Below are positions 1 through 64,000 of a stretch of DNA of 64,000 nt, piece by piece. The stretch spans positions 1,984,001 through 2,048,000 of the forward strand of contig CP085323.1 of the NCBI GenBank assembly GCA_022870745.1, written 5' to 3'. Position numbers and translations under genes: made by a program. The notes below the pieces were generated by a model. It was not told the origin of the DNA, ran no database searches, and saw only the letters and a list, made by a program, of their open reading frames with translations. Position 1 is the stretch's first letter. Each line of letters starts with the position of its first letter. Source of the stretch: Silvibacterium acidisoli. Its GTDB lineage: Bacteria > Acidobacteriota > Terriglobia > Terriglobales > Acidobacteriaceae.

Positions 1-444
1 TCCGCTGGCCGCGATGCCGACCAGGACATCTTTGTCGCTGAACCCGCGATCGCGCAGGTCAGCCTTTCCCTGTTCAGGATCGTCTTCGGCTCGCTCCACC
101 GATCGGCGCAGCGCTCCGTCTCCGCCTGCAATGATCCCTTGGACCAGCTCGGGAGGAACATTGTAAGTTGGCGGACACTCCGAAGCATCGAGCACTCCGA
201 GACGGCCCGAGGTGCCGGCGCCGATGTAGAACAGGCGACCGCCCTGCTCCAGCCGGGCAACGATTCCATCGACAGCCTTCGCAACCTGCTCTGTCTGACT
301 CTCTACCGCGGCAACTGCATCACGGTCGGCCTGATGCATCGCCGCGATCAATTCAGCAGTCGACATCGTGTCGAGGTTCACCGTCGCCGGGTTCTGTGCT
401 TCTGTAGATAACTTTGCCAGTACTTCCACTTCTTCCTTCATCAT
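1..444 (-). CDS. murQ: N-acetylmuramic acid 6-phosphate etherase (MurQ), N-terminal part, cut by window edge
   Basis: MurQ cleaves the lactyl ether of MurNAc-6-P to give GlcNAc-6-P and D-lactate during recycling of peptidoglycan sugars in the cytoplasm. Reading the minus strand from the ATG at 444 gives 148 codons with family hallmarks: an early NPxTxNxDxMST stretch, the SIS-domain phosphosugar signature GAGTSGRLGVLDASECPPTY, then IAGGDGALRRSVERAEDD and VGIAASG at the edge. About half the usual ~300 residues are present; the rest lies before base 1. Two ATGs are adjacent (444 and 441) and either could be used. The next gene upstream on this strand is parB, 273 bases away, so an independent promoter is likely. 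Confidence 0.93.
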   Translation of the reverse strand, partial: MMKEEVEVLAKLSTEAQNPATVNLDTMSTAELIAAMHQADRDAVAAVESQTEQVAKAVDGIVARLEQGGRLFYIGAGTSGRLGVLDASECPPTYNVPPELVQGIIAGGDGALRRSVERAEDDPEQGKADLRDRGFSDKDVLVGIAASG

Positions 445-717
445 CGAGAACTTTACTCCAGGCTGGGGCTGGCCCGCATAGTCATTTGTGAATCAGCTAA
501 GCTCATGTCGCCACTTGCGGATGATTTCCAGTACGCTGACCGGCGCGTTGACTAGCCAGATCCATTTTCCTTGGATTGGACTCTGTGCAGCGTTGTGCCG
601 CCGGATGGAGATGGGTGAGCAGAGGATGAAGGGGCCAGAACGCAAGAAGCGTAGAGAAGAGATGGTTTCACGAGCGGAGTTTGGAGAACACTGACTCCGC
701 TCACAGTGGCACCAGCG

Positions 718-1611
718 TTACTTGCCCAGCATGTCGAGCAAGGTGTCAAAATCCTCAAGCCGGGAATACTCAATGATGACCCTGCCGCGTCCGTTCTTAT
801 CCTCAATACTGACCTTCAAGCCCAGGGCGCGCTGCAGAAGGTCGCGCGCTTCGCGAACATTTGGATCCAGAGGCTCCTTCACTTTCTGTTCGCCGTTCGG
901 CTTTTTCTCGGGGTTGAGAAGTCCCTGGACGTAACTCTCCGTCTGCCGGACGGACATTGAAAGTGCCAGCACCTTCTGAGCCGCCTTGGTAATAGATTCT
1001 GGATTTTCGAGCGGCAAAAGCGCACGTGCATGGCCGAAGCTTAACTCCCCGCCTTCGACCTTTGCCTGCACATCCAGAGGAAGCCGTAGCAGGCGAAGAA
1101 AATTGGCTACTGAAGCGCGGTCCTTTCCGGTGCGCTGCGCCATCTGCTCCTGCGTCATCTTGAATTCCCGGCTCAGGCGATCGTAAGCACGAGCCTGTTC
1201 CATGGAATTCAGATCGGTGCGCTGCAGGTTTTCGACGATGGTGATCTCCATCGCCTGCTCGTCGGAAACCTGCCTCACGATGGCCGGGATGGTTGCCTTT
1301 TCGGCCTTTTGCGAAGCCAGCCAGCGGCGTTCCCCGGCAATAAGCTGAAAGCGTCCGCTTGCGAGGGGCCGCACGAGGATCGGTTGCACCACACCGGTTG
1401 CCCGGATCGAAGCTGCCAGTTCGCTCAGCTGCGCTTCGTCAAATCGTGTGCGCGTCTGGTACGGGTTACGCTCGATTTCGCTGAGAGGGATCTCCCGCGG
1501 TGTGCCTTCTACTGCCGTGGTCTTTGGTTCCACTGGAGCAGCGTTGGCTGTAATCTTTGGCAGCAGGGACTCGAGCCCCTTACCGAGTGCTTTACGTTTT
1601 GGGAGCTCCAT
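718..1611 (-). CDS. parB: Chromosome-partitioning protein ParB
   Basis: ParB is the CTPase/DNA-binding protein that loads at parS, spreads, and acts with ParA to segregate the origin region. The N terminus RKALGKGLESLLP is typical of chromosomal ParB. It is followed by the ParB/Srx domain (IPLSEIERNPYQTRTRFDE, GVVQPILVRP, the GERRW motif and VENLQRTDLN), a helix-turn-helix (MTQEQMAQRTGKDRASVANFLRLL) and a C-terminal dimerisation segment. I start at the ATG at 1611, which has GAAGGGG about 6 bases upstream and gives the conserved N terminus; an ATG at 1635 would add eight residues. It lies about 57 bases after parA, and two parS sites lie just upstream of parA. Confidence 0.95.
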   Translation of the reverse strand: MELPKRKALGKGLESLLPKITANAAPVEPKTTAVEGTPREIPLSEIERNPYQTRTRFDEAQLSELAASIRATGVVQPILVRPLASGRFQLIAGERRWLASQKAEKATIPAIVRQVSDEQAMEITIVENLQRTDLNSMEQARAYDRLSREFKMTQEQMAQRTGKDRASVANFLRLLRLPLDVQAKVEGGELSFGHARALLPLENPESITKAAQKVLALSMSVRQTESYVQGLLNPEKKPNGEQKVKEPLDPNVREARDLLQRALGLKVSIEDKNGRGRVIIEYSRLEDFDTLLDMLGK

Positions 1612-1668
1612 GGCTTTCCCCTTCTTCAAGGTCATTTCTTCGGAATCTTCTCTTTCTCAATCGTCAAC

Positions 1669-2514
1669 TCAGCCGTAGGGCCAGAAGCGGACATTCGCTT
1701 TCTTGCGGCCTTCTGCTGCATTCTTGCGGTCCTTTGCGCGTGGGCTTTCGACCTTGTTGCGGGCGAGCAACTCATCTCCGAGGTCGCGATAGCTTTCCGC
1801 TCCCCGGGAGCGCGGATCATAAAGTTGCACAGGCTTGCCGTAGCTCGGAGCCTCGGCAAGCCGGACATTGCGCGGGATAACCGTCTTGAAAAGCTTGTCT
1901 TTGAAGTATTCGCGCAGGTTCTCTGTTACCTGCTGAGCGAGGTTCGTACGGTCGTCGTACATGGTGAGCAGAACGCCTTCGACATCGAGCTTGGGATTGA
2001 ATGCGCCCTTGACCCGTTCGAGTGTTTGCATCAATTCGCTGATGCCCTCAAGAGCGAAGTATTCAGCCTGCATGGGAACAACGAGGCTGTCGGCAGCGAC
2101 GAGGCAATTCAAGGTAAGGAGATCGAGGGCCGGCGGGCAGTCGAGAATAACGTAGTCGTATTTCTCGCGCACCGGCTCGAGAGCCTGCCTCAGCTTATAG
2201 GTGCGCTCCTCCTGCTGGATCAGCTCGACCGTGGCGCCGATAAGGTTTTTGCTCGAGGGGATGAGCCAGAGGGTTTCGATCTCCGTCTGGAGAGTAGCGT
2301 CCTCGATGCTGCATTCGCCTATAAGGACCTGGTAGATGGACTTCCGTTCGTCGTCTCGTGGAAAACCGTAGCCGCCAGTGGAGTTTGCCTGCGGATCGCA
2401 GTCGATCAGGAGGGTTCTCAGCCCTTCAAGCGCCAGCGCTGCCGAGAGATTGATTGCGGTGGTGGTCTTTCCCACTCCGCCCTTTTGATTGACTATCGCA
2501 ACGACCCGACTCAT
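1669..2514 (-). CDS. parA: Chromosome-partitioning ATPase ParA (Soj)
   Basis: Deviant Walker-type ATPase that forms a nucleoid-bound gradient and moves ParB-parS complexes. The 281 residues start with [19 protein letters not shown]: a deviant Walker A at residues 10-18 with signature Lys11 and Lys16. [12 protein letters not shown] and [16 protein letters not shown] are the A-prime and Walker B regions. The length is slightly above the usual ~255 because of a basic C-terminal tail. It is first of the parA-parB pair; the 333-base spacer upstream carries both parS sites, so ParB bound there could affect parA transcription (inference). Confidence 0.96.
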
Positions 2515-2702
2515 ACCTGAGTAAGACTAACGATCTCAATGCTTTCCGGCAACGCTTTTGGCCTGTGCAGAACGTGGTTGAAACTGTGGAAGACTTTTGA
2601 GTTTCCGGAAGGGAGTTCGTAAGTCAAAGATAAAGGGAGGCTTTTGGTTCGTAAAAATAGACGGACGAGAATGCATCCAAAGGGCGGCGGTGGAAAACTC
2701 GA

Positions 2703-2718
2703 TGTTCCACGTGGAACA
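2703..2718. other. parS centromere site 1
   Basis: The sequence TGTTCCACGTGGAACA is a perfect 16-bp palindrome and an accepted variant of the bacterial parS consensus TGTTtCACGTGaAACA. The symmetry extends to GA/TC at 2701-2720. It sits about 190 bases upstream of parA, where ParB is expected to load. Confidence 0.93.
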
Positions 2719-2829
2719 TCGAACAGCAATGGCTGCTATTGTTGGGGCGAAAAACAGGGCGAAAGGTGGAGCGGAAACGCCTTGGGTAGCTATGGAGTCT
2801 GAGCCACGACATAAAACCTGCAGTGAAGA

Positions 2830-2845
2830 TGTTCCACGTGGAACA
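2830..2845. other. parS centromere site 2
   Basis: A second perfect copy of TGTTCCACGTGGAACA, 127 bases from the first (start to start) and immediately downstream of the rsmG stop codon. Identical copies next to parAB indicate the chromosomal origin-proximal partition locus. Confidence 0.93.
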
Positions 2846-2847
2846 CC

Positions 2848-3447
2848 CTACTTTGCGCCGGCCAGAAGGATTCCGCCCGGCAGTTGGCCTGGAGTTTTCA
2901 AATCTGACCAGTCCGCATCCGGAAGTGCAGTCCGCAGGCGGTCAGCGGAGCTCTCGGTAGAAAAAACGGCCAGAATTCCCGGCCTGCCGACCCTCCCCCA
3001 GGCCAAAGGGAGTGCCTCAAGGGTCTTGTCAACCGCTCGCATGGTGACGCAATCGAAGGTTAGAGATTCTGGGAGTGTCTCGACTCTCCCCCCGTGGACG
3101 GTCGCAGTGAGCTGCAGGGTGCGAACGGCCTCCCTCAGGAATGTAGCCTTTTTGTTTTGGGATTCAGCCAGGGTGACTTCGATTTCAGGTCGAGCCACCG
3201 CTATGGGGATGCCGGGAAACCCGGCCCCTGAGCCGAAATCGAGAAGTGTTTGAACGTGCGTCAGTTGCTGTGCGCAGGCGATGGATTCGACGATGTGCCG
3301 TTCGATTATTCCGGCTCGGTCCCGGACTGCGGTAAGGTTCTGCCGCGAATTCCAAAAGATCAGCAGGTCGAGATAGGCCTCGAGCTGTTCGATCATTCGA
3401 GGATCAAGCTGCTTCAGCCCATATTTCTCCAGGGCCTCAGCGATCAC
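2848..3447 (-). CDS. rsmG: 16S rRNA (guanine527-N7)-methyltransferase RsmG (GidB)
   Basis: RsmG methylates N7 of G527 in the 530 loop of 16S rRNA using SAM; loss gives low-level streptomycin resistance in other bacteria. The 199-residue protein has the family signature NLTAVRD, then HIVESIA, the SAM loop LLDFGSGAGFPGIPIA (residues 68-83), AESQNKKATFLREA and the late FDCVTMRAVDK motif. Its start overlaps the stop of the upstream gene by four bases (ATGA), so it is translationally coupled. In many bacteria gidB precedes parAB near the origin; that order is kept here but mnmG is not adjacent. Confidence 0.96.
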   Translation of the reverse strand: MIAEALEKYGLKQLDPRMIEQLEAYLDLLIFWNSRQNLTAVRDRAGIIERHIVESIACAQQLTHVQTLLDFGSGAGFPGIPIAVARPEIEVTLAESQNKKATFLREAVRTLQLTATVHGGRVETLPESLTFDCVTMRAVDKTLEALPLAWGRVGRPGILAVFSTESSADRLRTALPDADWSDLKTPGQLPGGILLAGAK

Positions 3448-4178
3448 TCCGCCACCGATTCGCGAATGGTGCGGGGCTGCCAGTCTGCTGCAGCCTTTAC
3501 AAAGGATTCAACGATGATCTTCGAAGCGGACTCATCAAAGGTGCGCTCAGGGTGCCACTGCACCGCGAGCACGAATTGCTCCCCTGTCCCTTCGAGGGCC
3601 TCGATCACTCCGTCCTCCCGGCTGCGGGCCACAATTTGCAGGCCGTCTCCGGGAGTAGCAATGGCCTGATGGTGGCTGCTGTTCACGGTCAGGCTTTCCG
3701 CGTTGAGGATTGCCGCCAGCCGTGATCCTGGCCGAACCGAGATCGCGTGAGCTTCCCGGACCTCGCGCCCCGGCTTGTGATTCACGCCGGTGGTCAGGTG
3801 CTGGATCAAAGTACCGCCACGCCAGACGTTCCACGACTGCAGGCCGTAGCAGATCCCGAGCAGTGGCTTGTGCAGGTTGGCTGCATCCTGCATCAGCAGT
3901 TCGTCTACTGCCTCGCGTGCCGGATCGGCCTCTCCGCACTCCGCTATCCGCGCCTCTCCGTATTTTTCAGGATCCACGTCGGCCCCGCTCCCGGGTAGCA
4001 GGACGCCTTCGCAGCTTGCAACCAGCTTCGCCGTCTCGGCCGGGCTCAGGTTGAGGGGAATCTTCACAGCTTCGCCCCCGGAGTGCTCCACTGCTGCCGC
4101 ATACATCGGCCAGGAGCGCTCGTTATAGGCCTGATCTTTCAGGGTGGGTTCTGGAATCGCAATCCTGGGTCTTTTCAT
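3444..4178 (-). CDS. Class I glutamine-amidotransferase-like gamma-glutamyl hydrolase (peptidase C26, PuuD-like)
   Basis: Predicted cysteine hydrolase of the gamma-glutamyl-GABA hydrolase family. The 244 residues show the family landmarks: GVLLPGSGADVDPEKYGE near residues 58-75, the nucleophile Cys110 in LLGICYGLQSWN, SSHHQA around 168-172, and the His209/Glu211 pair in VQWHPE. No synthetase partner is fused, so it is a stand-alone hydrolase. It overlaps plsC upstream and rsmG downstream by four bases each, inside a folC-plsC-hydrolase-rsmG run. Because folC lies two genes upstream, removal of gamma-glutamyl groups from folate or from GABA/putrescine conjugates are both possible; the sequence does not decide. 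Confidence 0.88.
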   Translation of the reverse strand: MKRPRIAIPEPTLKDQAYNERSWPMYAAAVEHSGGEAVKIPLNLSPAETAKLVASCEGVLLPGSGADVDPEKYGEARIAECGEADPAREAVDELLMQDAANLHKPLLGICYGLQSWNVWRGGTLIQHLTTGVNHKPGREVREAHAISVRPGSRLAAILNAESLTVNSSHHQAIATPGDGLQIVARSREDGVIEALEGTGEQFVLAVQWHPERTFDESASKIIVESFVKAAADWQPRTIRESVAE

Positions 4179-5008
4179 AATGAATCCTGGGCGAGAGCCG
4201 TCGCCGGTTCGGAAGCCTTTGCCGGCAAGGCGGGCTTCGGCGGTTCCTGAAGATAGGAGCGCTCGTAGTAAAGCCGCGCAATTGCTTCACGAACCTTTCG
4301 GGTGAGATCGTCGATCTCCTTCATCGAATACCCCTTCGTTTCGATCGGTTCCCCGGCAACTACCTCTATAGGAACGCGGTGAAACTCCCTCGTATGGATG
4401 GGCAGGAGTTCATATGTGCCCACCAGGGCAATCGGAACGATCGGTACGCCGGCTCGAATCGCCATGAACGCTGGCCCATTCAGAAATTCCTGGAGGTGCC
4501 CGTCGTTGGAGCGACCGCCTTCCGGAAAAATAAACACCGGCATGCCTGCTTTCAACGTCCGTATCGCGCTGCTGAGGCTCGCAATTGACGCTCGCGGATT
4601 CGATACGTTGACAGGCACCTGTCCCGAGCGCTGTAGATGCCAGCCAATGAACGGCAGTTTGAACAGCTCATGCCGGGCGACAATGCGGAACTGGAACGGC
4701 AGGTCGCCGAAGATCACAGGCGTGTCTGTATACGAGAGGTGATTGGCGACGTAAACGGCAACGCGTCCATCCAGGTGCTCCTTGCCAACAACCCTGACCT
4801 TCGCTCCGCTGATGCGAATCACAGTGCGTCCCCAACTCTGGGCGATAGCGTGCTGGGCCTTGCCGCCTTTATCCCATAGCGATGAGATAAGCGAGAGCGT
4901 TCCGTAAGCTGCAGTCAGGCCGAAGAAGAGCGGAGCCTGAACGAAGAAGCTTAATGCCCGTTCTCCCCAGGGCAGCGGATTCGGCCGCGGTTTGAGCATT
5001 TCCTTCAC
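4175..5008 (-). CDS. plsC: 1-acyl-sn-glycerol-3-phosphate acyltransferase (PlsC family)
   Basis: Makes phosphatidic acid by acylating lysophosphatidic acid at the inner membrane. The 277-residue protein has a hydrophobic N-terminal segment (residues ~20-45), the catalytic NHxxxxD block as NHLSYTD (His90, Asp95), and the substrate-binding FPEGGRS at 161-167, followed by VPIVPIALVGTYELLP. The ATG at 5008 overlaps the folC stop by four bases, which supports this start; a second ATG lies three codons in. Its stop overlaps the next gene by four bases. Confidence 0.93.
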   Translation of the reverse strand: MKEMLKPRPNPLPWGERALSFFVQAPLFFGLTAAYGTLSLISSLWDKGGKAQHAIAQSWGRTVIRISGAKVRVVGKEHLDGRVAVYVANHLSYTDTPVIFGDLPFQFRIVARHELFKLPFIGWHLQRSGQVPVNVSNPRASIASLSSAIRTLKAGMPVFIFPEGGRSNDGHLQEFLNGPAFMAIRAGVPIVPIALVGTYELLPIHTREFHRVPIEVVAGEPIETKGYSMKEIDDLTRKVREAIARLYYERSYLQEPPKPALPAKASEPATALAQDSL

Positions 5009-6351
5009 GCGCTTGCCCCTGCCAGCGAATCGCGGACCGCCCCTATCAGGTAGACGGATCCCGTCGCCACGACCAGCCCGCCTGACGGAGTCGATTCCCA
5101 GGCCTGCTTCAACGCGTCGGCTACATCGCTTGCTTCCGAGGTGTCCGCGCCTGTTGCCGCGGCTGCCTCCTGCATCTCGGCCATGGACGCGCGGCGAGGC
5201 GACTCCACCTCGGTGAGGACGACCTTATTGAAAAGAGGAAAGAGAATCTGCGCGATCTCGGCGACGGCTTTATCGCGCAGGCAGCCGAAAACGAGTGTCA
5301 TCGACTTCGGCTCTGGGTCGAGGTGTGAAAGCGCCGAACGCAACGCCCATGCGCCCGCCGGGTTGTGCGCAACGTCAATCAACACGTCGGCACGATCTTC
5401 GCGCACGAAGCGCTCCAGGCGCCCAGGCCATTTCGTTCCGGCGATTCCCATGGAAATCTGCGAGGGCTTTAATTTGTAACCATTGCGGTTACTTAATTCA
5501 ATTGCTGTTGCGATTGCAAGCGCAATATTTCTTTGCTGGTGCGAGCCCGAAAGAGGCGAACGCACTTCGATCTCTTCGCCCATTGCCTTGATGCGATAGC
5601 TGCCGTCGGCTGCAGCGCCATCCCGCCCAGGCAGGTAGTCAGCGGCGTTTATCCCGCGCACATTCTTCGAGACTGCTGCCTCGCCAATTGCCTGGTTTGC
5701 TTCAGGATGCTGCGGCAGCGTCACCAGAACGCCGTCTGGACGCAGGATCCCAGCCTTCTCGCCAGCGATGGCTGTAATGGTGTCTCCAAGCCAGTCGGTA
5801 TGGTCGAGCGAGATGTCCGTAATCACTGAAACGAGGGGCTCGACGATGTTGGTTGCGTCAAGCCGTCCGCCCATGCCGACTTCGAGAACCGCGATGTCGA
5901 CCTGCTGTTCAGCGAAGGCGACGAATGCAAGCGCGGTCATCGCCTCGAAGAAGCTGGGGAAGGCCTCGAGCTTACCTTCGGAGACGAGCTTCCGGGCGCA
6001 GTCGTCTACCCGGAAATAGCAGGCGGCAAAGTCATCATCTGAGATGAGTGTTGGTGCTCCACCCGCATTGAGGAACTGGATGCGCTCATTGACGCGCGAA
6101 AGGTGCGGCGATGTGTACAGGCCTACGCGATAACCGGCGTGGCTCAGTATCGATGCGAGTGTCGCCGAGGTTGAGCCCTTACCGTTGGTTCCGGCGACCA
6201 GTACGGAGGGAAACATCCGCTCCGGGTGCCCGAGCCCCTCGGTGAGAGTGCGCATCTGGCCGAGATCGAACTTGCGACGCGGCTTGCCCGCAGGGGCATG
6301 CAATTCCCCTGCGAGTGAGAAGAGTTCCTGGATGGCTGCCGCGTAGGACAT
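5005..6351 (-). CDS. folC: Bifunctional dihydrofolate synthase/folylpolyglutamate synthase
   Basis: Adds glutamate to dihydropteroate and polyglutamate tails to folates using ATP. The 448-residue length is typical. The ATP P-loop VAGTNGKGSTSA is at about 53-64, followed by YTSPHLSRVNERI, VLEVGMGGRLDATN, ITDISLDHTDWLG with IAGEKAGI, and the C-terminal Mur-ligase-like domain DVAHNPAGAWAL. It opens a four-gene overlapping run with plsC, a C26 hydrolase and rsmG. A TAAAAT box sits six bases before the ATG (minus strand 6363-6358), so transcription could begin almost at the start codon; the intervening AGAGGG may also act as a short ribosome site. Confidence 0.95.
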   Translation of the reverse strand: MSYAAAIQELFSLAGELHAPAGKPRRKFDLGQMRTLTEGLGHPERMFPSVLVAGTNGKGSTSATLASILSHAGYRVGLYTSPHLSRVNERIQFLNAGGAPTLISDDDFAACYFRVDDCARKLVSEGKLEAFPSFFEAMTALAFVAFAEQQVDIAVLEVGMGGRLDATNIVEPLVSVITDISLDHTDWLGDTITAIAGEKAGILRPDGVLVTLPQHPEANQAIGEAAVSKNVRGINAADYLPGRDGAAADGSYRIKAMGEEIEVRSPLSGSHQQRNIALAIATAIELSNRNGYKLKPSQISMGIAGTKWPGRLERFVREDRADVLIDVAHNPAGAWALRSALSHLDPEPKSMTLVFGCLRDKAVAEIAQILFPLFNKVVLTEVESPRRASMAEMQEAAAATGADTSEASDVADALKQAWESTPSGGLVVATGSVYLIGAVRDSLAGASA

Positions 6352-6377
6352 CCCTCTATTTTAGAAGAACTCCGGCG

Positions 6378-7220
6378 TTACCGGACGGCCATGAAGCTGA
6401 GTGCGCGTTCGAGATAAGCCTTCATTTCCTTGCGGGGAACCACGGCGTCGAGGAAGCCGTGATTGAGCAGGAATTCGGAACGCTGGAAGCCTTCGGGCAG
6501 CTTCTGCCGGATCGTCTGTTCGATCACGCGCGGACCAGCGAAGCCGATCAGCGCGCCGGGTTCGCCTATATTAAGGTCGCCGAGCATGGCAAAGCTGGCG
6601 GTCACGCCCCCTGTGGTCGGATCGGTCAGCACGGAGATGAACGGGATGCCTGCTTCATCGAGCCGGGTGAGCGCCGCCGAAATCTTTGCAAGCTGCATCA
6701 GGCTGACAATGCCTTCCATCATGCGTGCGCCGCCCGAGGCGGCGACGATGAGCAGCGGATGCCGCGACTCGTAGGCGCGATCGGCTGCGCGGGCGATGGT
6801 CTCTCCTACGACAGCACCCATGCTGCCGCCGATAAAGCTGTATTCCATCGCGCTGACGACAACGGAGTGCTCGCCGAGCTTTCCAATGGCGTTGACGATG
6901 GCGTCGTTCAGGCCGGTATCGGCCTGGGCTTTGGCCAGGCGATCCTTATAGCGCTTAAGGTCGGAAAACTGCAGCGGATCGGTCGATTTCAGGTTCAGGT
7001 CGACCAGTTCGTAGCCCGGTTCGAGCAGCAGGTCGATCCGCGCCCTTGCGCCCATACGAAAATGATGCCCACATTTGGGGCAAACCATCATGTTGGCCTC
7101 GAGGTCGGCGCGCCAGATCACCTGGTCGCATGCCTCGCATTTGATCCAGAGCCCCTCGGTGCGTACCGATTTCTCGCTGGCGCTCTCGATATTGTTATCT
7201 TCCCGCCGAAACCACGACAT
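6378..7220 (-). CDS. accD: Acetyl-CoA carboxylase carboxyltransferase subunit beta (AccD)
   Basis: Beta half of the carboxyltransferase that moves CO2 from carboxybiotin to acetyl-CoA, the committed step of fatty-acid synthesis. Starting at the ATG at 7220 the protein is 280 residues and begins MSWFRRED as in the family; GGAGAG lies 7 bases upstream, whereas a GTG at 7244 has its GGAG almost touching. The N-terminal zinc ribbon is complete (Cys28, Cys31, Cys47, Cys50 in CEAC...CPKC). The crotonase-like core shows GGSMGAVVGETI, ASGGARMMEGI, DPTTGGVTASFA and FAGPRVIEQTI. accA is not in the window. Confidence 0.96.
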   Translation of the reverse strand: MSWFRREDNNIESASEKSVRTEGLWIKCEACDQVIWRADLEANMMVCPKCGHHFRMGARARIDLLLEPGYELVDLNLKSTDPLQFSDLKRYKDRLAKAQADTGLNDAIVNAIGKLGEHSVVVSAMEYSFIGGSMGAVVGETIARAADRAYESRHPLLIVAASGGARMMEGIVSLMQLAKISAALTRLDEAGIPFISVLTDPTTGGVTASFAMLGDLNIGEPGALIGFAGPRVIEQTIRQKLPEGFQRSEFLLNHGFLDAVVPRKEMKAYLERALSFMAVR

Positions 7221-7268
7221 CCCAGTTCTCTCCAACGCATCCACCTCCGTGATTCGGAAGGCCGCAGC

Positions 7269-7715
7269 CTAATGGCCGCAATGGTAAGGATGCCCGTTCA
7301 TGATTGTAAATGCCCGGTACACCTGTTCGCTCAGCACCACCCGGGCCAGCTCGTGCGGCAGGGTCAAGGGACCGAATGACCATAATAAGGTTGCGCGTCG
7401 GCGCTCCTCGTCAGACCAGCCATCAGCGGGGCCAATCGCGAAGACAATCTGTTGCTGGCCTTCGTCGCGCTGCCGGCTGATCCATTGCGCAAGCTGCTCC
7501 GAAGAAAGTTGTTTGCCCCGTGGATCGAGGAGCACCAGCACGGGCGATGTCCGGGCTTTTTGCTTCTCCGTGGCTTCGAAGAAAGCAGCGCTTGTGCGGT
7601 AGAGTTGAGCCTCGGCGGGTGCGTAGGGCTGCAGACGCGACAGGTACTCAGAGCTGAGCTCCTCAAATGGTCCACTGCGGCTGCGAGGAGCGATGGCGAC
7701 AAGGGTAATCCGCAC
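7269..7715 (-). CDS. rlmH: 23S rRNA (pseudouridine1915-N3)-methyltransferase RlmH
   Basis: SPOUT methyltransferase that methylates pseudouridine 1915 in helix 69 of 23S rRNA on the assembled 70S ribosome. The 148 residues contain the trefoil-knot SAM site FAIGPADGWSDE, preceded by LLDPRGKQLSSEQLAQWI and followed by LTLPHELARVVLSEQVYRA. The C terminus reads HPYHCGH; most homologues end just after HPYH, so three extra residues are present here. Its start faces the large divergent receptor gene across a 377-base spacer; it is about 48 bases upstream of accD and may be co-transcribed with it. Confidence 0.94.
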   Translation of the reverse strand: MRITLVAIAPRSRSGPFEELSSEYLSRLQPYAPAEAQLYRTSAAFFEATEKQKARTSPVLVLLDPRGKQLSSEQLAQWISRQRDEGQQQIVFAIGPADGWSDEERRRATLLWSFGPLTLPHELARVVLSEQVYRAFTIMNGHPYHCGH

Positions 7716-8092
7716 GTTTATCGGCCATCCTCTGGGGAAATACAGAAAATTAAAATATTGGATTACTTATACCAAAAACTGTAGGTGTCGATTTCAAAAC
7801 CAGAATCCGGGACGAATCGGCTTAGTTCTGAGGTAACTCGACGCCGACGATCTGCCAATAGTAAACGCTTTCATTTGTGTTAATTGCGGAACAATTTCTT
7901 GGCAAAATCCCTCCCCTTAGTAACCCGACTAAGAAGCTGTTTCTCCGCTATCAAGATGGCATAACAATTGCAGTACCAAAGAGTAAGTACCTGCTTGACT
8001 TTCCAATATCCGATCCAGTTTCGCAGCAAATGCCTCATTGGAAGGGCATCTATAGCTCGGATCGATTTACCAGTATCAAACCGGAGAAGCAA
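7716..8092. other. Divergent spacer with sigma-54-like promoter
   Basis: 377 AT-richer bases between rlmH (minus) and the TonB receptor (plus). The receptor reading frame stays open back to 7877, but this part lacks coding character and a signal peptide begins only at 8093. It contains the -24/-12 element listed separately and a likely untranslated leader of about 110 bases. Confidence 0.6.
7957..7972 (+). promoter_or_regulatory. Sigma-54 (-24/-12) promoter-like element for the TonB receptor
   Basis: TGGCATAACAATTGCA fits the sigma-54 consensus TGGCAC-N5-TTGCW closely, with the essential GG (7958-7959) and GC (7970-7971) exactly 10 bases apart. Transcription would start near 7984, giving a leader of about 110 bases before the ATG at 8093. 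No enhancer-binding protein gene or upstream activator site is recognised in the window. Confidence 0.6.
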
Positions 8093-11000
8093 ATGAAGTC
8101 TTTGAAGATCCAACTGTTCTTTGTTCTGCTGTTGGTTCCTATCTTTATAGGTAGCACGTTCCGCGCGATTGCTCAGAACGTCTCTTCCGCCATCCATGGA
8201 ACGGTAACAGACGCCTCGGGCGCCGCCGTGCCAAATGCCTCGGTTGTTGTGACCAACACCAGCACCGGCATCCAGACGAAGACCACGACGGATGGTAAGG
8301 GCTACTACACCCTGCCCCAGCTCCAGCCGGGCGGCCCGTATGAAGTCAAGATCGACGCAACGGGTTTCAAGCAGTTCACCAACTCCGGTTTCACGCTGAA
8401 CGTGAACGACAATCACGAGACCAGCGCCAAGATGGAAGTCGGCTCGGGCAGCACGACTGTCGAAGTCTCCGCGACCGCTCTCCAGGTCGAGACCTCCGAC
8501 ACGCAGCTGAAGCAGATCGTTACCGCGCAGCAGCTTGAACAGATCCCGCTCTTTGGTCGTGACGCTTCCGGCCTCCAGAAGCTGAGCCCGGGCGTCGTAG
8601 AGTCGAGCGACCGTTTCGGCAACTTCTCCAGCAACGGCAACCAGACCACGCAGAACTCGTACCTGCTGAACGGCACCGACATTAATGATGGTGCTCTCCA
8701 GAACGAAGGCATCACGGTCAACCCGGACGCGCTGAGCGAGGAGAACGTTCTTACCAGCACGATGAATCCCGAGTTTGCCCGCAACTCCGGTGCGGTCGTC
8801 AACCAGATCATCAAGTCCGGCACCAACAGCATTCATGGCAACGCGTTCGAATATTACCGCGATTCGTTCATGAATGCGACGCCCTACCTGGCGACGAAGC
8901 CCAACTTCCACCAGAACCTCTACGGCGGAACAGTCGGGTTTCCTGTGATCAAGAACAAGCTTTTCGGTTTTCTTGGTTACCAGGGTCTCCGCAACCGAGT
9001 TGGAAACAGCTACGGCAACAATACGTTTTCGAACGAAAACTTTACCGGGGACTTCACGGCCGATTCGAACTACTTTACGGGCGGCACCAACTCAGCCGGT
9101 TTGAGCAACAACCCGCTTCCATTTGCGGTAAACGGCTGCGCCGCCGGCACGGCCTGGAACCAGTGCTTCAAAAACGGCAGCGTGGTGGTTCCCACCAGCC
9201 AGTGGAATCCGCTGGCGCTGAACTTCACCAACAAGTACATTCCGCACCCGAATCAGTCTGACAGCACCTACCTCTTCAACACGGCTAATACAGGAGCCCA
9301 GGATCAGGGCATCATCCGCGTGGACTTTACGCCGAGCGCGTCCGACAGCGTTTCAGCGTATACCCTCTTCCAGTCGAGCCCTTCCAACAACACGCTTTCG
9401 TTTGGTGGAGGTAGCTTCCCTGGTTTCGGGGAAGTGAACGCTGAGCACTTCAAGCTATTCGGTGCAGCCTGGACCCATACCTTCAATCCTTCGACTCTCA
9501 ACGAGCTCCGCGCTGGTTACTATCGCTTTAACTACGCTTCGGTCCAGCCGCAGAATCCGGCGCTGCCCAGCTCCTTTGGCTTCACCGGAATTACCCCGCA
9601 GGACACTGCTGCAGCGGGCTTTCCTTACCTGAATATCGGAACCTTCGCCCTCGGTAACAGCTACGAAGGACCTCAGCCCCGTCTCGATAGCAACCTGAGC
9701 TTTGGCGATAACTTCACCAAGATCATCGGCGGACATACGCTCAAGTTCGGCGCATTGTGGGAGCAAATGCGTGTCGACAATCCGTTCTCTTACTACAACA
9801 ACGGTGAGTTCGATTTCACGGGTGCAGGACAATACTCATCGGGTGATCCGTTCGTCGACTTCGCTCTTGGCATTCCGGACGACTACAACCAGACCAGTAA
9901 CGGCGACATCAATGCGATGTCTTCGGAGATCTATGCTTACGGGCAGGATAGCTGGAAGGTTTCGAACGACGTAACCGTCAACTTCGGTCTCGCCTGGGAC
10001 GTTGAGAAGCCGACAACGAATGCGCAGTTCGGCGGTCTTGGTATCAATTGCTGGGCAAACACCAGTGCTACCTCGAACGTATTTCCAGGAGCCGCACCGG
10101 GTCTGTTCTTTCCTGGCGATCCGGGTTGCAACCGCGCCGGTGGTCCCACCACGCACTACAACCGTTTCGCTCCGCGTGTTGGCCTTGCCTGGTCGCCTTC
10201 GGATGGTCCTTCGTTCCTGCTTGGAGCTCCCGGCGAGCACAAGTTCTCGGTCCGCATGGGCTACGGTATCTACTACAACCGTGACCAGGAAGAGCAGTCG
10301 CTCCAGAACCTGGAAGATCCTCCGTTCTTCTTCTTCTCGCAGGGCGCTTTGGCATACGGCGGCAGCCCAGCCTTTGCTACGCCTTTCAGCGATGTCACGG
10401 GCAACGCCGCGGCTTCTGGTCCGAACCAGTTCCCCTTCGTAACTCCGAAGGCAGGCGATACCAATATCGACTGGGCTGACCTCTACAGCTATCTGCAGTT
10501 GGCCACTTTCGACAAGAAGCTCTACACCGTTCCTTATTCGCAGAATTTCAACATCACGATTCAGCGCGAATTGCCGGGCAACTCCGTCTTACAGATTGGC
10601 TACGTCGGATCGCTCGGCCGTCACCTGGCAAGCTGGTATGAAGGCGACCCCATCACTCCTGCTGGCCATGCTGCCTGCCTTGCGGATCCGAGTTGCAGCC
10701 AAACCAGCAATCGTAACTACCTCCACCGCTTCTATCCGCAGTATGCCGCGCAGCCTGCTCTGACGCCCGGCGGATCTCCGTGGTACCGCAGTGTTGCTGT
10801 GCAGACAACGGAGAACGCATCGAACTACAACGCTCTGCAGGTCAGCCTCGTCAAGGGCAGCACGCATGGCTTGAGTGGATCGGTTGCTTATACCTACGCG
10901 CATGGTCTCGATAACGGATCGGGTTACGAGAGCGTAACCGGGGGCGCCGGCACAGCAGGTGTTGGACCGTCGCAGATCTACACTCCCGGCTACAAGTACC

Positions 11001-11638
11001 TGAACTACGGCGATTCGGACTACGATGCCCGTCATCGTATCGCTGCTTCGTACGTATATGAGGTTCCGGTCTTTGCCTCCATCCGCGACAACCGCATTCT
11101 CCGGAATACGCTGTCTGGATGGGAAGTTGCCGGTATTACCGCACTCCAGTCTGGTTTCCCGATCGGCATCACGCAGGGCGCGGATCGTTCGCTCTGGTGC
11201 GATGCTGACAGCTACTTCGGCTGCGGCGATCGTCCAAACGTCTCGAACTTCAACATCAAGAAGGTCGATCCGCGGAAACTTACTTCCTTCAACGGCGGAG
11301 CACTGTCGCACTACTACTTTGCACCGACGAACTTCAGCAACGAGACCGTGGGAACCTTCGGCAATGCGAAGCGTAACTTCCTGCACGGACCTGGTTTCGA
11401 CTACACCAACCTGCAGCTCTCGAAGAACTTCCACCTGTTCGCGGCGCACGAGGAGCGTTACCTCCAGTTGCGCGTCGAAGGAGCGAACGTCTTCAATCAC
11501 GCGAACTTCGCTTCGCCGATCGGAACATTCAACTCCGCTACCTTTGGACAGGTGCAGGGTGTTCTGCAGTCGGCTGATCCGAACTCCGATCCGGCTCCGG
11601 CTCGTCAGTTCCAGTTCGTCGGTAAGTTCTTCTTCTAA
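8093..11638 (+). CDS. Oar-like TonB-dependent receptor with carboxypeptidase-regulatory-like domain
   Basis: Giant outer-membrane receptor of the acidobacterial Oar/CarboxypepD_reg type (1181 residues from this start). The ATG at 8093 has GGAG six bases upstream and starts a signal peptide (MKSLKIQLFFVLLLVPIF, cleavage after FRAIAQ). Next come a beta-sandwich carboxypeptidase-regulatory-like repeat (IHGTVTDASGAAVPNASVVV... GYYTLPQLQPG), a TonB plug region (LEQIPLFGRDASGLQKLSPGV, NGTDINDGAL) and a long beta-barrel rich in YxxxF/W patterns that ends with aromatic residues (QFQFVGKFFF), as outer-membrane barrels do. The substrate is unknown; such receptors are usually assigned to uptake of polymers or siderophores. 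A strong terminator follows. Confidence 0.93.
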   Translation: MKSLKIQLFFVLLLVPIFIGSTFRAIAQNVSSAIHGTVTDASGAAVPNASVVVTNTSTGIQTKTTTDGKGYYTLPQLQPGGPYEVKIDATGFKQFTNSGFTLNVNDNHETSAKMEVGSGSTTVEVSATALQVETSDTQLKQIVTAQQLEQIPLFGRDASGLQKLSPGVVESSDRFGNFSSNGNQTTQNSYLLNGTDINDGALQNEGITVNPDALSEENVLTSTMNPEFARNSGAVVNQIIKSGTNSIHGNAFEYYRDSFMNATPYLATKPNFHQNLYGGTVGFPVIKNKLFGFLGYQGLRNRVGNSYGNNTFSNENFTGDFTADSNYFTGGTNSAGLSNNPLPFAVNGCAAGTAWNQCFKNGSVVVPTSQWNPLALNFTNKYIPHPNQSDSTYLFNTANTGAQDQGIIRVDFTPSASDSVSAYTLFQSSPSNNTLSFGGGSFPGFGEVNAEHFKLFGAAWTHTFNPSTLNELRAGYYRFNYASVQPQNPALPSSFGFTGITPQDTAAAGFPYLNIGTFALGNSYEGPQPRLDSNLSFGDNFTKIIGGHTLKFGALWEQMRVDNPFSYYNNGEFDFTGAGQYSSGDPFVDFALGIPDDYNQTSNGDINAMSSEIYAYGQDSWKVSNDVTVNFGLAWDVEKPTTNAQFGGLGINCWANTSATSNVFPGAAPGLFFPGDPGCNRAGGPTTHYNRFAPRVGLAWSPSDGPSFLLGAPGEHKFSVRMGYGIYYNRDQEEQSLQNLEDPPFFFFSQGALAYGGSPAFATPFSDVTGNAAASGPNQFPFVTPKAGDTNIDWADLYSYLQLATFDKKLYTVPYSQNFNITIQRELPGNSVLQIGYVGSLGRHLASWYEGDPITPAGHAACLADPSCSQTSNRNYLHRFYPQYAAQPALTPGGSPWYRSVAVQTTENASNYNALQVSLVKGSTHGLSGSVAYTYAHGLDNGSGYESVTGGAGTAGVGPSQIYTPGYKYLNYGDSDYDARHRIAASYVYEVPVFASIRDNRILRNTLSGWEVAGITALQSGFPIGITQGADRSLWCDADSYFGCGDRPNVSNFNIKKVDPRKLTSFNGGALSHYYFAPTNFSNETVGTFGNAKRNFLHGPGFDYTNLQLSKNFHLFAAHEERYLQLRVEGANVFNHANFASPIGTFNSATFGQVQGVLQSADPNSDPAPARQFQFVGKFFF

Positions 11639-11658
11639 GAACTATCTCTCAACCTAAA

Positions 11659-11689
11659 AAGGCGCGGCCAAAAAGCCGCGCCTTCTTTT
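11659..11689. terminator. Bidirectional intrinsic terminator
   Basis: Perfect 10-bp stem AAGGCGCGGC / GCCGCGCCTT with a 6-base loop, followed on the plus strand by CTTTTAA and on the minus strand by TTTTTAGG. It separates the receptor gene (plus) from the convergent amidohydrolase gene (minus). Confidence 0.88.
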
Positions 11690-11698
11690 AAGCCGTAC

Positions 11699-12976
11699 TT
11701 AGCGTTTGTAGATCACTCCGTTCTTCATCACGAAAGCTACCTGCTTCATCACCGCGATGTCCTGAAGAGGATTGCCGGGAACGGCAATGATGTCCGCGTA
11801 AAAGCCGGGCTTGAGTTGTCCCACCTGGTCCTGCCATCCGAGGAGCTTTGCTCCGTTGAGCATGTCGGCCTGCAGTACGGCCAGCGGCTTCATTCCGTAT
11901 TCGACCATCAATTCGAGCTCGCGTGCCTGGGTTCCGTGCGGGAACGGGCCTACATCACTGCCGACGGCGAAAGGAATGCCGGCCGCCATCTGTTTCTTGA
12001 ATTGCGCCGCATGGTAAGCGATGAGCTTTCCTTCGAGCTCAGCCTCCTTCGCTCCAGTGGCATGCTGTTCGAAGTATTCGGAGATGGCGAAGGTCGGTAC
12101 CGCCGGGATTCCCTTCTCGCGCATCAGGCGCATCGTCTCGTCGTCCAGCTGCACGGCATGGTCTATGGAGGCGACTCCGGCCTGCGCGGCGTAAAGCGTC
12201 CCCGGCTCGCCCATGGCGTGCACGCCGACCGTCGTGCCCAGCCTTGCGGCTTCGTCTACGGCAGCTTTCAGCTCGGCGACCGTGTATTGATAGGGCGTGG
12301 AAAGGATGCCGTCCTTCAGCGAATCGTGGCCGGTCTCGTAAATCTTTACGAAGTCCGAGCCTTCCTTATGCTGCTCGCGGATTGTTGTGACAAGCTCCGC
12401 CGCATTGTTGGCGTAGTCGGCATTCGAGAGCACGTGTTGCGCGGGATTGAAATGGATGGCGTCTTCATGCCCGCCGAGCACGCTGATGGCGTTGCCGCTG
12501 ATGCGCATGCGCGGTCCGGGGATCAGCCCGTTATTTATGGCGTCGCGCACCGCGGTGTCGGCGGAGCCGGCGCCTTCGGTTCCCATATCCCGTTCTGCGG
12601 TGAATCCGCCCATCAGGTCGTCGCGGGCGGCGAGAGTGGCGAGGATGGTGCGCTGGGGAACCGACTCTTCCACAGTTTGCAGGTCTTCGGCTCCGGGATG
12701 GAGGAAAAGATGTACATGCACGTCGATCATGCCGGGCGTGAGGATGCGATCGCCGAGATCGATCAATTCGGCACCTGCAGGATGCGCGACGGAGCGGCCA
12801 ACGGCACCGATGCGCTCGCCTTCCACCAGTACTTCGCCGGGCGAGAGGATTGTGCCCGTTGCGACGTCGAGCAGCCTGGCCGCGTGCAGCACGATGGGTT
12901 TCGGCTGCTGGGCATGCAGAACGGCGGTAGAAGCGCTAAGCGCGAGAAGCGTAAGAAGGCGGGATCTGGCTCTCAT
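11699..12976 (-). CDS. Exported amidohydrolase-family protein (imidazolonepropionase-like)
   Basis: Predicted periplasmic metal-dependent hydrolase of the amidohydrolase superfamily, 425 residues. A signal peptide MRARSRLLTLLALSASTAVLHAQ is followed by the small beta-domain (LLDVATGTILSPGEVLVEGERI), then the metal site HVH at His87/His89 in PGMIDVHVHLFLHPG. Further ligand candidates are VGVHAMGEP, ASIDHAVQL and the late Asp in FAVGSDVGPFPHG. The ending LKPGFYADIIAVPGNPLQDI is typical of the family. The substrate cannot be told from sequence; relatives include dipeptidases and prolidase-like enzymes. It faces the SRPBCC gene divergently. Confidence 0.9.
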   Translation of the reverse strand: MRARSRLLTLLALSASTAVLHAQQPKPIVLHAARLLDVATGTILSPGEVLVEGERIGAVGRSVAHPAGAELIDLGDRILTPGMIDVHVHLFLHPGAEDLQTVEESVPQRTILATLAARDDLMGGFTAERDMGTEGAGSADTAVRDAINNGLIPGPRMRISGNAISVLGGHEDAIHFNPAQHVLSNADYANNAAELVTTIREQHKEGSDFVKIYETGHDSLKDGILSTPYQYTVAELKAAVDEAARLGTTVGVHAMGEPGTLYAAQAGVASIDHAVQLDDETMRLMREKGIPAVPTFAISEYFEQHATGAKEAELEGKLIAYHAAQFKKQMAAGIPFAVGSDVGPFPHGTQARELELMVEYGMKPLAVLQADMLNGAKLLGWQDQVGQLKPGFYADIIAVPGNPLQDIAVMKQVAFVMKNGVIYKR

Positions 12977-13034
12977 GCGGGAAGTGTAAGGCCTTACGGG
13001 CCCGTGTCGACAGCAAATCCGGTGCGGTGCATCC

Positions 13035-13040
13035 TATAAT
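13035..13040 (+). promoter_or_regulatory. -10 box directly before SRPBCC gene
   Basis: A consensus TATAAT ends eight bases before the ATG at 13049, so the transcript should start within about two bases of the start codon (leaderless or nearly so). There is no Shine-Dalgarno sequence. Confidence 0.55.
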
Positions 13041-13048
13041 TCATCGCC

Positions 13049-13552
13049 ATGACAAAGGTCTTCACGCTGCGTGACAGCATTCTCGTCGAAGCTCCTATCG
13101 AGCGCTGCTTCCAGCTCTCTACGTGTATTGCGATTGTCGAGAGTGAATTGAAAATGCGTCCCATGGACGGGCCTGCGGACGGCTTTGTGACGGATGGCGA
13201 CACGGTCCTTTGGCGAGGCTGGAAGTTCGGCCTGCCGCAGCTGCATGAAAGCCTGATCGAGGCGTTCGATCCGCCCCGCTTCTTTCGCGACCGCATGTTG
13301 CGCGGGCGCTTTCACACCTTCGAGCACGATCACTATTTTCTCGACCAGAAGGATGGGACGGTGATGCTGGCGGACGAACTGCGGTTCAGTATGCCGTTTG
13401 GCCGGTTGGGGGAACTCGTGGGGAAGTTGCTGCTGGTACCGCATATCCGGGGGTTGATGCACCGGCGCTTTGCGCGGCTGAAGCGGACGGCCGAGAGCGA
13501 GGACTGGCGGCAGTACTTAGAAGGTGCAGGCTCATCGCTTCGGCCGGAATGA
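13049..13552 (+). CDS. SRPBCC-family (START/Bet v1-like) ligand-binding protein
   Basis: A 167-residue cytoplasmic protein with the SRPBCC/polyketide-cyclase fold pattern: an opening strand with ILVEAPIERCFQLST (the usual V-x-APxExVF motif), a central WRGWKFGLPQLHESLIEAFDPPRFFRDRM, and FHTFEHDHYFLDQKDGTVMLADELRF before a C-terminal helix. Relatives bind hydrophobic ligands or act as cyclases or transcriptional helpers; the ligand here is unknown. The last ~10 codons are made of a repeat (13526-13558) related to the palindrome at 20591-20645, so the C-terminal residues GSSLRPE are probably repeat-derived. The start lies eight bases after a TATAAT box. Confidence 0.85.
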   Translation: MTKVFTLRDSILVEAPIERCFQLSTCIAIVESELKMRPMDGPADGFVTDGDTVLWRGWKFGLPQLHESLIEAFDPPRFFRDRMLRGRFHTFEHDHYFLDQKDGTVMLADELRFSMPFGRLGELVGKLLLVPHIRGLMHRRFARLKRTAESEDWRQYLEGAGSSLRPE

Positions 13553-13558
13553 CAATCC
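13526..13558. repeat. Half copy of dispersed palindromic repeat overlapping a gene end
   Basis: This stretch resembles the left arm of the 20591-20645 palindrome: both contain TCGCTTCG, then a short C/G-rich step, then ATGACAA, preceded by GCAG. It lies across the last codons and stop of the SRPBCC gene. Confidence 0.55.
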
Positions 13559-13578
13559 TACGGTTTTGGGGAAATAAC

Positions 13579-13612
13579 ATCGCGGCGCGATATAATTAGA
13601 TCGTGACGCGAT
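13579..13612 (+). promoter_or_regulatory. Promoter with twin operator palindromes for the MarR operon
   Basis: Two related 13-bp sites, ATCGCGGCGCGAT (13579-13591, perfect 6+1+6 palindrome) and ATCGTGACGCGAT (13600-13612, extended by AG/CT to arms AGATCG/CGATCT), start 21 bases apart, two helical turns. The TATAAT -10 box (13591-13596) lies between them and the GTG start codon (13603) is inside the second. A dimeric regulator on both sites would block RNA polymerase, as expected for MarR autoregulation. Confidence 0.7.
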
Positions 13613-14034
13613 CTAAAAAAGAGAAGTCCGACAGGGGCGAAAGCCGAAAGATCGACCGTAAAGACCTGCGGGAGCTGGCTGAGTTCCGCTATTCATTGCG
13701 GAAATTTCTGCGTTTCAGCGAGAATGCGGCGCGCAGGCATGGGGTGACTCCGCAGCAGCACCAGCTGATGCTGGGCGTGGCCGGGTTCACGAAGTCGGGT
13801 ACGGCTACTATCTCGGAGCTGGCCGAGTTTCTGCAGGAGAAGAATCACTCCGTGGTCGGCCTGGTGGAGCGGGCGGTTGAGAGCGGCCTGGTGAGCCGTG
13901 CCAGCAGCGAAGCCGACCGCCGTGCCGTGGTCGTCTCGCTGACGCCGCGTGGCGAAGAGGTCCTGGCCGAGCTTACCGAGATTCATCACGATGAAGTGAA
14001 GCGGATGCGCACGGGCTGGAAGAAGCGCAAATGA
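13603..14034 (+). CDS. MarR-family transcriptional regulator
   Basis: A winged-helix repressor of 143 residues. After a charged N-terminal arm comes the dimerisation helix (LRKFLRFSENAARRHGVTPQQHQLMLGV), then the DNA-binding helices (TISELAEFLQEKNHSVVGLVERAVESGLV) and the wing with the family signature DRRAVVVSLTPRGEEVL. The GTG start at 13603 is the only plausible one: the TATAAT box ends seven bases before it, leaving no room for a leader, so the mRNA is predicted to be leaderless. The stop overlaps the chloride-transporter start by four bases (ATGA), which ties the regulator to the transport genes. Its effector is unknown. Confidence 0.93.
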   Translation: MTRSKKEKSDRGESRKIDRKDLRELAEFRYSLRKFLRFSENAARRHGVTPQQHQLMLGVAGFTKSGTATISELAEFLQEKNHSVVGLVERAVESGLVSRASSEADRRAVVVSLTPRGEEVLAELTEIHHDEVKRMRTGWKKRK

Positions 14035-15371
14035 GCGGGAGGCATCTTTATCATCGCTACCGCGGACTGGTCCGCAAGGATCTAAGCGAGGTCTACGCGC
14101 GGGATCTGCGCAAGTGGCTGATCGTCGCCCCGGTTATTGGCGCCGTTACCGGGCTTGCGATTACTGGTATTGCGGTGATCATCCTCGGCAAGCTATGGCC
14201 TGCGGTGCTCGGCTACTATCTTCGTCACCACTGGGCGATCCTGCCGGGTCTGCTGCTGGGCTTCATCGCGACCGGGCTCATCATGCAGTTTCTAACTCCA
14301 AACCCCGACGATCACTCTACCGAGGAGATCATCCGTGCCTACCATGAGCATGAGGGGCGGGTGAACATGCGTCCTTTTCTGCCGAAGCTGCTGGCCGCCA
14401 TTGCGACGGTTGGCTTCGGAGGCAGTGCTGCGCTTGAGGGGCCGAGCATCTATGGCGGAGCGGCGATCGGCTCCTGGCTGTGGGCACACCTGCGCCGTCT
14501 CCGGCTGACGGAGCGCGACCGGCGCATCATGCTTATCTGCGGCGCGGCTGCCGGCATGTCAGCGGTCTTTCGCGCGCCGCTGACGGGTATCGTCTTTGCG
14601 CTGGAGATGCCGTATCGCGATGACCTGGCGCATGAGGCGCTGGTGCCTTCGCTCATCGCATCGGTCGTCTCCTTCGTTACCCTCAGCAGTTTCCTTGGCA
14701 GCGAGCCACTCTTCAACTTTCATGCTGCCGCGGGCTATACGCGCCAGGACCTCTACTGGAGCGCGCTGCTGGGCGTGTTGATCGGGCTGGTTGCGATGGT
14801 TTTTGTCATCACCTTCCGGCGTGCGCGCGGCTTCTTTATCCGCCTGCGGATCCCGCACTGGCAGAAGCTTGCGCTGGGCGCTCTGCTTACGGGCATCTGC
14901 GGCCTGCTGTTCCTTGCGATCTACCCCGGAAACATGATTCCCATCGGGCCGAATTACGAAGCGGTCGGACAGATCCTGGGGCAACCGCACAGTTCAGCGC
15001 AGCTCATTATCTTCAGCTTGCTCAAGCTTGCGGCCACGCTGTCTACACTTGCGGTGGGCGGCGTGAGTGCGATGTTTGTGCCGCTCTTTCTGACCGGAGG
15101 CAGCCTCGGCATTGCTTTTGCGCAGTCCGTGGTGCACACGCAGTCGCTGGGGCTGTATGCGGCGGTAGGCATGGCGTCCTTCATTGCTGCCGGGTATAAG
15201 ACGCCGTTGGCGGCTGTCGTCTTTGTGGCGGAAGCCACGGGCGGACATGCTTTCATCATTCCTGCGTTGATTGGATCGGCGCTGGCCTATGCTGTCTCGG
15301 GTGACGCATCCGCATCCGGCGATCAGCGTCTCCACGAAGGCGCGCGGGTTCTCGAAAAGAGCAGCGAATAG
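14031..15371 (+). CDS. ClC-family chloride channel / H+-Cl- antiporter
   Basis: Inner-membrane anion transporter of 446 residues with about ten membrane helices. Recognisable ClC elements are GGSAALEGPSIYGGAAIGSW (the GxEGP filter, with the gating glutamate present), GAAAGMSAVFRAPLTGIVFALEM, and the late GGVSAMFVPLFLTGGSLG and MASFIAAGYKTPLAAVVFVAEATGG. There is no cytoplasmic CBS pair. In other bacteria such proteins help survive acid shock by chloride-for-proton exchange. It is translationally coupled to the MarR regulator and followed after 38 bases by an ArsB-like transporter, so one regulated ion-transport operon is likely. Confidence 0.9.
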   Translation: MSGRHLYHRYRGLVRKDLSEVYARDLRKWLIVAPVIGAVTGLAITGIAVIILGKLWPAVLGYYLRHHWAILPGLLLGFIATGLIMQFLTPNPDDHSTEEIIRAYHEHEGRVNMRPFLPKLLAAIATVGFGGSAALEGPSIYGGAAIGSWLWAHLRRLRLTERDRRIMLICGAAAGMSAVFRAPLTGIVFALEMPYRDDLAHEALVPSLIASVVSFVTLSSFLGSEPLFNFHAAAGYTRQDLYWSALLGVLIGLVAMVFVITFRRARGFFIRLRIPHWQKLALGALLTGICGLLFLAIYPGNMIPIGPNYEAVGQILGQPHSSAQLIIFSLLKLAATLSTLAVGGVSAMFVPLFLTGGSLGIAFAQSVVHTQSLGLYAAVGMASFIAAGYKTPLAAVVFVAEATGGHAFIIPALIGSALAYAVSGDASASGDQRLHEGARVLEKSSE

Positions 15372-15409
15372 GAAGCGGGCGGCCCGGGCCGCATCTAAAC
15401 TGGCTTAGA

Positions 15410-16660
15410 ATGCCCACCGCGCACGTTCTTATCTGGACTATCTCTCTCGCCAGCATCGTCTGCATGCTTGTCAGACCCCGGCGCATTCCTGAAGCCGTAT
15501 GGGTTTCGGCCGGTGCGCTGCTGTTGGTGCTATGCAGGCTGCTGCCTATTCCCGCAGCGTTTCATGCCGTAGCCAAGGGAGGGGATGTTTATCTTTTCCT
15601 GACGGGCATGATGCTGCTGGCGGAGCTGGCCCGGCACGAGGGCGTCTTCGACTGGCTGGCGGCCATCGCGCTGGGCCATGCGGAAGGTTCCGCTTCGCGA
15701 TTCTTCGTTCTTGTCTACGTGACGGGCGTGGGGGTGACGGCTCTGCTCTCGAACGATGCGACGGCGGTGGTGCTGACTCCTGCCGTGTTGGCGGCGGTGC
15801 GGCGGGCGCAGTTGAAAGATCCCAGACCCTACCTGTTGGCCTGCGCATTTATTGCAAACGCGGCGAGCTTCGTGCTGCCGATCTCAAACCCTGCAAACCT
15901 TGTCATCTATGGCAATCACATTCCCGCGCTTGGGCCGTGGATGAAGATCTTCATTCTGCCTTCGATCATCTCGATCGTGGCGACATATTTCTGCATCCGC
16001 CTGCTGTCGCGCAGTGCTTTGCGCGAAACGTTGCATCGGCCTGAAGAGCAGGTTCCGCTATCGCCGACGGGCAGGCTTGCACTGTTCGGCCTGGCGCTGG
16101 CCTCGGTGGCTCTGCTGGTGGCCTCAGGCCTGGGTATGAACCTGGGAGCACCCACCTGCGCTGCCGCTGCTGTCGCGGTCCTCGTCGTTACCTTCAAAGA
16201 GAGAGCCGCGTTTCCTCGCGTGATTCGCGGTGTCTCGTGGAGCGTTCTGCCGCTGGTGGCGGGGCTCTTTGTATTGGTCGAGGGGCTGAATGGCACGGGA
16301 ATGACGGCGCTGACACAGCGCGGGATGCAGGCTGTGCTTTCGGCAGGACAGGTAACGGGTTCGCTGGCAGCTGCGGGCGCAGTGGCGCTGCTCTCAAACC
16401 TCATGAACAACCTGCCGGTCGGCCTGATCGCCGGTGGAGCGCTCGAGCATGCGCAGCAGGCCGCGCGGCTGGTGCCCTCCGTGCTGATCGGTGTGGATCT
16501 TGGCCCGAACCTTTCGGTGACTGGATCGCTGGCGACCATCCTGTGGCTGATCGCGCTGCGGCGCGATGGAGTGGAGATCAGCGGCGGGCAGTTTCTGAAA
16601 GCGGGTCTGTTGGTGATGCCGGTGGCGCTGGTGTTGAGCGTGCTGGCATTGGTGCACTGA
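15410..16660 (+). CDS. ArsB/NhaD-superfamily ion transporter (arsenite-permease-like)
   Basis: A 416-residue integral membrane protein with about eleven hydrophobic segments. Family signals are GDVYLFLTGMMLLAELARHEGVFDWLA, the loop VTALLSNDATAVVLTPAVLAAV, IANAASFVLPISNPANLVIYG and LLSNLMNNLPVGLIAGGAL; the paired NDA/NNLP re-entrant loops are typical of arsenite permeases and related anion:Na+ symporters. No arsR, arsA or arsC is nearby, so arsenite as substrate is only a possibility. A TAAACT box ends eight bases before the ATG, so it may also be transcribed on its own as a leaderless message. Confidence 0.85.
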   Translation: MPTAHVLIWTISLASIVCMLVRPRRIPEAVWVSAGALLLVLCRLLPIPAAFHAVAKGGDVYLFLTGMMLLAELARHEGVFDWLAAIALGHAEGSASRFFVLVYVTGVGVTALLSNDATAVVLTPAVLAAVRRAQLKDPRPYLLACAFIANAASFVLPISNPANLVIYGNHIPALGPWMKIFILPSIISIVATYFCIRLLSRSALRETLHRPEEQVPLSPTGRLALFGLALASVALLVASGLGMNLGAPTCAAAAVAVLVVTFKERAAFPRVIRGVSWSVLPLVAGLFVLVEGLNGTGMTALTQRGMQAVLSAGQVTGSLAAAGAVALLSNLMNNLPVGLIAGGALEHAQQAARLVPSVLIGVDLGPNLSVTGSLATILWLIALRRDGVEISGGQFLKAGLLVMPVALVLSVLALVH

Positions 16661-16709
16661 AGCTGCGATGTTCAGACCCGGGCAAGGTCCTGCAACATGT
16701 CCCTGATTT

Positions 16710-17327
16710 TTAGCGCCGAATGTAGCGACGTCCCGTGATTTCGTAATCTCCGGAAATCACGCGGGCGATGGCTTCGCTGTAGGCGATGTGTTCCTGGACG
16801 AGAATCCGTTCCGCCAGCCTGTGCGCGTCGTCTTCCGGCTCGACGGCAACGACCTTCTGCAACACGATGACGCCGTGGTCCAGTTCTTCGTCGACGAAGT
16901 GGACGGTGCATCCGGCGACCTGCGCTCCGTAATCGAAGGCCTGCTGCTGGGCGTCGAGGCCGGGGAAAGCAGGCAGCAACGACGGATGAATATTCAGGAT
17001 GCGCTGCGGGAAGGCCTGGACGAAGCCGGGCGAGAGCAGGCGCATGTAGCCGGCGAGGCAGACGAGGTTGACCTGATGCTCGCGAAGGGTCGCGATGATT
17101 TCCTGGTCGTGCTCGGCTCGCTTGCGGCCTTTTGCCTCGACAGCAACGGCCTTGATGCCGCGCTCGCGGGCAGATTCCAGCCCCGGAGCATCGGCTTTGT
17201 TCGAGATGACGACGGCGATCTCGCAGCCCTTCAGATGGCCCTGCGCGATGTTGTCAGCGATGGCGAGAAAGTTGGAGCCGCGGCCTGAGAGCAGAATCCC
17301 GAGCCGCGCTGGAGACTGGAGGCTCAA
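16710..17327 (-). CDS. purN: Phosphoribosylglycinamide formyltransferase (PurN)
   Basis: Transfers a formyl group from 10-formyl-THF to GAR in purine synthesis. The 205 residues contain the phosphate loop LLSGRGSNFLAI near the N terminus, and the catalytic triad Asn/His in ILNIHPSLLPAFPG and Asp in VHFVDEELDHG, followed by the typical VQEHIAYSEAI-type end. Its start overlaps the purM stop by four bases, so translation is coupled. Confidence 0.96.
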   Translation of the reverse strand: MSLQSPARLGILLSGRGSNFLAIADNIAQGHLKGCEIAVVISNKADAPGLESARERGIKAVAVEAKGRKRAEHDQEIIATLREHQVNLVCLAGYMRLLSPGFVQAFPQRILNIHPSLLPAFPGLDAQQQAFDYGAQVAGCTVHFVDEELDHGVIVLQKVVAVEPEDDAHRLAERILVQEHIAYSEAIARVISGDYEITGRRYIRR

Positions 17328-18436
17328 CTGTAGGTCACCTTACGCTCGCCTTTGCCGATGCGACCGATTACGTAGAACTTTTCGCTGGCGCGATCGAGCA
17401 TTCCCTTGACGCGCTTAAACTTTTCGGCCGGGATGACGGCGATCAGGCCAATGCCCATGTTGAAGGTGCGCAGCATCTCTTCCTGCTCGACATTGCCCAG
17501 TTCGCGCAGGTGTTCGAAGATGGGCAGCACCGGCCAGGAACCGAGATCGATCGAAGCGCAGGTGCCCTTGGGCAGGATGCGCGGCAGATTCTCCGTGATG
17601 CCGCCGCCGGTAATGTGCGCCATGCCGACGGTCAGGTCGGATGCGACCAGCTTCTGAATGATGCCGAGGTAGCTGCGGTGGGTCTTCATCAGCGCGGCTC
17701 CGGCCTTTTCCTTGAGGGCGTTCACATACTGCTCGGGCTTGTACTTTGCCACTTCGAAGAAGAGCTTGCGAGCCAAGGAGTAGCCATTTGTATGCAGGCC
17801 GGTCGAGGGCAGACCGATCAGTACGTCGCCCGCCTTGATCTTTGAGCCGGTGATCACCTTATCGCGATCGACGACGCCGACGATGAAGCCGGCCAGGTCG
17901 TACTCGCCGTCGGTGTAGAAGCCGGGCATCTGGGCGGTTTCGCCGCCGATGAGGGCGCAGCCGTTGGCACGGCAGGCTTCAGCAAGACCGGTTACTACCT
18001 TTTCAGTTACTTCGGGCTCGAGAATGCCGCTGGCCAGGTAATCGAGAAAGAAGAGCGGCACCGCGCCCTGCACGGCAATATCATTTACGCAGTGATTGAC
18101 CAGGTCGGCGCCCACGGTGTGGTGCACATTCAGGTCAAATGCAACTTTCAGCTTGGTTCCCACGCCGTCGGCGCTCGAAACCAGCACGGGATTCTTATAC
18201 TTGACCGTGTCGAGCTTGAAGAGGCCGCCGAAGCCACCGATTTCGCTGAGAACGTTCTTGGTGAAGGTTCGCTGCGCCAGATACTTGATGCGCTGCTTGG
18301 TGCGGTCGCCGCTGGAAATGTCCACGCCGGCATCGGCATACGTAACGGAGGGCTTCTTTTTCTTCGATTCTGGCAAAGGCTTCTCGAACGGTGAAGTTAG
18401 GGGGTTGGCGGAAGGCCGGAAACCCAAGTTTAGCAC
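17324..18436 (-). CDS. purM: Phosphoribosylformylglycinamidine cyclo-ligase (AIR synthetase, PurM)
   Basis: Closes the imidazole ring of AIR using ATP. The core has the expected family blocks: YADAGVDISSGDRTKQRIK, SSADGVGTKLKVAFD, VNDIAVQGAVPLFFLDYLA, LIGGETAQMPGFY, GLPSTGLHTNGYSLARK and HITGGGITENLPRILP. The 370-residue frame has an N-terminal extension of ~25 residues ending in a Lys run before PSVTYADAG; a later start is possible but no better ribosome site is seen. purN follows with a four-base overlap. The PF10136-like gene starts divergently 53 bases away. Confidence 0.96.
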   Translation of the reverse strand: MLNLGFRPSANPLTSPFEKPLPESKKKKPSVTYADAGVDISSGDRTKQRIKYLAQRTFTKNVLSEIGGFGGLFKLDTVKYKNPVLVSSADGVGTKLKVAFDLNVHHTVGADLVNHCVNDIAVQGAVPLFFLDYLASGILEPEVTEKVVTGLAEACRANGCALIGGETAQMPGFYTDGEYDLAGFIVGVVDRDKVITGSKIKAGDVLIGLPSTGLHTNGYSLARKLFFEVAKYKPEQYVNALKEKAGAALMKTHRSYLGIIQKLVASDLTVGMAHITGGGITENLPRILPKGTCASIDLGSWPVLPIFEHLRELGNVEQEEMLRTFNMGIGLIAVIPAEKFKRVKGMLDRASEKFYVIGRIGKGERKVTYS

Positions 18437-18489
18437 CGTGAGGGCGCGAAATGGCAGACTGGTAACTGGCCGATAGGTAACGGGAATCG

Positions 18490-20550
18490 ATGAAACTGCT
18501 GACCAAATTCCGAAAGCCGCATCCGTTGGCGCTCGCCGCTGCCTCGAGCGGGCTGCTGGAGCTTACCGAATCTTTCTGCGAGGCCGAGGGACTGCGGCTT
18601 CGTGCGCGCCGCCTTCGCGAGCTCTTCGCCTTCATCTGGAATCGGCCAACCGACCGCGCGTTCACGGCCAGCCTGATTGCCTGGATACGGCTACTGGAGC
18701 AACGGCCCGGGCTACGGCTGCGATTCCAGCAGGTTTGGCTGGCGATGCTGGCCGACCTGGACTCGGTGCCGCTGCTGGCCGATGCGGGAATCTCTGCCCG
18801 CCATGCGCTGCTGAGCGAGGCGACGCAACGTCTTTTTGAGCGGCTGCTGCCGTCTGCGCGCGAGGACGCGGATACCTCAAGGCTCTTCGGTGCTCTCCTC
18901 GGCTCTCCGGCTGCACTGGAACGGTTTCGCGGCATCGATGGCTTTGTCTTTACAAGGCTGGCGCAGCTTTTCTGGCCGCCGGAGGGCCTGAAGGCCCAGC
19001 CGGGCCTGCGGGAAGATCTGCATCGGGCGCTGCGGCTGCTGGCGGCACGGCTGGCCGGGCGCGGTGCCAGCCCGGCGATTCGGCAGCGGAGCCGCGTAAC
19101 CGAGGTCGAACAGTCGCCCTTTTACCGCATTGTTTTTGCGACAGAGAATTTTGTCCGCGCCGAGAGCTCGGACGAAAAACGCGAGCATTTTCACGCGTGG
19201 CAGGGGGCCATCGACGCTTGCCGCGACGAGTTGAAGCAGGTGCATCTGCAGATGGAGGACTCCGGCGTGAGCACGGCGCTGATGTTCGACATCACCAGCA
19301 TGGAGACGGCGCTCGACCGCATGGAACTTATCGGCGCGACGCTGGTCGATCACACCGAGAAGCCATCTTTTGCTGCGCGGCAGCTGCTGAACACCCTGGC
19401 CTCCGGACTGGTGCAGGATCGCCGCATCTCGGCGCTGGTGAGGCAGAATCTGAACCTGCTGGCGCGCAAGACCGTCGAGCGTACGGGCCATGGCGGAGAG
19501 CATTACATTGCGCACTCCCGCCGCGAATACTGGCAGATGTGGCTGGCCGCGATGGGCGGCGGCCTGCTGACGGTCTTTACCGCGGCAGTCAAGCTGCATG
19601 CCATCGAGCTGCATCTGCCTTTCTTCGTGGAAGGGTTTCTGATTGGGACCGACTACGCGGTCAGCTTCATCCTGCTGCAGATCTTCGGCCTGGCACTGGC
19701 TACCAAGCAGCCTTCGATGACGGCGGCGACGCTGGCTGGCATCATCCGGGAAAATCGCGGCGTCTCCCGCTGGAGCAAGATCGCGAATTTCGCCGCAGCC
19801 ATCAGCAGCACGCAATTGGCGGCCGCGCTGGGCAACGTGCTGGCCGTGTGTGCCGGAGCGATAGCCTTCGAAAAACTATGGCAGAAGCTCTTTTCCAGGC
19901 ACTATCTCGACCCGGCTGCGGCCAAGCATGTTTATGAGACGCTCCACCCCTTCACTTCAGGAACGGCGATCTATGCGGCAGTAACCGGCATCCTGCTGTG
20001 GCTGGCCGCGCTTGCAGGTGGATGGTGCGAGAACTTTATCGTCTTCAACCGCGTGCCTGCGGCGATTGCACAGCACCCCATCGGCCAGCGCGTGGGCGTG
20101 GCCCGGATGCGGCGCATCGCCACCTGGCTTGAAAAGAACGCAGGTGCGTGGAGCACGAGCATCGTGCTTGGCTACCTGCTCGGGCTTACACCGGAGGTAG
20201 CGCGCTTCTTCGGCATTCCGCTCGACGTGCGCCACGTCACGCTGAGCACCGGCATGCTGGCATTGTCGGCTGCGCGCTATGGCACATCGGCCTTCGGAAG
20301 CAACTGGCTCTACTGGGCTGTAGCCGGCATCGGCATCACCTTTGTGCTGAACCTGGGCGTAAGCTTTGCGATTGCGTCAATTGTGGCGCTGCGCGCGTAT
20401 AACGTGCGGCAGGGCGAACGGATTTCGATTCTGAAATACGTGCTTGGCCAGCTGGTGCGGCATCCGCAGCGGTTTCTGTATCCGGCAGGCAGCGAAGAGG
20501 AAAAGACCGCGGGCGAGTTGCCTTTGGCCGATACAGCGGCCAAAGACTAG
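18490..20550 (+). CDS. Large membrane protein of the Gcr 'site-specific recombinase' family (PF10136-like)
   Basis: A 686-residue protein resembling the neisserial Gcr family. The N-terminal half (~1-340) is helical and soluble. It ends in a conserved block (LDRMELIGATLVDH, LVQDRRISALVRQNLNLLARKTVERTGHGGEHYIA). The C-terminal half has several membrane helices (SFILLQIFGLALATKQPSMTAATLAGII, IYAAVTGILLWLAALAGGW, ILGYLLGLTPEVARFFGIPLDVRHVTLSTG). No tyrosine- or serine-recombinase catalytic set is visible, and a multi-helix membrane topology does not fit a DNA recombinase, so the family name should not be taken as function. It stands alone between purM and a repeat. Confidence 0.78.
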   Translation: MKLLTKFRKPHPLALAAASSGLLELTESFCEAEGLRLRARRLRELFAFIWNRPTDRAFTASLIAWIRLLEQRPGLRLRFQQVWLAMLADLDSVPLLADAGISARHALLSEATQRLFERLLPSAREDADTSRLFGALLGSPAALERFRGIDGFVFTRLAQLFWPPEGLKAQPGLREDLHRALRLLAARLAGRGASPAIRQRSRVTEVEQSPFYRIVFATENFVRAESSDEKREHFHAWQGAIDACRDELKQVHLQMEDSGVSTALMFDITSMETALDRMELIGATLVDHTEKPSFAARQLLNTLASGLVQDRRISALVRQNLNLLARKTVERTGHGGEHYIAHSRREYWQMWLAAMGGGLLTVFTAAVKLHAIELHLPFFVEGFLIGTDYAVSFILLQIFGLALATKQPSMTAATLAGIIRENRGVSRWSKIANFAAAISSTQLAAALGNVLAVCAGAIAFEKLWQKLFSRHYLDPAAAKHVYETLHPFTSGTAIYAAVTGILLWLAALAGGWCENFIVFNRVPAAIAQHPIGQRVGVARMRRIATWLEKNAGAWSTSIVLGYLLGLTPEVARFFGIPLDVRHVTLSTGMLALSAARYGTSAFGSNWLYWAVAGIGITFVLNLGVSFAIASIVALRAYNVRQGERISILKYVLGQLVRHPQRFLYPAGSEEEKTAGELPLADTAAKD

Positions 20551-20589
20551 ATGCTGCGGCTAAATTGACTGGGATAAGAGCAGATCCAT

Positions 20590-20646
20590 CGCTTCGTTCG
20601 GGGATGACAACCTGATTTCTAACCTTTTGTCATTCCGAACGAAGTG
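20590..20646. repeat. Dispersed REP-like palindrome
   Basis: An imperfect inverted repeat: the arm at 20591-20610 (CTTCGTTCG then ATGACAA) pairs with 20628-20645 (TTGTCAT then CGAACGAAG) around an AT-rich loop, with a one-base bulge and minor mismatches. A related half-site is at 13526-13558. It lies in the convergent spacer after the Gcr-like gene and could act as a transcription boundary. The rest of the spacer (20551-20738) shows no gene. Confidence 0.7.
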
Positions 20647-20738
20647 AGGAAACGGCACCTGGCGATGCCTGCCAGCGCGAGCGTTTCGGGATTTCCCGCT
20701 GCGCCTGGAAAGACATCACCTCGACATCACCTCAAGGA

Positions 20739-21494
20739 TCAACCCTGAGCCTGGATCATCATCACGTCCAGCTCGAAGGAAAGATCCTCGCCCAGGCTGA
20801 AATACTCTTTCACCTCGGCAGGGGTCGTGCCCCAGAGCGTACGAATGGCGTCCACGCCGGATGCGGACGTGTTCATGCGGGAGATCCACGATGAAAACTC
20901 AATCGGCAGGCGCCAGCTGGTGACAAGCGTCGGCGAGAGCTTTACACCTTCGAAGAACGCGAGCCATTCCTGCTCGGTGTAATCGCGTACGTGCGAGGGG
21001 TCGCGGAGCAGCTCCACCGCCTGGATATGCGTGTCGAGCAGCGGCTCGGGACCGCCTGCAACATCGATGAAGCAGACCTGGCCGCCGGGCTTCAAAACGC
21101 GCCGCACTTCACGCATGGCCGCGCGGACATGCTTCCAGTGGTGTGCGCTGTAGCGGCTGATGACCCAGTCGAAGGAGGCATTCTCAAAAGGAAGCTGCTC
21201 CGCTGAGCCTTGCACGGTATGCAGATTGTCGAGGCCCCGCTTCTTCGCTTCCGCTGCAACGACCTCGAGCATAGCCGGGGTCAGGTCATAGGCGGTCACG
21301 CTGGCGGCCGCGGTTGCGGCGGCGAAAGAAGCATGCCCGCCTCCGCAGCCCAGATCGAGCACCTTCGCACCCTTCGTCGCGCCGATCAGCTCCGCCAGTT
21401 TCCGCAGGTCTTCACCCTGGGAGTGTACGGAGCTGTTGAGGTACGCCTCGGCACGTGGGCCGAAGCTCTGTTCGACGGAGCCTGCATGTTTCAT
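20739..21494 (-). CDS. Class I SAM-dependent methyltransferase, YafE/UbiE-like
   Basis: A 251-residue methyltransferase that closely follows E. coli YafE in its layout: VEQSFGPRAEAYLNSSVHSQGEDL, then SAM motif I VLDLGCGGGHASF (residues ~45-57), VTAYDLTPAMLEVVAAEA, QGSAEQLPFENASFDWVISRYSAHHW and VRRVLKPGGQVCFIDV. The C-terminal half keeps LRDPSHVRDYTEQEW and LPIEFSSWISRM. The substrate is unknown. It begins two bases after the stop of an exported protein gene, so the two are co-transcribed. Confidence 0.9.
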   Translation of the reverse strand: MKHAGSVEQSFGPRAEAYLNSSVHSQGEDLRKLAELIGATKGAKVLDLGCGGGHASFAAATAAASVTAYDLTPAMLEVVAAEAKKRGLDNLHTVQGSAEQLPFENASFDWVISRYSAHHWKHVRAAMREVRRVLKPGGQVCFIDVAGGPEPLLDTHIQAVELLRDPSHVRDYTEQEWLAFFEGVKLSPTLVTSWRLPIEFSSWISRMNTSASGVDAIRTLWGTTPAEVKEYFSLGEDLSFELDVMMIQAQG

Positions 21495-21496
21495 CG

Positions 21497-22294
21497 CTAA
21501 TCCTTCTGGTGGAAGACGTGATCGTTGATGTCGGGCCAGAATTCTTTAAACATGAAGGTGCCGCCGTCGAGCACGACATTGGTGAGCCAGCGCTGCCCGA
21601 CCTTCGTCCATGTGCGGTCGATGGTTGGGTAGTACAGACTTGATATGCCCGAGGCCGCACCTGCGCCAACGATTTCCGATGTGTTGAAGGTCTCGTTGCC
21701 GCCGTCCGTACGTGTGATCAATACGCGTGAAAAGGAGTAGCCCGCCCGCTTCACAAATCCGCCGCTGCCCTTGGTGTAGTAACGGGGATCCTGGTGGAGC
21801 GCTGCCGGAAGAAAGAACTCGACCAGGAAGTTCTCATCGGTCTGGTCGGCATAGGTATGCCAGTAATAGCGTGCATAACCGGCCGCACCCTGGTGGAACT
21901 CGGGATAAGAATTCTCCGCCATGGAAACGCCCGCCAGGCCGCCGGCAAATATCAGGGCCGAGTAATCGAAGCTATCCTCGGCTGCGCCGACAAACTTGTC
22001 TTTTACCGACATGGGAGGCAGCTTGGTATTTGCCGACACGGAGCGGAAGTTAGGCACGATGCCCAGGATGCGCTTGGTCTGCTTGCCGCTGCCGTCGCCA
22101 TTGCTGGCTGTGGCAGGCTGTGGCGCTGGCTGCTGCTGAGAAGCGAAATCGGGCGCGTCGGGAAGGTTCGCCGCGGTGTCGTGCTCGGGTGCCTGCGCGA
22201 AAACAATGGATGCGTTGCACAGGCAAACTCCCAAAAGCACTACAAAAAACACGGCATATTTCTTGGTCGAACTGTTTTTCTTACCTAAAGTCAT
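21497..22294 (-). CDS. Exported hypothetical protein with LPDAP motif (probable outer-membrane associated)
   Basis: I do not recognise a named family. From the ATG at 22294 the protein has 265 residues with a signal peptide (basic start, then YAVFFVVLLGVCLCNASIVFA) and an N-terminal low-complexity linker that includes LPDAPDF, a motif common in secreted acidobacterial proteins. The mature part has small, Gly-rich, possibly membrane-active segments (YSALIFAGGLAGVSM, EIVGAGAASGISSLYYP) and aromatic-rich stretches (AGYARYYWHTYADQTDENFLVEFFLPAALHQDPRYY) with a barrel-like look. The reading frame is open back to 22369, but that part does not look coding. The YafE-like methyltransferase follows after two bases. 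Confidence 0.75.
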   Translation of the reverse strand: MTLGKKNSSTKKYAVFFVVLLGVCLCNASIVFAQAPEHDTAANLPDAPDFASQQQPAPQPATASNGDGSGKQTKRILGIVPNFRSVSANTKLPPMSVKDKFVGAAEDSFDYSALIFAGGLAGVSMAENSYPEFHQGAAGYARYYWHTYADQTDENFLVEFFLPAALHQDPRYYTKGSGGFVKRAGYSFSRVLITRTDGGNETFNTSEIVGAGAASGISSLYYPTIDRTWTKVGQRWLTNVVLDGGTFMFKEFWPDINDHVFHQKD

Positions 22295-22424
22295 GTCTCT
22301 ATGATTCTTCCGAAAGGATTTACGGTTCAGGAAAACGCTGGTGCCTCGGTGATTGGACGGCGAAAACACCTATAAAGAAGCGCCCGGGGCGGCAAAATTC
22401 GCCCGGTGCTATGCTCCCTAGAGC

Positions 22425-22610
22425 ATGCGCCGGTCATCTATCTGGTTCCTGATCGCTTTTCTGTGGCTGATTGATGCCATTTTGACGGCGATCCGCCACG
22501 GCGCCCGCCCGGCGGTGCCGGCGGCGCTCGTGACTATCGTATTTCTGGCGATAGGTGTTTTTATGAGATCGCGGGAGAACCGCAACCGTCCCAACTATCG
22601 CTTTAAGTAG
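22425..22610 (+). CDS. Small two-helix membrane protein, hypothetical
   Basis: A 61-residue frame starting MRRSSIWFLIAFLWLIDAIL with a second hydrophobic helix (VPAALVTIVFLAIGVFM) and a basic tail, a plausible small inner-membrane protein. No Shine-Dalgarno is seen; a TATGCT box at 22410-22415 ends nine bases before the ATG, so it may be leaderless. Its last codons and stop lie in the first copy of an 18-bp tandem duplication that also carries the hisA stop. No family recognised. Confidence 0.5.
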   Translation: MRRSSIWFLIAFLWLIDAILTAIRHGARPAVPAALVTIVFLAIGVFMRSRENRNRPNYRFK

Positions 22611-22629
22611 CTGGGGCGCTTTAAGTAGC
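22599..22629. repeat. Tandem 18-bp duplication at a convergent gene border
   Basis: CGCTTTAAGTAGC occurs at 22599-22611 and again at 22617-22629. The first copy holds the stop codon of the small membrane gene (plus) and the second the stop codon of hisA (minus). Confidence 0.8.
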
Positions 22630-23295
22630 CAGCAGCCCAGAGTAAACAGCCATCCCCGCGACCGCATCGACGTCGATGGCATCGAGTGCGTCAATCTCTG
22701 CCTGTTCACGGATTCCGCCTGCCACTATCAGTTGCCGCCGGGTCAGCTTGCGCAAAGCGGAAGCGCGTTCCATGGGAAAGCCCTGCATAGTGCCTTCGGT
22801 ATCGACGTGGGTGTAGAGAAACGCGCCGCAGTAGGGCTCCAGCTGGGCAATTGCCTCTTCAGCCGAGAGGCTGACGTTTTCCTTCCATCCTTTTACGGCG
22901 ATCCTGCCTGCTTTTGTATCAATGCCTGCGACAAACCGGTCGTGGCCGATCGCCTGGGAAATCGACGCAGCAGTGTCGAGATCGACGCCAGATTGCTGAA
23001 ACAGCACCGAACCGAAGATGACGCGCTTCGCGCCAGCATCGAGTAAACCCTGGGCCTGTTCAGGGGTGCGGATGCCGCCACCCACCTGGCAGGGCAGGCG
23101 TTTCGCTATCTGTTCGATCAGAGACCGGTTGTCTCCCTGCCGCATGGCGGCGTCGAGATCGATGAGCTGGACGAGGGGATAAGCGGCGAAGCGGTTGATC
23201 CAGTACTCGAAGTCGTCGAAGGCGAGCTTGAGCTTTTCACCCTGCACGAGCTGGACGATGCGTCCGCCGAGCAGGTCAATAGAGGGAATCAGCAT
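22621..23295 (-). CDS. hisA: Phosphoribosylformimino-5-aminoimidazole carboxamide ribotide isomerase (HisA)
   Basis: Fourth step of histidine synthesis: isomerises ProFAR to PRFAR on a (beta/alpha)8 barrel. The N-terminal catalytic Asp is in [75 protein letters not shown] and [14 protein letters not shown] follow. At 224 residues it is about 20 shorter than usual and ends soon after the last barrel strand ([14 protein letters not shown]), with its stop in a tandem duplication, so the final helix looks trimmed. Last gene of the his operon; overlaps hisF by seven bases. Confidence 0.94.
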
Positions 23296-24059
23296 GGGAG
23301 CCTCATGGGAATGCCGGAGCGTGCGATCTCCTGCTTCAGTGTGCGGGCATCGGAGATGCCGAAGTGGAAGATGCTTGCTGCGAGCGCCGCATCGGCCTTG
23401 CCGGCTGCGAAGACCTCGGCAAAATGTGCTGCATTGCCTGCGCCGCCTGAGGCGATGACGGGAATCTGCACGGCCTCGCTGACCGCGGCGGTGAGCTCGC
23501 AGTCAAAGCCGTTGCGTGTGCCGTCGGAGTCCATCGAGGTCAGCAGGATCTCCCCTGCGCCGCGCTGCTCGGCTTCGCGTGCCCATTCGACGGCATTGCG
23601 CCCGGTGGGCTTGCGGCCCCCGGCAACAAAAACTTCAGCGCTTGCGGGCGACTGGCCTTCACGGCGTGCGTCAATGGCGACGATCACAGCCTGCGCGCCG
23701 AAACGCGATCCGATTTCGTCGATCAGCTCCGGGCGGCGCAGCGCTGCAGAGTTCACGCTTACCTTATCTGCGCCAGCGTCGAAGACCGCCGAGGCATCAT
23801 CGAGTTCACGGATACCGCCGCCAACGGTGAACGGAACGAACAGCTTCTTCGCGGTGCGCTGCACGGTGTCGATCAGGGTTTTGCGTCCTTCGTGCGTCGC
23901 GGTGATGTCGAGCAGGACAATCTCGTCAGCTCCGGCTTCGGCATGGCGAGCGGCCAGTTCTGCCGGATCTCCTGCATCGATGATGTCGACAAACTGTATG
24001 CCCTTCACCACGCGGCCATCGCGAACGTCGAGGCAGGCAATGATTCTTTTCGTCAGCAT
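23289..24059 (-). CDS. hisF: Imidazole glycerol phosphate synthase subunit HisF
   Basis: Cyclase half of IGP synthase; it accepts ammonia from HisH and converts PRFAR to IGP and AICAR. 256 residues with the catalytic Asp of [20 protein letters not shown] at position 11, then [72 protein letters not shown] and [33 protein letters not shown]. It overlaps both hisH (upstream) and hisA (downstream) by seven bases. Confidence 0.97.
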
Positions 24060-24649
24060 GGCAGCTCCACGAAGTTGCGGAGGATTTGCAAGCCTACCGC
24101 GCCGGACTTCTCCGGATGAAACTGCACGCCCATAATGTTCGCGCGCTCCACCCCCGCGGTGAAGTCTCCGGCGTAATTTGTAACTGCTACAGTATCCTGC
24201 GTCACCGGCGCGCGATAGGAGTGGGTGAAATAGACGAAGCTATCGTCCTCCACCCCCGCAAAGAGCTTCGAGCCTTCGCGCACGCGAATCGAGTTCCAGC
24301 CGACATGCGGCACCTTCTCTTCTGTCGCGAAACGCTCGCAGGTGGCGTCGAAGGCTGCAAAGCCCGTTGTTTCCGGAGCTTCAGTGCTGCCTTTAAAGAG
24401 CCATTGCAGACCGACACAGATACCGAGAAACGGCGTTCCCTGGGAAGCCTTTTCTGCGATGGCCGCCTTCATGCCGCTGCTCTCGAGCACCGCCGTTGCC
24501 TGGAAGTGCCCGACGCCTGGAAGCACGATCTTTTCTGCTTTACGCACCACCTCGGGATCTTCGGTCGCGACGGCATCGGCGCCGGCTGCAGCCAGCGCCT
24601 TCATCACCGAAGTGAGATTGCCCGCTTTGTAATCGATGACTGCGATCAC
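24053..24649 (-). CDS. hisH: Imidazole glycerol phosphate synthase glutaminase subunit HisH
   Basis: Class I glutamine amidotransferase that feeds ammonia to HisF. 198 residues: [19 protein letters not shown] at the N terminus, [10 protein letters not shown], the nucleophile elbow [15 protein letters not shown], and the His/Glu pair in VQFHPEKSG near the C terminus. It overlaps hisB by four bases and hisF by seven. Confidence 0.97.
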
Positions 24650-25281
24650 AGCAGGCCTTTCGTGGAGGGCAGCATTTCGCCGAGCTGCTTGTCACGCGAG
24701 CAGGCTACGCGCAGTGCACGTGCGAAGGCTTTGAAGAGCGCTTCGATCTTGTGGTGGTTCGACCGGCCATACATTGTCTTGATATGCACATTTGCACGTG
24801 CGCCCCGTGCAAAACCGTCAAAGAAATCGTCAACAAGCTCCGATTGCAGATCGCCGACGAGACGTGTCTTCACCTTGGTCTTAATGACCGATTCAACGCG
24901 CCCGCTGAGGTCGACGGCGGCGAGTCCAAGCGTTTCGTCCATGGTCATGACGAAGTAGCCGGCACGCCAGATGCCGCGCTTGTCGCCGAGCGCCTTATCG
25001 AAGGCCTCGCCAAGCGCGATGCCGACATCCTCTACCGTGTGGTGCTGGTCCACATCGAGATCGCCCTTGCAGGTGAGCTCAAGATCGAAGGCGCCGTGGC
25101 GCGTGAAGAGCTCAAGCATGTGATCGAAAAAGCGAATGCCTGTAGAGACCTTGTACTTTCCCGAGCCTTCAATGGCCAGCTTCAGTTCGATCTGTGTTTC
25201 AGCGGTCTTGCGGTCGATTGTTGCAGTCCGTTTTGATCCCGTCTCAACGGCTTCTGTTTTTGCTGATTTCTTCTTCTTCAT
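24646..25281 (-). CDS. hisB: Imidazoleglycerol-phosphate dehydratase (HisB, monofunctional)
   Basis: Mn-dependent dehydration of IGP to imidazole-acetol phosphate. From the ATG at 25281 it has 211 residues. This start forms a four-base overlap with the hisC stop and has GGAG seven bases upstream; an in-frame ATG at 25299 is less likely. A Lys-rich N-terminal extension precedes the core ([21 protein letters not shown], metal-ligand [33 protein letters not shown] and the late [17 protein letters not shown]). There is no phosphatase domain, so histidinol phosphatase must be encoded elsewhere. Confidence 0.95.
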
Positions 25282-26372
25282 GCCTGGTCTCCGTTCCATC
25301 CGATTTCGTTGAGCACAGCCTTCATGGCCTCAATGGCCGAGGCTGTCTGTGCCTGCGTGCCGAGCGTGATGCGGACGCAGCCTTCGCATCCGGGATCGCT
25401 CGAGCGGTCGCGTGTGAGTACGCCGCGCGCGCGCATGGCTGCGGCAAATGCTGAGTGCTTTGGGCCGATGCGCGTGAGCAGAAAATTCGCCTGCGAGGGC
25501 CAGTAGGGTACACCCAGATCTGTAAGCGCTGCCGCAAGCTGTTCGCGCGATGCCAGCACCTCGTTGACGTAGTTATTGAGATAATCCTTGTCGTCCATCG
25601 CAGCGGGCAGGCAGGCGAGCGCCAAACCATTCACGCTGTAAGGCGAGATGACGCGGCGCAGCCAGTGCATGGCTTCCTCACCCGCGGCGAGCATGCCGAG
25701 GCGCATATTCGCGAGGCCGTAGGCCTTCGAAAATGTACGCGCGACGATTACATTTGGCACGCGTCCTACCAGGTCGAGAACCGTTTCGCCGTGGAAGTGG
25801 AAATAAGCTTCGTCTACTAACACCATTGCCTGCGGCGCGGCGTCGATGATGCGCAGAATGTCTTCGCGTTTTACCGCCTTGCCAGTCGGACTGTTGGGGT
25901 TGGCGATGGCGATGACTCGCGTGGCCGGGCGAATCCTGCGGAGGATCGCTTCTACTGGAAATTCGAAGCCGTCCTCGGCAAGTACTTCAACAAGTGTTGC
26001 AGGTGTTGCCGATGCATAGACCGCGTACATGGAGTACGTGGGCACGGGCAGCAGCATCTCGGTGTCCTGCTCGAGATAGGTCTGGCACAGGACGTGAATC
26101 GCTTCGTCGACGCCGTTCGTCAGCAGCACCTGCTCCGGTGCCAGGCCAAGATGCGAAGCAACCACCGCTTCGGCGCTGCCGCGCTCGGGATAGACCGTCA
26201 GCTGCGCGCCGGAGATCTTCCCCAATACTTCGAGTACGCGCGGCGAGCAGGAGACGGTGTTCTCGTTGAAGTCGAGACGCAGCCCGCTGCGGTCTCCGAG
26301 CGGCGGATGGTATTCCTTCATGCGCTGGACAACGGAAGTCGGCACAGGGCCGCTGGCGATGATGTCACTCAT
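25278..26372 (-). CDS. hisC: Histidinol-phosphate aminotransferase (HisC)
   Basis: PLP-dependent transamination of imidazole-acetol phosphate with glutamate. 364 residues of fold type [15 protein letters not shown] at the start, [42 protein letters not shown], and the PLP lysine in [21 protein letters not shown]. It overlaps hisD by eight bases and hisB by four. Confidence 0.95.
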
Positions 26373-27630
26373 AGCGGCTCCTGACCCTGATTGCCTCGGC
26401 GTGCCCGGTTAGTCCCTCGGCTTCCGCCAGCTCGATGGCAAGAGGTGCGAGGCGCTTCAATCCCTGCGCGTCATACTGCTGCACGGTGATGAGCTTTAGA
26501 AAGTCCATGACGCTCAGACCGCCGCGAACGCGGGCGATGCCGCCGGTAGGCAGCGTGTGGTTTGGGCCGGAGATGTAGTCGCCCAGTGGCTGGGCCGATT
26601 CATTGCCGATAAAGATCGAGCCTGCATTCTGCACCCAGGCAAGATCGGCATCGCTATCGACGGTGAGATGTTCGGGTGCGAGCGCATTGGTAATCTCGCG
26701 TGCCTCTTCGACGGACTCCGTAACAATGGCGAAGCCGTTGTTGCGAATGGCCTGCGCGGCAATCCTGTTGGTACGCACACGGAGTTTGACGTCGGCAACG
26801 ACTAATTTGGCTAATGCTTCGTTCGTGGTTACGAATACGGCGAAGGCATCGGGATCGTGCTCGGCCTGTGCGATGAGATCGGAAGCGATTGCTTCGACAT
26901 CGCCGGTCTCGCTGGTGACGACGATCTCGGTTGGGCCTGCCAGCATGTCGATGGAGCAGTCGAAGGCGACCAGGCTCTTGGCTGCGGTGACATACGCATT
27001 GCCGGGCCCGACGATCTTGTCCACTTTTGCAATCGTGGCGGTGCCATAAGCGAGAGCCGCTACACCCTGCGCTCCGCCGGTTCGGTAGAACTCGGTGACG
27101 CCGAGCATATGCGCCGCTGCAAGCGTCTCAGGCGCAGGCTTCGGGGAGATGACGACGATCCTGGGAACGCCTGCGACCTGTGCGGGCACTACCGTCATAA
27201 GTAGCGTCGAAGGCAGCGGATAGCGGCCGCTGGGAACATAGCAGCCGACTGCTCCCAGTGGACGCACCTGCTGGCCTACGGTAAGGCCGGGAACCGGCGA
27301 GAAGCTGAAGTCGCGCGGGCGCTGCTTTGTCGCAAAGGCTCGGATATTCTTCTCGGCCTGCTTCAATGCCTGCTTCAGGCTGGGCGAAGCCGCATCCCAC
27401 GCGGCCTTCATTTCTTCTGTAGAGATCTGTAACGGTGTCTGTTGCGAGAGACCATCAAACTGCTTGCCGTAGCGGCGCAGGGCGGCATCGCCACCCTTAC
27501 GCACGCTCTCGACGATCTTGCGGGCAGCGGGCACGGCGCGCATGTAGGCATCGCTGCGCCTTGCTACCAGCGTTGCGATGCGCTCCCGCGCTGCCTTTGC
27601 TCCGCGACCTTTTGTGGAGATGAGCTTCAT
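26365..27630 (-). CDS. hisD: Histidinol dehydrogenase (HisD)
   Basis: Zn-dependent, two-step oxidation of histidinol to histidine with two NAD+. From the ATG at 27630, two bases after the hisG stop, the protein has 421 residues. The frame is open back to 27750 inside hisG but that part is not HisD-like. Signatures: VPSGRYPLPSTLLMTVVPAQVAGV, EFYRTGGAQGVAALAYGTATI, KIVGPGNAYVTAAK, DMLAGPTEIVV, SDLIAQAEHDPDA and NHTLPTGGIARVRGGLSVMDFLK. Confidence 0.96.
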   Translation of the reverse strand: MKLISTKGRGAKAARERIATLVARRSDAYMRAVPAARKIVESVRKGGDAALRRYGKQFDGLSQQTPLQISTEEMKAAWDAASPSLKQALKQAEKNIRAFATKQRPRDFSFSPVPGLTVGQQVRPLGAVGCYVPSGRYPLPSTLLMTVVPAQVAGVPRIVVISPKPAPETLAAAHMLGVTEFYRTGGAQGVAALAYGTATIAKVDKIVGPGNAYVTAAKSLVAFDCSIDMLAGPTEIVVTSETGDVEAIASDLIAQAEHDPDAFAVFVTTNEALAKLVVADVKLRVRTNRIAAQAIRNNGFAIVTESVEEAREITNALAPEHLTVDSDADLAWVQNAGSIFIGNESAQPLGDYISGPNHTLPTGGIARVRGGLSVMDFLKLITVQQYDAQGLKRLAPLAIELAEAEGLTGHAEAIRVRSRYE

Positions 27631-27632
27631 GC

Positions 27633-28508
27633 TTACAGCACCACCTTGTTCAGCGGGTATTCGACGATACCGGTCGCACCCGACGATTTGAGTTTCGGAA
27701 TCACCTCGCGCACGACGCCTTCTTCCAGAATCGTACTGACAGCAACCCACTTTTCATCGGAGAGATTGGAGACCGTCGGCGAATTCAGCGCAGGCAGCAC
27801 GCCGAGGATAGCGGGCAGGTTGGCCTTCTCGACGTTCATCATCAGGCCGACGCGGCCTTGTGCATCGATAGCGGCGTTGAGCATCAGCGCGATGTTGTCT
27901 ATCTTCTGCTTCTTCCAGGCTTCGTTGTACGCGGCGGGATTGGCGATGAGATGCGTCTCGCTCTCCATCAGCGTTTCAATGATGCGCAGGCGGTTGGCGC
28001 GCAGCGAGCTGCCGGTCTCCGTTACTTCCACGATCGCGTCGGCCAGCATGGGAGGCTTCACTTCCGTTGCGCCCCAGCTGAATTCAACCTTCACGTTTAC
28101 GCCTTTTTTCTCGAAGTAGCGCTTTGAAACTTCAACGAGCTCAGTGGCGATGACCTTGCCTTCGAGGTCTTCTGCCTTCTGGTAGGGCGAGTCTTCGGGA
28201 ACGGCAAGCACCCACTTCACCTTTTGGCGGCTTTGCTTGGAGTAGACGAGGCTGGTCACGCTGGTGACGTCGAGCGCATTTTCAACGACCCAGTCGATAC
28301 CGGTAAGTCCGGCGTCGAGCACGCCCTTGGCAACGTAGCGCGCCATCTCCTGCGCGCGGATCAGCATGCATTCGATTTCGGTGTCGTCGATCGAAGGAAA
28401 GTAGGAGCGGCCGTTGGCATAAATGCGCCAGCCTGCGCGCTCAAACAATGCGATGGTGGCGTCCTGCAGGCTGCCTTTGGGAATTCCGAGACGAAGTTTA
28501 TTTGGCAT
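27633..28508 (-). CDS. hisG: ATP phosphoribosyltransferase (HisG, long form)
   Basis: First and committed step of histidine synthesis, joining ATP and PRPP, normally inhibited by histidine. 291 residues puts it in the long, homohexameric class with a C-terminal regulatory ACT-like domain. Markers are [87 protein letters not shown] and the C-terminal [12 protein letters not shown]. It overlaps hisI by 11 bases. No hisZ is needed for this form. Confidence 0.95.
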
Positions 28509-28860
28509 CGGCCACCTCCACGGGGATGGGGCGGGTGAAGCAGCTCACTGTGCCTTCGTGGCAGACGAGGCCATCGCCGTCGACGGTGACGCGGAAGAGC
28601 AGCGTGTCGCGGTCGCAGTCGGTCGATACATCGACGATGCGCAGGCGGTTGCCGCTGGTTTCGCCTTTCATCCACAGCTTCTGGCGGGTGCGGCTCCAGA
28701 AGGTGACAAAGCCGCTTTCGAGGGTCTTTTTGTAACTCTGATCGTTGAGAAAGCCGACCATCAGAACCTGTCCGGTGTTTACGTCCTGAACGATGCCCGG
28801 GACGAGGCCGTCCATCTTCTCAAAATCGATTGCCGTAGCGTCTGTCGTTGTCTCTGTCAT
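28498..28860 (-). CDS. hisI: Phosphoribosyl-AMP cyclohydrolase (HisI)
   Basis: Zn/Mg-dependent opening of the purine ring of PR-AMP. 120 residues, monofunctional: there is no HisE domain, and no hisE in this operon. Key motifs are [22 protein letters not shown], the metal-ligand region [15 protein letters not shown] and [12 protein letters not shown]. It is the first structural gene; AAGGA lies just before the ATG, and the attenuator terminator ends 34 bases upstream. Confidence 0.95.
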
Positions 28861-28893
28861 GTTCCTTCAGTCCTGTGATTTGCTGTGCCAACG

Positions 28894-28930
28894 CAAAAAG
28901 CCCGCCGGGGCTGTGCGCGCCGGCGGGCTT
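28894..28930 (-). terminator. Attenuator terminator of the his operon
   Basis: On the minus strand an 11-bp stem AAGCCCGCCGG / CCGGCGGGCTT with an 11-base loop is followed at once by a T run. It lies between the His-rich leader peptide and hisI, so it must be read through for his expression, the layout of a translation-controlled attenuator. The nonamer ATCACAGGA is present (minus strand) both before (28950-28942) and after (28879-28871) the hairpin. Confidence 0.85.
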
Positions 28931-28957
28931 TGGTTTCTGATCCTGTGATGTGGGCTT

Positions 28958-29038
28958 TTAGATCAAGCCAGACAGGTCCGCCGACACGCTCGTCACGTGA
29001 TGATGGTGGTGATGACGATGGTGAAGATGAACCTGCAT
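28958..29038 (-). CDS. hisL: Histidine operon leader peptide (His-rich)
   Basis: A 26-codon open frame on the minus strand starting with ATG at 29038 and ending TAA at 28958. Nine of the first fourteen residues are histidine: MQVHLHHRHHHHHH, then an ordinary tail VTSVSADLSGLI. It ends 28 bases before an intrinsic terminator that precedes hisI. Stalling at His codons when charged tRNA-His is scarce would be expected to favour an antiterminator. There is no Shine-Dalgarno; the predicted transcript starts about three bases before the ATG. The similarity to the enterobacterial his leader is in design, not sequence. Confidence 0.85.
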   Translation of the reverse strand: MQVHLHHRHHHHHHVTSVSADLSGLI

Positions 29039-29047
29039 CTGATTGAA

Positions 29048-29077
29048 AAGCTAAACGCCGCGCGAACCACATGTCAA
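29048..29077 (-). promoter_or_regulatory. Predicted sigma-70 promoter of the his operon
   Basis: On the minus strand, TTGACA (29077-29072) is a perfect -35 box, followed after 18 bases by a weaker -10 TAGCTT (29053-29048). The start point would be near 29041, three bases before the leader-peptide ATG. It lies right after the stop of the histidine-kinase gene. Confidence 0.6.
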
Positions 29078-29097
29078 CCTCGGTGCCCGGAAATTAC

Positions 29098-30597
29098 TCA
29101 TTCTTTTACCGCGTCCGCGATTACTTCGGCGAGCTCATGAAGCGCGAACGGCTTTTCGAGGTGCCTTCCAGGCAGCGTGCCGGCTTCCTGTCCGGCATCA
29201 GGATGGCCGGAGATGAAGATCACCTTGGAGTCCGGATGAAGCATCAGCAGCTGCTCGACGAGCGTTCCGCCGGGAAGGTCAGGCAGGACCAGATCGACGA
29301 GCATCAGGTCTACGCGGCTCCGTTCGCCGGCAGCCCACTTCAGGGCGGCTTCAGCGTTGCCGCAGGAAACCACATCGTAGCCGCGGCCGCTTAGGAACTG
29401 CTCCATCATGCGGCGCAATTCGAGCGAATCTTCTACCAGCAGGATGTGTGTGCTTTTCTCCTGCGCCGACAGTTCCAGTGTCGTGGGAGGGATAAATATC
29501 TCGATGCAGGTGCCTACGCCGGGCTCGCTCTTCAGGCGCACGGCTCCTCCGCATTGCTGCACTGCGGCCGCAACCGAGGCGAGTCCGAGGCCGCTGTTCA
29601 TGTTGCGCGATTTCGTTGAATAGTATGGCTTGAATGCCTGCCGGCGTGTTTCCTCGCTCATGCCGTGCCCGGTATCTTCAACCGTAAGACGTACATATTT
29701 GCCGGGAGCGAGTTCCAGGTCCGCGTCTGCTGAGCCAACTGTAGCCTGCGATGTTGTGACCTTAAGCGTTCCGCCCTCGGGCATGGCGTCGCGCGCGTTC
29801 ACGGCAAGATTGAGCATGACTTCGCGCCACTGCTCGGTATCGCTGAAGATGGGCGGCAGCAAGGGCTCGAACTGCATTACCAGTTCGGACTGCTTACCGA
29901 GCAGTCCTTTCAGGATGTCTTCCTGTTCGCGCAGAACGGTATTCAGGTCGAGCCGCTCATTGTGCGACATCTGCCGGCCACCGAGACTCAACCGTTGCTT
30001 GGCCATCTCCTGCGCGCTGCGTACCGTCTTCGCGATCAGGCCGACCTGGTGTTGAGGATTGCCTTCACCTTCCTGCAGCTGCTCCGCGACTGCAAGGATG
30101 ACCGTGAGCAGGTTGTTGAAGTCATGAGCCGCCGCTCCGGAAACGCGTTCGCCGGTTATCTTTCCAATGGCCGATTGCGCGGCAGACCGCGGCGTGATGT
30201 CGCGAACCAGGAAAAAGCGTGCTGGCCGCTGATTCCATGCGAGTGCGAACGACCGCACCTCGACAGGCATGAGGGTGCGATCGGGCAGGATGTGTTCGGA
30301 GAAGAAATCCTGGGGCGGTGCATCCAGCCCGGCGTCGAGCAGGCGAGTGAGGTCGGCGCGACGGTGGGGCGGCACGGCGCGTTCGACGCCCTCCGCCCTG
30401 AGCGTTTCCAGATCCATCTGGTACGTGCGAGTTGCCGCGGGATTGGCTTCGATAACCCGGTGCGTTTCGCAGTCGAGCACAAACATTGGCCATGGCGAAA
30501 GCTCAATCAGTGACCGGCACATCTCTGCCGGCCAGCCAACAGCGTTTTCCCCAGGCTGCAGCTCTGGGTGTTCCGAAGTACGGATGTTGGTGCTCAT
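29098..30597 (-). CDS. Hybrid sensor histidine kinase (PAS - HisKA - HATPase - receiver)
   Basis: A cytoplasmic signalling protein of 499 residues with no membrane helix. A PAS-like sensor (~25-135, MCRSLIELSPWPMFVLDCETHRVIEAN) is followed by the H-box AAHDFNNLLTVI with His158, and the ATP lid with N-box NLAVNARDAMP (264-273), G1 DTGHGM (308-313) and G2 GLGLA (336-340). A C-terminal receiver starts with HILLVED at 384, with phospho-acceptor Asp435 (LMLVDLVLPD) and Lys482 (LEKPF). The HDFNN-type H-box groups it with kinases that often lack a paired regulator gene, and none is adjacent. The signal and target are unknown. Confidence 0.9.
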   Translation of the reverse strand: MSTNIRTSEHPELQPGENAVGWPAEMCRSLIELSPWPMFVLDCETHRVIEANPAATRTYQMDLETLRAEGVERAVPPHRRADLTRLLDAGLDAPPQDFFSEHILPDRTLMPVEVRSFALAWNQRPARFFLVRDITPRSAAQSAIGKITGERVSGAAAHDFNNLLTVILAVAEQLQEGEGNPQHQVGLIAKTVRSAQEMAKQRLSLGGRQMSHNERLDLNTVLREQEDILKGLLGKQSELVMQFEPLLPPIFSDTEQWREVMLNLAVNARDAMPEGGTLKVTTSQATVGSADADLELAPGKYVRLTVEDTGHGMSEETRRQAFKPYYSTKSRNMNSGLGLASVAAAVQQCGGAVRLKSEPGVGTCIEIFIPPTTLELSAQEKSTHILLVEDSLELRRMMEQFLSGRGYDVVSCGNAEAALKWAAGERSRVDLMLVDLVLPDLPGGTLVEQLLMLHPDSKVIFISGHPDAGQEAGTLPGRHLEKPFALHELAEVIADAVKE

Positions 30598-30776
30598 CTG
30601 CTCTCCACCGGCCAGAAAAGTCGATGCAACGCCCTAGGGGCCAAAGGCCCGCCATTCACGCGGGTCCGGAACTTCTTCAACAAGCAGTCTCAGGCAATCC
30701 TGTTGAGCATCCGCGTAGAGACAGGGGCCCGGCTGTGCAACATGAGGCAGATTGGGAAAGTACTACTTGAAACGGA

Positions 30777-31328
30777 TTACTTCCTGGTGCTGCTCTTTTT
30801 TGCCGCGCTCTTTTTGGCGGCTGTTTTCTTTGCAGCTTTCTTCGCGGGAGCCTTTTTCGCAGGCGCTTTCTTTGCTGCTGCTTTCTTGGCTGCGGTTTTC
30901 TTTGCAGCGGACTTCTTTGCGGGCGCCTTCTTGCGGGCGGCCAGCGTCTTCTTGGTCAATGCTGCCTCAAGTTCGTTCGTGTCGACGGTCTTCGCAGACT
31001 TTCTCAAGCGCTCGATGTCGTAGAACTCGCGCTTTTCCTTGAGGAAAACGTGGACGACGAAATCGACGTAATCCATCAGGATCCACTCACCCTGGCGGCG
31101 GCCTTCGACCGAGTTCGGATAGGTGCCGAAGTTCTTCTTCAGCTCCATCTCGATGCCGTCGGCAATGGCGACGGTCTGGCGCTCGTTGTTGCCGCTGGTG
31201 ATCAGAAAGAAGTCGGTAAAGCCGGAGTCGGCCGGATCGAGCTCCAAAATCCTGGTGTCTTCACCCTTCTTGTCGTCGCAGACTGCCGCGGCCGCCAGGA
31301 CCATGGTGCGTGTTTCGGTCGATGCCAT
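30777..31328 (-). CDS. rsfS: Ribosomal silencing factor RsfS with histone-H1-like Lys/Ala tail
   Basis: RsfS binds ribosomal protein uL14 and blocks subunit joining when nutrients are low. Residues 1-120 are the normal family domain: LDPADSGFTDFFLITSGNNERQTVAIAD, then GRRQGEWILMDYVDFVVHVFLKEKREFYDIERL. Residues 126-183 are a tail of repeating xAAKK/APAKK units with 23 lysines, like histone H1 or HU-type tails, and are not part of the usual ~115-residue protein. The tail is encoded by GC-rich repeated DNA at 30780-30953. nadD lies 64 bases upstream on the same strand, a widespread pairing. Confidence 0.92.
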   Translation of the reverse strand: MASTETRTMVLAAAAVCDDKKGEDTRILELDPADSGFTDFFLITSGNNERQTVAIADGIEMELKKNFGTYPNSVEGRRQGEWILMDYVDFVVHVFLKEKREFYDIERLRKSAKTVDTNELEAALTKKTLAARKKAPAKKSAAKKTAAKKAAAKKAPAKKAPAKKAAKKTAAKKSAAKKSSTRK

Positions 31329-31392
31329 TCAGTACGTTCTCCTTCGAAGGCTAATAGTAGCCGGATGCATAGGCTCACGCCAACCTCCCGGG

Positions 31393-32076
31393 TTAACCCT
31401 GGCGGTATAAGGCATGACTCTCTATATAGTTGAGCACAGACGGGCTGAGCACCGCTCCGGTTGTTCCGTTTTTGTTGATACCGTCACCCACCGCACCGCG
31501 AATCTCGGTCGCGGAGATGTCTTCGGCCAGATCGGGAAGCAGGTACAGGCGGCTTTTGCAGCCGTCCTGTCTGCGCAGGCCAACCACCATCAGTCCGTCT
31601 GAACCGCTTTCGTTTGCGAGGGCGATGCTGTCCGGCAGCGCCGCCGTCAGCCGGCCCAGGTCAAAGCCGGGCCTTGCGCCCACGATAAAGTCACAGAGCA
31701 CCAGCAGGTCGGCCGCGCGGTGCCATTTTGCTACGGATAGAAACGAATCCGCGCCCAGGATGCAGAAGAAAAGATCACCCGCGCTGCCCTCGCGTTGCAA
31801 CCGTTGAATGGTATCGAAGGTGTAATTCGGGTGCCCATCCGGACGGGGCGCATCAATGAGTGAGATTTCGGTGTGCGATTCCCCGGCAAAGGCCAGCTGC
31901 GCCATGGCGACCCGGTCTTCAAAGCTGCTATGGGATACCCCGGTTTTGAGGGGCTGCGAGCCAACCGGGGCGATCAGCACACGGTCGAGGCGGAGCCGCT
32001 CGCGCGCAATGCGTGCAAGGGCAACGTGTCCCCGATGGGGAGGGTCGAATGTGCCGCCGAAGATCCCGATGCGCAT
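31393..32076 (-). CDS. nadD: Nicotinate-nucleotide adenylyltransferase (NadD)
   Basis: Adenylates nicotinate mononucleotide in NAD synthesis. 227 residues with the nucleotidyltransferase start MRIGIFGGTFDPPHRGHVALA (HxGH motif near 15-18), VLIAPVGSQPLK, FEDRVAMAQLAFAG, the ILGADSFLSVAKWHRA block and late ISATEIRGAVGDG, which matches the (S/T)xxxIR motif. It precedes rsfS in the same orientation. Confidence 0.95.
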   Translation of the reverse strand: MRIGIFGGTFDPPHRGHVALARIARERLRLDRVLIAPVGSQPLKTGVSHSSFEDRVAMAQLAFAGESHTEISLIDAPRPDGHPNYTFDTIQRLQREGSAGDLFFCILGADSFLSVAKWHRAADLLVLCDFIVGARPGFDLGRLTAALPDSIALANESGSDGLMVVGLRRQDGCKSRLYLLPDLAEDISATEIRGAVGDGINKNGTTGAVLSPSVLNYIESHALYRQG

Positions 32077-32442
32077 GCTGCTTCCACATTAAACAATCCA
32101 GAGGAAAAACGTTCCGGATGTTGCTGGTGTTCCAGGCGGGAGCTATGCCTGTGGGTGGGACCGGTAGCAGGGGCTAAAGCCCTTTATCTTTGTGCTGAAA
32201 CGGCACGGCTAAAGCCGTGCCCTGATACAGGGCGGCTATCCAGCTGGGTTTTCACGTTGAAAGGTACTCTGAACGGGACAAGTCTGTGGGTGCCCCATCC
32301 GTGACGGCATTTTCGTCACGGGTGGGATCGGTAGTCCGGCCGCCTGTCATTCCTAATGCAGTCGGCACGGCTGAAGCTGCGCACTGATGCAGAGCAGGCT
32401 GCCAGGCTGTTCTTCCTGTTGAAAGGTATCCTGAACGGGATC
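32077..32442. other. Repeat-filled spacer between nadD and folK
   Basis: 366 bases with no supported gene. It holds one good and one degenerate copy of a dispersed palindromic element (listed separately) and a separate inverted pair in CCATCCGTGACGGC...CGTCACGGGTGGG (about 32297-32328). Confidence 0.7.
32169..32290. repeat. Composite palindromic repeat, copy 1
   Basis: It begins with a small hairpin GGGCTAAAGCCC (32171-32182), then a perfect stem GGCACGGCTAAAGCCGTGCC (32202-32221), CCTGATACAGGG, and a tail with GTTGAAAGGTA..CTGAACGGGA (32256-32279). The same order of blocks returns at 32361-32452, and the two stems at 35291-35344. Confidence 0.85.
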
Positions 32443-32452
32443 ATGCCTGTAA
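32361..32452. repeat. Composite palindromic repeat, degenerate copy 2 overlapping the folK start
   Basis: It aligns with copy 1: CGGCACGGCTgAAGC, then ACTGATgCAG, GTTGAAAGGTAtCCTGAACGGGA and a final GCCTG. The palindrome is decayed. The ATG of folK (32443) lies in the tail of this copy. Confidence 0.75.
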
Positions 32453-32958
32453 CCGCCTATATCGGAATCGGTTCGAACGTTGCGTCTTCCACCGGAACGC
32501 CTGAGGAGACCGTGCGTGCTGCTTTTGCGGCCCTGGAAAGGCTTGGACGGGTGATGGCGGTTTCGTCTCTATATAAGACAGCGCCTGTCGGAGACATCGA
32601 CCAGCCGGCATTCATCAATGCGGTCGCAGCGGTTGAAACGGAGCTTGAGCCGGAAGCGATCCTCTCCGAGCTGCTGTCCATCGAGCGGTCTTTCGGGCGC
32701 GACCGCGCCAAGGCGCTGCCGAAGGGACCGAGAACGCTCGACCTCGACCTGCTGCTGGTGGACGCGGTCATCCTGCAGACGGACACGCTGACCCTGCCCC
32801 ACCCCGAGCTGGCGCGACGCCGGTTTGTCCTGACGCCGCTCGCGGAGATTGCTCCGTTTGCGACGCATCCGGTTTTCGGCATAACGATGAGCGAGCTGTT
32901 GCGCGAACTGCCGGGAGACGGGCCGAATGCGCCCGACGCGGTGGTTCTGGTTCCATAG
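32443..32958 (+). CDS. folK: 2-amino-4-hydroxy-6-hydroxymethyldihydropteridine pyrophosphokinase (FolK)
   Basis: Transfers pyrophosphate from ATP to the pterin before dihydropteroate synthesis. From the ATG at 32443 it has 171 residues: TAYIGIGSNVASS, VSSLYKTAPVGDIDQPAFINAVAAVET, LLSIERSFGRDRAKALPKGPRTLDLDLLLVD, and LPHPELARRRFVLTPLAEIAP, all standard. The frame is open 29 codons further back, but that part is repeat sequence. The start codon itself lies in the 3-prime tail of a repeat copy, so the upstream expression signals come from the repeat. folC is 26 kb away on the other strand. Confidence 0.94.
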   Translation: MPVTAYIGIGSNVASSTGTPEETVRAAFAALERLGRVMAVSSLYKTAPVGDIDQPAFINAVAAVETELEPEAILSELLSIERSFGRDRAKALPKGPRTLDLDLLLVDAVILQTDTLTLPHPELARRRFVLTPLAEIAPFATHPVFGITMSELLRELPGDGPNAPDAVVLVP

Positions 32959-32996
32959 GCCGATTCCCCGGCGGAAGTTAAGATAAGCGCAGTGTT

Positions 32997-35279
32997 ATGC
33001 GTATTCTGAAGCATTTTTCGCCGTGTTTGTCGGGCCCTGTTCGAGTGGCTATTCCTGGCTGGCTGTTCTGTGTCCTCGTTCTGACGTTGTGTGCATCATC
33101 GTGTTCTTTTGCCCAGCAGGGCAGCGTGCCGGGCCGTGTTGTCGATGCCAAGGGCAATCCCGTGGCGGGCGCCGTGGTTGCGGACGATGAGGGTCATTCC
33201 GTGGCTACGACGGGTGCTGATGGCCGCTTTTCTGTTCCTGCAGGAACAGGCCGCGTGAGTGTCTCCAGCGACCATTTTGCCCCGGCGGAGGCGCCAGTTC
33301 CGTCGACCGGAGAAATCACCGTCGTGCTCGAGCAGCCGCTGGAGCAGGTGATCGTCTCGGCATATCGCTCGCCATTGGCCTCGGCAGACAGCCCGGCAAG
33401 CACGCGGGTGATGGAAGCGGAGCAGCTTCACCAGTCGGCGAGCGCCTCGCTCGATGGCCGGCTGCGCGAGGTTCCGGGCTTCGAGCTCTTTCGCCGCTCC
33501 AGCTCGCTGGTGGCAAACCCCACGACCGAGGGCATCTCCCTGCGCGGACTTGGTTCGACGGCGGTGAGCCGGTCGCTGGTTGTCTATGACGATGTTCCGA
33601 TGAACGACCCATACGGCGGCTGGATCCACTGGGGCGAGATCCCTCAACTCGATATCCGCTCGGTCGAGGTGGTGCGCGGAGGCGCGTCGGATCTCTACGG
33701 ATCGAGCGCCATCGGCGGCGTGATCAGCATTCTGCCATACCGTCCGGCGGCCACCGCTCCTCCGGCGACCTTTGTCATGCGGTCGACCTACGGCGGTCTT
33801 GAGACCGTGGATAGCGCCGCGCAGGGAACGTTCCATACCGGGAAATGGTCGGGTATCGGCAGCTGGGGGCTGGTTGCCACTGACGGCTACACGCTGGTGG
33901 CGCCCGATGTTCGCGGGCCGGTGGACCGAGCCTCGAACGTCCACAGCATCAATGGACTGGCTGAGCTGGACCGTCAGCTCAGCGACAACGATCGCATCTT
34001 TGTGCGCGGCAGTGTCGTCGATGAGACGCGGCACAATGGCACTCCGCTGACCGGCAATGGTACGCGCCTCTGGCGATATGTTGCCGGAACGGACTGGAAG
34101 AATGTAGTGCTACGCCTCTATGGCGACAACGAACACTACTGGCAGACCTTTTCTACGCTTGCAGCCGGCCGCGTCTCGGAGACGCTGACCCGCTATGCCG
34201 AAGACCCGGCAGCCGAACTGGGAGCGGCGGCGCACTGGCACCAGGCCATTGGCAACAGCTTCATCGTGCTGGCCGGGGCCGATACGCACGATGTTCGCGC
34301 TTCAGATGACGAGACGCTTTACACCAGTTCCAGCATTCTCAGCACCACTGCACGGCAGCGCCAGACCGGCGTATACGGCGAAGCGCTGTACACGCCGAGG
34401 AACTGGACGCTCAGCGGTTCGGCCCGCGTCGACCACTTTTCGAACTTCGACGTGCTGCAGTTCACCGGGCCGCAGGCACATCCCGGGGGCAAGTCGCTGC
34501 CGTCTTTCAGCGAGACGGTCTTCGATCCGCGACTGGGCGTGACGCGCCGGCTCGGCTCGCACCTGGCGCTCAACGCGTCGGGCTTCCGCGCTTACCGTGC
34601 CCCGACCGAAAACGAGCTTTATCGCACCGGGCAGGTAGGCCAGCAAGTGACCGAGCCCAACGCCAACCTGCGCTCCGAACGTGCGACCGGCTGGGAGACC
34701 GGCTTCCAGCTCGACATGCCGCAATGGGGCTCAAGCCTGCGCGCCAGCTACTTCTGGACGCGCGTAAACCGGCCCATCACAGCACTGACGCTTTCGACCA
34801 CCCCGACCCAGACCCTGCTGCAACGGGAGAACCTCGGCCGCATCGAAAGCCGCGGCGTATCGCTCGACTATGCCGTGCAGCCCGCCCGCTGGATCGCCAT
34901 CCAGGGCGGCTACCAGTACGCCGATGCCACCGTGACCGCCTACACGCAGCAGCCGCAGCTGGTCGGCAACTGGATCCCGCAGGTCGCCCGCAACATGGCC
35001 ACCGCGCAGGTCAAGCTCACCCATCCTAAGCTAGGCCTGCTCAGCCTGCAGGAACGAGCCAGCGGACGCCAGTTCGACGACGACAAGAATCTCTACCTGC
35101 TGCACAGCTATTTCACCTTCGACGCCTACGCCTCGCGCGACTTTGGGCGGCATTGGCAGCTCTTTGCGTCGGGAGAAAATCTCTTCGATCGCGCCGTCGA
35201 GGTAGGAAAAACCCCTGTGCTCACGCTGGGCTCACCCCGCGTGGCGCGGATGGGCCTGCAGTTTAAGTGGGGCGAGTAG
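32997..35279 (+). CDS. TonB-dependent receptor (plug and barrel) with N-terminal carboxypeptidase-regulatory-like domain
   Basis: A 760-residue outer-membrane receptor, shorter and more classical than the two giant ones here. It has a signal peptide (VAIPGWLFCVLVLTLCASSCSFAQ), a regulatory-like sandwich (VPGRVVDAKGNPVAGAVVADDEG), a TonB-box-like EQVIVSAYRSP, and a plug with VPGFELFRRSSSLVANPTTEGISLRGLG, VYDDVPMNDPYGGWIHWGEIP and IRSVEVVRGGASDLYGSSAIGGVI. The barrel ends with ASGENLFDRAVEVG and LQFKWGE. Ferric-siderophore or vitamin-type substrates are usual; the actual one is unknown. A TAAGAT box at 32979-32984 lies 12 bases before the ATG and no good ribosome site is seen. Confidence 0.93.
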   Translation: MRILKHFSPCLSGPVRVAIPGWLFCVLVLTLCASSCSFAQQGSVPGRVVDAKGNPVAGAVVADDEGHSVATTGADGRFSVPAGTGRVSVSSDHFAPAEAPVPSTGEITVVLEQPLEQVIVSAYRSPLASADSPASTRVMEAEQLHQSASASLDGRLREVPGFELFRRSSSLVANPTTEGISLRGLGSTAVSRSLVVYDDVPMNDPYGGWIHWGEIPQLDIRSVEVVRGGASDLYGSSAIGGVISILPYRPAATAPPATFVMRSTYGGLETVDSAAQGTFHTGKWSGIGSWGLVATDGYTLVAPDVRGPVDRASNVHSINGLAELDRQLSDNDRIFVRGSVVDETRHNGTPLTGNGTRLWRYVAGTDWKNVVLRLYGDNEHYWQTFSTLAAGRVSETLTRYAEDPAAELGAAAHWHQAIGNSFIVLAGADTHDVRASDDETLYTSSSILSTTARQRQTGVYGEALYTPRNWTLSGSARVDHFSNFDVLQFTGPQAHPGGKSLPSFSETVFDPRLGVTRRLGSHLALNASGFRAYRAPTENELYRTGQVGQQVTEPNANLRSERATGWETGFQLDMPQWGSSLRASYFWTRVNRPITALTLSTTPTQTLLQRENLGRIESRGVSLDYAVQPARWIAIQGGYQYADATVTAYTQQPQLVGNWIPQVARNMATAQVKLTHPKLGLLSLQERASGRQFDDDKNLYLLHSYFTFDAYASRDFGRHWQLFASGENLFDRAVEVGKTPVLTLGSPRVARMGLQFKWGE

Positions 35280-35290
35280 GGACTTCGGAA

Positions 35291-35344
35291 CAGGAGCTAA
35301 AGCCCCTGCTTCAGCGCCTGAAATGGCACGACTGAAGTCGTGCC
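35291..35344. repeat. Composite palindromic repeat, copy 3
   Basis: Two adjacent stems: CAGGAGCT-AA-AGCCCCTG (35291-35308, one mismatch) and GGCACGACTGAAGTCGTGCC (35325-35344, perfect 9-bp arms), then CCTGATACA as in copy 1. It occupies the spacer between the receptor and the aldehyde dehydrogenase gene. Confidence 0.85.
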
Positions 35345-35439
35345 CTGATACAAGGCGCTAATTGGCCTCGAAAGCCTCATTTTGCCAGCCGTAATGTGCC
35401 GGGAGTATCGTGGTCGCCGTCCAAAAAAGGAGGGCTACC

Positions 35440-36954
35440 ATGGCCACCGTTGCACTCGATCCGCGTCTCGATAGCAAGACCTCGCAGTTCATCTCCGGCA
35501 AGCACCGCATGCTCATCGACGGCAAGTTTGTCGCCGCCGCATCCGGTAAGACATTGCCTGTCTACAATCCGTCTACTGGAGAAGTAATGGCCGATGTCCC
35601 GGAAGCCGAAGCCGGCGATGTCGACCGCGCTGTTCGCGCCGCGCGCCGCGCTTTCGATGAAGGCCCATGGTCGCAGTTCGCGGCGAACAGAATTACCGCC
35701 TCGCAGCGTGGACGCCTGCTGAACAAGTTGGCCGACCTGATGGAGACCCATCTCGAAGAGCTGGCCGAGCTGGAGTCCATGGATAACGGCAAGCCGCTCT
35801 CGGTCGCCCGGGTTGCCGACGTGCCGCTGGCCATCGATCTCTTCCGATACATGGCTGGATGGGCCACCAAGATTACCGGCAATACCTTCCCGATTTCTTT
35901 TCCGGGAGACTTTCTCTCCTACACGTTGCGCGAACCCATTGGAGTCGTTGGACAGATTATTCCGTGGAACTTTCCGTTGCTGATGGCCGCCTGGAAGCTG
36001 GGCCCGGCGCTGGCCGCGGGCAATACCGTCGTGCTGAAACTGGCCGAGCAGACGCCGCTCTCTGGGCTGCGGCTGGCGGAGCTCATTCAGGAAGCAGGCT
36101 TTCCCGAAGGCGTGGTCAACATACTCACCGGCTACGGCGAAGGCGCGGGAGCCCCGCTGGCTTCGCACGATCTGGTGGACAAGGTCGCCTTCACCGGATC
36201 GACCGAGGTCGGCAAACTGATCGTGAAGGCTGCCACCGGCAACCTGAAGAAGGTCACGCTGGAGCTGGGCGGTAAATCGCCTGCCATTGTCTTTCCCGAT
36301 GCCGATCTCGACAAGGCCATTGCGGGAACCGCATCCGCCATTTTCTTCAATCACGGACAGTGCTGCTGCGCCGGCTCGCGCCTGATGGTGCATGAGCGCG
36401 TCTACGACCAGGTGGTCGAGGGCGTGTCGAAGATCGCGGACAGCATCCGCGTGGGCTCGGGCCTCGATCCCGAGACGCAGATGGGGCCGCTGGTTTCCGA
36501 AGAGCAGTACAACCGGGTTACGGGATACATCGACTCGGGCCTGCAGGAAGGTGCGAAGGCTACTGCTGGCGGGCGCCAGAAGGCGGATAAGGGATATTTC
36601 GTGCATCCCACCGTGCTTACGCGCACCACGCCGGAGATGAAGGTTGTCCGCGAGGAGATCTTCGGGCCGGTGGTCTGCGCGCAGCCCTTCAGCGATGCCG
36701 ATATCGACCGCATCGCCCGTGAAGCGAACGACAGCATTTACGGGCTGGCGGCGAGCGTCTGGACGCAGAACATCTCCATTGCCAACAAGATGGCGCGCCG
36801 TATCCGCTCGGGCACCGTCTGGATCAACTGCCACAATGTCTTCGACGCCGCGTTGCCCTTTGGCGGATACAAGCAATCCGGCTGGGGGCGCGAGATGGGC
36901 GCCGAGGTGCTGAACAACTACACCGAGGTGAAGGCAGTCACGACCGCGCTTTAG
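35440..36954 (+). CDS. NAD(P)-dependent aldehyde dehydrogenase
   Basis: Oxidises aldehydes to acids. From the ATG at 35440, with AAGGAGGG six bases upstream, the protein has 504 residues. Conserved motifs: GQIIPWNFPLLMAAWKLGPALAAGNTVVLK, FTGSTEVGKLI, the general-base glutamate in LELGGKSPAIVFPDADLD, the nucleophile region FFNHGQCCCAGSRLMV (Cys-rich, with the catalytic Cys of the QxCCAG motif), EEIFGPVV and LPFGGYKQSGWGREMG. The run Cys-Cys-Cys before Ala-Gly is one Cys richer than usual. The best match by pattern is the class 1/2 retinal-betaine type; the substrate is not set. Confidence 0.95.
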   Translation: MATVALDPRLDSKTSQFISGKHRMLIDGKFVAAASGKTLPVYNPSTGEVMADVPEAEAGDVDRAVRAARRAFDEGPWSQFAANRITASQRGRLLNKLADLMETHLEELAELESMDNGKPLSVARVADVPLAIDLFRYMAGWATKITGNTFPISFPGDFLSYTLREPIGVVGQIIPWNFPLLMAAWKLGPALAAGNTVVLKLAEQTPLSGLRLAELIQEAGFPEGVVNILTGYGEGAGAPLASHDLVDKVAFTGSTEVGKLIVKAATGNLKKVTLELGGKSPAIVFPDADLDKAIAGTASAIFFNHGQCCCAGSRLMVHERVYDQVVEGVSKIADSIRVGSGLDPETQMGPLVSEEQYNRVTGYIDSGLQEGAKATAGGRQKADKGYFVHPTVLTRTTPEMKVVREEIFGPVVCAQPFSDADIDRIAREANDSIYGLAASVWTQNISIANKMARRIRSGTVWINCHNVFDAALPFGGYKQSGWGREMGAEVLNNYTEVKAVTTAL

Positions 36955-36964
36955 AAAAAGCGGC

Positions 36965-36991
36965 TGTCACATTTTGCCGGGCTGTCCGGTC
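36965..36991 (+). promoter_or_regulatory. ECF41-type promoter before its own sigma-factor gene
   Basis: TGTCACA (36965-36971), a 16-base spacer and GGTC (36988-36991) match the TGTCACA-N16-CGTC pattern reported, as I recall, for ECF41 sigma factors, with one mismatch in the -10. It ends 12 bases before the sigma-factor ATG, as expected for autoregulation. Confidence 0.6.
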
Positions 36992-37003
36992 ATACTTGGC
37001 AGA

Positions 37004-37897
37004 ATGGAAGCGCACGAAGCCAACACGTTCACCGAGCACCGGCAGCACCTGTTTGCCATCGCCTATCGCATGACCGGCTCCGCCGCCGATGCGGAAGACC
37101 TGGTGCAGGAGGCTTATCTTCGCTGGCGGCGCGCCGATCCTGAAGAGATTCGCGTGCCGCGTGCTTTTCTTACGACAGTCATTACGAGGCTGGCCATTCA
37201 GCATCTCGAATCGGCACGCGTGCGCCGTGAGGAATATGTTGGTCCGTGGCTGCCGGAGCCGGTCGTGACTGCCGAACACCGCGACCCTGCCGAGCTTTCC
37301 GAATCGCTCACCATGGCGTTTCTCGTGCTGCTCGAAAGCCTCAACCCGGTCGAGCGTGCGGTCTTTTTGCTGCATGAGGTCTTCGATTATTCGCACCCGG
37401 AGACAGCGGCGCTGGTTGGCAAGAATGAAGAGGCATGCCGCCAGATCCTCAGCCGTGCGAAGCAGGCTTTGCGGCAGCGGCGTCCTCGTTACGAGGTCGA
37501 GCGCAGCGCTGCGGAAAAGCTGACCGCCGCGCTTTACCAGACCATGACGGCCGGCGACCTCGAAGGGCTGATGAGCCTGCTCGACGAGAATGTCGTCATC
37601 TACTCCGACGGCGGCGGACTGCGCCGCGCTGCGATCAATCCTATCCACGGGCCGGATCGTGTGGCCCGCTTCCTGATCGGCGTCTCCCGCAAGATCGACG
37701 ACGGACTGCACCGCTACGCCACCGAGATTAATTCCCAGATCGGTATGCTCGGCTTTCGCGATGGGGTAGTGGAGAACGCCGTCGTGCTCGATATCGCGAA
37801 CGATCGTATTGCCGCGATCTACATCGTCGTCAACCCTGAAAAACTGCAGAACCTACCCGAAGAAAGGAAATTCCATGAACCTCACACCGCGTCTTGA
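37004..37897 (+). CDS. ECF41-family RNA polymerase sigma factor (SigJ-like) with fused SnoaL-like domain
   Basis: A 297-residue extracytoplasmic-function sigma factor. Region 2 is ANTFTEHRQHLFAIAYRMTGSAADAEDLVQEAYLRW, the linker has the ECF41 mark YVGPWLPEP (79-86), and region 4 is VERAVFLLHEVFDYSHPETAALVGKNEEACRQILSRAKQAL. A C-terminal NTF2/SnoaL-like domain follows (TAGDLEGLMSLLDENVVIYSDGGG ... YIVVNPEKL), including the DGGG and NPEKL motifs that regulate ECF41 activity in place of an anti-sigma factor. The ATG at 37004 is preferred over an in-frame ATG at 36974, which would fall in the promoter. It overlaps the next gene by 23 bases. Confidence 0.94.
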   Translation: MEAHEANTFTEHRQHLFAIAYRMTGSAADAEDLVQEAYLRWRRADPEEIRVPRAFLTTVITRLAIQHLESARVRREEYVGPWLPEPVVTAEHRDPAELSESLTMAFLVLLESLNPVERAVFLLHEVFDYSHPETAALVGKNEEACRQILSRAKQALRQRRPRYEVERSAAEKLTAALYQTMTAGDLEGLMSLLDENVVIYSDGGGLRRAAINPIHGPDRVARFLIGVSRKIDDGLHRYATEINSQIGMLGFRDGVVENAVVLDIANDRIAAIYIVVNPEKLQNLPEERKFHEPHTAS

Positions 37898-38348
37898 TTA
37901 CACCAAGGCATCTCCGGAGGCCGTGCAGGCCATGTATGGGCTGGAGCGCGTCATCCGCAACAGCGGGCTCGATCCGAAGATCATCGAACTGGTGAAAACA
38001 CGTGCGTCCCAGATCAACGGCTGCGCCTTCTGCGTTGACATGCACACGAAAGACGCCCGCGCACACGGCGAAACCGAGCAGCGTCTTTATGGGTTGAGCG
38101 CATGGCGTGAGACGCCGTTCTATTCGGAGAAAGAACGTGCCGCGCTGGCATGGACCGAAGCGCTGACAAACATCCAGCAGGGCCACGCGCCCGATGCCGT
38201 CTATGAAGAAGTGAAACAGCACTTCGAAGAGAAGGACCTGATGAACCTGACCATCGCCATCACTACCATCAACGCGTGGAACCGCATCGCCATCGGCTTC
38301 CGGGTGCTGCCGGGCAGTTATCAACCGGCGGCAAAGGCTCATGTCTAA
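37875..38348 (+). CDS. Carboxymuconolactone decarboxylase / AhpD-like peroxidase family protein
   Basis: A 157-residue helical protein with the AhpD redox motif CAFCVDMH (Cys50, Cys53, His57), which supports a peroxidase or thiol-oxidoreductase role rather than lactone decarboxylation. AGGAAA lies just before the ATG at 37875. The gene starts 23 bases inside the end of the ECF41 sigma gene; CMD-type proteins are the recognised regulatory targets and neighbours of ECF41 factors, so it is most likely the output gene of this module. The inducing signal is unknown. Confidence 0.92.
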   Translation: MNLTPRLDYTKASPEAVQAMYGLERVIRNSGLDPKIIELVKTRASQINGCAFCVDMHTKDARAHGETEQRLYGLSAWRETPFYSEKERAALAWTEALTNIQQGHAPDAVYEEVKQHFEEKDLMNLTIAITTINAWNRIAIGFRVLPGSYQPAAKAHV

Positions 38349-38360
38349 AGCGGATGGAGC

Positions 38361-38771
38361 TTACTTTGCAGGCTGCCCCAGTTGGCGGCAAACGCCTGCA
38401 TACCTGGCGTAAATCCTGTCCGGAGGAACGTTAATGTACATGCCGTAGATCCTGTCCACCATGACGGATTGCACGGCGAACTCGCTGGTGCGTTCCTCCG
38501 GGGTCCACTTGTCACCACCGGCGTTCTCAAAGCGCTCGCGGGCTCGCGAAGTCTCCTGCTCACGCAGGTAGCCTGCGTCGCGATCCTTCGCAATATCGCG
38601 TGCAATGCCGGCGTGGCGTATGCAACGCTGCGCGAGGGTTTCACGGGGTGTCGGCGGCGGAGCCTGTGCGAGGCAAACAGGAATCGAAAGCGCGACGAGA
38701 GCCGACGCCATCAGGAGCATCTTCGAAAAACGCATACGTCCAGAAGAAAGCGAGCGGAGAGAAATCTTCAT
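38361..38771 (-). CDS. Small exported hypothetical protein
   Basis: No family recognised. From the ATG at 38771 (GGAG about 10 bases upstream) it has 136 residues: a signal peptide with hydrophobic core MLLMASALVALSIPVCLAQA, then a soluble, charged domain with two cysteines (TLAQRCIRHAG and YAGVCRQLG) that may form a disulphide, joined by a region rich in Arg and Glu (AGYLREQETSRARERFE). Likely periplasmic. It is convergent with the CMD gene and downstream of the giant receptor, but a strong terminator separates it from that gene. Confidence 0.7.
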   Translation of the reverse strand: MKISLRSLSSGRMRFSKMLLMASALVALSIPVCLAQAPPPTPRETLAQRCIRHAGIARDIAKDRDAGYLREQETSRARERFENAGGDKWTPEERTSEFAVQSVMVDRIYGMYINVPPDRIYARYAGVCRQLGQPAK

Positions 38772-38830
38772 CGTGAATATTCTCCACAGTTCGATGTCTG
38801 CACTCAAGGTTCGAAATTACAAGGTTGGAA

Positions 38831-38870
38831 ACAAAAAGCAGGGGCCGCATATGCGGCCCCTGCTTTTTGT
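38831..38870. terminator. Perfect 40-bp palindromic terminator
   Basis: The 20-base arms are exactly complementary with no unpaired loop: ACAAAAAGCAGGGGCCGCAT and its reverse complement. Each strand ends in GCTTTTTGT, so it terminates in both directions. It lies 15 bases after the stop of the giant receptor (minus strand). Confidence 0.9.
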
Positions 38871-38884
38871 TGGTTGGTTTCTGT

Positions 38885-41800
38885 TTAGAAGTGAAGCCTC
38901 GCTGAGACCTGTACTACACGTGCATAGTTCTTCGTGCTCGTGGAGGGGCCAGTCATTGCAGTCAGCTGTCCGAAGGAGCTCGGAGAGGTGATCGTTGCCT
39001 CGCCTGCGTAGGTGCCGTAATCCAGGTCGTCGAAGTTCGGGTGGTTGAGTGCGTTGTAGGCATCCGCACGGAACTGCATGCCGATACCCTTCGAGCGAAT
39101 GATGGAGAAGTCCTTCGCGAGGCCCGCATCAAGATTGAAGAACTGCGGAGCGCGAAGAATGTTACGGCTGCCGATGGTCAGACCCTGCGGTCCGGAGAAC
39201 GCTGCAGCCGCAGCATCCGGATCGGCGAACAGGTTCAACTGGCCGTTCGCAAGCTTATGGACGTGCCTCTTGATTGCGCCACGGTCGCCATTGAAGATCG
39301 CCGGCGCATCGTTTGCGAAACCGGCAACGAACGCATTCGAGAGAGGGGTCCATGCCGAGCCGGTGTGGAAGGAGGGGATGCCGCTGATGTCCCATCCGCC
39401 GATCACCTCATCGAGGGCGCGGGGAAGGTTGCCGCCGAAGGTGCGTCCGCGTCCGAAGGGCAGCGAGTAGGTAAAGTCGCTGGTGATGTAGTGCGTCACA
39501 TCGAAGTCGGAATTTCCCCGGCATGCGCGCGGGTGGACGGCATCGCAGATGAAGCCGTAGCCGCCGTAAGCGACGCCGTTTGCAACCAGCGATACGTTGT
39601 CGATGGAGTGGGCGAAGGTGTAGTTAACGTCGAACTGGAGGCCCTTGGAAAGATTCTTCTGCAGGGTGACCAGCATCGCGTTGTAGGTGGAGAAGCCCTT
39701 GTTGGTGTAAACAGTGTTCTCGCCGAACTGGGCCGCCATGCCAACGTTGGGCTGGAGGTTCGGTGAAAGCGCCTGGATGAAGTCACCGAAATCGCCGACC
39801 TGGACCAGTGAGCGATTCGCGTCCGCCGCAGCTGAGGTGGCGTTCGGGTAGCTTCCCTTGATTGCCGGGTTGAGCTGATTTTCAAACCACGGTTCGGCCG
39901 GCAGATTTGCAGAGTTCATGCCCGAGCGAACTTCACGTTCGATGTTCTGCATGGCCTGGTTCATGGACTGCCCCGAAGCTGCATCGGGGAAATCGATCAG
40001 CTGGCTTGCATCAGCCTGTGCAAGCAGGCGGCGCCCCATGCGTCCCACGTAGCTCATCTTGAGGACAGTCGAGCCCGGGAACTGGTGCTGGAAGCCGAAG
40101 TTCACCAGGATCGAGTAAGGGGTCTTCAGGTGTGGATCGATCATTTCATTGAACAATCCCTCCTGCAGGCCATACGGAACTTCGTCGGTCACGTTCGGCT
40201 GGAACGGAGCCTTCGGAGTAGCAGGAGCAGCGATCGTGGGCATGCTCTCGATGCGTGGATCCGATGCTACAGAACCCGTCGTGTCGGAGTTGTTGCCGTT
40301 CTGCACGGTGACGTTCTGCTCGAACAGATAGGAGAACTGCGTCTGCTGATACTGAACGGCATTGATAACCGTACGGTCATAGACGACGCCAATGCTGCCG
40401 TTGAAGACCGTTGCGGGATCAGCCGGCGGTGTGAAGGAGAAGCCGAGGTGCGGAGCGAAGTTCAAGCGATTTGCCGCATAGAAGGAAGGGCCGTGGTTCT
40501 TCGGGCCACCAAGGACGTAAGTGACAAACGGAACGACCCCGTTACCTGACTGGCCTGCCGCGCTCTGGGCTTCGCGGGCGCCAAAGTACTGGTCAAAGCC
40601 GGTGGTCTGTACCGTTTCCAGTCCCTGCTGTTCGTAGGGAACGGTGAAGTACTGGTAGCTCAGGCCAGCGTTGATGGTCAGGTGAGAGGTCACCTTCCAG
40701 TTGTCGTTGATATAGGGCTGGGTCTGGTAGTAAACGAACTTGCGCAGAGCCGATGAGGGCTGCGGCAGCACGTTGCCCGATGCATCGTAGTTGAAGGTGC
40801 CGCCGATGCTGGCCACACGTCCCAGCGAAATCAGCAGGGCGTTGTCGTAGCCTTCCGAAGCCGCGTCGCTCGTCGTCAGCAGGTTGCCCGGTTCCAGTCC
40901 GGGAACGCCGAAGACGTGTCCACCGAGGCCGATGCCGTAGCTGTCGTAGCCGAGCGTTGCCTGGCCGGTGTAGTGGATCCACTTGAAGTAGCCGCCGATG
41001 TCGAGCTGGTGGCGTCCCAGGCTCCAGCTGTAGTCATCGTTGACCTGCGAAATGATGGTGTGGCGAGACTGCGCATTTGAAGGAGAAGCGTAGGGATTGT
41101 CGACCAGCGTCGGCGTGAATCCGTTGCCGAAGCCGAGCTGGTAAACGCCTTCAGGATTCGACGGGTGCGGGAAATTAAGATCCTGCACGACGCTGCCGTA
41201 GGAGAGGCGATTGAACTTCGATTGGCTGATCTGCCAGTCCATGCCTGTCACGTAGCGGTAGCTGCGGTCGATCGTCTGGCTTGATGCCGGGTCCCCGGGG
41301 AACTGCTCGGCACCGCTCAGGTTGTTTTCACGGGTCACGCCGCCGATGCCATAAAACTTGATGGTGGGGCTGTAGACCCAGTCAACACGGCCGGTGTAGT
41401 TGCTTGCGTTGTCGGGTTCCGGCGAATTGAAGCGATAGCCGCCGCCGTTGACGCCGTCACCGTAAGTCAGATCGTTGGCCGTCGGATAGCGGCTGGCGAA
41501 CAGGCTCAGAATCTGTGCGCTTTCGCCGATCTTGGCGGGATCAATCGCCTGTACCTGCGTAGGGGTCAGCGTGGAGATACAGTTCGGCGTGGTGTTCTGA
41601 CGAGAGGAGCCCGTGCAGCCCGTGTTGTTGTTGATGTAGGAGATCGTACCCTGCGTGAATGACGGCAGCGGAACGTAGCGGTCGACGCCAGCCTCCTGGG
41701 CAATGCGCGAACCGAGGTAGTTGAAAAAGAAGAAGAGCTTGTCGTGCTTGATGGGGCCGCCAACCGCGCCGCCGAACTGGTTCTGCACCAGCTTCGGCTG

Positions 41801-42616
41801 GCCGACTCCGACATCATTATTGAACCAGTCGTTTGCGGTGGTGCTGTTGTCACGGTGGTATTCGTTGATGTTTCCGTGCCACTCATTGGTGCCGCTCTTG
41901 GTCACCAGCTGGAACTGGCCGCCGCCGCCTGGACCATTGTCGGAGTTGAATCCTGCGGTCGTGCCGCGGAACTCCTGGATCGCGTCTACCGGAGCGGCTG
42001 CTGTGATCGAACCGAAATTTCCGGTTGCGAAGTCATTCGTGTCGAGTCCGTCTACGGTCGTGTTGGTCTGATCCGTACGGGCGCCGGTGGTTGCACCGGT
42101 AAGCGTGATGCCCGGCTGCAATACGAACAGAACGGCAGGCGAGGAACGGTTGTAGACCGGTAGATCCTGCAGCTTCGATACCTGGAAGTTGTTGCCGATG
42201 GTGGCGTCAGTGGTATTCAACGTCACGCCGGTCGATTCTTTGACCTGGACTTCCTGCGTCGTTCCCGCCGCCGCCAGCTGCGCATTCTGGGTATTCGCGC
42301 TGGCAACGTTCACATAGATTCCCTTGATCTGGACGGATGCGAAGCCGTCTGCGCTGAACTCTTCCACGTATCCGGGGCCAGGAGGCACGCTCGGGACATG
42401 ATAGGAACCAACCGAGTTCGTCTTTACGGTGTAGCGGACGCCTGTATCAGGGTTGGAGAGAACCACTGTGGCATTTGGAATTACCGCTCCTGTGGAGTCC
42501 GTGATAACGCCGTTCACCGTTGTCGCAGTCTGCGAGCTGCCGGAATAAGAAAGCATTGTCAGGCAGAAAAGGGACAACATCATCCGGATCAGAAAAGATG
42601 ACCGTTTCAAAAACAT
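38885..42616 (-). CDS. Oar-like TonB-dependent receptor with carboxypeptidase-regulatory-like domain (second giant copy)
   Basis: A 1243-residue outer-membrane receptor of the same class as the one at 8.1 kb but divergent in sequence. Signal peptide (FLIRMMLSLFCLTMLSYSGSSQ), regulatory-like sandwich (VNGVITDSTGAVIPNATVVLSNPDTG), plug-like region (LQDLPVYNRSSPAVLFVLQPGITLTG, NTTVDGLDTNDF, GGGGQFQLVTKSGTNEWHGNINEYHRD) and a long barrel ending in VVQVSARLHF with terminal Phe. AGGAG touches the ATG at 42616 with no spacing, but is six bases from a TTG two codons later, so the TTG at 42610 (giving MKRSS) may be the real start. It has a -24/-12 promoter and a strong terminator. Confidence 0.92.
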   Translation of the reverse strand: MFLKRSSFLIRMMLSLFCLTMLSYSGSSQTATTVNGVITDSTGAVIPNATVVLSNPDTGVRYTVKTNSVGSYHVPSVPPGPGYVEEFSADGFASVQIKGIYVNVASANTQNAQLAAAGTTQEVQVKESTGVTLNTTDATIGNNFQVSKLQDLPVYNRSSPAVLFVLQPGITLTGATTGARTDQTNTTVDGLDTNDFATGNFGSITAAAPVDAIQEFRGTTAGFNSDNGPGGGGQFQLVTKSGTNEWHGNINEYHRDNSTTANDWFNNDVGVGQPKLVQNQFGGAVGGPIKHDKLFFFFNYLGSRIAQEAGVDRYVPLPSFTQGTISYINNNTGCTGSSRQNTTPNCISTLTPTQVQAIDPAKIGESAQILSLFASRYPTANDLTYGDGVNGGGYRFNSPEPDNASNYTGRVDWVYSPTIKFYGIGGVTRENNLSGAEQFPGDPASSQTIDRSYRYVTGMDWQISQSKFNRLSYGSVVQDLNFPHPSNPEGVYQLGFGNGFTPTLVDNPYASPSNAQSRHTIISQVNDDYSWSLGRHQLDIGGYFKWIHYTGQATLGYDSYGIGLGGHVFGVPGLEPGNLLTTSDAASEGYDNALLISLGRVASIGGTFNYDASGNVLPQPSSALRKFVYYQTQPYINDNWKVTSHLTINAGLSYQYFTVPYEQQGLETVQTTGFDQYFGAREAQSAAGQSGNGVVPFVTYVLGGPKNHGPSFYAANRLNFAPHLGFSFTPPADPATVFNGSIGVVYDRTVINAVQYQQTQFSYLFEQNVTVQNGNNSDTTGSVASDPRIESMPTIAAPATPKAPFQPNVTDEVPYGLQEGLFNEMIDPHLKTPYSILVNFGFQHQFPGSTVLKMSYVGRMGRRLLAQADASQLIDFPDAASGQSMNQAMQNIEREVRSGMNSANLPAEPWFENQLNPAIKGSYPNATSAAADANRSLVQVGDFGDFIQALSPNLQPNVGMAAQFGENTVYTNKGFSTYNAMLVTLQKNLSKGLQFDVNYTFAHSIDNVSLVANGVAYGGYGFICDAVHPRACRGNSDFDVTHYITSDFTYSLPFGRGRTFGGNLPRALDEVIGGWDISGIPSFHTGSAWTPLSNAFVAGFANDAPAIFNGDRGAIKRHVHKLANGQLNLFADPDAAAAAFSGPQGLTIGSRNILRAPQFFNLDAGLAKDFSIIRSKGIGMQFRADAYNALNHPNFDDLDYGTYAGEATITSPSSFGQLTAMTGPSTSTKNYARVVQVSARLHF

Positions 42617-42643
42617 CTCCTAAAGATGGGTTACATAAATGTA

Positions 42644-42659
42644 TGCAATTTAGTGACCA
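42644..42659 (-). promoter_or_regulatory. Sigma-54 (-24/-12) promoter-like element for the second giant receptor
   Basis: On the minus strand TGGTCACTAAATTGCA has GG and GC ten bases apart and a good TTGCA -12 half; the -24 half departs from TGGCAC. Transcription would start near 42633, about 17-23 bases before the start codon and just ahead of the AGGAG ribosome site. The remaining spacer up to 42901 shows no gene. Confidence 0.5.
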
Positions 42660-42901
42660 ATCGCAGGAAAGCAGGGATGAGTTGAAATCATTAGGGTAAG
42701 AGTTGAATCTGGGGGATCTAACGCAGGCGATAGATGTGGGAAATTGTAGGGAAATACAAAATTGCGTCGACGCCTTTGCTTCAAAGTGTTTTGATTTTTC
42801 AAAGAAAATGGGATGAACAGCGCTGGCCAAAGTTAAAAATCGCCCACGAAAAAACCAGCCTAAAACCTCGCGGCTCAGCCCGTGAAAATCGTCCTGAAGC
42901 T

Positions 42902-43981
42902 TTAGTTTTTCTGCCGGACGGCGGACCACTGGCCGTCTGCGCGTCCTTCCACTGTCATGCGGCCGGCTGCTTTGTCGTCGTCTATCCAGCCGGCGAGGCG
43001 CGCCCTCGCGGCGACAGGGGCGGCTCCCCGATCCTGCCAATCTGCCGGAAAGGACAACTCGACGTAGCCGTCGCGCCACGTGCCGGTGACGGCGAGATCT
43101 TTTCCGAAAGCTCCGTTCCATGTTCCGGTGACCATTCCGCCATCGCGATGGAGATTCATGTCGCCTTCGAAGCGTCCGTAATCGCTTGCGAATGCTACAT
43201 GCCATGTTCCGGCGACCTCGCCGCCGTTCTTGACCGGAAGCGGGTTTGAGGGCGTGACCTGGAGATTGGCGAAGTATGACTCCTCGCCGGGATAACCCCA
43301 GAGCGCTACGCCGCCCTGCAGGTTTTCGCCCTTGAGTCCGTCGATCACGAGGCTGGGAGACTCCGATCCGTTCATGTAGAGCTTCGCATCACGTCCATGA
43401 AGTTCGATCTTCACGTGCGTCCACGTTTCCGGTTTGATGTCGGCCCACGACTCGTAGACCCACGGCCACTGGCGGCGAAGGGGATACCAGTCGTAGCCGG
43501 GCCTGGCCACGTATTGAACCGCGTGGTTGCGCATGGCCTGATCGTCGGACTGGGCGTTTTTCGGCCGGAAATAGAACATGTCGTATTGAGAGCCGTCGGG
43601 GCGGGCGCGAAAGGCGAAACCGGTAAAACCGGGCATGCGGACACCCGGAGGCGTGGTGATCCTGACCGCGACATCGGCTTCGATCACGCCGTCCTGGAGT
43701 TCGGAGCCTTTTACGTACGCGTAGATGTCTCCGTCGCCCTGCGAGGTGAGGCGGACAGCCTTGCGGCCGAGGTATTCAACCGGCTCGGCGTTGCCTCCTG
43801 TAACGGAGAGGCCGGCGGCATCGGCGAGCGAAAAGCTCTTCGGGGCCGGGTTGGCCGGCGCCTGGCAGTGGCCTGAGAGTGCCGAGGCCAGGGCGATCAG
43901 GAAAGAAAGAGTGAGCGCGAGCCGGTGTTTCGGCCGTGCAGGAAACGCTTCGGCAAGGAATTTCCGATGATGAATTTTCAT
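42902..43981 (-). CDS. Exported DUF1080-like (3-keto-disaccharide hydrolase / concanavalin-fold) protein
   Basis: A secreted protein of 359 residues from the ATG at 43981; a second ATG just before it is too close to GGAGGA. The signal peptide (RLALTLSFLIALASALSGHCQA) is followed by a jelly-roll domain with FSLADAAGLSVTGGNAEPVEYLGRKAVRL, EADVAVRITTPPG, GFAFRARPDGSQYDMFYFRP, WTHVKIELHGRDAKLYMNGSESPSLVIDGLKG and GVALWGYPGEESYFANLQVTP, the layout of DUF1080/laminin-G-like sugar-active proteins. A second C-terminal beta-domain (GTWHVAFASDYGRFEGDMNLHRDGGMVTGTW) appears extra. Carbohydrate binding or hydrolysis is inferred from the fold only. Confidence 0.78.
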   Translation of the reverse strand: MKIHHRKFLAEAFPARPKHRLALTLSFLIALASALSGHCQAPANPAPKSFSLADAAGLSVTGGNAEPVEYLGRKAVRLTSQGDGDIYAYVKGSELQDGVIEADVAVRITTPPGVRMPGFTGFAFRARPDGSQYDMFYFRPKNAQSDDQAMRNHAVQYVARPGYDWYPLRRQWPWVYESWADIKPETWTHVKIELHGRDAKLYMNGSESPSLVIDGLKGENLQGGVALWGYPGEESYFANLQVTPSNPLPVKNGGEVAGTWHVAFASDYGRFEGDMNLHRDGGMVTGTWNGAFGKDLAVTGTWRDGYVELSFPADWQDRGAAPVAARARLAGWIDDDKAAGRMTVEGRADGQWSAVRQKN

Positions 43982-44255
43982 CATTCCTCCTGTGTCGCCG
44001 GAACCGGCGCGCCCATTGAGAAGCAATATGGCTGCCGTTGAGGGGTAAAGCGGTAAGTGCCTGATCACGGTGCAAATCGCTGGATTTGACCTCACGGCTG
44101 AGATGGATTGATGTGTTCGATCATGCACAGCGCTGTTCGCCTTTGAACGGGTCATCACCCGGTCAGGGCTGGACATGCAGTCAGCGCCCTCCTATGATGA
44201 CTTCGGTTTTAGCGAAGTGCTGTCTGCATACAATGCCCACAGGAGAATCCCACGT

Positions 44256-44687
44256 ATGAAGCGACTCGCAACTTTTCTCGCCATGATCTTCGCCGTTACC
44301 GCCGTTGCCCAGCGGCCCTATCCGCCGCCAGGGCCGCCGCCAGGGCAGGATCCCTGGGCTTATGGCCCGCAGAACAATCGCTGGGATCCTTCGTGGAACC
44401 GCCGCCCCGACCCACGTGCGGGTGCGTGCTTCTACACCACAGCGCCTTTCCGGGGAAATCACTTCTGCGTGCGTGCCGGTGACCGGCTGCCCGCTCTGCC
44501 CGGCAACTTCGGAGACAACATCTCCTCGATTCGTGTCTTTGGCGGAGCGCGCGTGCGCATCTTCAACGACCGCAACTTCCGGGGTGGCAGCACGATGGTC
44601 CCAGGCGATGTGGCCGATCTTCGCCAGTTGCCGTTCCGCGGGGGACACACCTGGAACAACCGGGTGTCTTCGATCTCGATTCGTTAA
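44256..44687 (+). CDS. Secreted beta/gamma-crystallin-like (peptidase inhibitor I36 family) protein
   Basis: A 143-residue exported protein. The ATG at 44256 (AGGAG 10-14 bases upstream; TACAAT -10 box at 44229-44234) starts a signal peptide MKRLATFLAMIFAVTAVAQ, followed by a Pro-rich linker (PYPPPGPPPGQDPW). The mature domain has two Greek-key-like repeats: GACFYTTAPFRGNHFCVRAGDRLPALPGNFGDNISSIRV and ARVRIFNDRNFRGGSTMVPGDVADL...WNNRVSSISIR. This matches the crystallin/I36 inhibitor pattern. A paired Cys in repeat 1 may form a disulphide. Target protease or ligand unknown. Confidence 0.85.
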   Translation: MKRLATFLAMIFAVTAVAQRPYPPPGPPPGQDPWAYGPQNNRWDPSWNRRPDPRAGACFYTTAPFRGNHFCVRAGDRLPALPGNFGDNISSIRVFGGARVRIFNDRNFRGGSTMVPGDVADLRQLPFRGGHTWNNRVSSISIR

Positions 44688-44700
44688 ACCTGAGAACGAC

Positions 44701-44779
44701 TCACCGCAAAGCCGCGAAGGGCGCCAAGAAAAGCCGCAAGGCTCTTTGCGTTCTTCGCGTTTTGGCGTCTTTGCGGTGA
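44701..44779. repeat. Dispersed imperfect palindrome, type A
   Basis: The left arm TCACCGCAAAGcCGCGAAGgGCGCCAAGA-type sequence is mirrored by TCTTCGCGTTTTGGCGTCTTTGCGGTGA on the right. It lies in the spacer after the crystallin-like gene. Confidence 0.75.
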
Positions 44780-44809
44780 ATGCCCACTTGTCCAGGGTGA
44801 AAGACTTTT

Positions 44810-44909
44810 CACCACAGAGGACAAAGAGAGCACGGAGGAGTTCTTACTGGTGCGTACATTCTCGCTCAAGCGATGATGCCTCTGTGTTCTCTGTGCTCTC
44901 CGTGGTGAA
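44810..44909. repeat. Dispersed imperfect palindrome, type B
   Basis: TTCACCACAGAGGACAAAGAGAGCACGGAGG at the left is mirrored by CCTCTGTGTTCTCTGTGCTCTCCGTGGTGAA at the right, around a loop of about 37 bases. It is adjacent to type A and just upstream of tgt. Confidence 0.75.
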
Positions 44910-44959
44910 TCAGCCTTCCTTGATGGAGCCGCAAATTCCGACCGGCTAGAATCGAGGGA

Positions 44960-46075
44960 GTGTCTCTCGACTTCCAGGTTCATCACGTAGATGGTTTAGC
45001 GCGCCGCGCTACCATGACGCTTCCGCATGCCGCTGTTGAAACGCCGGTCTTCATGCCGGTTGGTACAGTTGCGTCGGTCAAGGCCATTCCGCAGCACATG
45101 CTCGAGGAGCTGGATGCGCGGATCATTCTCGGCAACACCTATCACCTGTACCTGCGTCCCGGGCATGAGGCTATCCGCCGTATGGGCGGACTGCACCGGT
45201 TCATGAGCTGGCCACGGGCCATTTTGACTGACTCCGGCGGATACCAGGTCTTCAGCCTGAGTCACCTGCGCAAGCTGACCGAAGACGGCGTGACCTTCCG
45301 CTCGCACCTCGATGGCTCGAAGCACTTCTTCTCGCCCGAGCATTCCATGGATGTGCAGATCGCCCTCGGCTCCGACATCGCCATGGCATTTGACGAGTGC
45401 ACCGAGTATCCGGCGGAGTACAGCCGCGCCCGCACATCGCTTGATCTGACATTGCGCTGGGCGGCACGGAGCAAGGCGCACTTCGATGCTCACAAGCATG
45501 AACGGCCATGGGGTGAGGAGTTTGCCGGGCAGACTCCGAACCTCTTCGGCATCGTGCAGGGCGGCATGTATAAGGACCTCCGGCGCGAAGCAGCCGAGCG
45601 GCTGGTTGAAATGGACTTCCCCGGCTACGCCATCGGAGGCCTCAGCGTGGGCGAGCCTCGCGAGTTCACCCGCGAGGTGATCGCGGAGACATTGCCTTAT
45701 CTGCCCAAGGACAAGCCGCGCTACGTGATGGGTGTCGGCTATCCCGATGAGATCGTCGAGTACGCAAAGATGGGCGTGGACATGATGGATTGCGTGCTGC
45801 CTACCCGGGCCGCGCGTCACGGCCTGCTGTTTACTTCCGAAGGCCGCATGACCATCAAGAATCGCCAGTACGCCGAGGACCAGAACCCTCCCGACCCGAA
45901 CTGCGGCTGCATGGTCTGCCGCCGCTACACCCGTGCGTACCTGCGTCATTTAAAAGTGGCGGAAGAGCCGCTGTCCGCGGTGCTGAACACCCTGCACAAC
46001 CTGACCTTTTATCTGGATACGATGGCGAAGGTACGTAAAGAGATCGAGGCCGCAAAAACCGCGGTCCGTGATTAG
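44960..46075 (+). CDS. tgt: tRNA-guanine transglycosylase (queuine tRNA-ribosyltransferase, Tgt)
   Basis: Exchanges G34 for preQ1 in tRNAs with GUN anticodons. 371 residues with a GTG start: ETPVFMPVGTVASVKA, ILGNTYHLYLRPG, ILTDSGGYQVFSLS with the nucleophile Asp, DIAMAFDECTEYPA, GIVQGGMYKDLR, YAIGGLSVGEPREF, YVMGVGYPDEIVEYAKMGVDMMDCVLPTRAARHG, and the zinc site NCGCMVCRRYTRAYLRHL. TAGAAT (44947-44952) ends seven bases before the GTG, so the transcript should begin at the start codon. Confidence 0.96.
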   Translation: MSLDFQVHHVDGLARRATMTLPHAAVETPVFMPVGTVASVKAIPQHMLEELDARIILGNTYHLYLRPGHEAIRRMGGLHRFMSWPRAILTDSGGYQVFSLSHLRKLTEDGVTFRSHLDGSKHFFSPEHSMDVQIALGSDIAMAFDECTEYPAEYSRARTSLDLTLRWAARSKAHFDAHKHERPWGEEFAGQTPNLFGIVQGGMYKDLRREAAERLVEMDFPGYAIGGLSVGEPREFTREVIAETLPYLPKDKPRYVMGVGYPDEIVEYAKMGVDMMDCVLPTRAARHGLLFTSEGRMTIKNRQYAEDQNPPDPNCGCMVCRRYTRAYLRHLKVAEEPLSAVLNTLHNLTFYLDTMAKVRKEIEAAKTAVRD

Positions 46076-46539
46076 CCACGGGCCGCGCTTTCGCGCATCC
46101 CGAACTTCATCACGAGCTGGAAGATTTCCTTGTCGAAACCAGCGCTTCTCGAGCCGCCATTGTATGTACGATCGTCAAGACGGTGGGTGTCGATTAGGAC
46201 GATGTTCCATATTAGGATTTCGCGCCGGCCCTGGAACGCTCGACAGGATCCCCTGCCTTTTAATGTCCGTGCTCTTCCGCGCCCCGTTCTTCCTTGACAC
46301 CGGCATACTGCTCAGCGATGCTAGGTAACTGGTAGCTCCTGCGGCCATTCGGGGTAGACGTGTGTCTTTCTCCGGCGGGTTTGCGGGCCAGTGACCGGGA
46401 ACCACGAAGGAAGCGACAGACGCTGTTTACAGCTCCGGCGGCAGGGATTTCCTACAGGCCGGGAGCTTTCCTGACTGAAAAGTTCTGATTTTGAACGGCG
46501 TATGCTGGATGCAGAAATCCGCCCGCCGAAAAGGATTGT
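46076..46539. other. Gene-poor spacer with possible decayed coding remnant
   Basis: 464 bases between tgt and yajC. On the minus strand, one frame ending at a TAA (46074-46072) reads DDRTYNGGSRSAGFDKEIFQ and then LVMKFGMRESAARG, which looks like a real protein C terminus. It is open to about 46280 but has no convincing start, so it may be a remnant. The yajC promoter must also lie here. Nothing else seen. Confidence 0.35.
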
Positions 46540-46851
46540 GTGTTGACGCAAATGAACCTTCTGGCCGCTGCCCTTCCTCAAGGCGTGGTTCAATTCCTGC
46601 CGTTCGTCCTGATTATTGGCGTTTTCTATCTCCTGATGATCCGCCCCAACCAGAAACGCCAGCAGCAGTGGCAGTCCATGCTGAACAATCTGAAGCCGGG
46701 CGATAAGGTCACGACTACCGGCGGCATTCGCGGCACCATTCTTACGATCAAGGACGACGCGATTCAGCTTCGCGTGGCTCCGGACAACATCAAGCTCGAA
46801 GTGATCAAAAGCGCGATCGCCTCGGTAACCACGGACGAGGCAGCAAAGTAG
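46540..46851 (+). CDS. yajC: Preprotein translocase accessory subunit YajC
   Basis: Small inner-membrane partner of SecDF. 103 residues with one membrane helix (VVQFLPFVLIIGVFYLLMI) followed by the family motif RPNQKRQQQWQSMLNNLKPGDKVTTTGGIRGTILTI. AAGGA at 46531-46535 favours the GTG at 46540 or the TTG at 46543 over the ATG at 46552, which is too far away. secD follows after 21 bases. Confidence 0.94.
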   Translation: MLTQMNLLAAALPQGVVQFLPFVLIIGVFYLLMIRPNQKRQQQWQSMLNNLKPGDKVTTTGGIRGTILTIKDDAIQLRVAPDNIKLEVIKSAIASVTTDEAAK

Positions 46852-46872
46852 CGTTCTCCGCAGACGAAGCCC

Positions 46873-48486
46873 ATGAGCAAGAATCTCACCAATAAAGTCA
46901 TCCTGATTTTCGCCGTCCTCATTGTTTTCATCTTTGGAATCTTCGGCATTCCTCATGGCCTCAGTGGAACGGCGCTGAAGAACGCCATTCTTAACCGCAT
47001 TAACCTGGGTCTCGATCTCAAGGGCGGAACGCACCTGATCCTGCAGGTCATGGTCGACGAAGCCGTCGGCATTTCGACCGACAGCGACGCCGCCCATATC
47101 CAGACGGATCTGCAGCAGGCCGGTATCCAGGTCGGTTCGGTCGACAAGCCGGACCCCGCGCACCCTGAGACCATCCAGATCTCCGGCGCCCCCGCCGATA
47201 AGGTGGGCGACATCCGCACCGAGCTCAACAATAAATATGGAGCGACCTACGACATCTCATCGGGCGCGAATGGCGCCTGGACGCTGACCCTGAAGCCCAG
47301 CGCCGTCAGCGACATGAAGCAGCGCGCGGTCGATCAGGCGATCGAGGTCATCCGCACCCGTGTCGACCAGCTCGGTGTCTCCGAGCCGGTGGTGCAGCCG
47401 TACAACCTCGGCAGCTACCAGATCCTCGTTGAGCTGCCCGGCGTGAGCGACCCGGCCCGCGTGAAGGACGTCATCCAGTCGACTGCCCGTCTCGAGATCC
47501 ATGCCGTAAATGGCGGCCCTTACACGAGCGAGCAGGATGCTATCCAGCAGTCGGGCGGCACGATCCCGTTTGACGCGGAAGTGGTGTCGACCGCCGCAGG
47601 CGTTGCCCGCAGCGGCGCGACGGAATACTACGTCATCAAGCGCGCAGCGGAAGTTGGCGGTACCGACCTGCGCAGTGCGCGCGTCAGCCAGAATCCCAAC
47701 ACGAACGAGCCCGAAGTCGACTTCTACCTGACGACCGTGGCCGGCGACCACTTTGCCGAGTTCACAGGCGCGAACAAGGGCAAGAGCCTGGCCGTGGTTC
47801 TCGACAACAAGATTCGTGAAGTTGCGGTCATCCGCGACCAGATTCGCGATCAGGGCAACATCGGCGGCGGCATGTCCGCCCAGCAGGCGAACGATCTCTC
47901 CATGCTGCTCAACACCGGTTCGCTGCCTGCCTCGCTGCACTACCTGCAGGAGAGCACGGTTGGCGCAACGCTGGGCGCGGATTCGATTCACCAGGGTGTA
48001 ATGGCCTCGGTGGTCGGCATGGTCGCCGTCATGATCTTCATGCTGGTCTATTACAAGGGCGCCGGCATCAACGCGGATCTCGCGCTGTTCCTGAACCTGG
48101 TGATCCTGCTCGGCTTCATGGGCTACTTCGGTTCCACGCTCACGCTGCCCGGTATTGCCGGTGTGATCTTGACGGTCGGTATGGGCGTCGATTCGAACGT
48201 GCTGATCTTCGAGCGCATTCGCGAAGAGCTGCATTCGGGCAAGTCTCCCGCGGCGGCAGTTGACCAGGGCTTTGCGCACGCCTGGACGACCATCATCGAT
48301 ACGCACGTCACGACCATCGTCTCGGCCGCTATCCTGTTCATCTTCGGCACCGGTCCGGTCAAGGGGTTTGCCGTCACGCTGACCTTCGGACTGCTGGCGA
48401 ACCTGTTTACGGCGGTCTTTGTTTCGCGCGTGATCTTTGACTTCAACCTGAGCCGCAAGCCGCGCGGTGCCGCGCTGTCGATCTAA
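46873..48486 (+). CDS. secD: Protein translocase subunit SecD
   Basis: Membrane protein that uses the proton gradient to complete Sec export. 537 residues: first helix VILIFAVLIVFIFGIFGI, then the P1 head domain with NLGLDLKGGTHLILQV, RAVDQAIEVIRTRVDQLGVSEPVVQ and ILVELPGVSDPARVKDVIQSTARLEIHAV. The C-terminal five-helix bundle has QQANDLSMLLNTGSLPA, GMVAVMIFMLVYYKGAGINADLALFLN, LPGIAGVILTVGMGVDSNVLIFERIREEL and a long tail. secF follows, separated by 37 bases. Confidence 0.96.
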   Translation: MSKNLTNKVILIFAVLIVFIFGIFGIPHGLSGTALKNAILNRINLGLDLKGGTHLILQVMVDEAVGISTDSDAAHIQTDLQQAGIQVGSVDKPDPAHPETIQISGAPADKVGDIRTELNNKYGATYDISSGANGAWTLTLKPSAVSDMKQRAVDQAIEVIRTRVDQLGVSEPVVQPYNLGSYQILVELPGVSDPARVKDVIQSTARLEIHAVNGGPYTSEQDAIQQSGGTIPFDAEVVSTAAGVARSGATEYYVIKRAAEVGGTDLRSARVSQNPNTNEPEVDFYLTTVAGDHFAEFTGANKGKSLAVVLDNKIREVAVIRDQIRDQGNIGGGMSAQQANDLSMLLNTGSLPASLHYLQESTVGATLGADSIHQGVMASVVGMVAVMIFMLVYYKGAGINADLALFLNLVILLGFMGYFGSTLTLPGIAGVILTVGMGVDSNVLIFERIREELHSGKSPAAAVDQGFAHAWTTIIDTHVTTIVSAAILFIFGTGPVKGFAVTLTFGLLANLFTAVFVSRVIFDFNLSRKPRGAALSI

Positions 48487-48523
48487 AGCTGTCTAAAGCG
48501 ACCGCTGAAAAAGGAAAGTTACT

Positions 48524-49504
48524 GTGGAACTGTTTCGTGAAGTAAAGGTCGATTGGCTGGGGAAGAAGTGGTACTTCCTCGGATTCTCGCTCATTTTCAG
48601 CGTGGCCGGCGTGCTGTCGCTGCTCTTCTGGCACCACCTGCCCCTGGATGTCGACTTCAAGGGCGGCACGGTGGTTCGCGTCCAGTTTGACCAGGCCCCG
48701 AACCTCGATCGCATCCGTGCGGCCGCCGATAAGGCCGGCATCAAGGACGCCCGCATCCAGACATACGGTCAGGCTGCTGACAAGGAAGTGATGATTACGC
48801 TTCCGGCGAGCTCGACCAACAATGAAACGGCGCTCGACCAGGGCCGGGCTACGATCACTAATACGCTGGCGCAGAACTACTCGCCTTCGGTAGAGGGCAC
48901 GCCAGGCAATCCGGGCTTCACCATCCGCAGCGTGGAAGTGGTCGGGCCGCAGGTGGGTGCGCAGCTTCGCAAGCAGGCGCTGCTGGCGACGCTCTACTCG
49001 CTGGCCGGCATGCTGATCTACCTCTGGTTCCGCTTCGAGCTGATCTACGGTGTGGCCGCCGTGGTGGCGGTTTTCCATGACACGCTGATTACTGTCGGGG
49101 CGTTTTCGTTGATGGATCGCGAGGTTTCACTGACGGTCATCGCAGCCATCCTGACGCTGATCGGTTACTCGATGAACGACACCATCGTCGTCTTCGACCG
49201 TATCCGCGAGAACCTGCGGCTGTCGCGGCGCGAGCCGCTGGCCGATACGGTCAACCGTAGCATCAACCAGACGCTGAGCCGAACCGTGCTCACGTCGGGC
49301 CTGACCTTCCTCACCGCGCTTTCGTTGTACCTGTTCGGTGGCGAGGTGCTGCGCGGCTTCTCCTTCGCGCTGGTGATCGGTATCCTGATCGGAACCTATT
49401 CGTCGATCGCGGTAGCGGCGCCGATGCTGGTTGCCTACCAGGACTGGCGCGCGAAGCGCGGCAAGGCCGCGATATTGCCTGCGGCAAAGCGTTCCAAAGC
49501 GTAA
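48524..49504 (+). CDS. secF: Protein translocase subunit SecF
   Basis: Partner of SecD. 326 residues starting with a GTG at 48524 (AAAGGAAAG ahead of it): KVDWLGKKWYFLGFSLIFSVAGVLSLLF, PLDVDFKGGTVVRVQF, VGPQVGAQLRKQALLATLYSLAGMLIYLWFRFE, ALVAVFHDTL-type loop AVVAVFHDTLITVGAFSL, LTLIGYSMNDTIVVFDRIREN, INQTLSRTVLTSGLTFLTALSLYLFGGEVLRGFSFALVIGILIGTYSSI. Complete, with a basic C-terminal tail. Confidence 0.96.
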   Translation: MELFREVKVDWLGKKWYFLGFSLIFSVAGVLSLLFWHHLPLDVDFKGGTVVRVQFDQAPNLDRIRAAADKAGIKDARIQTYGQAADKEVMITLPASSTNNETALDQGRATITNTLAQNYSPSVEGTPGNPGFTIRSVEVVGPQVGAQLRKQALLATLYSLAGMLIYLWFRFELIYGVAAVVAVFHDTLITVGAFSLMDREVSLTVIAAILTLIGYSMNDTIVVFDRIRENLRLSRREPLADTVNRSINQTLSRTVLTSGLTFLTALSLYLFGGEVLRGFSFALVIGILIGTYSSIAVAAPMLVAYQDWRAKRGKAAILPAAKRSKA

Positions 49505-49822
49505 AAAAGCAACCGAATCGAAGTATCTTTCAAGAGCCGGGACAACCTGTGATGGATGTTCCGGCTCTTATGGTTTCTGTATGCGGAAATGTGCTGAACG
49601 GCCATTTCCTTCAACGGGCTATCCAGCGGACTCCGGGTTTCGGCCTGATAAGTTCCCAAAGAAAAGCAGATTGTGATAGAAGGAAGAACTCGAGTTTTTT
49701 GTCTTACGCGGGTCTGAAATAAAAATCACAAAATTCTGCCAGAAACCGGGAACAAACCAGGGCAGTCGTGGTGTCTATAGCTGTTAACAACGTTTCGTGT
49801 AATCGAACGTCCGAGGTAGGCC
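49505..49822. other. Spacer between secF and tonB with a hairpin
   Basis: 318 bases without a gene. AAGAGCCGG (49532-49540) and CCGGCTCTT (49561-49569) form a 9-bp stem with a 20-base loop soon after secF, possibly a weak terminator (there is no clean T run). The AT-rich part from about 49680 should contain the tonB promoter; I could not fix its boxes. Confidence 0.55.
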
Positions 49823-50551
49823 ATGTTTGAAGACGCTCTCATGGAGTCCGGCGGCAGGATCAAGACAAAGAGCAAGTACTTCACCTTTGTGGGTGTGCTG
49901 CTCAATGGCTCGATCGTAGCTGCGCTGATCCTGATTCCATTGATCTATCCTGAGGCACTGCCAAAGGCAGCAATGACCACCCTATTGGTCGCGCCTCCGC
50001 CACCTCCACCTCCGCCGCCTCCACCGCCGCCGGCTCAGCCCGTGCACGTGGTCAAGGTGGTTCAGATGCAGAACGCCTTCACCGCTCCTACGACGATTCC
50101 GAAGCAGATCAAGATGGACAAGGCCGAGGATCAGCCTCCGCCGAGTGCGGGTGTAGCAGGTATGGACGGCATGGCTGGCGGTAGCGCCGGCGGTGTCATG
50201 GGCGGCATCCTTGGCGGCATCGGCAGTGGTCCTGCCCCGGTCGTGAAGGCTGCAGCTCCGAAGAAGATTGCCGTGTCGGCCGGTGTCATCGCCGGTAATA
50301 AGTTGAGCGGTTCCACACCGACATACCCGGCGATTGCAAAGGCTGCCCGTATTCAGGGAACGGTCGTTCTCCAGGCCACCATTTCCAAGACTGGCACCAT
50401 CGAAAACCTTCGCGTTCTGAGCGGACCGCCGATGCTTCAGGCATCCGCGCTGGAAGCCGTGAAATCCTGGCGTTACAAGCCCTACTTGCTCAATGGCGAG
50501 CCGGTTGAGGTTGAGACTCAGGTTAACGTCATCTTCACCCTCGGTGGCTGA
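49823..50551 (+). CDS. tonB: Energy transducer TonB
   Basis: Spans the periplasm and passes energy from ExbB/ExbD to outer-membrane receptors such as the three here. 242 residues: cytoplasmic start, one helix (YFTFVGVLLNGSIVAALILIPLIY), a run of 13 prolines (58-70), a Gly/Ala-rich spacer (MAGGSAGGVMGGILGGIGSG), and the C-terminal TonB fold (YPAIAKAARIQGTVVLQATISKTGTIENLRVLSGPPMLQASALEAVKSWRYKPYLLNGEPVEVETQVNVIF). Complete. A hairpin separates it from exbB. Confidence 0.95.
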   Translation: MFEDALMESGGRIKTKSKYFTFVGVLLNGSIVAALILIPLIYPEALPKAAMTTLLVAPPPPPPPPPPPPPAQPVHVVKVVQMQNAFTAPTTIPKQIKMDKAEDQPPPSAGVAGMDGMAGGSAGGVMGGILGGIGSGPAPVVKAAAPKKIAVSAGVIAGNKLSGSTPTYPAIAKAARIQGTVVLQATISKTGTIENLRVLSGPPMLQASALEAVKSWRYKPYLLNGEPVEVETQVNVIFTLGG

Positions 50552-50562
50552 TTATCCGTCTA

Positions 50563-50588
50563 AGACTGCACGGTCAGCCGTGCAGTCT
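50563..50588 (+). other. Intercistronic hairpin between tonB and exbB
   Basis: AGACTGCACGG and CCGTGCAGTCT form a perfect 11-bp stem with a 4-base loop, with no T run. It could protect or process the message rather than terminate it. Confidence 0.75.
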
Positions 50589-50647
50589 GCGGAGGCAGTC
50601 GTTGGCATTACGAATTTAAGTAGGAACTCCCTAGGAGGAAAGATTCA

Positions 50648-51394
50648 GTGATTCTCGCTCATTTCACACAACTTGTTGCAAACCCGGCGTCTTTGGGCTT
50701 CCTGTTTCAGGAACAGCAGTCGGTAGGTTTCAGCCCCATGGATCTTTGGGGAAACATGGGCTGGCTGGCCCGTGGCGTCGTGATCGTGCTCTTCATCATG
50801 TCGATCTGGTCGCTGGCTGTGATCATCGACCGCTACCTCTACTTCAGCGCAGCCCGCAAGCAGTCGCGTGAGTTCGCTCCCCGCGTTGCCGGCGCCCTCA
50901 AGGAAGGCAAGCTGGACGAAGCGATCAAGGTTGCTGACCGTAACAAGAAGTCGCACCTGGCGGAAGTCGTTACTGCTGGCCTGCAGGAGTTCCGCAACTT
51001 CGGTTCGGGCGGCGCGGTAACGGCCGAGCAGATCGAATCCTCCAAGCGCGCCCTCGAGCGTTCTGAAGCCATCGTGCATGCCAAGCTGAAGCGCGGCCTC
51101 GGCGGTCTGGCCACCATCGGTTCGACTGCTCCGTTCGTCGGACTGTTCGGAACGGTTGCCGGTATTCTTAAGGCCTTCCAGGAAATCGCAACCCAGAAGA
51201 CCCCTGGTATCGGCGCAGTCGCCGGCGGTATCTCGGAAGCCCTGGTAACCACGGCTTTCGGTCTGCTGGTCGCTATCCCGGCCGTTATGACCTTCAACTA
51301 CTTCACGAACAAGGTCGAAGCCTTCGACGTGGAAATGGACAACTCCTCGAGCGAGTTGATCGACTACTTCATCAAGCAGAGCAGCCGCCGCTAA
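50648..51394 (+). CDS. exbB: MotA/TolQ/ExbB proton channel family protein
   Basis: Inner-membrane part of the proton motor that drives TonB. 248 residues with three helices: LARGVVIVLFIMSIWSLAVIIDRYLYF near the start, GLATIGSTAPFVGLFGTVAGILKAFQEIA in the middle and ISEALVTTAFGLLVAIPAVMTFNYFTNKV near the end, the last two lining the channel with the family Thr residues. AGGAGG lies 7 bases before the start. The order tonB-exbB-exbD-exbD indicates one motor cluster. Confidence 0.94.
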   Translation: MILAHFTQLVANPASLGFLFQEQQSVGFSPMDLWGNMGWLARGVVIVLFIMSIWSLAVIIDRYLYFSAARKQSREFAPRVAGALKEGKLDEAIKVADRNKKSHLAEVVTAGLQEFRNFGSGGAVTAEQIESSKRALERSEAIVHAKLKRGLGGLATIGSTAPFVGLFGTVAGILKAFQEIATQKTPGIGAVAGGISEALVTTAFGLLVAIPAVMTFNYFTNKVEAFDVEMDNSSSELIDYFIKQSSRR

Positions 51395-51433
51395 GAGTCG
51401 ACCGCTCTCTCCGCGAGAATCACGCCAGGAAAT

Positions 51434-51455
51434 GGGGCAGGTGCGAACCTGCCCC
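51434..51455 (+). other. Intercistronic hairpin with GNRA loop between exbB and exbD
   Basis: GGGGCAGGT-GCGA-ACCTGCCCC: a perfect 9-bp stem closed by a GCGA (GNRA) tetraloop, with no T run after it. Likely an RNA stability or processing element. Confidence 0.75.
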
Positions 51456-51516
51456 GGGATGGCGCACTCCGCGCAGAACTTGATCAGAAGGAAGCCGAAT
51501 CGGCGGGGTTAAAGAA

Positions 51517-51960
51517 ATGGCAATCGTTAAAAGAGACGAAGGCAAGAAAGTAAATTCCAATATCAACGTCACTCCCATGGTGGACGTGATGCTGGTGCTG
51601 CTGATTATCTTCATGGTCATCACGCCGATGCTGGAAAACAAGGTCAACGTGACGCTCGCGACGACAGAAAACGCGGTCGCCATGGATGACGCCAGCAAGG
51701 AAGATGCCGTGACCGTGGCCATCACGCGCGACAGCAAGGTTTATCTTGGCCAGGACCAGACGAACATCTCGGATCTCGGCGCCAAGACCTCGGACCTGCT
51801 GACAAACAAGACCACCAAGATGGTGTATTTCCGTTCGGATGCCCGCGCACACTACGGCACCGTGATGGATGCCATCGACGCTGTCCGTACCGCTGGCGTA
51901 GACGAGATCGGCCTGCTCACCGAGAACAAGACGAACACCCCGCCTCCTACGGGTGAATAA
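51517..51960 (+). CDS. exbD: Biopolymer transport protein ExbD/TolR (first copy)
   Basis: A 147-residue stator protein with one N-terminal helix carrying the proton-path Asp: INVTPMVDVMLVLLIIFMVITPML. The periplasmic domain follows (VTVAITRDSKVYLGQDQTNISDLGAKTSDLL ... VYFRSDARAHYGTVMDAIDAVRTAGVDEIGLLTE). A second, distinct ExbD gene follows after 49 bases. Confidence 0.94.
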   Translation: MAIVKRDEGKKVNSNINVTPMVDVMLVLLIIFMVITPMLENKVNVTLATTENAVAMDDASKEDAVTVAITRDSKVYLGQDQTNISDLGAKTSDLLTNKTTKMVYFRSDARAHYGTVMDAIDAVRTAGVDEIGLLTENKTNTPPPTGE

Positions 51961-52009
51961 TTAGGTACTGACTCAGGGACTTCAATCCTGGGAAGTGAGG
52001 ATTTGACTT

Positions 52010-52444
52010 ATGGCAATGGGAAGCGGCAGTTCGGGTGGAATCAACTCGGACATCAATGTTACTCCGCTGATCGACGTGCTGCTGGTGCTGCTGATCATTT
52101 TCATGGTGATCGTGCCGGTTACCCCCAAGGGTCTTGAGGCCCTGGTGCCGCAGCCGCCCAAGAACCCGCAGCAGGAACAGCCGAATGATCGCACCATCGT
52201 GGTCACGATCGCTGGCGGTGCCGTACCGACCTACAAGATCAACCAGGATGACGTTCAGTTCAACCAGCTGCGCACCCGGCTCGATGGCATCTTTGCAACC
52301 CGCGGCGCCAACGAGAAGGTGATGTTCGTGAAGGGTGATCCAAACCTGAACTTCTCTACAATTGCCGAGGTTGTCGACATTGCTCATGCAGTGGGTGTCG
52401 ATCACGTTGGCTTGATCACGCCGAAGATCGAAGCGGGCCAGTAG
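52010..52444 (+). CDS. exbD: Biopolymer transport protein ExbD/TolR (second copy)
   Basis: A 144-residue paralogue with the same helix and Asp (INVTPLIDVLLVLLIIFMVIVPVTP), then a Pro/Gln-rich linker (QPPKNPQQEQPNDR) and the periplasmic domain (IVVTIAGGAVPTYKINQDDVQFNQL, VMFVKGDPNLNFSTIAEVVDIAHAVGVDHVGLITPKI). Two unlike ExbDs beside one ExbB suggest a hetero-oligomeric stator, as in some other TonB systems with paired ExbDs. Confidence 0.94.
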   Translation: MAMGSGSSGGINSDINVTPLIDVLLVLLIIFMVIVPVTPKGLEALVPQPPKNPQQEQPNDRTIVVTIAGGAVPTYKINQDDVQFNQLRTRLDGIFATRGANEKVMFVKGDPNLNFSTIAEVVDIAHAVGVDHVGLITPKIEAGQ

Positions 52445-52503
52445 GTCCGCTTTGCTGTCTCGTTTCGTCTCAGCCTTTCCTGCAGGATTCACTTATGTGA
52501 CGA

Positions 52504-52522
52504 GCCGCCTGAACGAGGCGGC
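52504..52522 (+). other. Hairpin after the second exbD
   Basis: GCCGCCT-GAACG-AGGCGGC, a perfect 7-bp stem with no T run, just upstream of a predicted promoter for the TPR lipoprotein gene. Confidence 0.65.
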
Positions 52523-52524
52523 AC

Positions 52525-52552
52525 TTGCAGAATCGCTCTGACGAATTACAAT
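52525..52552 (+). promoter_or_regulatory. Predicted sigma-70 promoter for the TPR lipoprotein gene
   Basis: TTGCAG (52525-52530), a 16-base spacer and TACAAT (52547-52552). The start would be near 52559, giving an ~85-base leader that includes a hairpin ATGATCAGG / CCTGATCAT (52599-52621) just before the ribosome site. Confidence 0.5.
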
Positions 52553-52642
52553 CACTGCGCGGGGCAAATTTCCCCACCCGCGACCTTGAAGCATCCCAAT
52601 GATCAGGGCCTGCCTGATCATCGAAGGAGACGAGATAAAGTA

Positions 52643-53461
52643 ATGAATCGATTTGTACGTTTTCCGGTGATGGCTACCGCAACCATCTCGTTGCTCGTCC
52701 TGATGACCGGATGCCAGAAGCTCAGGGCCCGCGACCAGCTGAACAAGGGCGTGCAGGCGTATAAGAGCGCCAAGTATGAAGAAGCCATCAATCACTTTCA
52801 GCAGGCAGTGAACGACGATCCAACTCTGCCGATGGCGAAATCTTATCTGGCAACGGCCTACGCGAACATGGTTGTTCCCGATCTGCAGACTCCTGACAAC
52901 CTCAAGAACGCCAAGCTTGCGATGGACGGCTTCCAGCAGGTTCTCAACGAGGATCCCAAGGACGTCAACAGCATGAAGAACATCGCCAGCCTGTACTTCA
53001 ACATCGGTAAGTACGATGACGCGAAGACATGGCAGAAGAAGGTTCTCGATGCCGACCCGCAGGATGCCGAGGCTGCCTACACGATCGGAAGCATCGACTG
53101 GCGTCTGGCGTACCGCCAGGCCGTCCAAGCCCTGAAGGATGTGGGCATGCAGGACGACGGCCAAGGCAACGTGAAGATGCCCAAGAAGGCCTGCCAGGAT
53201 CTGATCACCAAGAATGGTCCGCTTGTCGACGAAGGGCTTCAGTACCTTCACAAGGCAGTGGAGATTCGTCCGAACTACGACGATGCCATGGCTTACCTGC
53301 AGCTCACCTATCGCCGCAAAGCTGACCTTGAGTGCGGAAACGATGATGCGCGCAAGGCAGATATGGCCCAGGTGGACGAGTGGCGTGAAAAGGCCATGAA
53401 CACCCGCAAGGCAAACGAAGAAAAGAAGAACAGCCAGGTCAACGGCGTGGTGATGAAGTAA
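52643..53461 (+). CDS. Tetratricopeptide-repeat lipoprotein
   Basis: A 272-residue envelope lipoprotein. The ATG at 52643 starts a type II signal peptide with lipobox LMTGC (Cys24). TPR-like helices follow: ARDQLNKGVQAYKSAKYEEAINHFQQAVNDDPTLPMAKSYLATAYAN, AMDGFQQVLNEDPKDVNSMKNIASLYFNIGKYDDAKTWQKKVLDADPQDAEAAYTIGSID and GLQYLHKAVEIRPNYDDAMAYLQLTYRRKADLE. It lies at the end of the tonB-exbBD cluster and may serve as a scaffold for it or for envelope assembly; this is inference from position. Confidence 0.88.
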   Translation: MNRFVRFPVMATATISLLVLMTGCQKLRARDQLNKGVQAYKSAKYEEAINHFQQAVNDDPTLPMAKSYLATAYANMVVPDLQTPDNLKNAKLAMDGFQQVLNEDPKDVNSMKNIASLYFNIGKYDDAKTWQKKVLDADPQDAEAAYTIGSIDWRLAYRQAVQALKDVGMQDDGQGNVKMPKKACQDLITKNGPLVDEGLQYLHKAVEIRPNYDDAMAYLQLTYRRKADLECGNDDARKADMAQVDEWREKAMNTRKANEEKKNSQVNGVVMK

Positions 53462-53483
53462 GCGTCACCGATCTGAAGAATGG

Positions 53484-53511
53484 AAAAGCCCCGGCTAATG
53501 CCGGGGCTTTT
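53484..53511. terminator. Bidirectional intrinsic terminator
   Basis: AAAAGCCCCGGC-TAAT-GCCGGGGCTTTT, a 12-bp stem with T runs on both strands, between the TPR lipoprotein (plus) and the oxidoreductase gene (minus). Confidence 0.9.
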
Positions 53512-53546
53512 CTATTTGTCTTCCCGATTGTGACGAATGCGAAAAC

Positions 53547-54539
53547 TCAGGCGATTTCCTGTTTCCGTCCGTCCTGCCAGCTGGCATAGGCAGCATCGAG
53601 CACACGTTGATTGTGCAGCCCGTCTTCTCCCGTCGCAAGGTAGGGCGCTCCGCCTTCGACCCATGCGGAGAAACCGTCCAGCATGCGCCCGTAGGCATCT
53701 TCGTTCGAGACTGTAACGCTCTCGATCACATCCTTACCGCGGCGCAATACAACCTCCACAGGATGGTCAACGGTCATGCCGTTCTCGCATACGATCACGC
53801 CCCGTTGTCCGACCACTTCCACGAGGCTGCGGTAGCTTCCCCGCGTCGTGACGGTGACGGCGCCCATCGAACCTGAGGCGAAGGCAACGCTGATGGCTGC
53901 GTACGACTCCACCTCGCCGGATAGTTCGTCGCCATGTGCGAGCGTACTTACAGCGGTGATATCGGTGCCCAGGGCGAAGCGAAGCGCATCGAGACAATGA
54001 ATACCCACGTCACCGATCGGTCCACCGCGCGCCATGCCCGGATCGTAGATCCACCCGCGTGGGCTGGTCTCCGCGTTGTAGACAAACTGGGAGTGGCTGA
54101 GCAGCGGGTTGCCGATTTTGCCTTCAGCGATCCACTCGCGTGCAAGCTGGAGGCTGCGGTTGTAACGCATGTTCTGGGCGACGCCAAACTTCACGCCGGC
54201 GGCCTTGGTGGCGGCGAGCATCTGCTCGACCTCGGCTACGTTCATGGCGAGAGGCTTCTCGCAGAGCACGGCCTTACCGTGCTTCGCAGCAAGCAGGACG
54301 TGCGGAAGGTGCAGCGCATCGGGCGAGACGACAAATATGGCGTCGATCTCGGGCGAGGAGCAGAGCGCCTCCGGTGTTTCAAAGATGTGGGGGATGGAGT
54401 AGGCTTTCGCGTTCTCCTGGGCCTTCTGCTGGTCGCGCCTCCACAGCCCGGCCAGCTTCGAGTTTTCCGCTTCGTGAAAGCCCTTGCTGAGGCGTTTGGC
54501 CGCGTGATTCCCAAAGCCAAGAATGCCGTACCGCGTCAT
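53547..54539 (-). CDS. Gfo/Idh/MocA-family oxidoreductase
   Basis: A 330-residue NAD(P)-dependent dehydrogenase acting on a sugar-like or inositol-like substrate. Rossmann start TRYGILGFGNHAAKRLSKGF (the usual GxGxxG is changed to GFGNHA), then IDAIFVVSPDALHLPHVLLAAKHGKAVLCEKPLAMN with the EKP catalytic-site lysine, NMRYNRSLQLAREWI, GGPIGDVGIHCLDALRF with the catalytic His, and a C-terminal beta-sheet domain. Substrate unknown. A SurA-like gene lies 27 bases upstream on the same strand. Confidence 0.91.
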   Translation of the reverse strand: MTRYGILGFGNHAAKRLSKGFHEAENSKLAGLWRRDQQKAQENAKAYSIPHIFETPEALCSSPEIDAIFVVSPDALHLPHVLLAAKHGKAVLCEKPLAMNVAEVEQMLAATKAAGVKFGVAQNMRYNRSLQLAREWIAEGKIGNPLLSHSQFVYNAETSPRGWIYDPGMARGGPIGDVGIHCLDALRFALGTDITAVSTLAHGDELSGEVESYAAISVAFASGSMGAVTVTTRGSYRSLVEVVGQRGVIVCENGMTVDHPVEVVLRRGKDVIESVTVSNEDAYGRMLDGFSAWVEGGAPYLATGEDGLHNQRVLDAAYASWQDGRKQEIA

Positions 54540-54566
54540 GCTGCCTCCCGGTTGGTGCGTGGAAGT

Positions 54567-55676
54567 TTACTGTCCGCTCTTCTTGAAGACCTCTTCAGCG
54601 AAGAAGTTCTCGACGCGTGACTGGTCGCGAAGCATTTCGATGTAGGCGTTCTTCAAAAGCTGTGAGCGGGCATCGCGCAGCTGCTGGCGGATCGCCTGCT
54701 GTACGCGCGGATCGTTCAGTTCGCGCTGGCCTGCCGCCTGCTTGTCGATCAGCTTGTAGATCACGTAGCCGATCGCCCTCCTGCCAGCCGGCGTGTTCTG
54801 GAACTGAGGCATCACGTCCGTTACCTGGCCGGGCTTCAGCTTGCTGATGGCGTTATAGGCATCGGGATCGCCGTGGAGCTGCGATTCGCTGATGAAGCCC
54901 ATGTCGCCGCCGCTCTGCGCATTATCGGGGCGCTCGGAGAGGTTTGCGGCCAGCATGCCGAAGTCTTCGCCACTCTCGATGCGGTTGTGAATGGTCTCGA
55001 TCTTCTTCTTGGCCTCGGCGTCGTTTGTGGCCTTGCTGTTCTGCAGGTTGCCCACCTGCTGCGCAGGCATGGGAACCGACGTGACCACGATCTGCGCCAG
55101 ATGGTACTGCGGTTCGATCAGGTTGAATTCCGACTTGTGCTCGTTGTAGTAAGCCGTGATGTTGGTGTCGGTAACGTTGATCTTGGAATTGATCTCTTTG
55201 TTGAAGAGCTTCTCTTCCGTCTTGCTGCGGCGAACCTCGCGCTTCAGATCGTCCAGCGTGAGATGGCGATCCTTCAGCCGCTTGTCGAACTCTTCCTGGG
55301 TGAAGGGCGCCTTGAACTCATTGATCTTGCTCTGCACTTCCTCGTCGGTCGCAGTCAGATTCAGCTTGGCGGCACGCTGCATCAGGATCTCTTCGTCGAT
55401 GAGATTGCGCACCACGGTGAGCCGGATCATGTCGGCCTGCTCCTGCGATGGGTGCTGGTTGGACTGGCCGAGAGCGTCCTCGTAGCCTGCCTCCACCTCG
55501 GAACGCAGGATGGGCTTGCCATTGACCGTTGCAACTGTATCCGGGCTATGCCCACGCTGGCAGCCCGCTATACCGGCGACGCATGCCGCCGACAGGATGA
55601 GCGAAGCTGCGGTCTTTACGGGAAAGAATCCTGACTTACGATTTGAGCGAGGGGAAAAAATGCCGGCTGCGTTCAT
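54567..55676 (-). CDS. SurA/PpiC-type peptidyl-prolyl isomerase lipoprotein
   Basis: Periplasmic folding factor for outer-membrane proteins. From the ATG at 55676 it has 369 residues: signal peptide with lipobox GIAGC (Cys39), a SurA-like N-terminal helical domain (TVATVNGKPILRSEVEAGYEDAL, RNLIDEEILMQRAAKLNLTATDEEVQSKINEFK) and a parvulin domain (YHLAQIVVTSVPMP, IHNRIESGEDFGMLAANLSERPDNAQSGGDMGFISESQL). A longer version starting at the ATG at 55772 has GAGGG upstream but a poor signal sequence. Next upstream is a DsbA-like lipoprotein. Confidence 0.9.
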   Translation of the reverse strand: MNAAGIFSPRSNRKSGFFPVKTAASLILSAACVAGIAGCQRGHSPDTVATVNGKPILRSEVEAGYEDALGQSNQHPSQEQADMIRLTVVRNLIDEEILMQRAAKLNLTATDEEVQSKINEFKAPFTQEEFDKRLKDRHLTLDDLKREVRRSKTEEKLFNKEINSKINVTDTNITAYYNEHKSEFNLIEPQYHLAQIVVTSVPMPAQQVGNLQNSKATNDAEAKKKIETIHNRIESGEDFGMLAANLSERPDNAQSGGDMGFISESQLHGDPDAYNAISKLKPGQVTDVMPQFQNTPAGRRAIGYVIYKLIDKQAAGQRELNDPRVQQAIRQQLRDARSQLLKNAYIEMLRDQSRVENFFAEEVFKKSGQ

Positions 55677-55807
55677 TGAGAATTGCAACAGTAATCTCCT
55701 GGAGGGACGTGCGCCACTACAGCGGACGCCCGGTTGGCCCGTCCTAGACGGAAAGGCCACCTTCTTAAGCATAATTCCCTCGGCGCTTCCTGCAAAATGC
55801 CTCGGTT

Positions 55808-56782
55808 CTAATGATTGCCTGGTGTGGGCTGCGCTGCCGGCTTCTGCGCCGGAGCTGCCGGTTTGTTGTATTCGTTTGGCGGCGGAGTGATTCCTTCAGC
55901 CTCGAGAGCGCGATCGATCACCGACCACAGATCGGCTGGCGGCAGCGCGCCGGCGAGCTGTTCACCGTTAATGTAAAGCGTGGGTGTCTGCTCGATGCCC
56001 AGGCCCTCCGCGATCTTCATCTCTGCGCGCACAGATGTTTCATCCTGCTTTGTGACGCAGGCATCGAGCTTCGCTGCATCGAGCTGGCTGGTCACGCCCT
56101 GCTGGCGCGCCAGCTTGTCGAGCGTGTCGGAGGATTTCTTCAGGTCGCGGTCCGGCCCGGTGATGTCTTCGCCGTGCGTGTGCAGGTAGTCGACGTAGCT
56201 CCAGTAGGCGGTGTCACTCTGTGCGGCAAGGCAGTTTGCATTCACAGCCGCGTGCATGGCCCAGGGATGAATCTCTACGAGCGGAAGGTCGCGGTAAACA
56301 ATTTTAATCAGACCTTTATAGTGCTCCAGCGTTTCCGGAAAGAGCTCGGCATGCATCTTCGCGCAGTAAGGGCACTCGAGGTCGTCAAAGTTGACGATCG
56401 TGACCTTCGCACTGGCATTGCCGCGCACCGGCCGGCCTTCTGCTGGAATGAGGCTGGCTGGATCTTTCGAGATATCCCATTGCGTCAGCCGCGCGAGCTG
56501 GTTGCCGTCTTTCGACAGGAGAAATGGCAACGACTGCGAGTGCTCCGGGTGACCGGGCAGCATGAAGGTGATGAAGACCGTGTCGAAGCCATTCACATTG
56601 CTCGGAGTACGCGGCCCGACCGAGATGAGGTATTCGGAAGGGACGCCCAGCTTGGAGCGAACGAGGACGTCGATCTTACGGCTGGTGCTCTTGTCGACGG
56701 CAAGCGACGGCGTCGTCTGAGCTTTGCAACCTGCGGTAGCGATGGCCAGCAGGAAGACCAAAGAGAATCGGATACGCGACAA
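55808..56782 (-). CDS. DsbA-like thiol:disulfide oxidoreductase lipoprotein
   Basis: A periplasmic thioredoxin-fold protein of 324 residues. I choose the TTG at 56782: AGGTGG lies about five bases upstream and it gives a compact lipoprotein signal (MSRIRFSLVFLLAIATAGC, Cys19). No ATG fits. The active site CPYC is at 137-140 in NFDDLECPYCAKMHAELFPE, followed by the helical insert (YKGLIKIVYRDLPLVEIHPWAMHAAVNANCLAAQ) and the cis-Pro loop IEQTPTLYINGEQLAG. An extra N-terminal domain of ~100 residues precedes the thioredoxin fold, and a Pro/Ala-rich tail ends the protein. Confidence 0.88.
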   Translation of the reverse strand: MSRIRFSLVFLLAIATAGCKAQTTPSLAVDKSTSRKIDVLVRSKLGVPSEYLISVGPRTPSNVNGFDTVFITFMLPGHPEHSQSLPFLLSKDGNQLARLTQWDISKDPASLIPAEGRPVRGNASAKVTIVNFDDLECPYCAKMHAELFPETLEHYKGLIKIVYRDLPLVEIHPWAMHAAVNANCLAAQSDTAYWSYVDYLHTHGEDITGPDRDLKKSSDTLDKLARQQGVTSQLDAAKLDACVTKQDETSVRAEMKIAEGLGIEQTPTLYINGEQLAGALPPADLWSVIDRALEAEGITPPPNEYNKPAAPAQKPAAQPTPGNH

Positions 56783-56827
56783 ACAAACCACCTTTCGGAT
56801 GGTTCCGATTATCTCATTTTGAAACCG

Positions 56828-56868
56828 CGACACGCCGCGAGCGGGTGAAGATGGCTCGCGGCGTGTCG
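56828..56868 (-). terminator. Strong hairpin after the alcohol dehydrogenase gene
   Basis: CGACACGCCGCGAGC and GCTCGCGGCGTGTCG form a perfect 15-bp stem with an 11-base loop, six bases past the stop at 56875 on the minus strand. The following T run is weak (GGTTTC). Confidence 0.7.
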
Positions 56869-56874
56869 ATATTG

Positions 56875-57915
56875 TTAGAGCGATTTGGTGTCGAGCACGA
56901 AGCGATACTTTACATCTGCCTTCACGACGCGTACCCATGCTTCGGAGAGCTTATCGAAGGTGGTCATTTCAATGTCGGACACGATGTTGTGCTTGCCGCA
57001 GAAGTCCAGCATCTCCTGCGTTTCCTTGATGCCGCCGATGGCTGAGCCGGTTACGTGCTTGCGTCCCATGGCGACGGCAAATGCGGCAACCTGGATCGGA
57101 GTCTCCGGAATGCCAACCGAGCAGTACACGGCGTCGCGCTTCAGCAGGCCGAGGTAGGGCGTGATGTCGTGCGGAGCCGAAACGCAATCGAGGACGAAGT
57201 CGAAGGTGCGTCCCAGGTTTGCGTCCCATCCGGCTTCCTTCGTCAGGATGACCTCATCGGCTCCAAGCTTCTTTGCGTCTTCGATCTTCGAGGCCGAGGT
57301 GGTGAACTGAACGGTGTGTGCGCCGAAGGCATGCGAGAACTTGAGCGCCATGTGGCCGAGGCCGCCAAGTCCGACGATGCCGATCCTCTTGCCCTCGCCA
57401 GCACCGAAGTGACGCAGAGGCGAGTAAGTGGTGATGCCGGCGCAGAGCAGCGGGGCGGTCGCCGCCAGATTCAGATTGTCAGGAATATGCAGCGCGAAGG
57501 ATTCATCGAGAACAATCTTGTCGGAGTAGCCGCCGAAGGTGAGTCCGGCGTCGGTCTTCGAGTTGTAGGTCCAGACGGTCGCGCCCTTGTCGCAATACTG
57601 TTCTTCTCCCGCCTTGCAGGAGGGGCAAACGCGGCACGAATCCACCATGCAGCCGACGCCGGCCTTGTCGCCAACCTTGAACTTCGTGACGGCCGAGCCC
57701 ACGCGCGCGACGGTGCCCACGATCTCGTGGCCCGGAACCATTGGGTAGAGCGCATTGCCCCACTCATTGCGTGCCTGGTGGATATCGGAGTGACAGATGC
57801 CGCAGAAATGAATATCGATCAGGATGTCGTTCGGACCCGGCTCGCGGTGTTCGAAGGACCAGAGAGCGGGATCGGTGGTGGCATTCTGGGCGGCATAGCC
57901 TTTAGTGGCGATCAT
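56875..57915 (-). CDS. Zinc-dependent NAD(P) alcohol dehydrogenase (cinnamyl/YahK type)
   Basis: A 346-residue medium-chain dehydrogenase; the ATG at 57915 has GGAG about 11 bases upstream. Catalytic zinc ligands are in HFCGICHSDIHQ (Cys38) and VPGHEIVGTVARVG; the structural zinc cluster is GCMVDSCRVCPSCKAGEEQYC; the coenzyme loop is IGIVGLGGLGHMALKFSHAFGAHTV. The pattern is that of the broad-range aldehyde reductases related to YahK and cinnamyl alcohol dehydrogenase, usually NADPH-preferring. It stands alone between lptD and the DsbA-like gene. Confidence 0.94.
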   Translation of the reverse strand: MIATKGYAAQNATTDPALWSFEHREPGPNDILIDIHFCGICHSDIHQARNEWGNALYPMVPGHEIVGTVARVGSAVTKFKVGDKAGVGCMVDSCRVCPSCKAGEEQYCDKGATVWTYNSKTDAGLTFGGYSDKIVLDESFALHIPDNLNLAATAPLLCAGITTYSPLRHFGAGEGKRIGIVGLGGLGHMALKFSHAFGAHTVQFTTSASKIEDAKKLGADEVILTKEAGWDANLGRTFDFVLDCVSAPHDITPYLGLLKRDAVYCSVGIPETPIQVAAFAVAMGRKHVTGSAIGGIKETQEMLDFCGKHNIVSDIEMTTFDKLSEAWVRVVKADVKYRFVLDTKSL

Positions 57916-58061
57916 AAGCTTGAGTTCTCCAGGGGTGAAGGAATACGTCGATGATAGCGAGCGGACAAAAAGCGGCAAGAATTGGATTGGTCCGACCGCT
58001 TTCGGGATTCAGCACTTCCATTTTGAATGGAATGCCCGAAGCCAGCTTCTAAAAAATCCTG

Positions 58062-60560
58062 TTAAAAGACGCGAAGTGCGCGCTTCAGGCTGCCGGCTGA
58101 GCCGACATTTGCCAGCGTGATGCTGTAGAGCTTTTCGGTGTCGTTGCGGACGCTGCCCAGCGAATAGTGGCGCAGCTCGAAGCTGATACCGCAACAGTCC
58201 CAGTTATACGAAGCCTGCATCTGCGCGTACTGGGTCTGGCTGAGTGTGAAGTCGTAGCCGACACTCGTTCCCAGGCTGGGTCCGAGTTTTGTCGGGCCTC
58301 CATAGACTGCGGAGAAGCGCAGCTGGTTGAAGTCGATCTCGGTGGCCGGGCTGGTCGCAGAGCCCGGCGTCGTGGAGCCGGGCGTTGTGGCGGCCGTAGC
58401 CCCATCGAGCGCGTGCTGGTGAGCGTCGCCCATCGAGAAGTTGTAGTCGCCGTGGTGATAGGTGGCGAACACGTTGCTCGAATCGAGGCGGCCGGTCTTG
58501 GTGTCGTAGTCCACGTCCCACTCGAGATCGGTGTTGGAAGTCGTCGACCAACGCAGCCGCGAGATGACCGGCGAGTAATCTCGCGGGCGCTCCAGGAAGG
58601 CTACGCCGGTCAGGTCGAGTGTCGAGTCCAGCACGTTACGGGTGCGGTTGGTGATGGCTCCGCCGAAGTCGGGCTTGAAGTAGTATTTCTGGCCGACCTG
58701 CCAGGTGAGCCAGTCCACTGTTCCGCCGCCGCACAGATCTTCCGGCCCGAGCGCTTCGTCGCCCTTGCAGGGGTGTGGATGCACATGCCGTAAAAAGAGC
58801 CGCTGGGTCAGCGAGTAGGTCAGCTCGCTGGTGTCGCTGGCCACGTCGGCGTCATCGAAGCGTAGCACCGACTTGAAGTTGTCGATGCCGGTGACGTAGC
58901 GATATTCCACGTCCGGCTCGATGGTGTGGCGTACATCGCCGCCGAGCAGGTGCATCAGCCATGGCGCGGAGAAGTCGCGTTCGAGCGCCGGCGGCCGCAG
59001 ATCGACCGAGCCCTCGAAGTCCTTGCGGTTGAGCGTGGCATCGCGCTCGTCGGGTAGTTCGCCAAGCGGAGCAGGGTTCTGGCTCTTGCCGTAGAAGGTA
59101 TCGCGGAGGCCGACGACCGGGCGCAGCGTCCAGCCACCAAAATGCACCGGCAGGGCTACGTGCGGCGCGATGTCGAGGCGGGGAACGATGCGGGAAGTCT
59201 CAAAGCCCGGCTCTGAACGCGAGAGCCCGGAAGCGGTCGAGTCCATGCCCCACATGAGCGGAGTTCCATCGAGCATCTTGTCGACCGTGTCGAACTCAAG
59301 AATGGGCAGATGGTTGATGCGAATCTCTTCTTCGCCCGTTGACGAGGTGGAGTTGGCCTCGAAGCTCTGGTAGCGATTGAAGCTGACGCCTTCGGTCAGT
59401 CCGTTGTGCGAATGAGCCCAGAAGGCCTGCGACTTTACTTCGGAGTTGATGGCGGTCGCGTAGTTTTCTTCAAAAGCCTGGCGATAGGTGTAGGAGCTCA
59501 GATATTCGACATCCGCGACAACGCGCGTCTCCGGATCAAGGTCATGCCGTCCGTCTGCGAGGATGTCGACACCGCCCTGGTTCTCCGTACCGGGCAGCCG
59601 GTCGAGCAGCGCGTGAAAACGTGCGGTAAAGAAGTCCTGATCGCGGCCCTTGTAGCGGAAGGCGGCCATCGGCGAGAATCCACGGCTGGAGAAATATTCC
59701 GCTCCGATCGTCATGTCCGCACTGCGGCCAAGGACGAAATAGATTTCTTCGCCGATGATGATGCCCTTGGTGGAATCGCTGCCGGTGATCGGAATCAGCA
59801 GGCCGGAGGTGCGCGTGTCCTCGCCGACGGGGTGCGTCACGTAGGGCAGATAAATCAGGGGAAAGCCCAGCAGATCGAAGACGCTGTTCTTGCCGCGTGC
59901 CACTCCGTTGTTCAAAAAGAAATTGTGAGCGATGAGCTGCCAGTCGGGGTTGGGCAGGCTGCAGGAGGTCATCGTTCCGTCGATGATGTGGTAGTTCTGC
60001 TGTCCGTTCTGGATCAGCTCCTTGCCCGAAAGCGTGAACGGGCTGGCCGAGGTGAAGACCGTCTTGCTGTGCGGCCGTCTTTCGAGGCCGAGCGTGCCGT
60101 TTACGTCAAAAACGTCCGCCCGGTGCGCTTCGAGATTCATGGTGCCGTGGCTGGCGACCAGGTGGGCGTCGTCGGGTCCGCCGTCGATGTGAAGATTGCC
60201 CTTGGCCTCCACGTCCCCGGTCTCCTGGTTGAAGTTCGCGTGGTCGGCCGATATGACGTAGGTCTTGTAATGAATGACGACGTGGCCGTTCAGGATGTAC
60301 AGGCCGCCGGCCGTGGTCTTGGCATAGGTCTGGGTGTCGGCTTCGATTTTTACAGGCGTGCCCTGCGGCGGCGGTGGTACGATGTGCGCTTCAGGAATCG
60401 TGCTGTCGCTGCTGGGGTCGTCGGGAAGGTCGGCCGGAGCTGAGGGCGCTGTCTGCGCTGTGTCCGAGGCAGGGGGAAGCTGCTTCGTTAACGTCTGCGT
60501 CCAAAGCTGCGGATGACAGAGCAGATACAGCGTGATAAACAAAAAAGTGCGGGCTCTCAT
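58062..60560 (-). CDS. lptD: LPS-assembly outer-membrane protein LptD
   Basis: Places lipopolysaccharide in the outer leaflet of the outer membrane. 832 residues: signal peptide MRARTFLFITLYLLCHPQLW, a Pro/Ser-rich linker, the periplasmic OstA/beta-jelly-roll domain (VKIEADTQTYAKTTAGGLYILNGHVVIHYKTYVISADHANFNQETGDVEAKGNLHIDGG), then the large barrel with SPFTLSGKELIQNGQQNYHIIDGTMTSC, NSVFDLLGFPLIYLPYVTHPVGEDTRTSGLLIP and many amphipathic strands. It supports a Gram-negative, LPS-bearing cell. It is divergent from the RDD gene. Confidence 0.93.
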   Translation of the reverse strand: MRARTFLFITLYLLCHPQLWTQTLTKQLPPASDTAQTAPSAPADLPDDPSSDSTIPEAHIVPPPPQGTPVKIEADTQTYAKTTAGGLYILNGHVVIHYKTYVISADHANFNQETGDVEAKGNLHIDGGPDDAHLVASHGTMNLEAHRADVFDVNGTLGLERRPHSKTVFTSASPFTLSGKELIQNGQQNYHIIDGTMTSCSLPNPDWQLIAHNFFLNNGVARGKNSVFDLLGFPLIYLPYVTHPVGEDTRTSGLLIPITGSDSTKGIIIGEEIYFVLGRSADMTIGAEYFSSRGFSPMAAFRYKGRDQDFFTARFHALLDRLPGTENQGGVDILADGRHDLDPETRVVADVEYLSSYTYRQAFEENYATAINSEVKSQAFWAHSHNGLTEGVSFNRYQSFEANSTSSTGEEEIRINHLPILEFDTVDKMLDGTPLMWGMDSTASGLSRSEPGFETSRIVPRLDIAPHVALPVHFGGWTLRPVVGLRDTFYGKSQNPAPLGELPDERDATLNRKDFEGSVDLRPPALERDFSAPWLMHLLGGDVRHTIEPDVEYRYVTGIDNFKSVLRFDDADVASDTSELTYSLTQRLFLRHVHPHPCKGDEALGPEDLCGGGTVDWLTWQVGQKYYFKPDFGGAITNRTRNVLDSTLDLTGVAFLERPRDYSPVISRLRWSTTSNTDLEWDVDYDTKTGRLDSSNVFATYHHGDYNFSMGDAHQHALDGATAATTPGSTTPGSATSPATEIDFNQLRFSAVYGGPTKLGPSLGTSVGYDFTLSQTQYAQMQASYNWDCCGISFELRHYSLGSVRNDTEKLYSITLANVGSAGSLKRALRVF

Positions 60561-60831
60561 CGCAGGGACATCCTAAGCATAACAAAGCTTGAGGATGGAT
60601 TCCGAAAGTGTGAGAGTGTCGCTGCTCTGGTTCGACAAATCGTTCTCTCGCCAGCATTGGAGTGATCCCAATGGCCGACAGATACGCGCCCGGCTGCAAG
60701 CTTCCCGTCATCCTCGCGGATGACGACTGTGCCGGCGTATCGAAGGCTGCGTCCGGTCGCCTGCGCCAGGGATCGTTTCGATCGCCTCGACAACCCATGG
60801 CCATGAAACTTAAAGAAAACGAGGGAATCCG

Positions 60832-62196
60832 TTGAGCAATCCACAACAGAGCGCTGCTTTAGAAATGGAGACGGCGTCCCCAGCCTGGAAACAGGAGATC
60901 AATGCCCGCCTGTCGGCGCATCGCAGCCGCAGGACCGGCAACGGCGAGAACCAGCAGCAGTTGCCGGGCATGGAAAGCGGCCGCCGCCCTGAGACGGGCC
61001 ACGCCGCCAAGGTCGCCGCTCGTGTTGCCGAGCGTTACTCCAAGGCGCCGACCTACAGTGAAATGCTGGCCGCCGAGGCCGCGCGCGCAGCGGAGGCCGC
61101 CGCCGCGGCAGCAGAAGCAGCGCGCCAGGCGCATGAGGCCGCAGCCCAGGCCATGAACGAAGCCCTGCGGGCGCGCCGCGAAGAGGAACAGCGCCTTGAG
61201 GAGCAACGGGAGGCCATCGCTATTGCCGCTGTCGAGCCGCAGCGCCGTGACCCTGAGCCGGAGCGCGTCCAGTATCGGGTGCATCCGGATTCGCTGCCTG
61301 AGCAGCGCCCTGCAGCTCCGTCGCGCCAGTCGGCGCAGGCAAACTCGCGCGCGGCTGCCGAATATACGGATGTCTTTGAAGATACGGTCGTAGCACCCGC
61401 GCAGCCCCTGCCTGTGCGCATCATCGAGTTTCCCCGCGAGCTGGTCGCCACGCGCAAGGCGCGTCCGCGCCACGCAGAAGGACCTCTGCGCGAGGAGAGC
61501 GAGGATTCGCAGCTCCGCATCTTTGAGGTCGAGCCGGACAGCATCTCCCGCGAACCGATCTCCTCAGATAAGGAAGCTCACGGGAATGCCCCGGAGTGGC
61601 ACTCGATTCGCCTCGATGCACATCCGCCAGCTCAGCAGGAAGCTGCATCCGAGAGGCTGACCCGTAAATCCAGCGCACCATCCGGCCGCCGTGCCCAGAG
61701 TGTGCCGGAGGCGTCCGTTCCGCCGCATGCAGAACCCGAGCAGCGGCTCTCGAGCCGCAGCCATTCGCTGCTCGATACGCCGCCGCTTCATATTGCCCCG
61801 ATGGAAGATCGCCTCATGGCGGCCATCGTGGATTTTGCCCTGGTAATGGTTGCGTTCCTGCTGTTTGTGCTGGTTTTTGTCGCCTGCACCGCGCATCCGC
61901 CGATGGGCAAGGTTGCCATGGCGGCAGCCGGAGCCGTACTTGTCGGCTTCTTCGTGCTGTACCAGTGGCTCTTCTTCACCTACGCGGAGGGGACGCCGGG
62001 CATGCGCTACGCCAAGATCGCGCTCTGCACCTTCGATGACGAAAATCCTACCCGCCGCAGCATGCAGTGGCGGATCGGCGGCCTGCTGTTTTCGGCACTG
62101 CCTTTGGGGCTTGGCTTTCTCTGGACGCTCTTCGATGAGGATCGCCTGGGCTGGCATGACCGCATCACGCATACTTACCAGAGAAGCTACCGGTAG
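60832..62196 (+). CDS. RDD-family membrane protein with long Ala/Glu-rich coiled-coil N-terminal part
   Basis: A 454-residue protein starting with TTG at 60832, six bases after GAGGG. Residues ~60-135 form a low-complexity helix (SEMLAAEAARAAEAAAAAAE then QAHEAAAQAMNEALRARREEEQRLEEQRE) likely to be a coiled coil, followed by a charged, disordered region to ~320. The RDD domain is C-terminal: PMEDRLMAAIVDFALVMVAFLLFVLVFVA, MAAAGAVLVGFFVLYQWLFF, EGTPGMRYAKIALC and the closing LFDEDRLGWHDRITHTYQRSYR. RDD proteins are often poorly characterised transporters or channels; the long cytoplasmic arm is unusual. Confidence 0.85.
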   Translation: MSNPQQSAALEMETASPAWKQEINARLSAHRSRRTGNGENQQQLPGMESGRRPETGHAAKVAARVAERYSKAPTYSEMLAAEAARAAEAAAAAAEAARQAHEAAAQAMNEALRARREEEQRLEEQREAIAIAAVEPQRRDPEPERVQYRVHPDSLPEQRPAAPSRQSAQANSRAAAEYTDVFEDTVVAPAQPLPVRIIEFPRELVATRKARPRHAEGPLREESEDSQLRIFEVEPDSISREPISSDKEAHGNAPEWHSIRLDAHPPAQQEAASERLTRKSSAPSGRRAQSVPEASVPPHAEPEQRLSSRSHSLLDTPPLHIAPMEDRLMAAIVDFALVMVAFLLFVLVFVACTAHPPMGKVAMAAAGAVLVGFFVLYQWLFFTYAEGTPGMRYAKIALCTFDDENPTRRSMQWRIGGLLFSALPLGLGFLWTLFDEDRLGWHDRITHTYQRSYR

Positions 62197-62272
62197 TTTG
62201 GGGATGGATGGGCAGGTCGCGGCTTTCGCCGTGCCCTGCCAATGAACCGACCATCTCTTGAGCGATGAAAAG

Positions 62273-62303
62273 AAAACGGCCACCCAGAAGGTGGCCGTTT
62301 TTA
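62273..62303. terminator. Bidirectional intrinsic terminator
   Basis: AAAACGGCCACC-CAGAA-GGTGGCCGTTTTTA, a 12-bp stem with T runs on both strands, between the RDD gene (plus) and the ROK gene (minus). Confidence 0.9.
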
Positions 62304-62314
62304 TGCCTAAGTGT

Positions 62315-63232
62315 TTATAAAGTCGTATGAAGTGCAACGGTTCCCGCGCCGATGACCGAAATGGTCGGGTCCGGCGGATAGACTTCAACGGTATAGCTCT
62401 GGAAGGGGCTCATCTTCACGCTTTCCCACAGATATTCCTTGAGCAGCGGAAGATCGAGGCGCTGAATATCCCGGCCGGTGAAGTAGAAGCGTCCCGGTCC
62501 TTCAAGATGAATCTGGGTCGCGGTAGCCGCCGCCAGCGCGCGATGCCAGAGTTCGACAAAGTCGCGGCAGCGCTTATCGCCCTTGCGGGCAGCGGCGAAG
62601 ATTTCGTCCGGCTCCATGTCGAGGAAGCGGAGGCGCATGGCGCGGTGGCCGGTAATGCCTTCCAGGTGCCCTTTTCCACCGCATGCACAGTAGTTTTCCT
62701 TGGGGTCGAGCGAAACGACCGTGTGGCCGCCTTCCCAGGGACCACCCGTGTAAGGGAAGCGCCCAAAGCCGATACCGTTACCGATCGTCCAGACGCGAGT
62801 CAGCTTGTCCAGCTGCCCGCGTGTTGCCGCCAGACCCGCCGCCTCGGCGTCTGCATCGTTCATGACCGTTACGGTCGCCTTGCAGCCGCGCGCGGCAAGC
62901 AGCTCCTCGATCATGCTGCGAATGCGTGCGCCCTTCATCTGTTGCAGGTTCGGGGAGTCTTCGACGACACCCTCGCGAACGATGCCTGGCAGGGCGATAC
63001 CCACGCTGCCGACCGAGGCTGTGTCGGGAACCAGCCTGCAGATCATGTCGCAAATTGCGGCGGCGATGGCATCGGAGGGCGTTTCTATCAGTTCCTGGTC
63101 GAACCCGCCCTCGTGGTGGGACGGAGAAGTACTTTCCGCGGGGAAATAAAGCAGGTCCCCTACGACCTTGCCTTCTTCAATAAGTCCGGCTGCGATCCGG
63201 CTCGTCATGACTACGCCAACGGTTTTTGCCAT
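62315..63232 (-). CDS. ROK-family protein with divergent N-terminal phosphate loop
   Basis: A 305-residue protein of the ROK (repressor/ORF/kinase) fold with no DNA-binding domain, so kinase-like in layout. It keeps VGIALPGIVREG, the region VMNDADAEAAGLAATRG in place of the usual NDANAAALAE, and the zinc signature CACGGKGHLEGITGHRAM. The normal first motif DxGGTK is absent: the N terminus reads KTVGVVMTSRIAAGLIEEGKVVG, so ATP binding may be weak or lost. The ATG at 63232 lies 32 bases after the sthA stop and the two are probably co-transcribed. A sugar kinase or sugar sensor are both possible. Confidence 0.85.
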   Translation of the reverse strand: MAKTVGVVMTSRIAAGLIEEGKVVGDLLYFPAESTSPSHHEGGFDQELIETPSDAIAAAICDMICRLVPDTASVGSVGIALPGIVREGVVEDSPNLQQMKGARIRSMIEELLAARGCKATVTVMNDADAEAAGLAATRGQLDKLTRVWTIGNGIGFGRFPYTGGPWEGGHTVVSLDPKENYCACGGKGHLEGITGHRAMRLRFLDMEPDEIFAAARKGDKRCRDFVELWHRALAAATATQIHLEGPGRFYFTGRDIQRLDLPLLKEYLWESVKMSPFQSYTVEVYPPDPTISVIGAGTVALHTTL

Positions 63233-63264
63233 CTGACAGGCCCCACTCTCCTCTACCGCCCTCT

Positions 63265-64000
63265 TCAAAAGCGTGAGAGGCGGTTCACTCCATTGAATGC
63301 TGCGGCCTTGTAGCACTCGGCCAGCGTGGGATAGTTGAACACGGTATCTATGAAGTAGTCCACGGTGCCGTTGAGGCTCATGACCGCCTGGCCGATATGC
63401 ACCAGCTCCGCGGCGCCTTCGCCGATGATGTGAACTCCAAGAATCTGCCGGTTTTCCCGATGGAAAATCAGCTTGAGGCGGCCGGTGGTATCGCCACGGA
63501 TCTGGCCGCGGGCGATTTCACGATAGTAGGCCACGCCCACTTCGTAGGGAACGTCCTCCTCCGTGAGCTGCTCCTCGGTCTTTCCGATGAACGAGATTTC
63601 CGGAATGGTGTAGATGCCGTACGGGTAGAAGCTGGGATTCGACTGTATGGTTTCTTCGCCAAAGGCGCGCTCTACGGCGATGCGGCCCTGCTCCATGGAA
63701 ACGGAAGCGAGGCTGGGGAAGCCGATGACATCGCCCACTGCAAAGATGTGGGGCACCTTGGTGCGGAAATCCTTGTCAACCGGGATGCGCCCGCGCGAGT
63801 CGGCCTCGATACCCGCTGCCGAGAGATTCAGCTCGTCGATATTTCCCTGCCGGCCCACGGCGTAGAGCAGGGCATCGCCGGAGATACGCTTCTTGCTCTC
63901 GAGATTCGCGATCACCGTGCCGTCGGCCTGTTCTTCCACACTTTCCACTTCTTCATTCAGGCGCATGGTCACGCGGCTGTCGCGCAGGTGGTAGCTCAGC
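63265..64000 (-). CDS. sthA: Soluble pyridine nucleotide transhydrogenase (SthA), C-terminal part, cut by window edge
   Basis: FAD enzyme that balances NADPH and NADH. About 245 C-terminal residues are present; the rest lies past base 64000. Visible parts are VEEQADGTVIANLESKKRISGDALLYAVGRQGN, the FAD-binding IFAVGDVIGFPSLASVSMEQGRIA, and the dimerisation domain YTIPEISFIGKTEEQL, RLKLIFHRENRQILGVHIIGEGAAELVHIGQAVM and the ending TVFNYPTLAECYKAAAFNGVNRL. The lack of the HxxxxE pair of disulphide reductases in this ending agrees with SthA rather than dihydrolipoamide dehydrogenase. Confidence 0.93.
   Translation of the reverse strand, partial: LSYHLRDSRVTMRLNEEVESVEEQADGTVIANLESKKRISGDALLYAVGRQGNIDELNLSAAGIEADSRGRIPVDKDFRTKVPHIFAVGDVIGFPSLASVSMEQGRIAVERAFGEETIQSNPSFYPYGIYTIPEISFIGKTEEQLTEEDVPYEVGVAYYREIARGQIRGDTTGRLKLIFHRENRQILGVHIIGEGAAELVHIGQAVMSLNGTVDYFIDTVFNYPTLAECYKAAAFNGVNRLSRF

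Follow-up and report, generated by a model that had tools for sequence, protein, structure and literature searches.

The his operon of Silvibacterium acidisoli (class Terriglobia, phylum Acidobacteriota) is very probably controlled by a ribosome-mediated transcription attenuator, as judged from the arrangement of its leader in a window of 64,000 nucleotides, which is the whole stretch of DNA that was analysed and to which all coordinates refer. The parts of this attenuator follow one another as TTGACA, TAGCTT, leader ORF, terminator and hisI, and then hisGDCBHFA down to position 22621. All of them, and every other feature located below, are on the minus strand, which an earlier sequence-only reading of this DNA had left unstated. 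That reading had proposed translation-coupled attenuation as the control of hisIGDCBHFA, a proposal that gains support from the conservation of the His run, the terminator, a conserved and mutually exclusive antiterminator and the position of hisI as the first gene.

The his gene calls rest on NCBIfam. The first structural gene is hisI (phosphoribosyl-AMP cyclohydrolase, 28498-28860), with 133.4 bits for NF000768 at a cut-off of 126. It is followed by hisG (27633-28508), the long form of ATP phosphoribosyltransferase, over the cut-offs of TIGR00070 and TIGR03455; hisD (26365-27630), over the cut-off of TIGR00069, with an inner ATG chosen by eye in a frame open from 27750; and hisC (25278-26372), with 277 bits for TIGR01141 at a cut-off of 276.55. 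The genes hisB (24646-25299, NF002111), hisH (24053-24649, TIGR01855) and hisF (23289-24059, TIGR00735) are also over their cut-offs. The last his gene of the cluster is hisA (22621-23295), where the best model, TIGR00007, gave 160.8 bits, below its cut-off of 228.95. On the other side of the leader, some 20 nt separate the his -35 from the end of a hybrid sensor histidine kinase/response regulator-like gene (29098-30597), for which none of the 25 NCBIfam models shown reached its cut-off.

The leader ORF (MQVHLHHRHHHHHHVTSVSADLSGLI, 28958-29038) is an ATG frame of 26 codons with His at codons 4, 6, 7 and 9-14, that is, nine in the first fourteen and six consecutive. This frame was described correctly in the sequence-only reading, whose coordinates for the region are also right. 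The proposed sensor is the run of nine His codons in eleven (28997-29029); in much of the family the amino acids of the tail that follows it are conserved (VSAE, VSAD and similar). Among 150 sampled genomes of the window's family hisI is present in 111, and loci were fetched from 106 of them, one per genome, five being left out with a hisI match broken up or at a contig edge. A His-rich short ORF precedes hisI in 105 of the 106 loci, the exception (L054) having only 33 nt of upstream sequence. With the criterion of a short ORF containing at least 4 His in 10 residues in the 300 nt before hisI, such an ORF is present in all 105 loci whose upstream sequence is long enough, against 1 of 105 antisense controls and 1 of 315 shuffles; with at least 5 His in 10 the counts are 105/105, 0/105 and 0/315. 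The conservation of the His run plus terminator in relatives, which had been suggested as a check, came out strongly: it was found in these loci, in the terminator core present in all 105 aligned rows and in the His-rich leaders that precede his operons in other classes of this phylum. The family also comprises genomes with no hisI match (39 of the 150 and 28 of the 109 high-quality ones, for example G001, G004, G007, G010 and G011). In 20 of these 39 a search for hisG gave no match in 19 and one match of 43 residues. Histidine auxotrophy may be common in this family.

The -35 hexamer TTGACA (29072-29077) can be read directly in the sequence, just upstream of the leader as had been noticed before. 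After a spacer of 18 nt comes the -10-like hexamer TAGCTT (29048-29053), which ends 9 nt before the leader ATG and is a weak match to TATAAT; a generic promoter scan of the window reported no sigma-70 site at the leader. In the relatives, TTGACN and a -10-like hexamer followed by an ATG in the His frame were identified in 99 of 105 loci, with TTGACA in 78 of those 99, and a promoter score of at least 9 was obtained in 92 of 105 family loci and in 5.9% of shuffles. To choose the -10, the quality of its match and its distance from the -35 were used, and the search covered the 110 nt ahead of the His run. The leader ORF is predicted to be leaderless because the first in-frame ATG lies 6-14 nt past the -10 in 95 of 99 family loci, a count in which short distances are favoured, since the first ATG after the -10 was taken. 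As a general rule transcription starts about 7 nt after the -10, and under this assumption the predicted 5' UTR is 0-8 nt long. An SD-like tetramer is found ahead of the leader ATG in 5 of 99 loci and near the estimated hisI starts in 48 of 105. Of 45 loci in other families, 10 have no promoter match and 35 have one if weak matches are counted; in 30 of these 35 the ATG lies 8-15 nt past the -10. Read-through from the kinase gene would give a leader RNA that is not leaderless. Leaderless genes have been estimated at 9.7-19.4% in three acidobacterial genomes, according to the available part of the source (PMC3160421).

The intrinsic terminator (strand 3:4) and its U-run occupy 28895-28931, with the 5' arm at 28920-28931 and the 3' arm at 28897-28908, followed by T. 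An intrinsic terminator between the leader and hisI had already been recognised, and this part of the earlier description stands; its figures have to be changed, as the stem has 12 bp with A-U pairs counted (not 11), begins 26 nt past the leader stop (not 28) and ends 36 nt before the hisI ATG (not 34). A generic terminator scan gave a poorer register, a sub-stem of 5 pairs only, which direct inspection of the sequence and the comparison with relatives replaced. Three helices were counted in an alignment (A1) of 105 leaders. Of the terminator cells 91.7% are paired in it, with 81 double-change cells against 35.4 in shuffles. At least five T within 8 nt past the hairpin were counted in 77 of 105 loci, the hairpin being the one picked by a script, which in a few loci chose another than the aligned terminator.

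The antiterminator is formed by the codons after the His run (GUGUCGGCGG), which pair with the terminator 5' arm and the first bases of its loop. Its 5' strand (strand 2, GCGUGUCGGCGG, 28978-28989) lies inside the leader ORF, in the codons Ser-Val-Ser-Ala-Asp, and its 3' strand (strand 3, CCGCCGGCGCGC, 28915-28926) overlaps the 5' arm and loop of the terminator. In A1 90.7% of its cells are paired, against 26.2-45.2% after a slide of 1-3 columns; double-change cells number 42 (8.9 in shuffles) and pairs with double changes five (2.6 in shuffles). Where column 39 has C, in a Pro codon, column 153 has G in 16 of the 19 rows with letters in both columns; where it has U, in a Ser codon, column 153 has A in 60 of 73 rows. 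An antiterminator, which the earlier reading had proposed to look for by folding, is in this way identified; it is conserved and excludes the terminator. The third helix, the putative P1 hairpin (strand 1:2, CACG..CGUG, 28985-28999), joins the last His codon, CAC, to the GUG 12 nt downstream. Across A1 (last His codon with GUG or AUG 12 nt on) 73.9% of P1 cells are paired, with 44 double-change cells against 18.6 in shuffles, and its folding probability exceeds 0.5 in only 18 of 105 loci. Because four antiterminator columns are also P1 columns and the other side of the antiterminator is the terminator arm, the three helices would be the classic 1:2, 2:3 and 3:4 set, in the terminology of the trp attenuator. 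RNAalifold on the whole alignment predicts the outer six terminator pairs only; it cannot show two exclusive folds, and therefore the named structures were counted instead.

Few of the changes are independent on the tree of HisI plus HisG, so that the double-change cells count inherited changes many times. In a tree-aware covariation analysis of the 105 rows, given as same-way/other-way changes in independent locus pairs, three antiterminator pairs have values of 2.0/0.0, 0.8/0.3 and 0.6/0.3, two P1 pairs of 5.2/0.1 and 2.6/0.1, and two terminator pairs of 2.3/0.0 and 1.8/0.0. Their direction is right; the independent events are too few, with no median p below 0.05. Two further lines of evidence, the 45-locus tail test and the reading frame, do not rest on the 105-row alignment. 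In the 45 loci of other families the complementarity of the tail to the terminator beats its own shuffles at p<=0.05 in 26 and does not in 19. Among the tails of the other loci the own tail has a mean rank of about 0.31, where chance is 0.5. The specificity of the pairing for its own locus is thus only moderate, which a strand-2 word common to many loci would lead one to expect.

The strand-2 word is kept as RNA in different reading frames. Its frame relative to the His codons differs in 7 of the 105 rows (L006, L020, L021, L028, L052, L074 and L087). Among the 52 family loci with the word UGYCNGYGG it is read as VSAE or alike in 48, as CRR in 3 and as RVSG in 1; in the 19 loci of other families with this word it is read as CQR, CPRR and similar in 18 and as VSA in 1. 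Loci without the exact word (53 of 105 in the family and 26 of 45 in other families) are outside these counts. The simplest reason would be that in strand 2 the RNA is conserved and not the peptide, the word being kept because it has to pair with the terminator.

The sequence-only reading had also suggested that a nonamer (ATCACAGGA) on both sides of the terminator takes part in an alternative fold, a suggestion that is not upheld. Copy 1 (28941-28949) contains ACAGG (28942-28946), which can pair with CCUGU of the leader ORF (28972-28976) and extend the antiterminator; in the fold of the window's own sequence this pairing forms inside the antiterminator loop. Copy 2 (28871-28879), before hisI, is probably due to chance and is missing from the three other loci of the same genus that were fetched (L003, L004 and L048). 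The inner helix, between the codons after strand 2 and the stretch before the terminator, is weakly better than chance across relatives, with a mean own score of 11.65 against 10.55 (sd 0.22) for random locus pairing. Its combined shuffle p is 0.02, its median own-shuffle p is 0.42 and p<=0.05 is reached in 8 of 105 loci. Support for this helix was rated weak because relatedness could explain the excess, and the main antiterminator is formed by other segments.

The sequence itself shows the leader ORF and the terminator, pairings that exclude each other, and the conservation and spacing of these parts; from them we infer where transcription starts, leaderless translation, stalling and the response to histidine. 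RNA polymerase would start a few nt ahead of the leader ATG, and a ribosome would load at or near the 5' end of the RNA by leaderless initiation. With scarce charged tRNA-His this ribosome would stall on the His codons and leave strand 2 free to pair with strand 3, the terminator 5' arm; the terminator would then come too late and hisIGDCBHFA would be transcribed. With plentiful histidine the ribosome would pass through strand 2 toward the stop codon, 3:4 pairing would follow and transcription would end before hisI. P1, formed by the last His codon or codons with strand 2, may hold strand 2 when no ribosome is stalled, or may pause the polymerase. In 96 of 105 loci 12 nt separate the last His codon from the strand-2 GUG, which is then just outside a ribosome stalled on that codon, and because of this distance strand 2 would be free with a ribosome stalled on any of the His codons. 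From the stop codon to the terminator there are 20-30 nt in 91 of 105 loci, which is beyond the reach of a terminating ribosome.

When the 105 leaders are folded up to the terminator 3' arm, the antiterminator has a median probability of 0.81 if a ribosome occupies the last His codon and of 0.00 if it is at the stop. The decrease is larger than 0.3 in 55 of 105 loci and the reverse was seen in 1. The on and off states are not separated by static folding of the window's own leader, where the antiterminator probability is 0.93 on the last His codon and, at the stop, 0.89 with an upstream footprint of 18 nt or 0.52 with one of 21 nt (0.90 and 0.91 by the measure used for all loci). The two states hardly differ in this leader because strand 2 ends 18 nt before the stop and is barely covered by a ribosome there. 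This distance is at least 18 nt in 46 of 105 loci. With strand 2 uncovered at the stop, the off state must rest on timing, that is, on a ribosome being over strand 2 while strand 3 is made. If the full leader is folded to equilibrium, the terminator results whether a ribosome is present or not; such folding therefore cannot represent the switch, and information comes only from the fold that precedes the 3' arm. In that fold and with no ribosome, the antiterminator forms in the window's leader and exceeds a probability of 0.5 in 53 of 105 loci; untranslated leaders of this sort are therefore predicted to read through. The opposite of this predicted default-ON state, super-attenuation, has been described in enterobacteria.

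If the ribosome on the leader governed access to the ribosome-binding site of hisI and not transcription, the element would be a translation attenuator. This mechanism is known for some amino-acid leaders (in the available text of PMC9413887), and some relatives have the 3' arm only a few nt away from where hisI is estimated to start. In the window, however, the hairpin ends 36 nt before the hisI ATG with a free GAAGGA between them, and the T-runs of at least five in 8 nt after 77 of the 105 script-picked hairpins would not be needed by a hairpin that hides a start site; translation attenuation is accordingly judged very unlikely. The peptide itself could act, either as an arrest peptide or as a His-rich, metal-binding micropeptide placed by chance before hisI, and the conserved VSAE/VSAD tail agrees with this. 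Yet the RNA of this tail is kept in other frames in other families and in L021, L028, L074 and L087, it pairs with the terminator, the place before the his operon is constant, and no second convincing copy was found in the genome with a covariance model of P1 plus terminator (R1). An acting peptide is thus even less probable than translation attenuation.

Two explanations without a ribosome-mediated switch have an almost negligible probability each. The hairpin could be a constitutive terminator of the kinase gene, with a chance His run and no regulation, and this gene is indeed on the same strand and close to the -35; such a reading is contradicted by the conservation of the parts in 105 loci with controls. 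The ORF could also be incidental to a T-box or another histidine or tRNA riboswitch, since his genes are under T-box control in Firmicutes (available text of PMC9413887), but no Rfam family reached its gathering score anywhere in the window and the predicted 5' UTR ahead of the ORF has only a few nt.

The spread of the element was surveyed with R1, whose model includes many genomes of the family. In the window's genome the his leader was found at E 6.5e-19 and the next best match at 0.097. In the class, 114 of 151 genomes have a match at E<=0.1, and for 96 of these E is no higher than 4.3e-4. The neighbourhood was viewed for 57 of the 96 (30 returned by the search and 27 fetched) and all 57 are before hisI. 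Among the 40 class loci fetched, 30 are before hisI and 10 elsewhere, the latter all at E of at least 0.0014, as are three class loci at his operons (L243, L253 and L255). In the phylum, 39 of 199 genomes have a match at E<=0.01, and the 20 loci fetched outside the class comprise 9 before hisI, 2 before hisG, 1 cut by a contig end and 8 with no his gene. False matches at E<=0.1 were obtained in 6 of 20 family genomes lacking hisI, two of them at 8e-5. The latter (L287 and L288, from genomes with no hisI or hisG match) were rejected as his leaders, being ordinary terminators behind coding genes. Because of these two and of the ten class loci away from his operons, R1 matches between E 8e-5 and 0.1 are not trustworthy alone. 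L255 and L262, from the same class, are R1 matches before hisI with TTGACA and a terminator-like sequence, and with no short ORF that passes the His criterion.

A sample not chosen by R1 comprises the regions upstream of hisG in 56 of the 108 non-family genomes with a hisG match, mostly the better matches. In 35 of the 53 regions long enough, a short ORF with at least 4 His in 10 was identified within 620 nt, against 0 of 53 antisense controls and 3 of 159 shuffles; it is absent in the other 18 of these 53 his operons. Eight genomes of family f38 (L313-L320) have no His-rich ORF within 1,300 nt of hisG, and a more distant leader ahead of another first gene is possible. In family f31 (L338-L346) a His-rich short ORF lies 76-108 nt before hisG in 9 of 9, and two of these loci (L341 and L342) have a different type of terminator (GACGACGC..GCGTCGTTTTTT), which may reflect a separate origin of His leaders within the phylum. 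In family f27, from another class, two His-rich short ORFs were identified in series before hisG, each with its own intrinsic terminator (L321, L322, L323 and L325; 4 of 4 genomes from two genera), and TTGACA is seen before the first. Apparently these are two His attenuators in tandem behind one promoter. A broader and distinctly tentative reading is that of an old and widespread family of leaderless his attenuators in Acidobacteriota, where the antiterminator strand would be a conserved RNA word in the leader ORF with a frame varying by family, loss of leader translation would leave the operon ON and f27 would carry the element in tandem.

Ribosome-mediated his attenuation in enterobacteria is textbook knowledge; hisG is there the first gene of the operon and the switching segments of the leader are mostly behind the ORF. 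The element of the window resembles the enterobacterial HisL/his attenuator (RF00514) in its His-codon run in a short ORF, its alternative folds and its intrinsic terminator before the his operon, with the same inferred logic. It differs in that hisI is the first gene, the antiterminator strand is inside the ORF and the leader is predicted to be leaderless. The RF00514 His_leader model gave 24.9 bits (E 0.16) at the locus, where the gathering cut-off is 49. Polycysteine leaders in mycobacteria are reportedly leaderless amino-acid attenuators as well. For trpL of Sinorhizobium meliloti the RNA begins with ATG, according to the portion available of PMC7298713. These two share with the window a leader ORF at the 5' end of the RNA; they belong to other amino acids and phyla, and in the window the leaderless start is only predicted, from promoter spacing. 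In the ilvB1 attenuator of Mycobacterium tuberculosis a ribosome at the stop codon has been proposed to mask the antiterminator strand and so favour the terminator (accessible part of PMC13236596), which is the logic proposed here, whereas ilvB1 concerns branched-chain amino acids and has a leader of 166 nt.

His leaders are also described in Firmicutes. The available text of PMC9413887 reports His-leader attenuators in three lineages, with three to five His codons in a row, terminator and antiterminator, and that of PMC2965389 reports a His leader for hisS/hisZ in bacilli and no sequence similarity between the His leaders of Firmicutes and Proteobacteria. A His-rich leader peptide and a terminator are common to these leaders and the window, as is the antiterminator in the case of PMC9413887; compared with the latter, the window has six His in a row and nine in all, and a strand-2 word common to families across one phylum. 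For Acidobacteria, the portion available of PMC2965389 leaves nearly all predicted attenuators with no associated function, that of PMC4833913 mentions the phylum for leader-gene spacing, and those of PMC9413887 and PMC3766115 do not mention it. In one full-text search, mostly of non-subscription papers, the matches listed were general acidobacterial papers with neither leader peptide nor attenuator among their words; the 2010 Lopatovskaya survey could contain examples. The element is best read as a known mechanism in a new sequence family, which has its strand-2 word within the ORF and a start predicted to be leaderless, and which is widely spread in one phylum.

The window provides an attenuator of Acidobacteria whose pathway is clear, whose switch is conserved and which occurs widely in the phylum. 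Natural variation in the frame of the antiterminator word separates selection at the RNA level from selection at the peptide level. Testable predictions on the loading and timing of ribosomes on a very short leader follow from the start being predicted as leaderless and from the apparent tandem arrangement. For the organism, the leader, its foldable RNA and the terminator would most likely switch on the his genes only when histidine is scarce.
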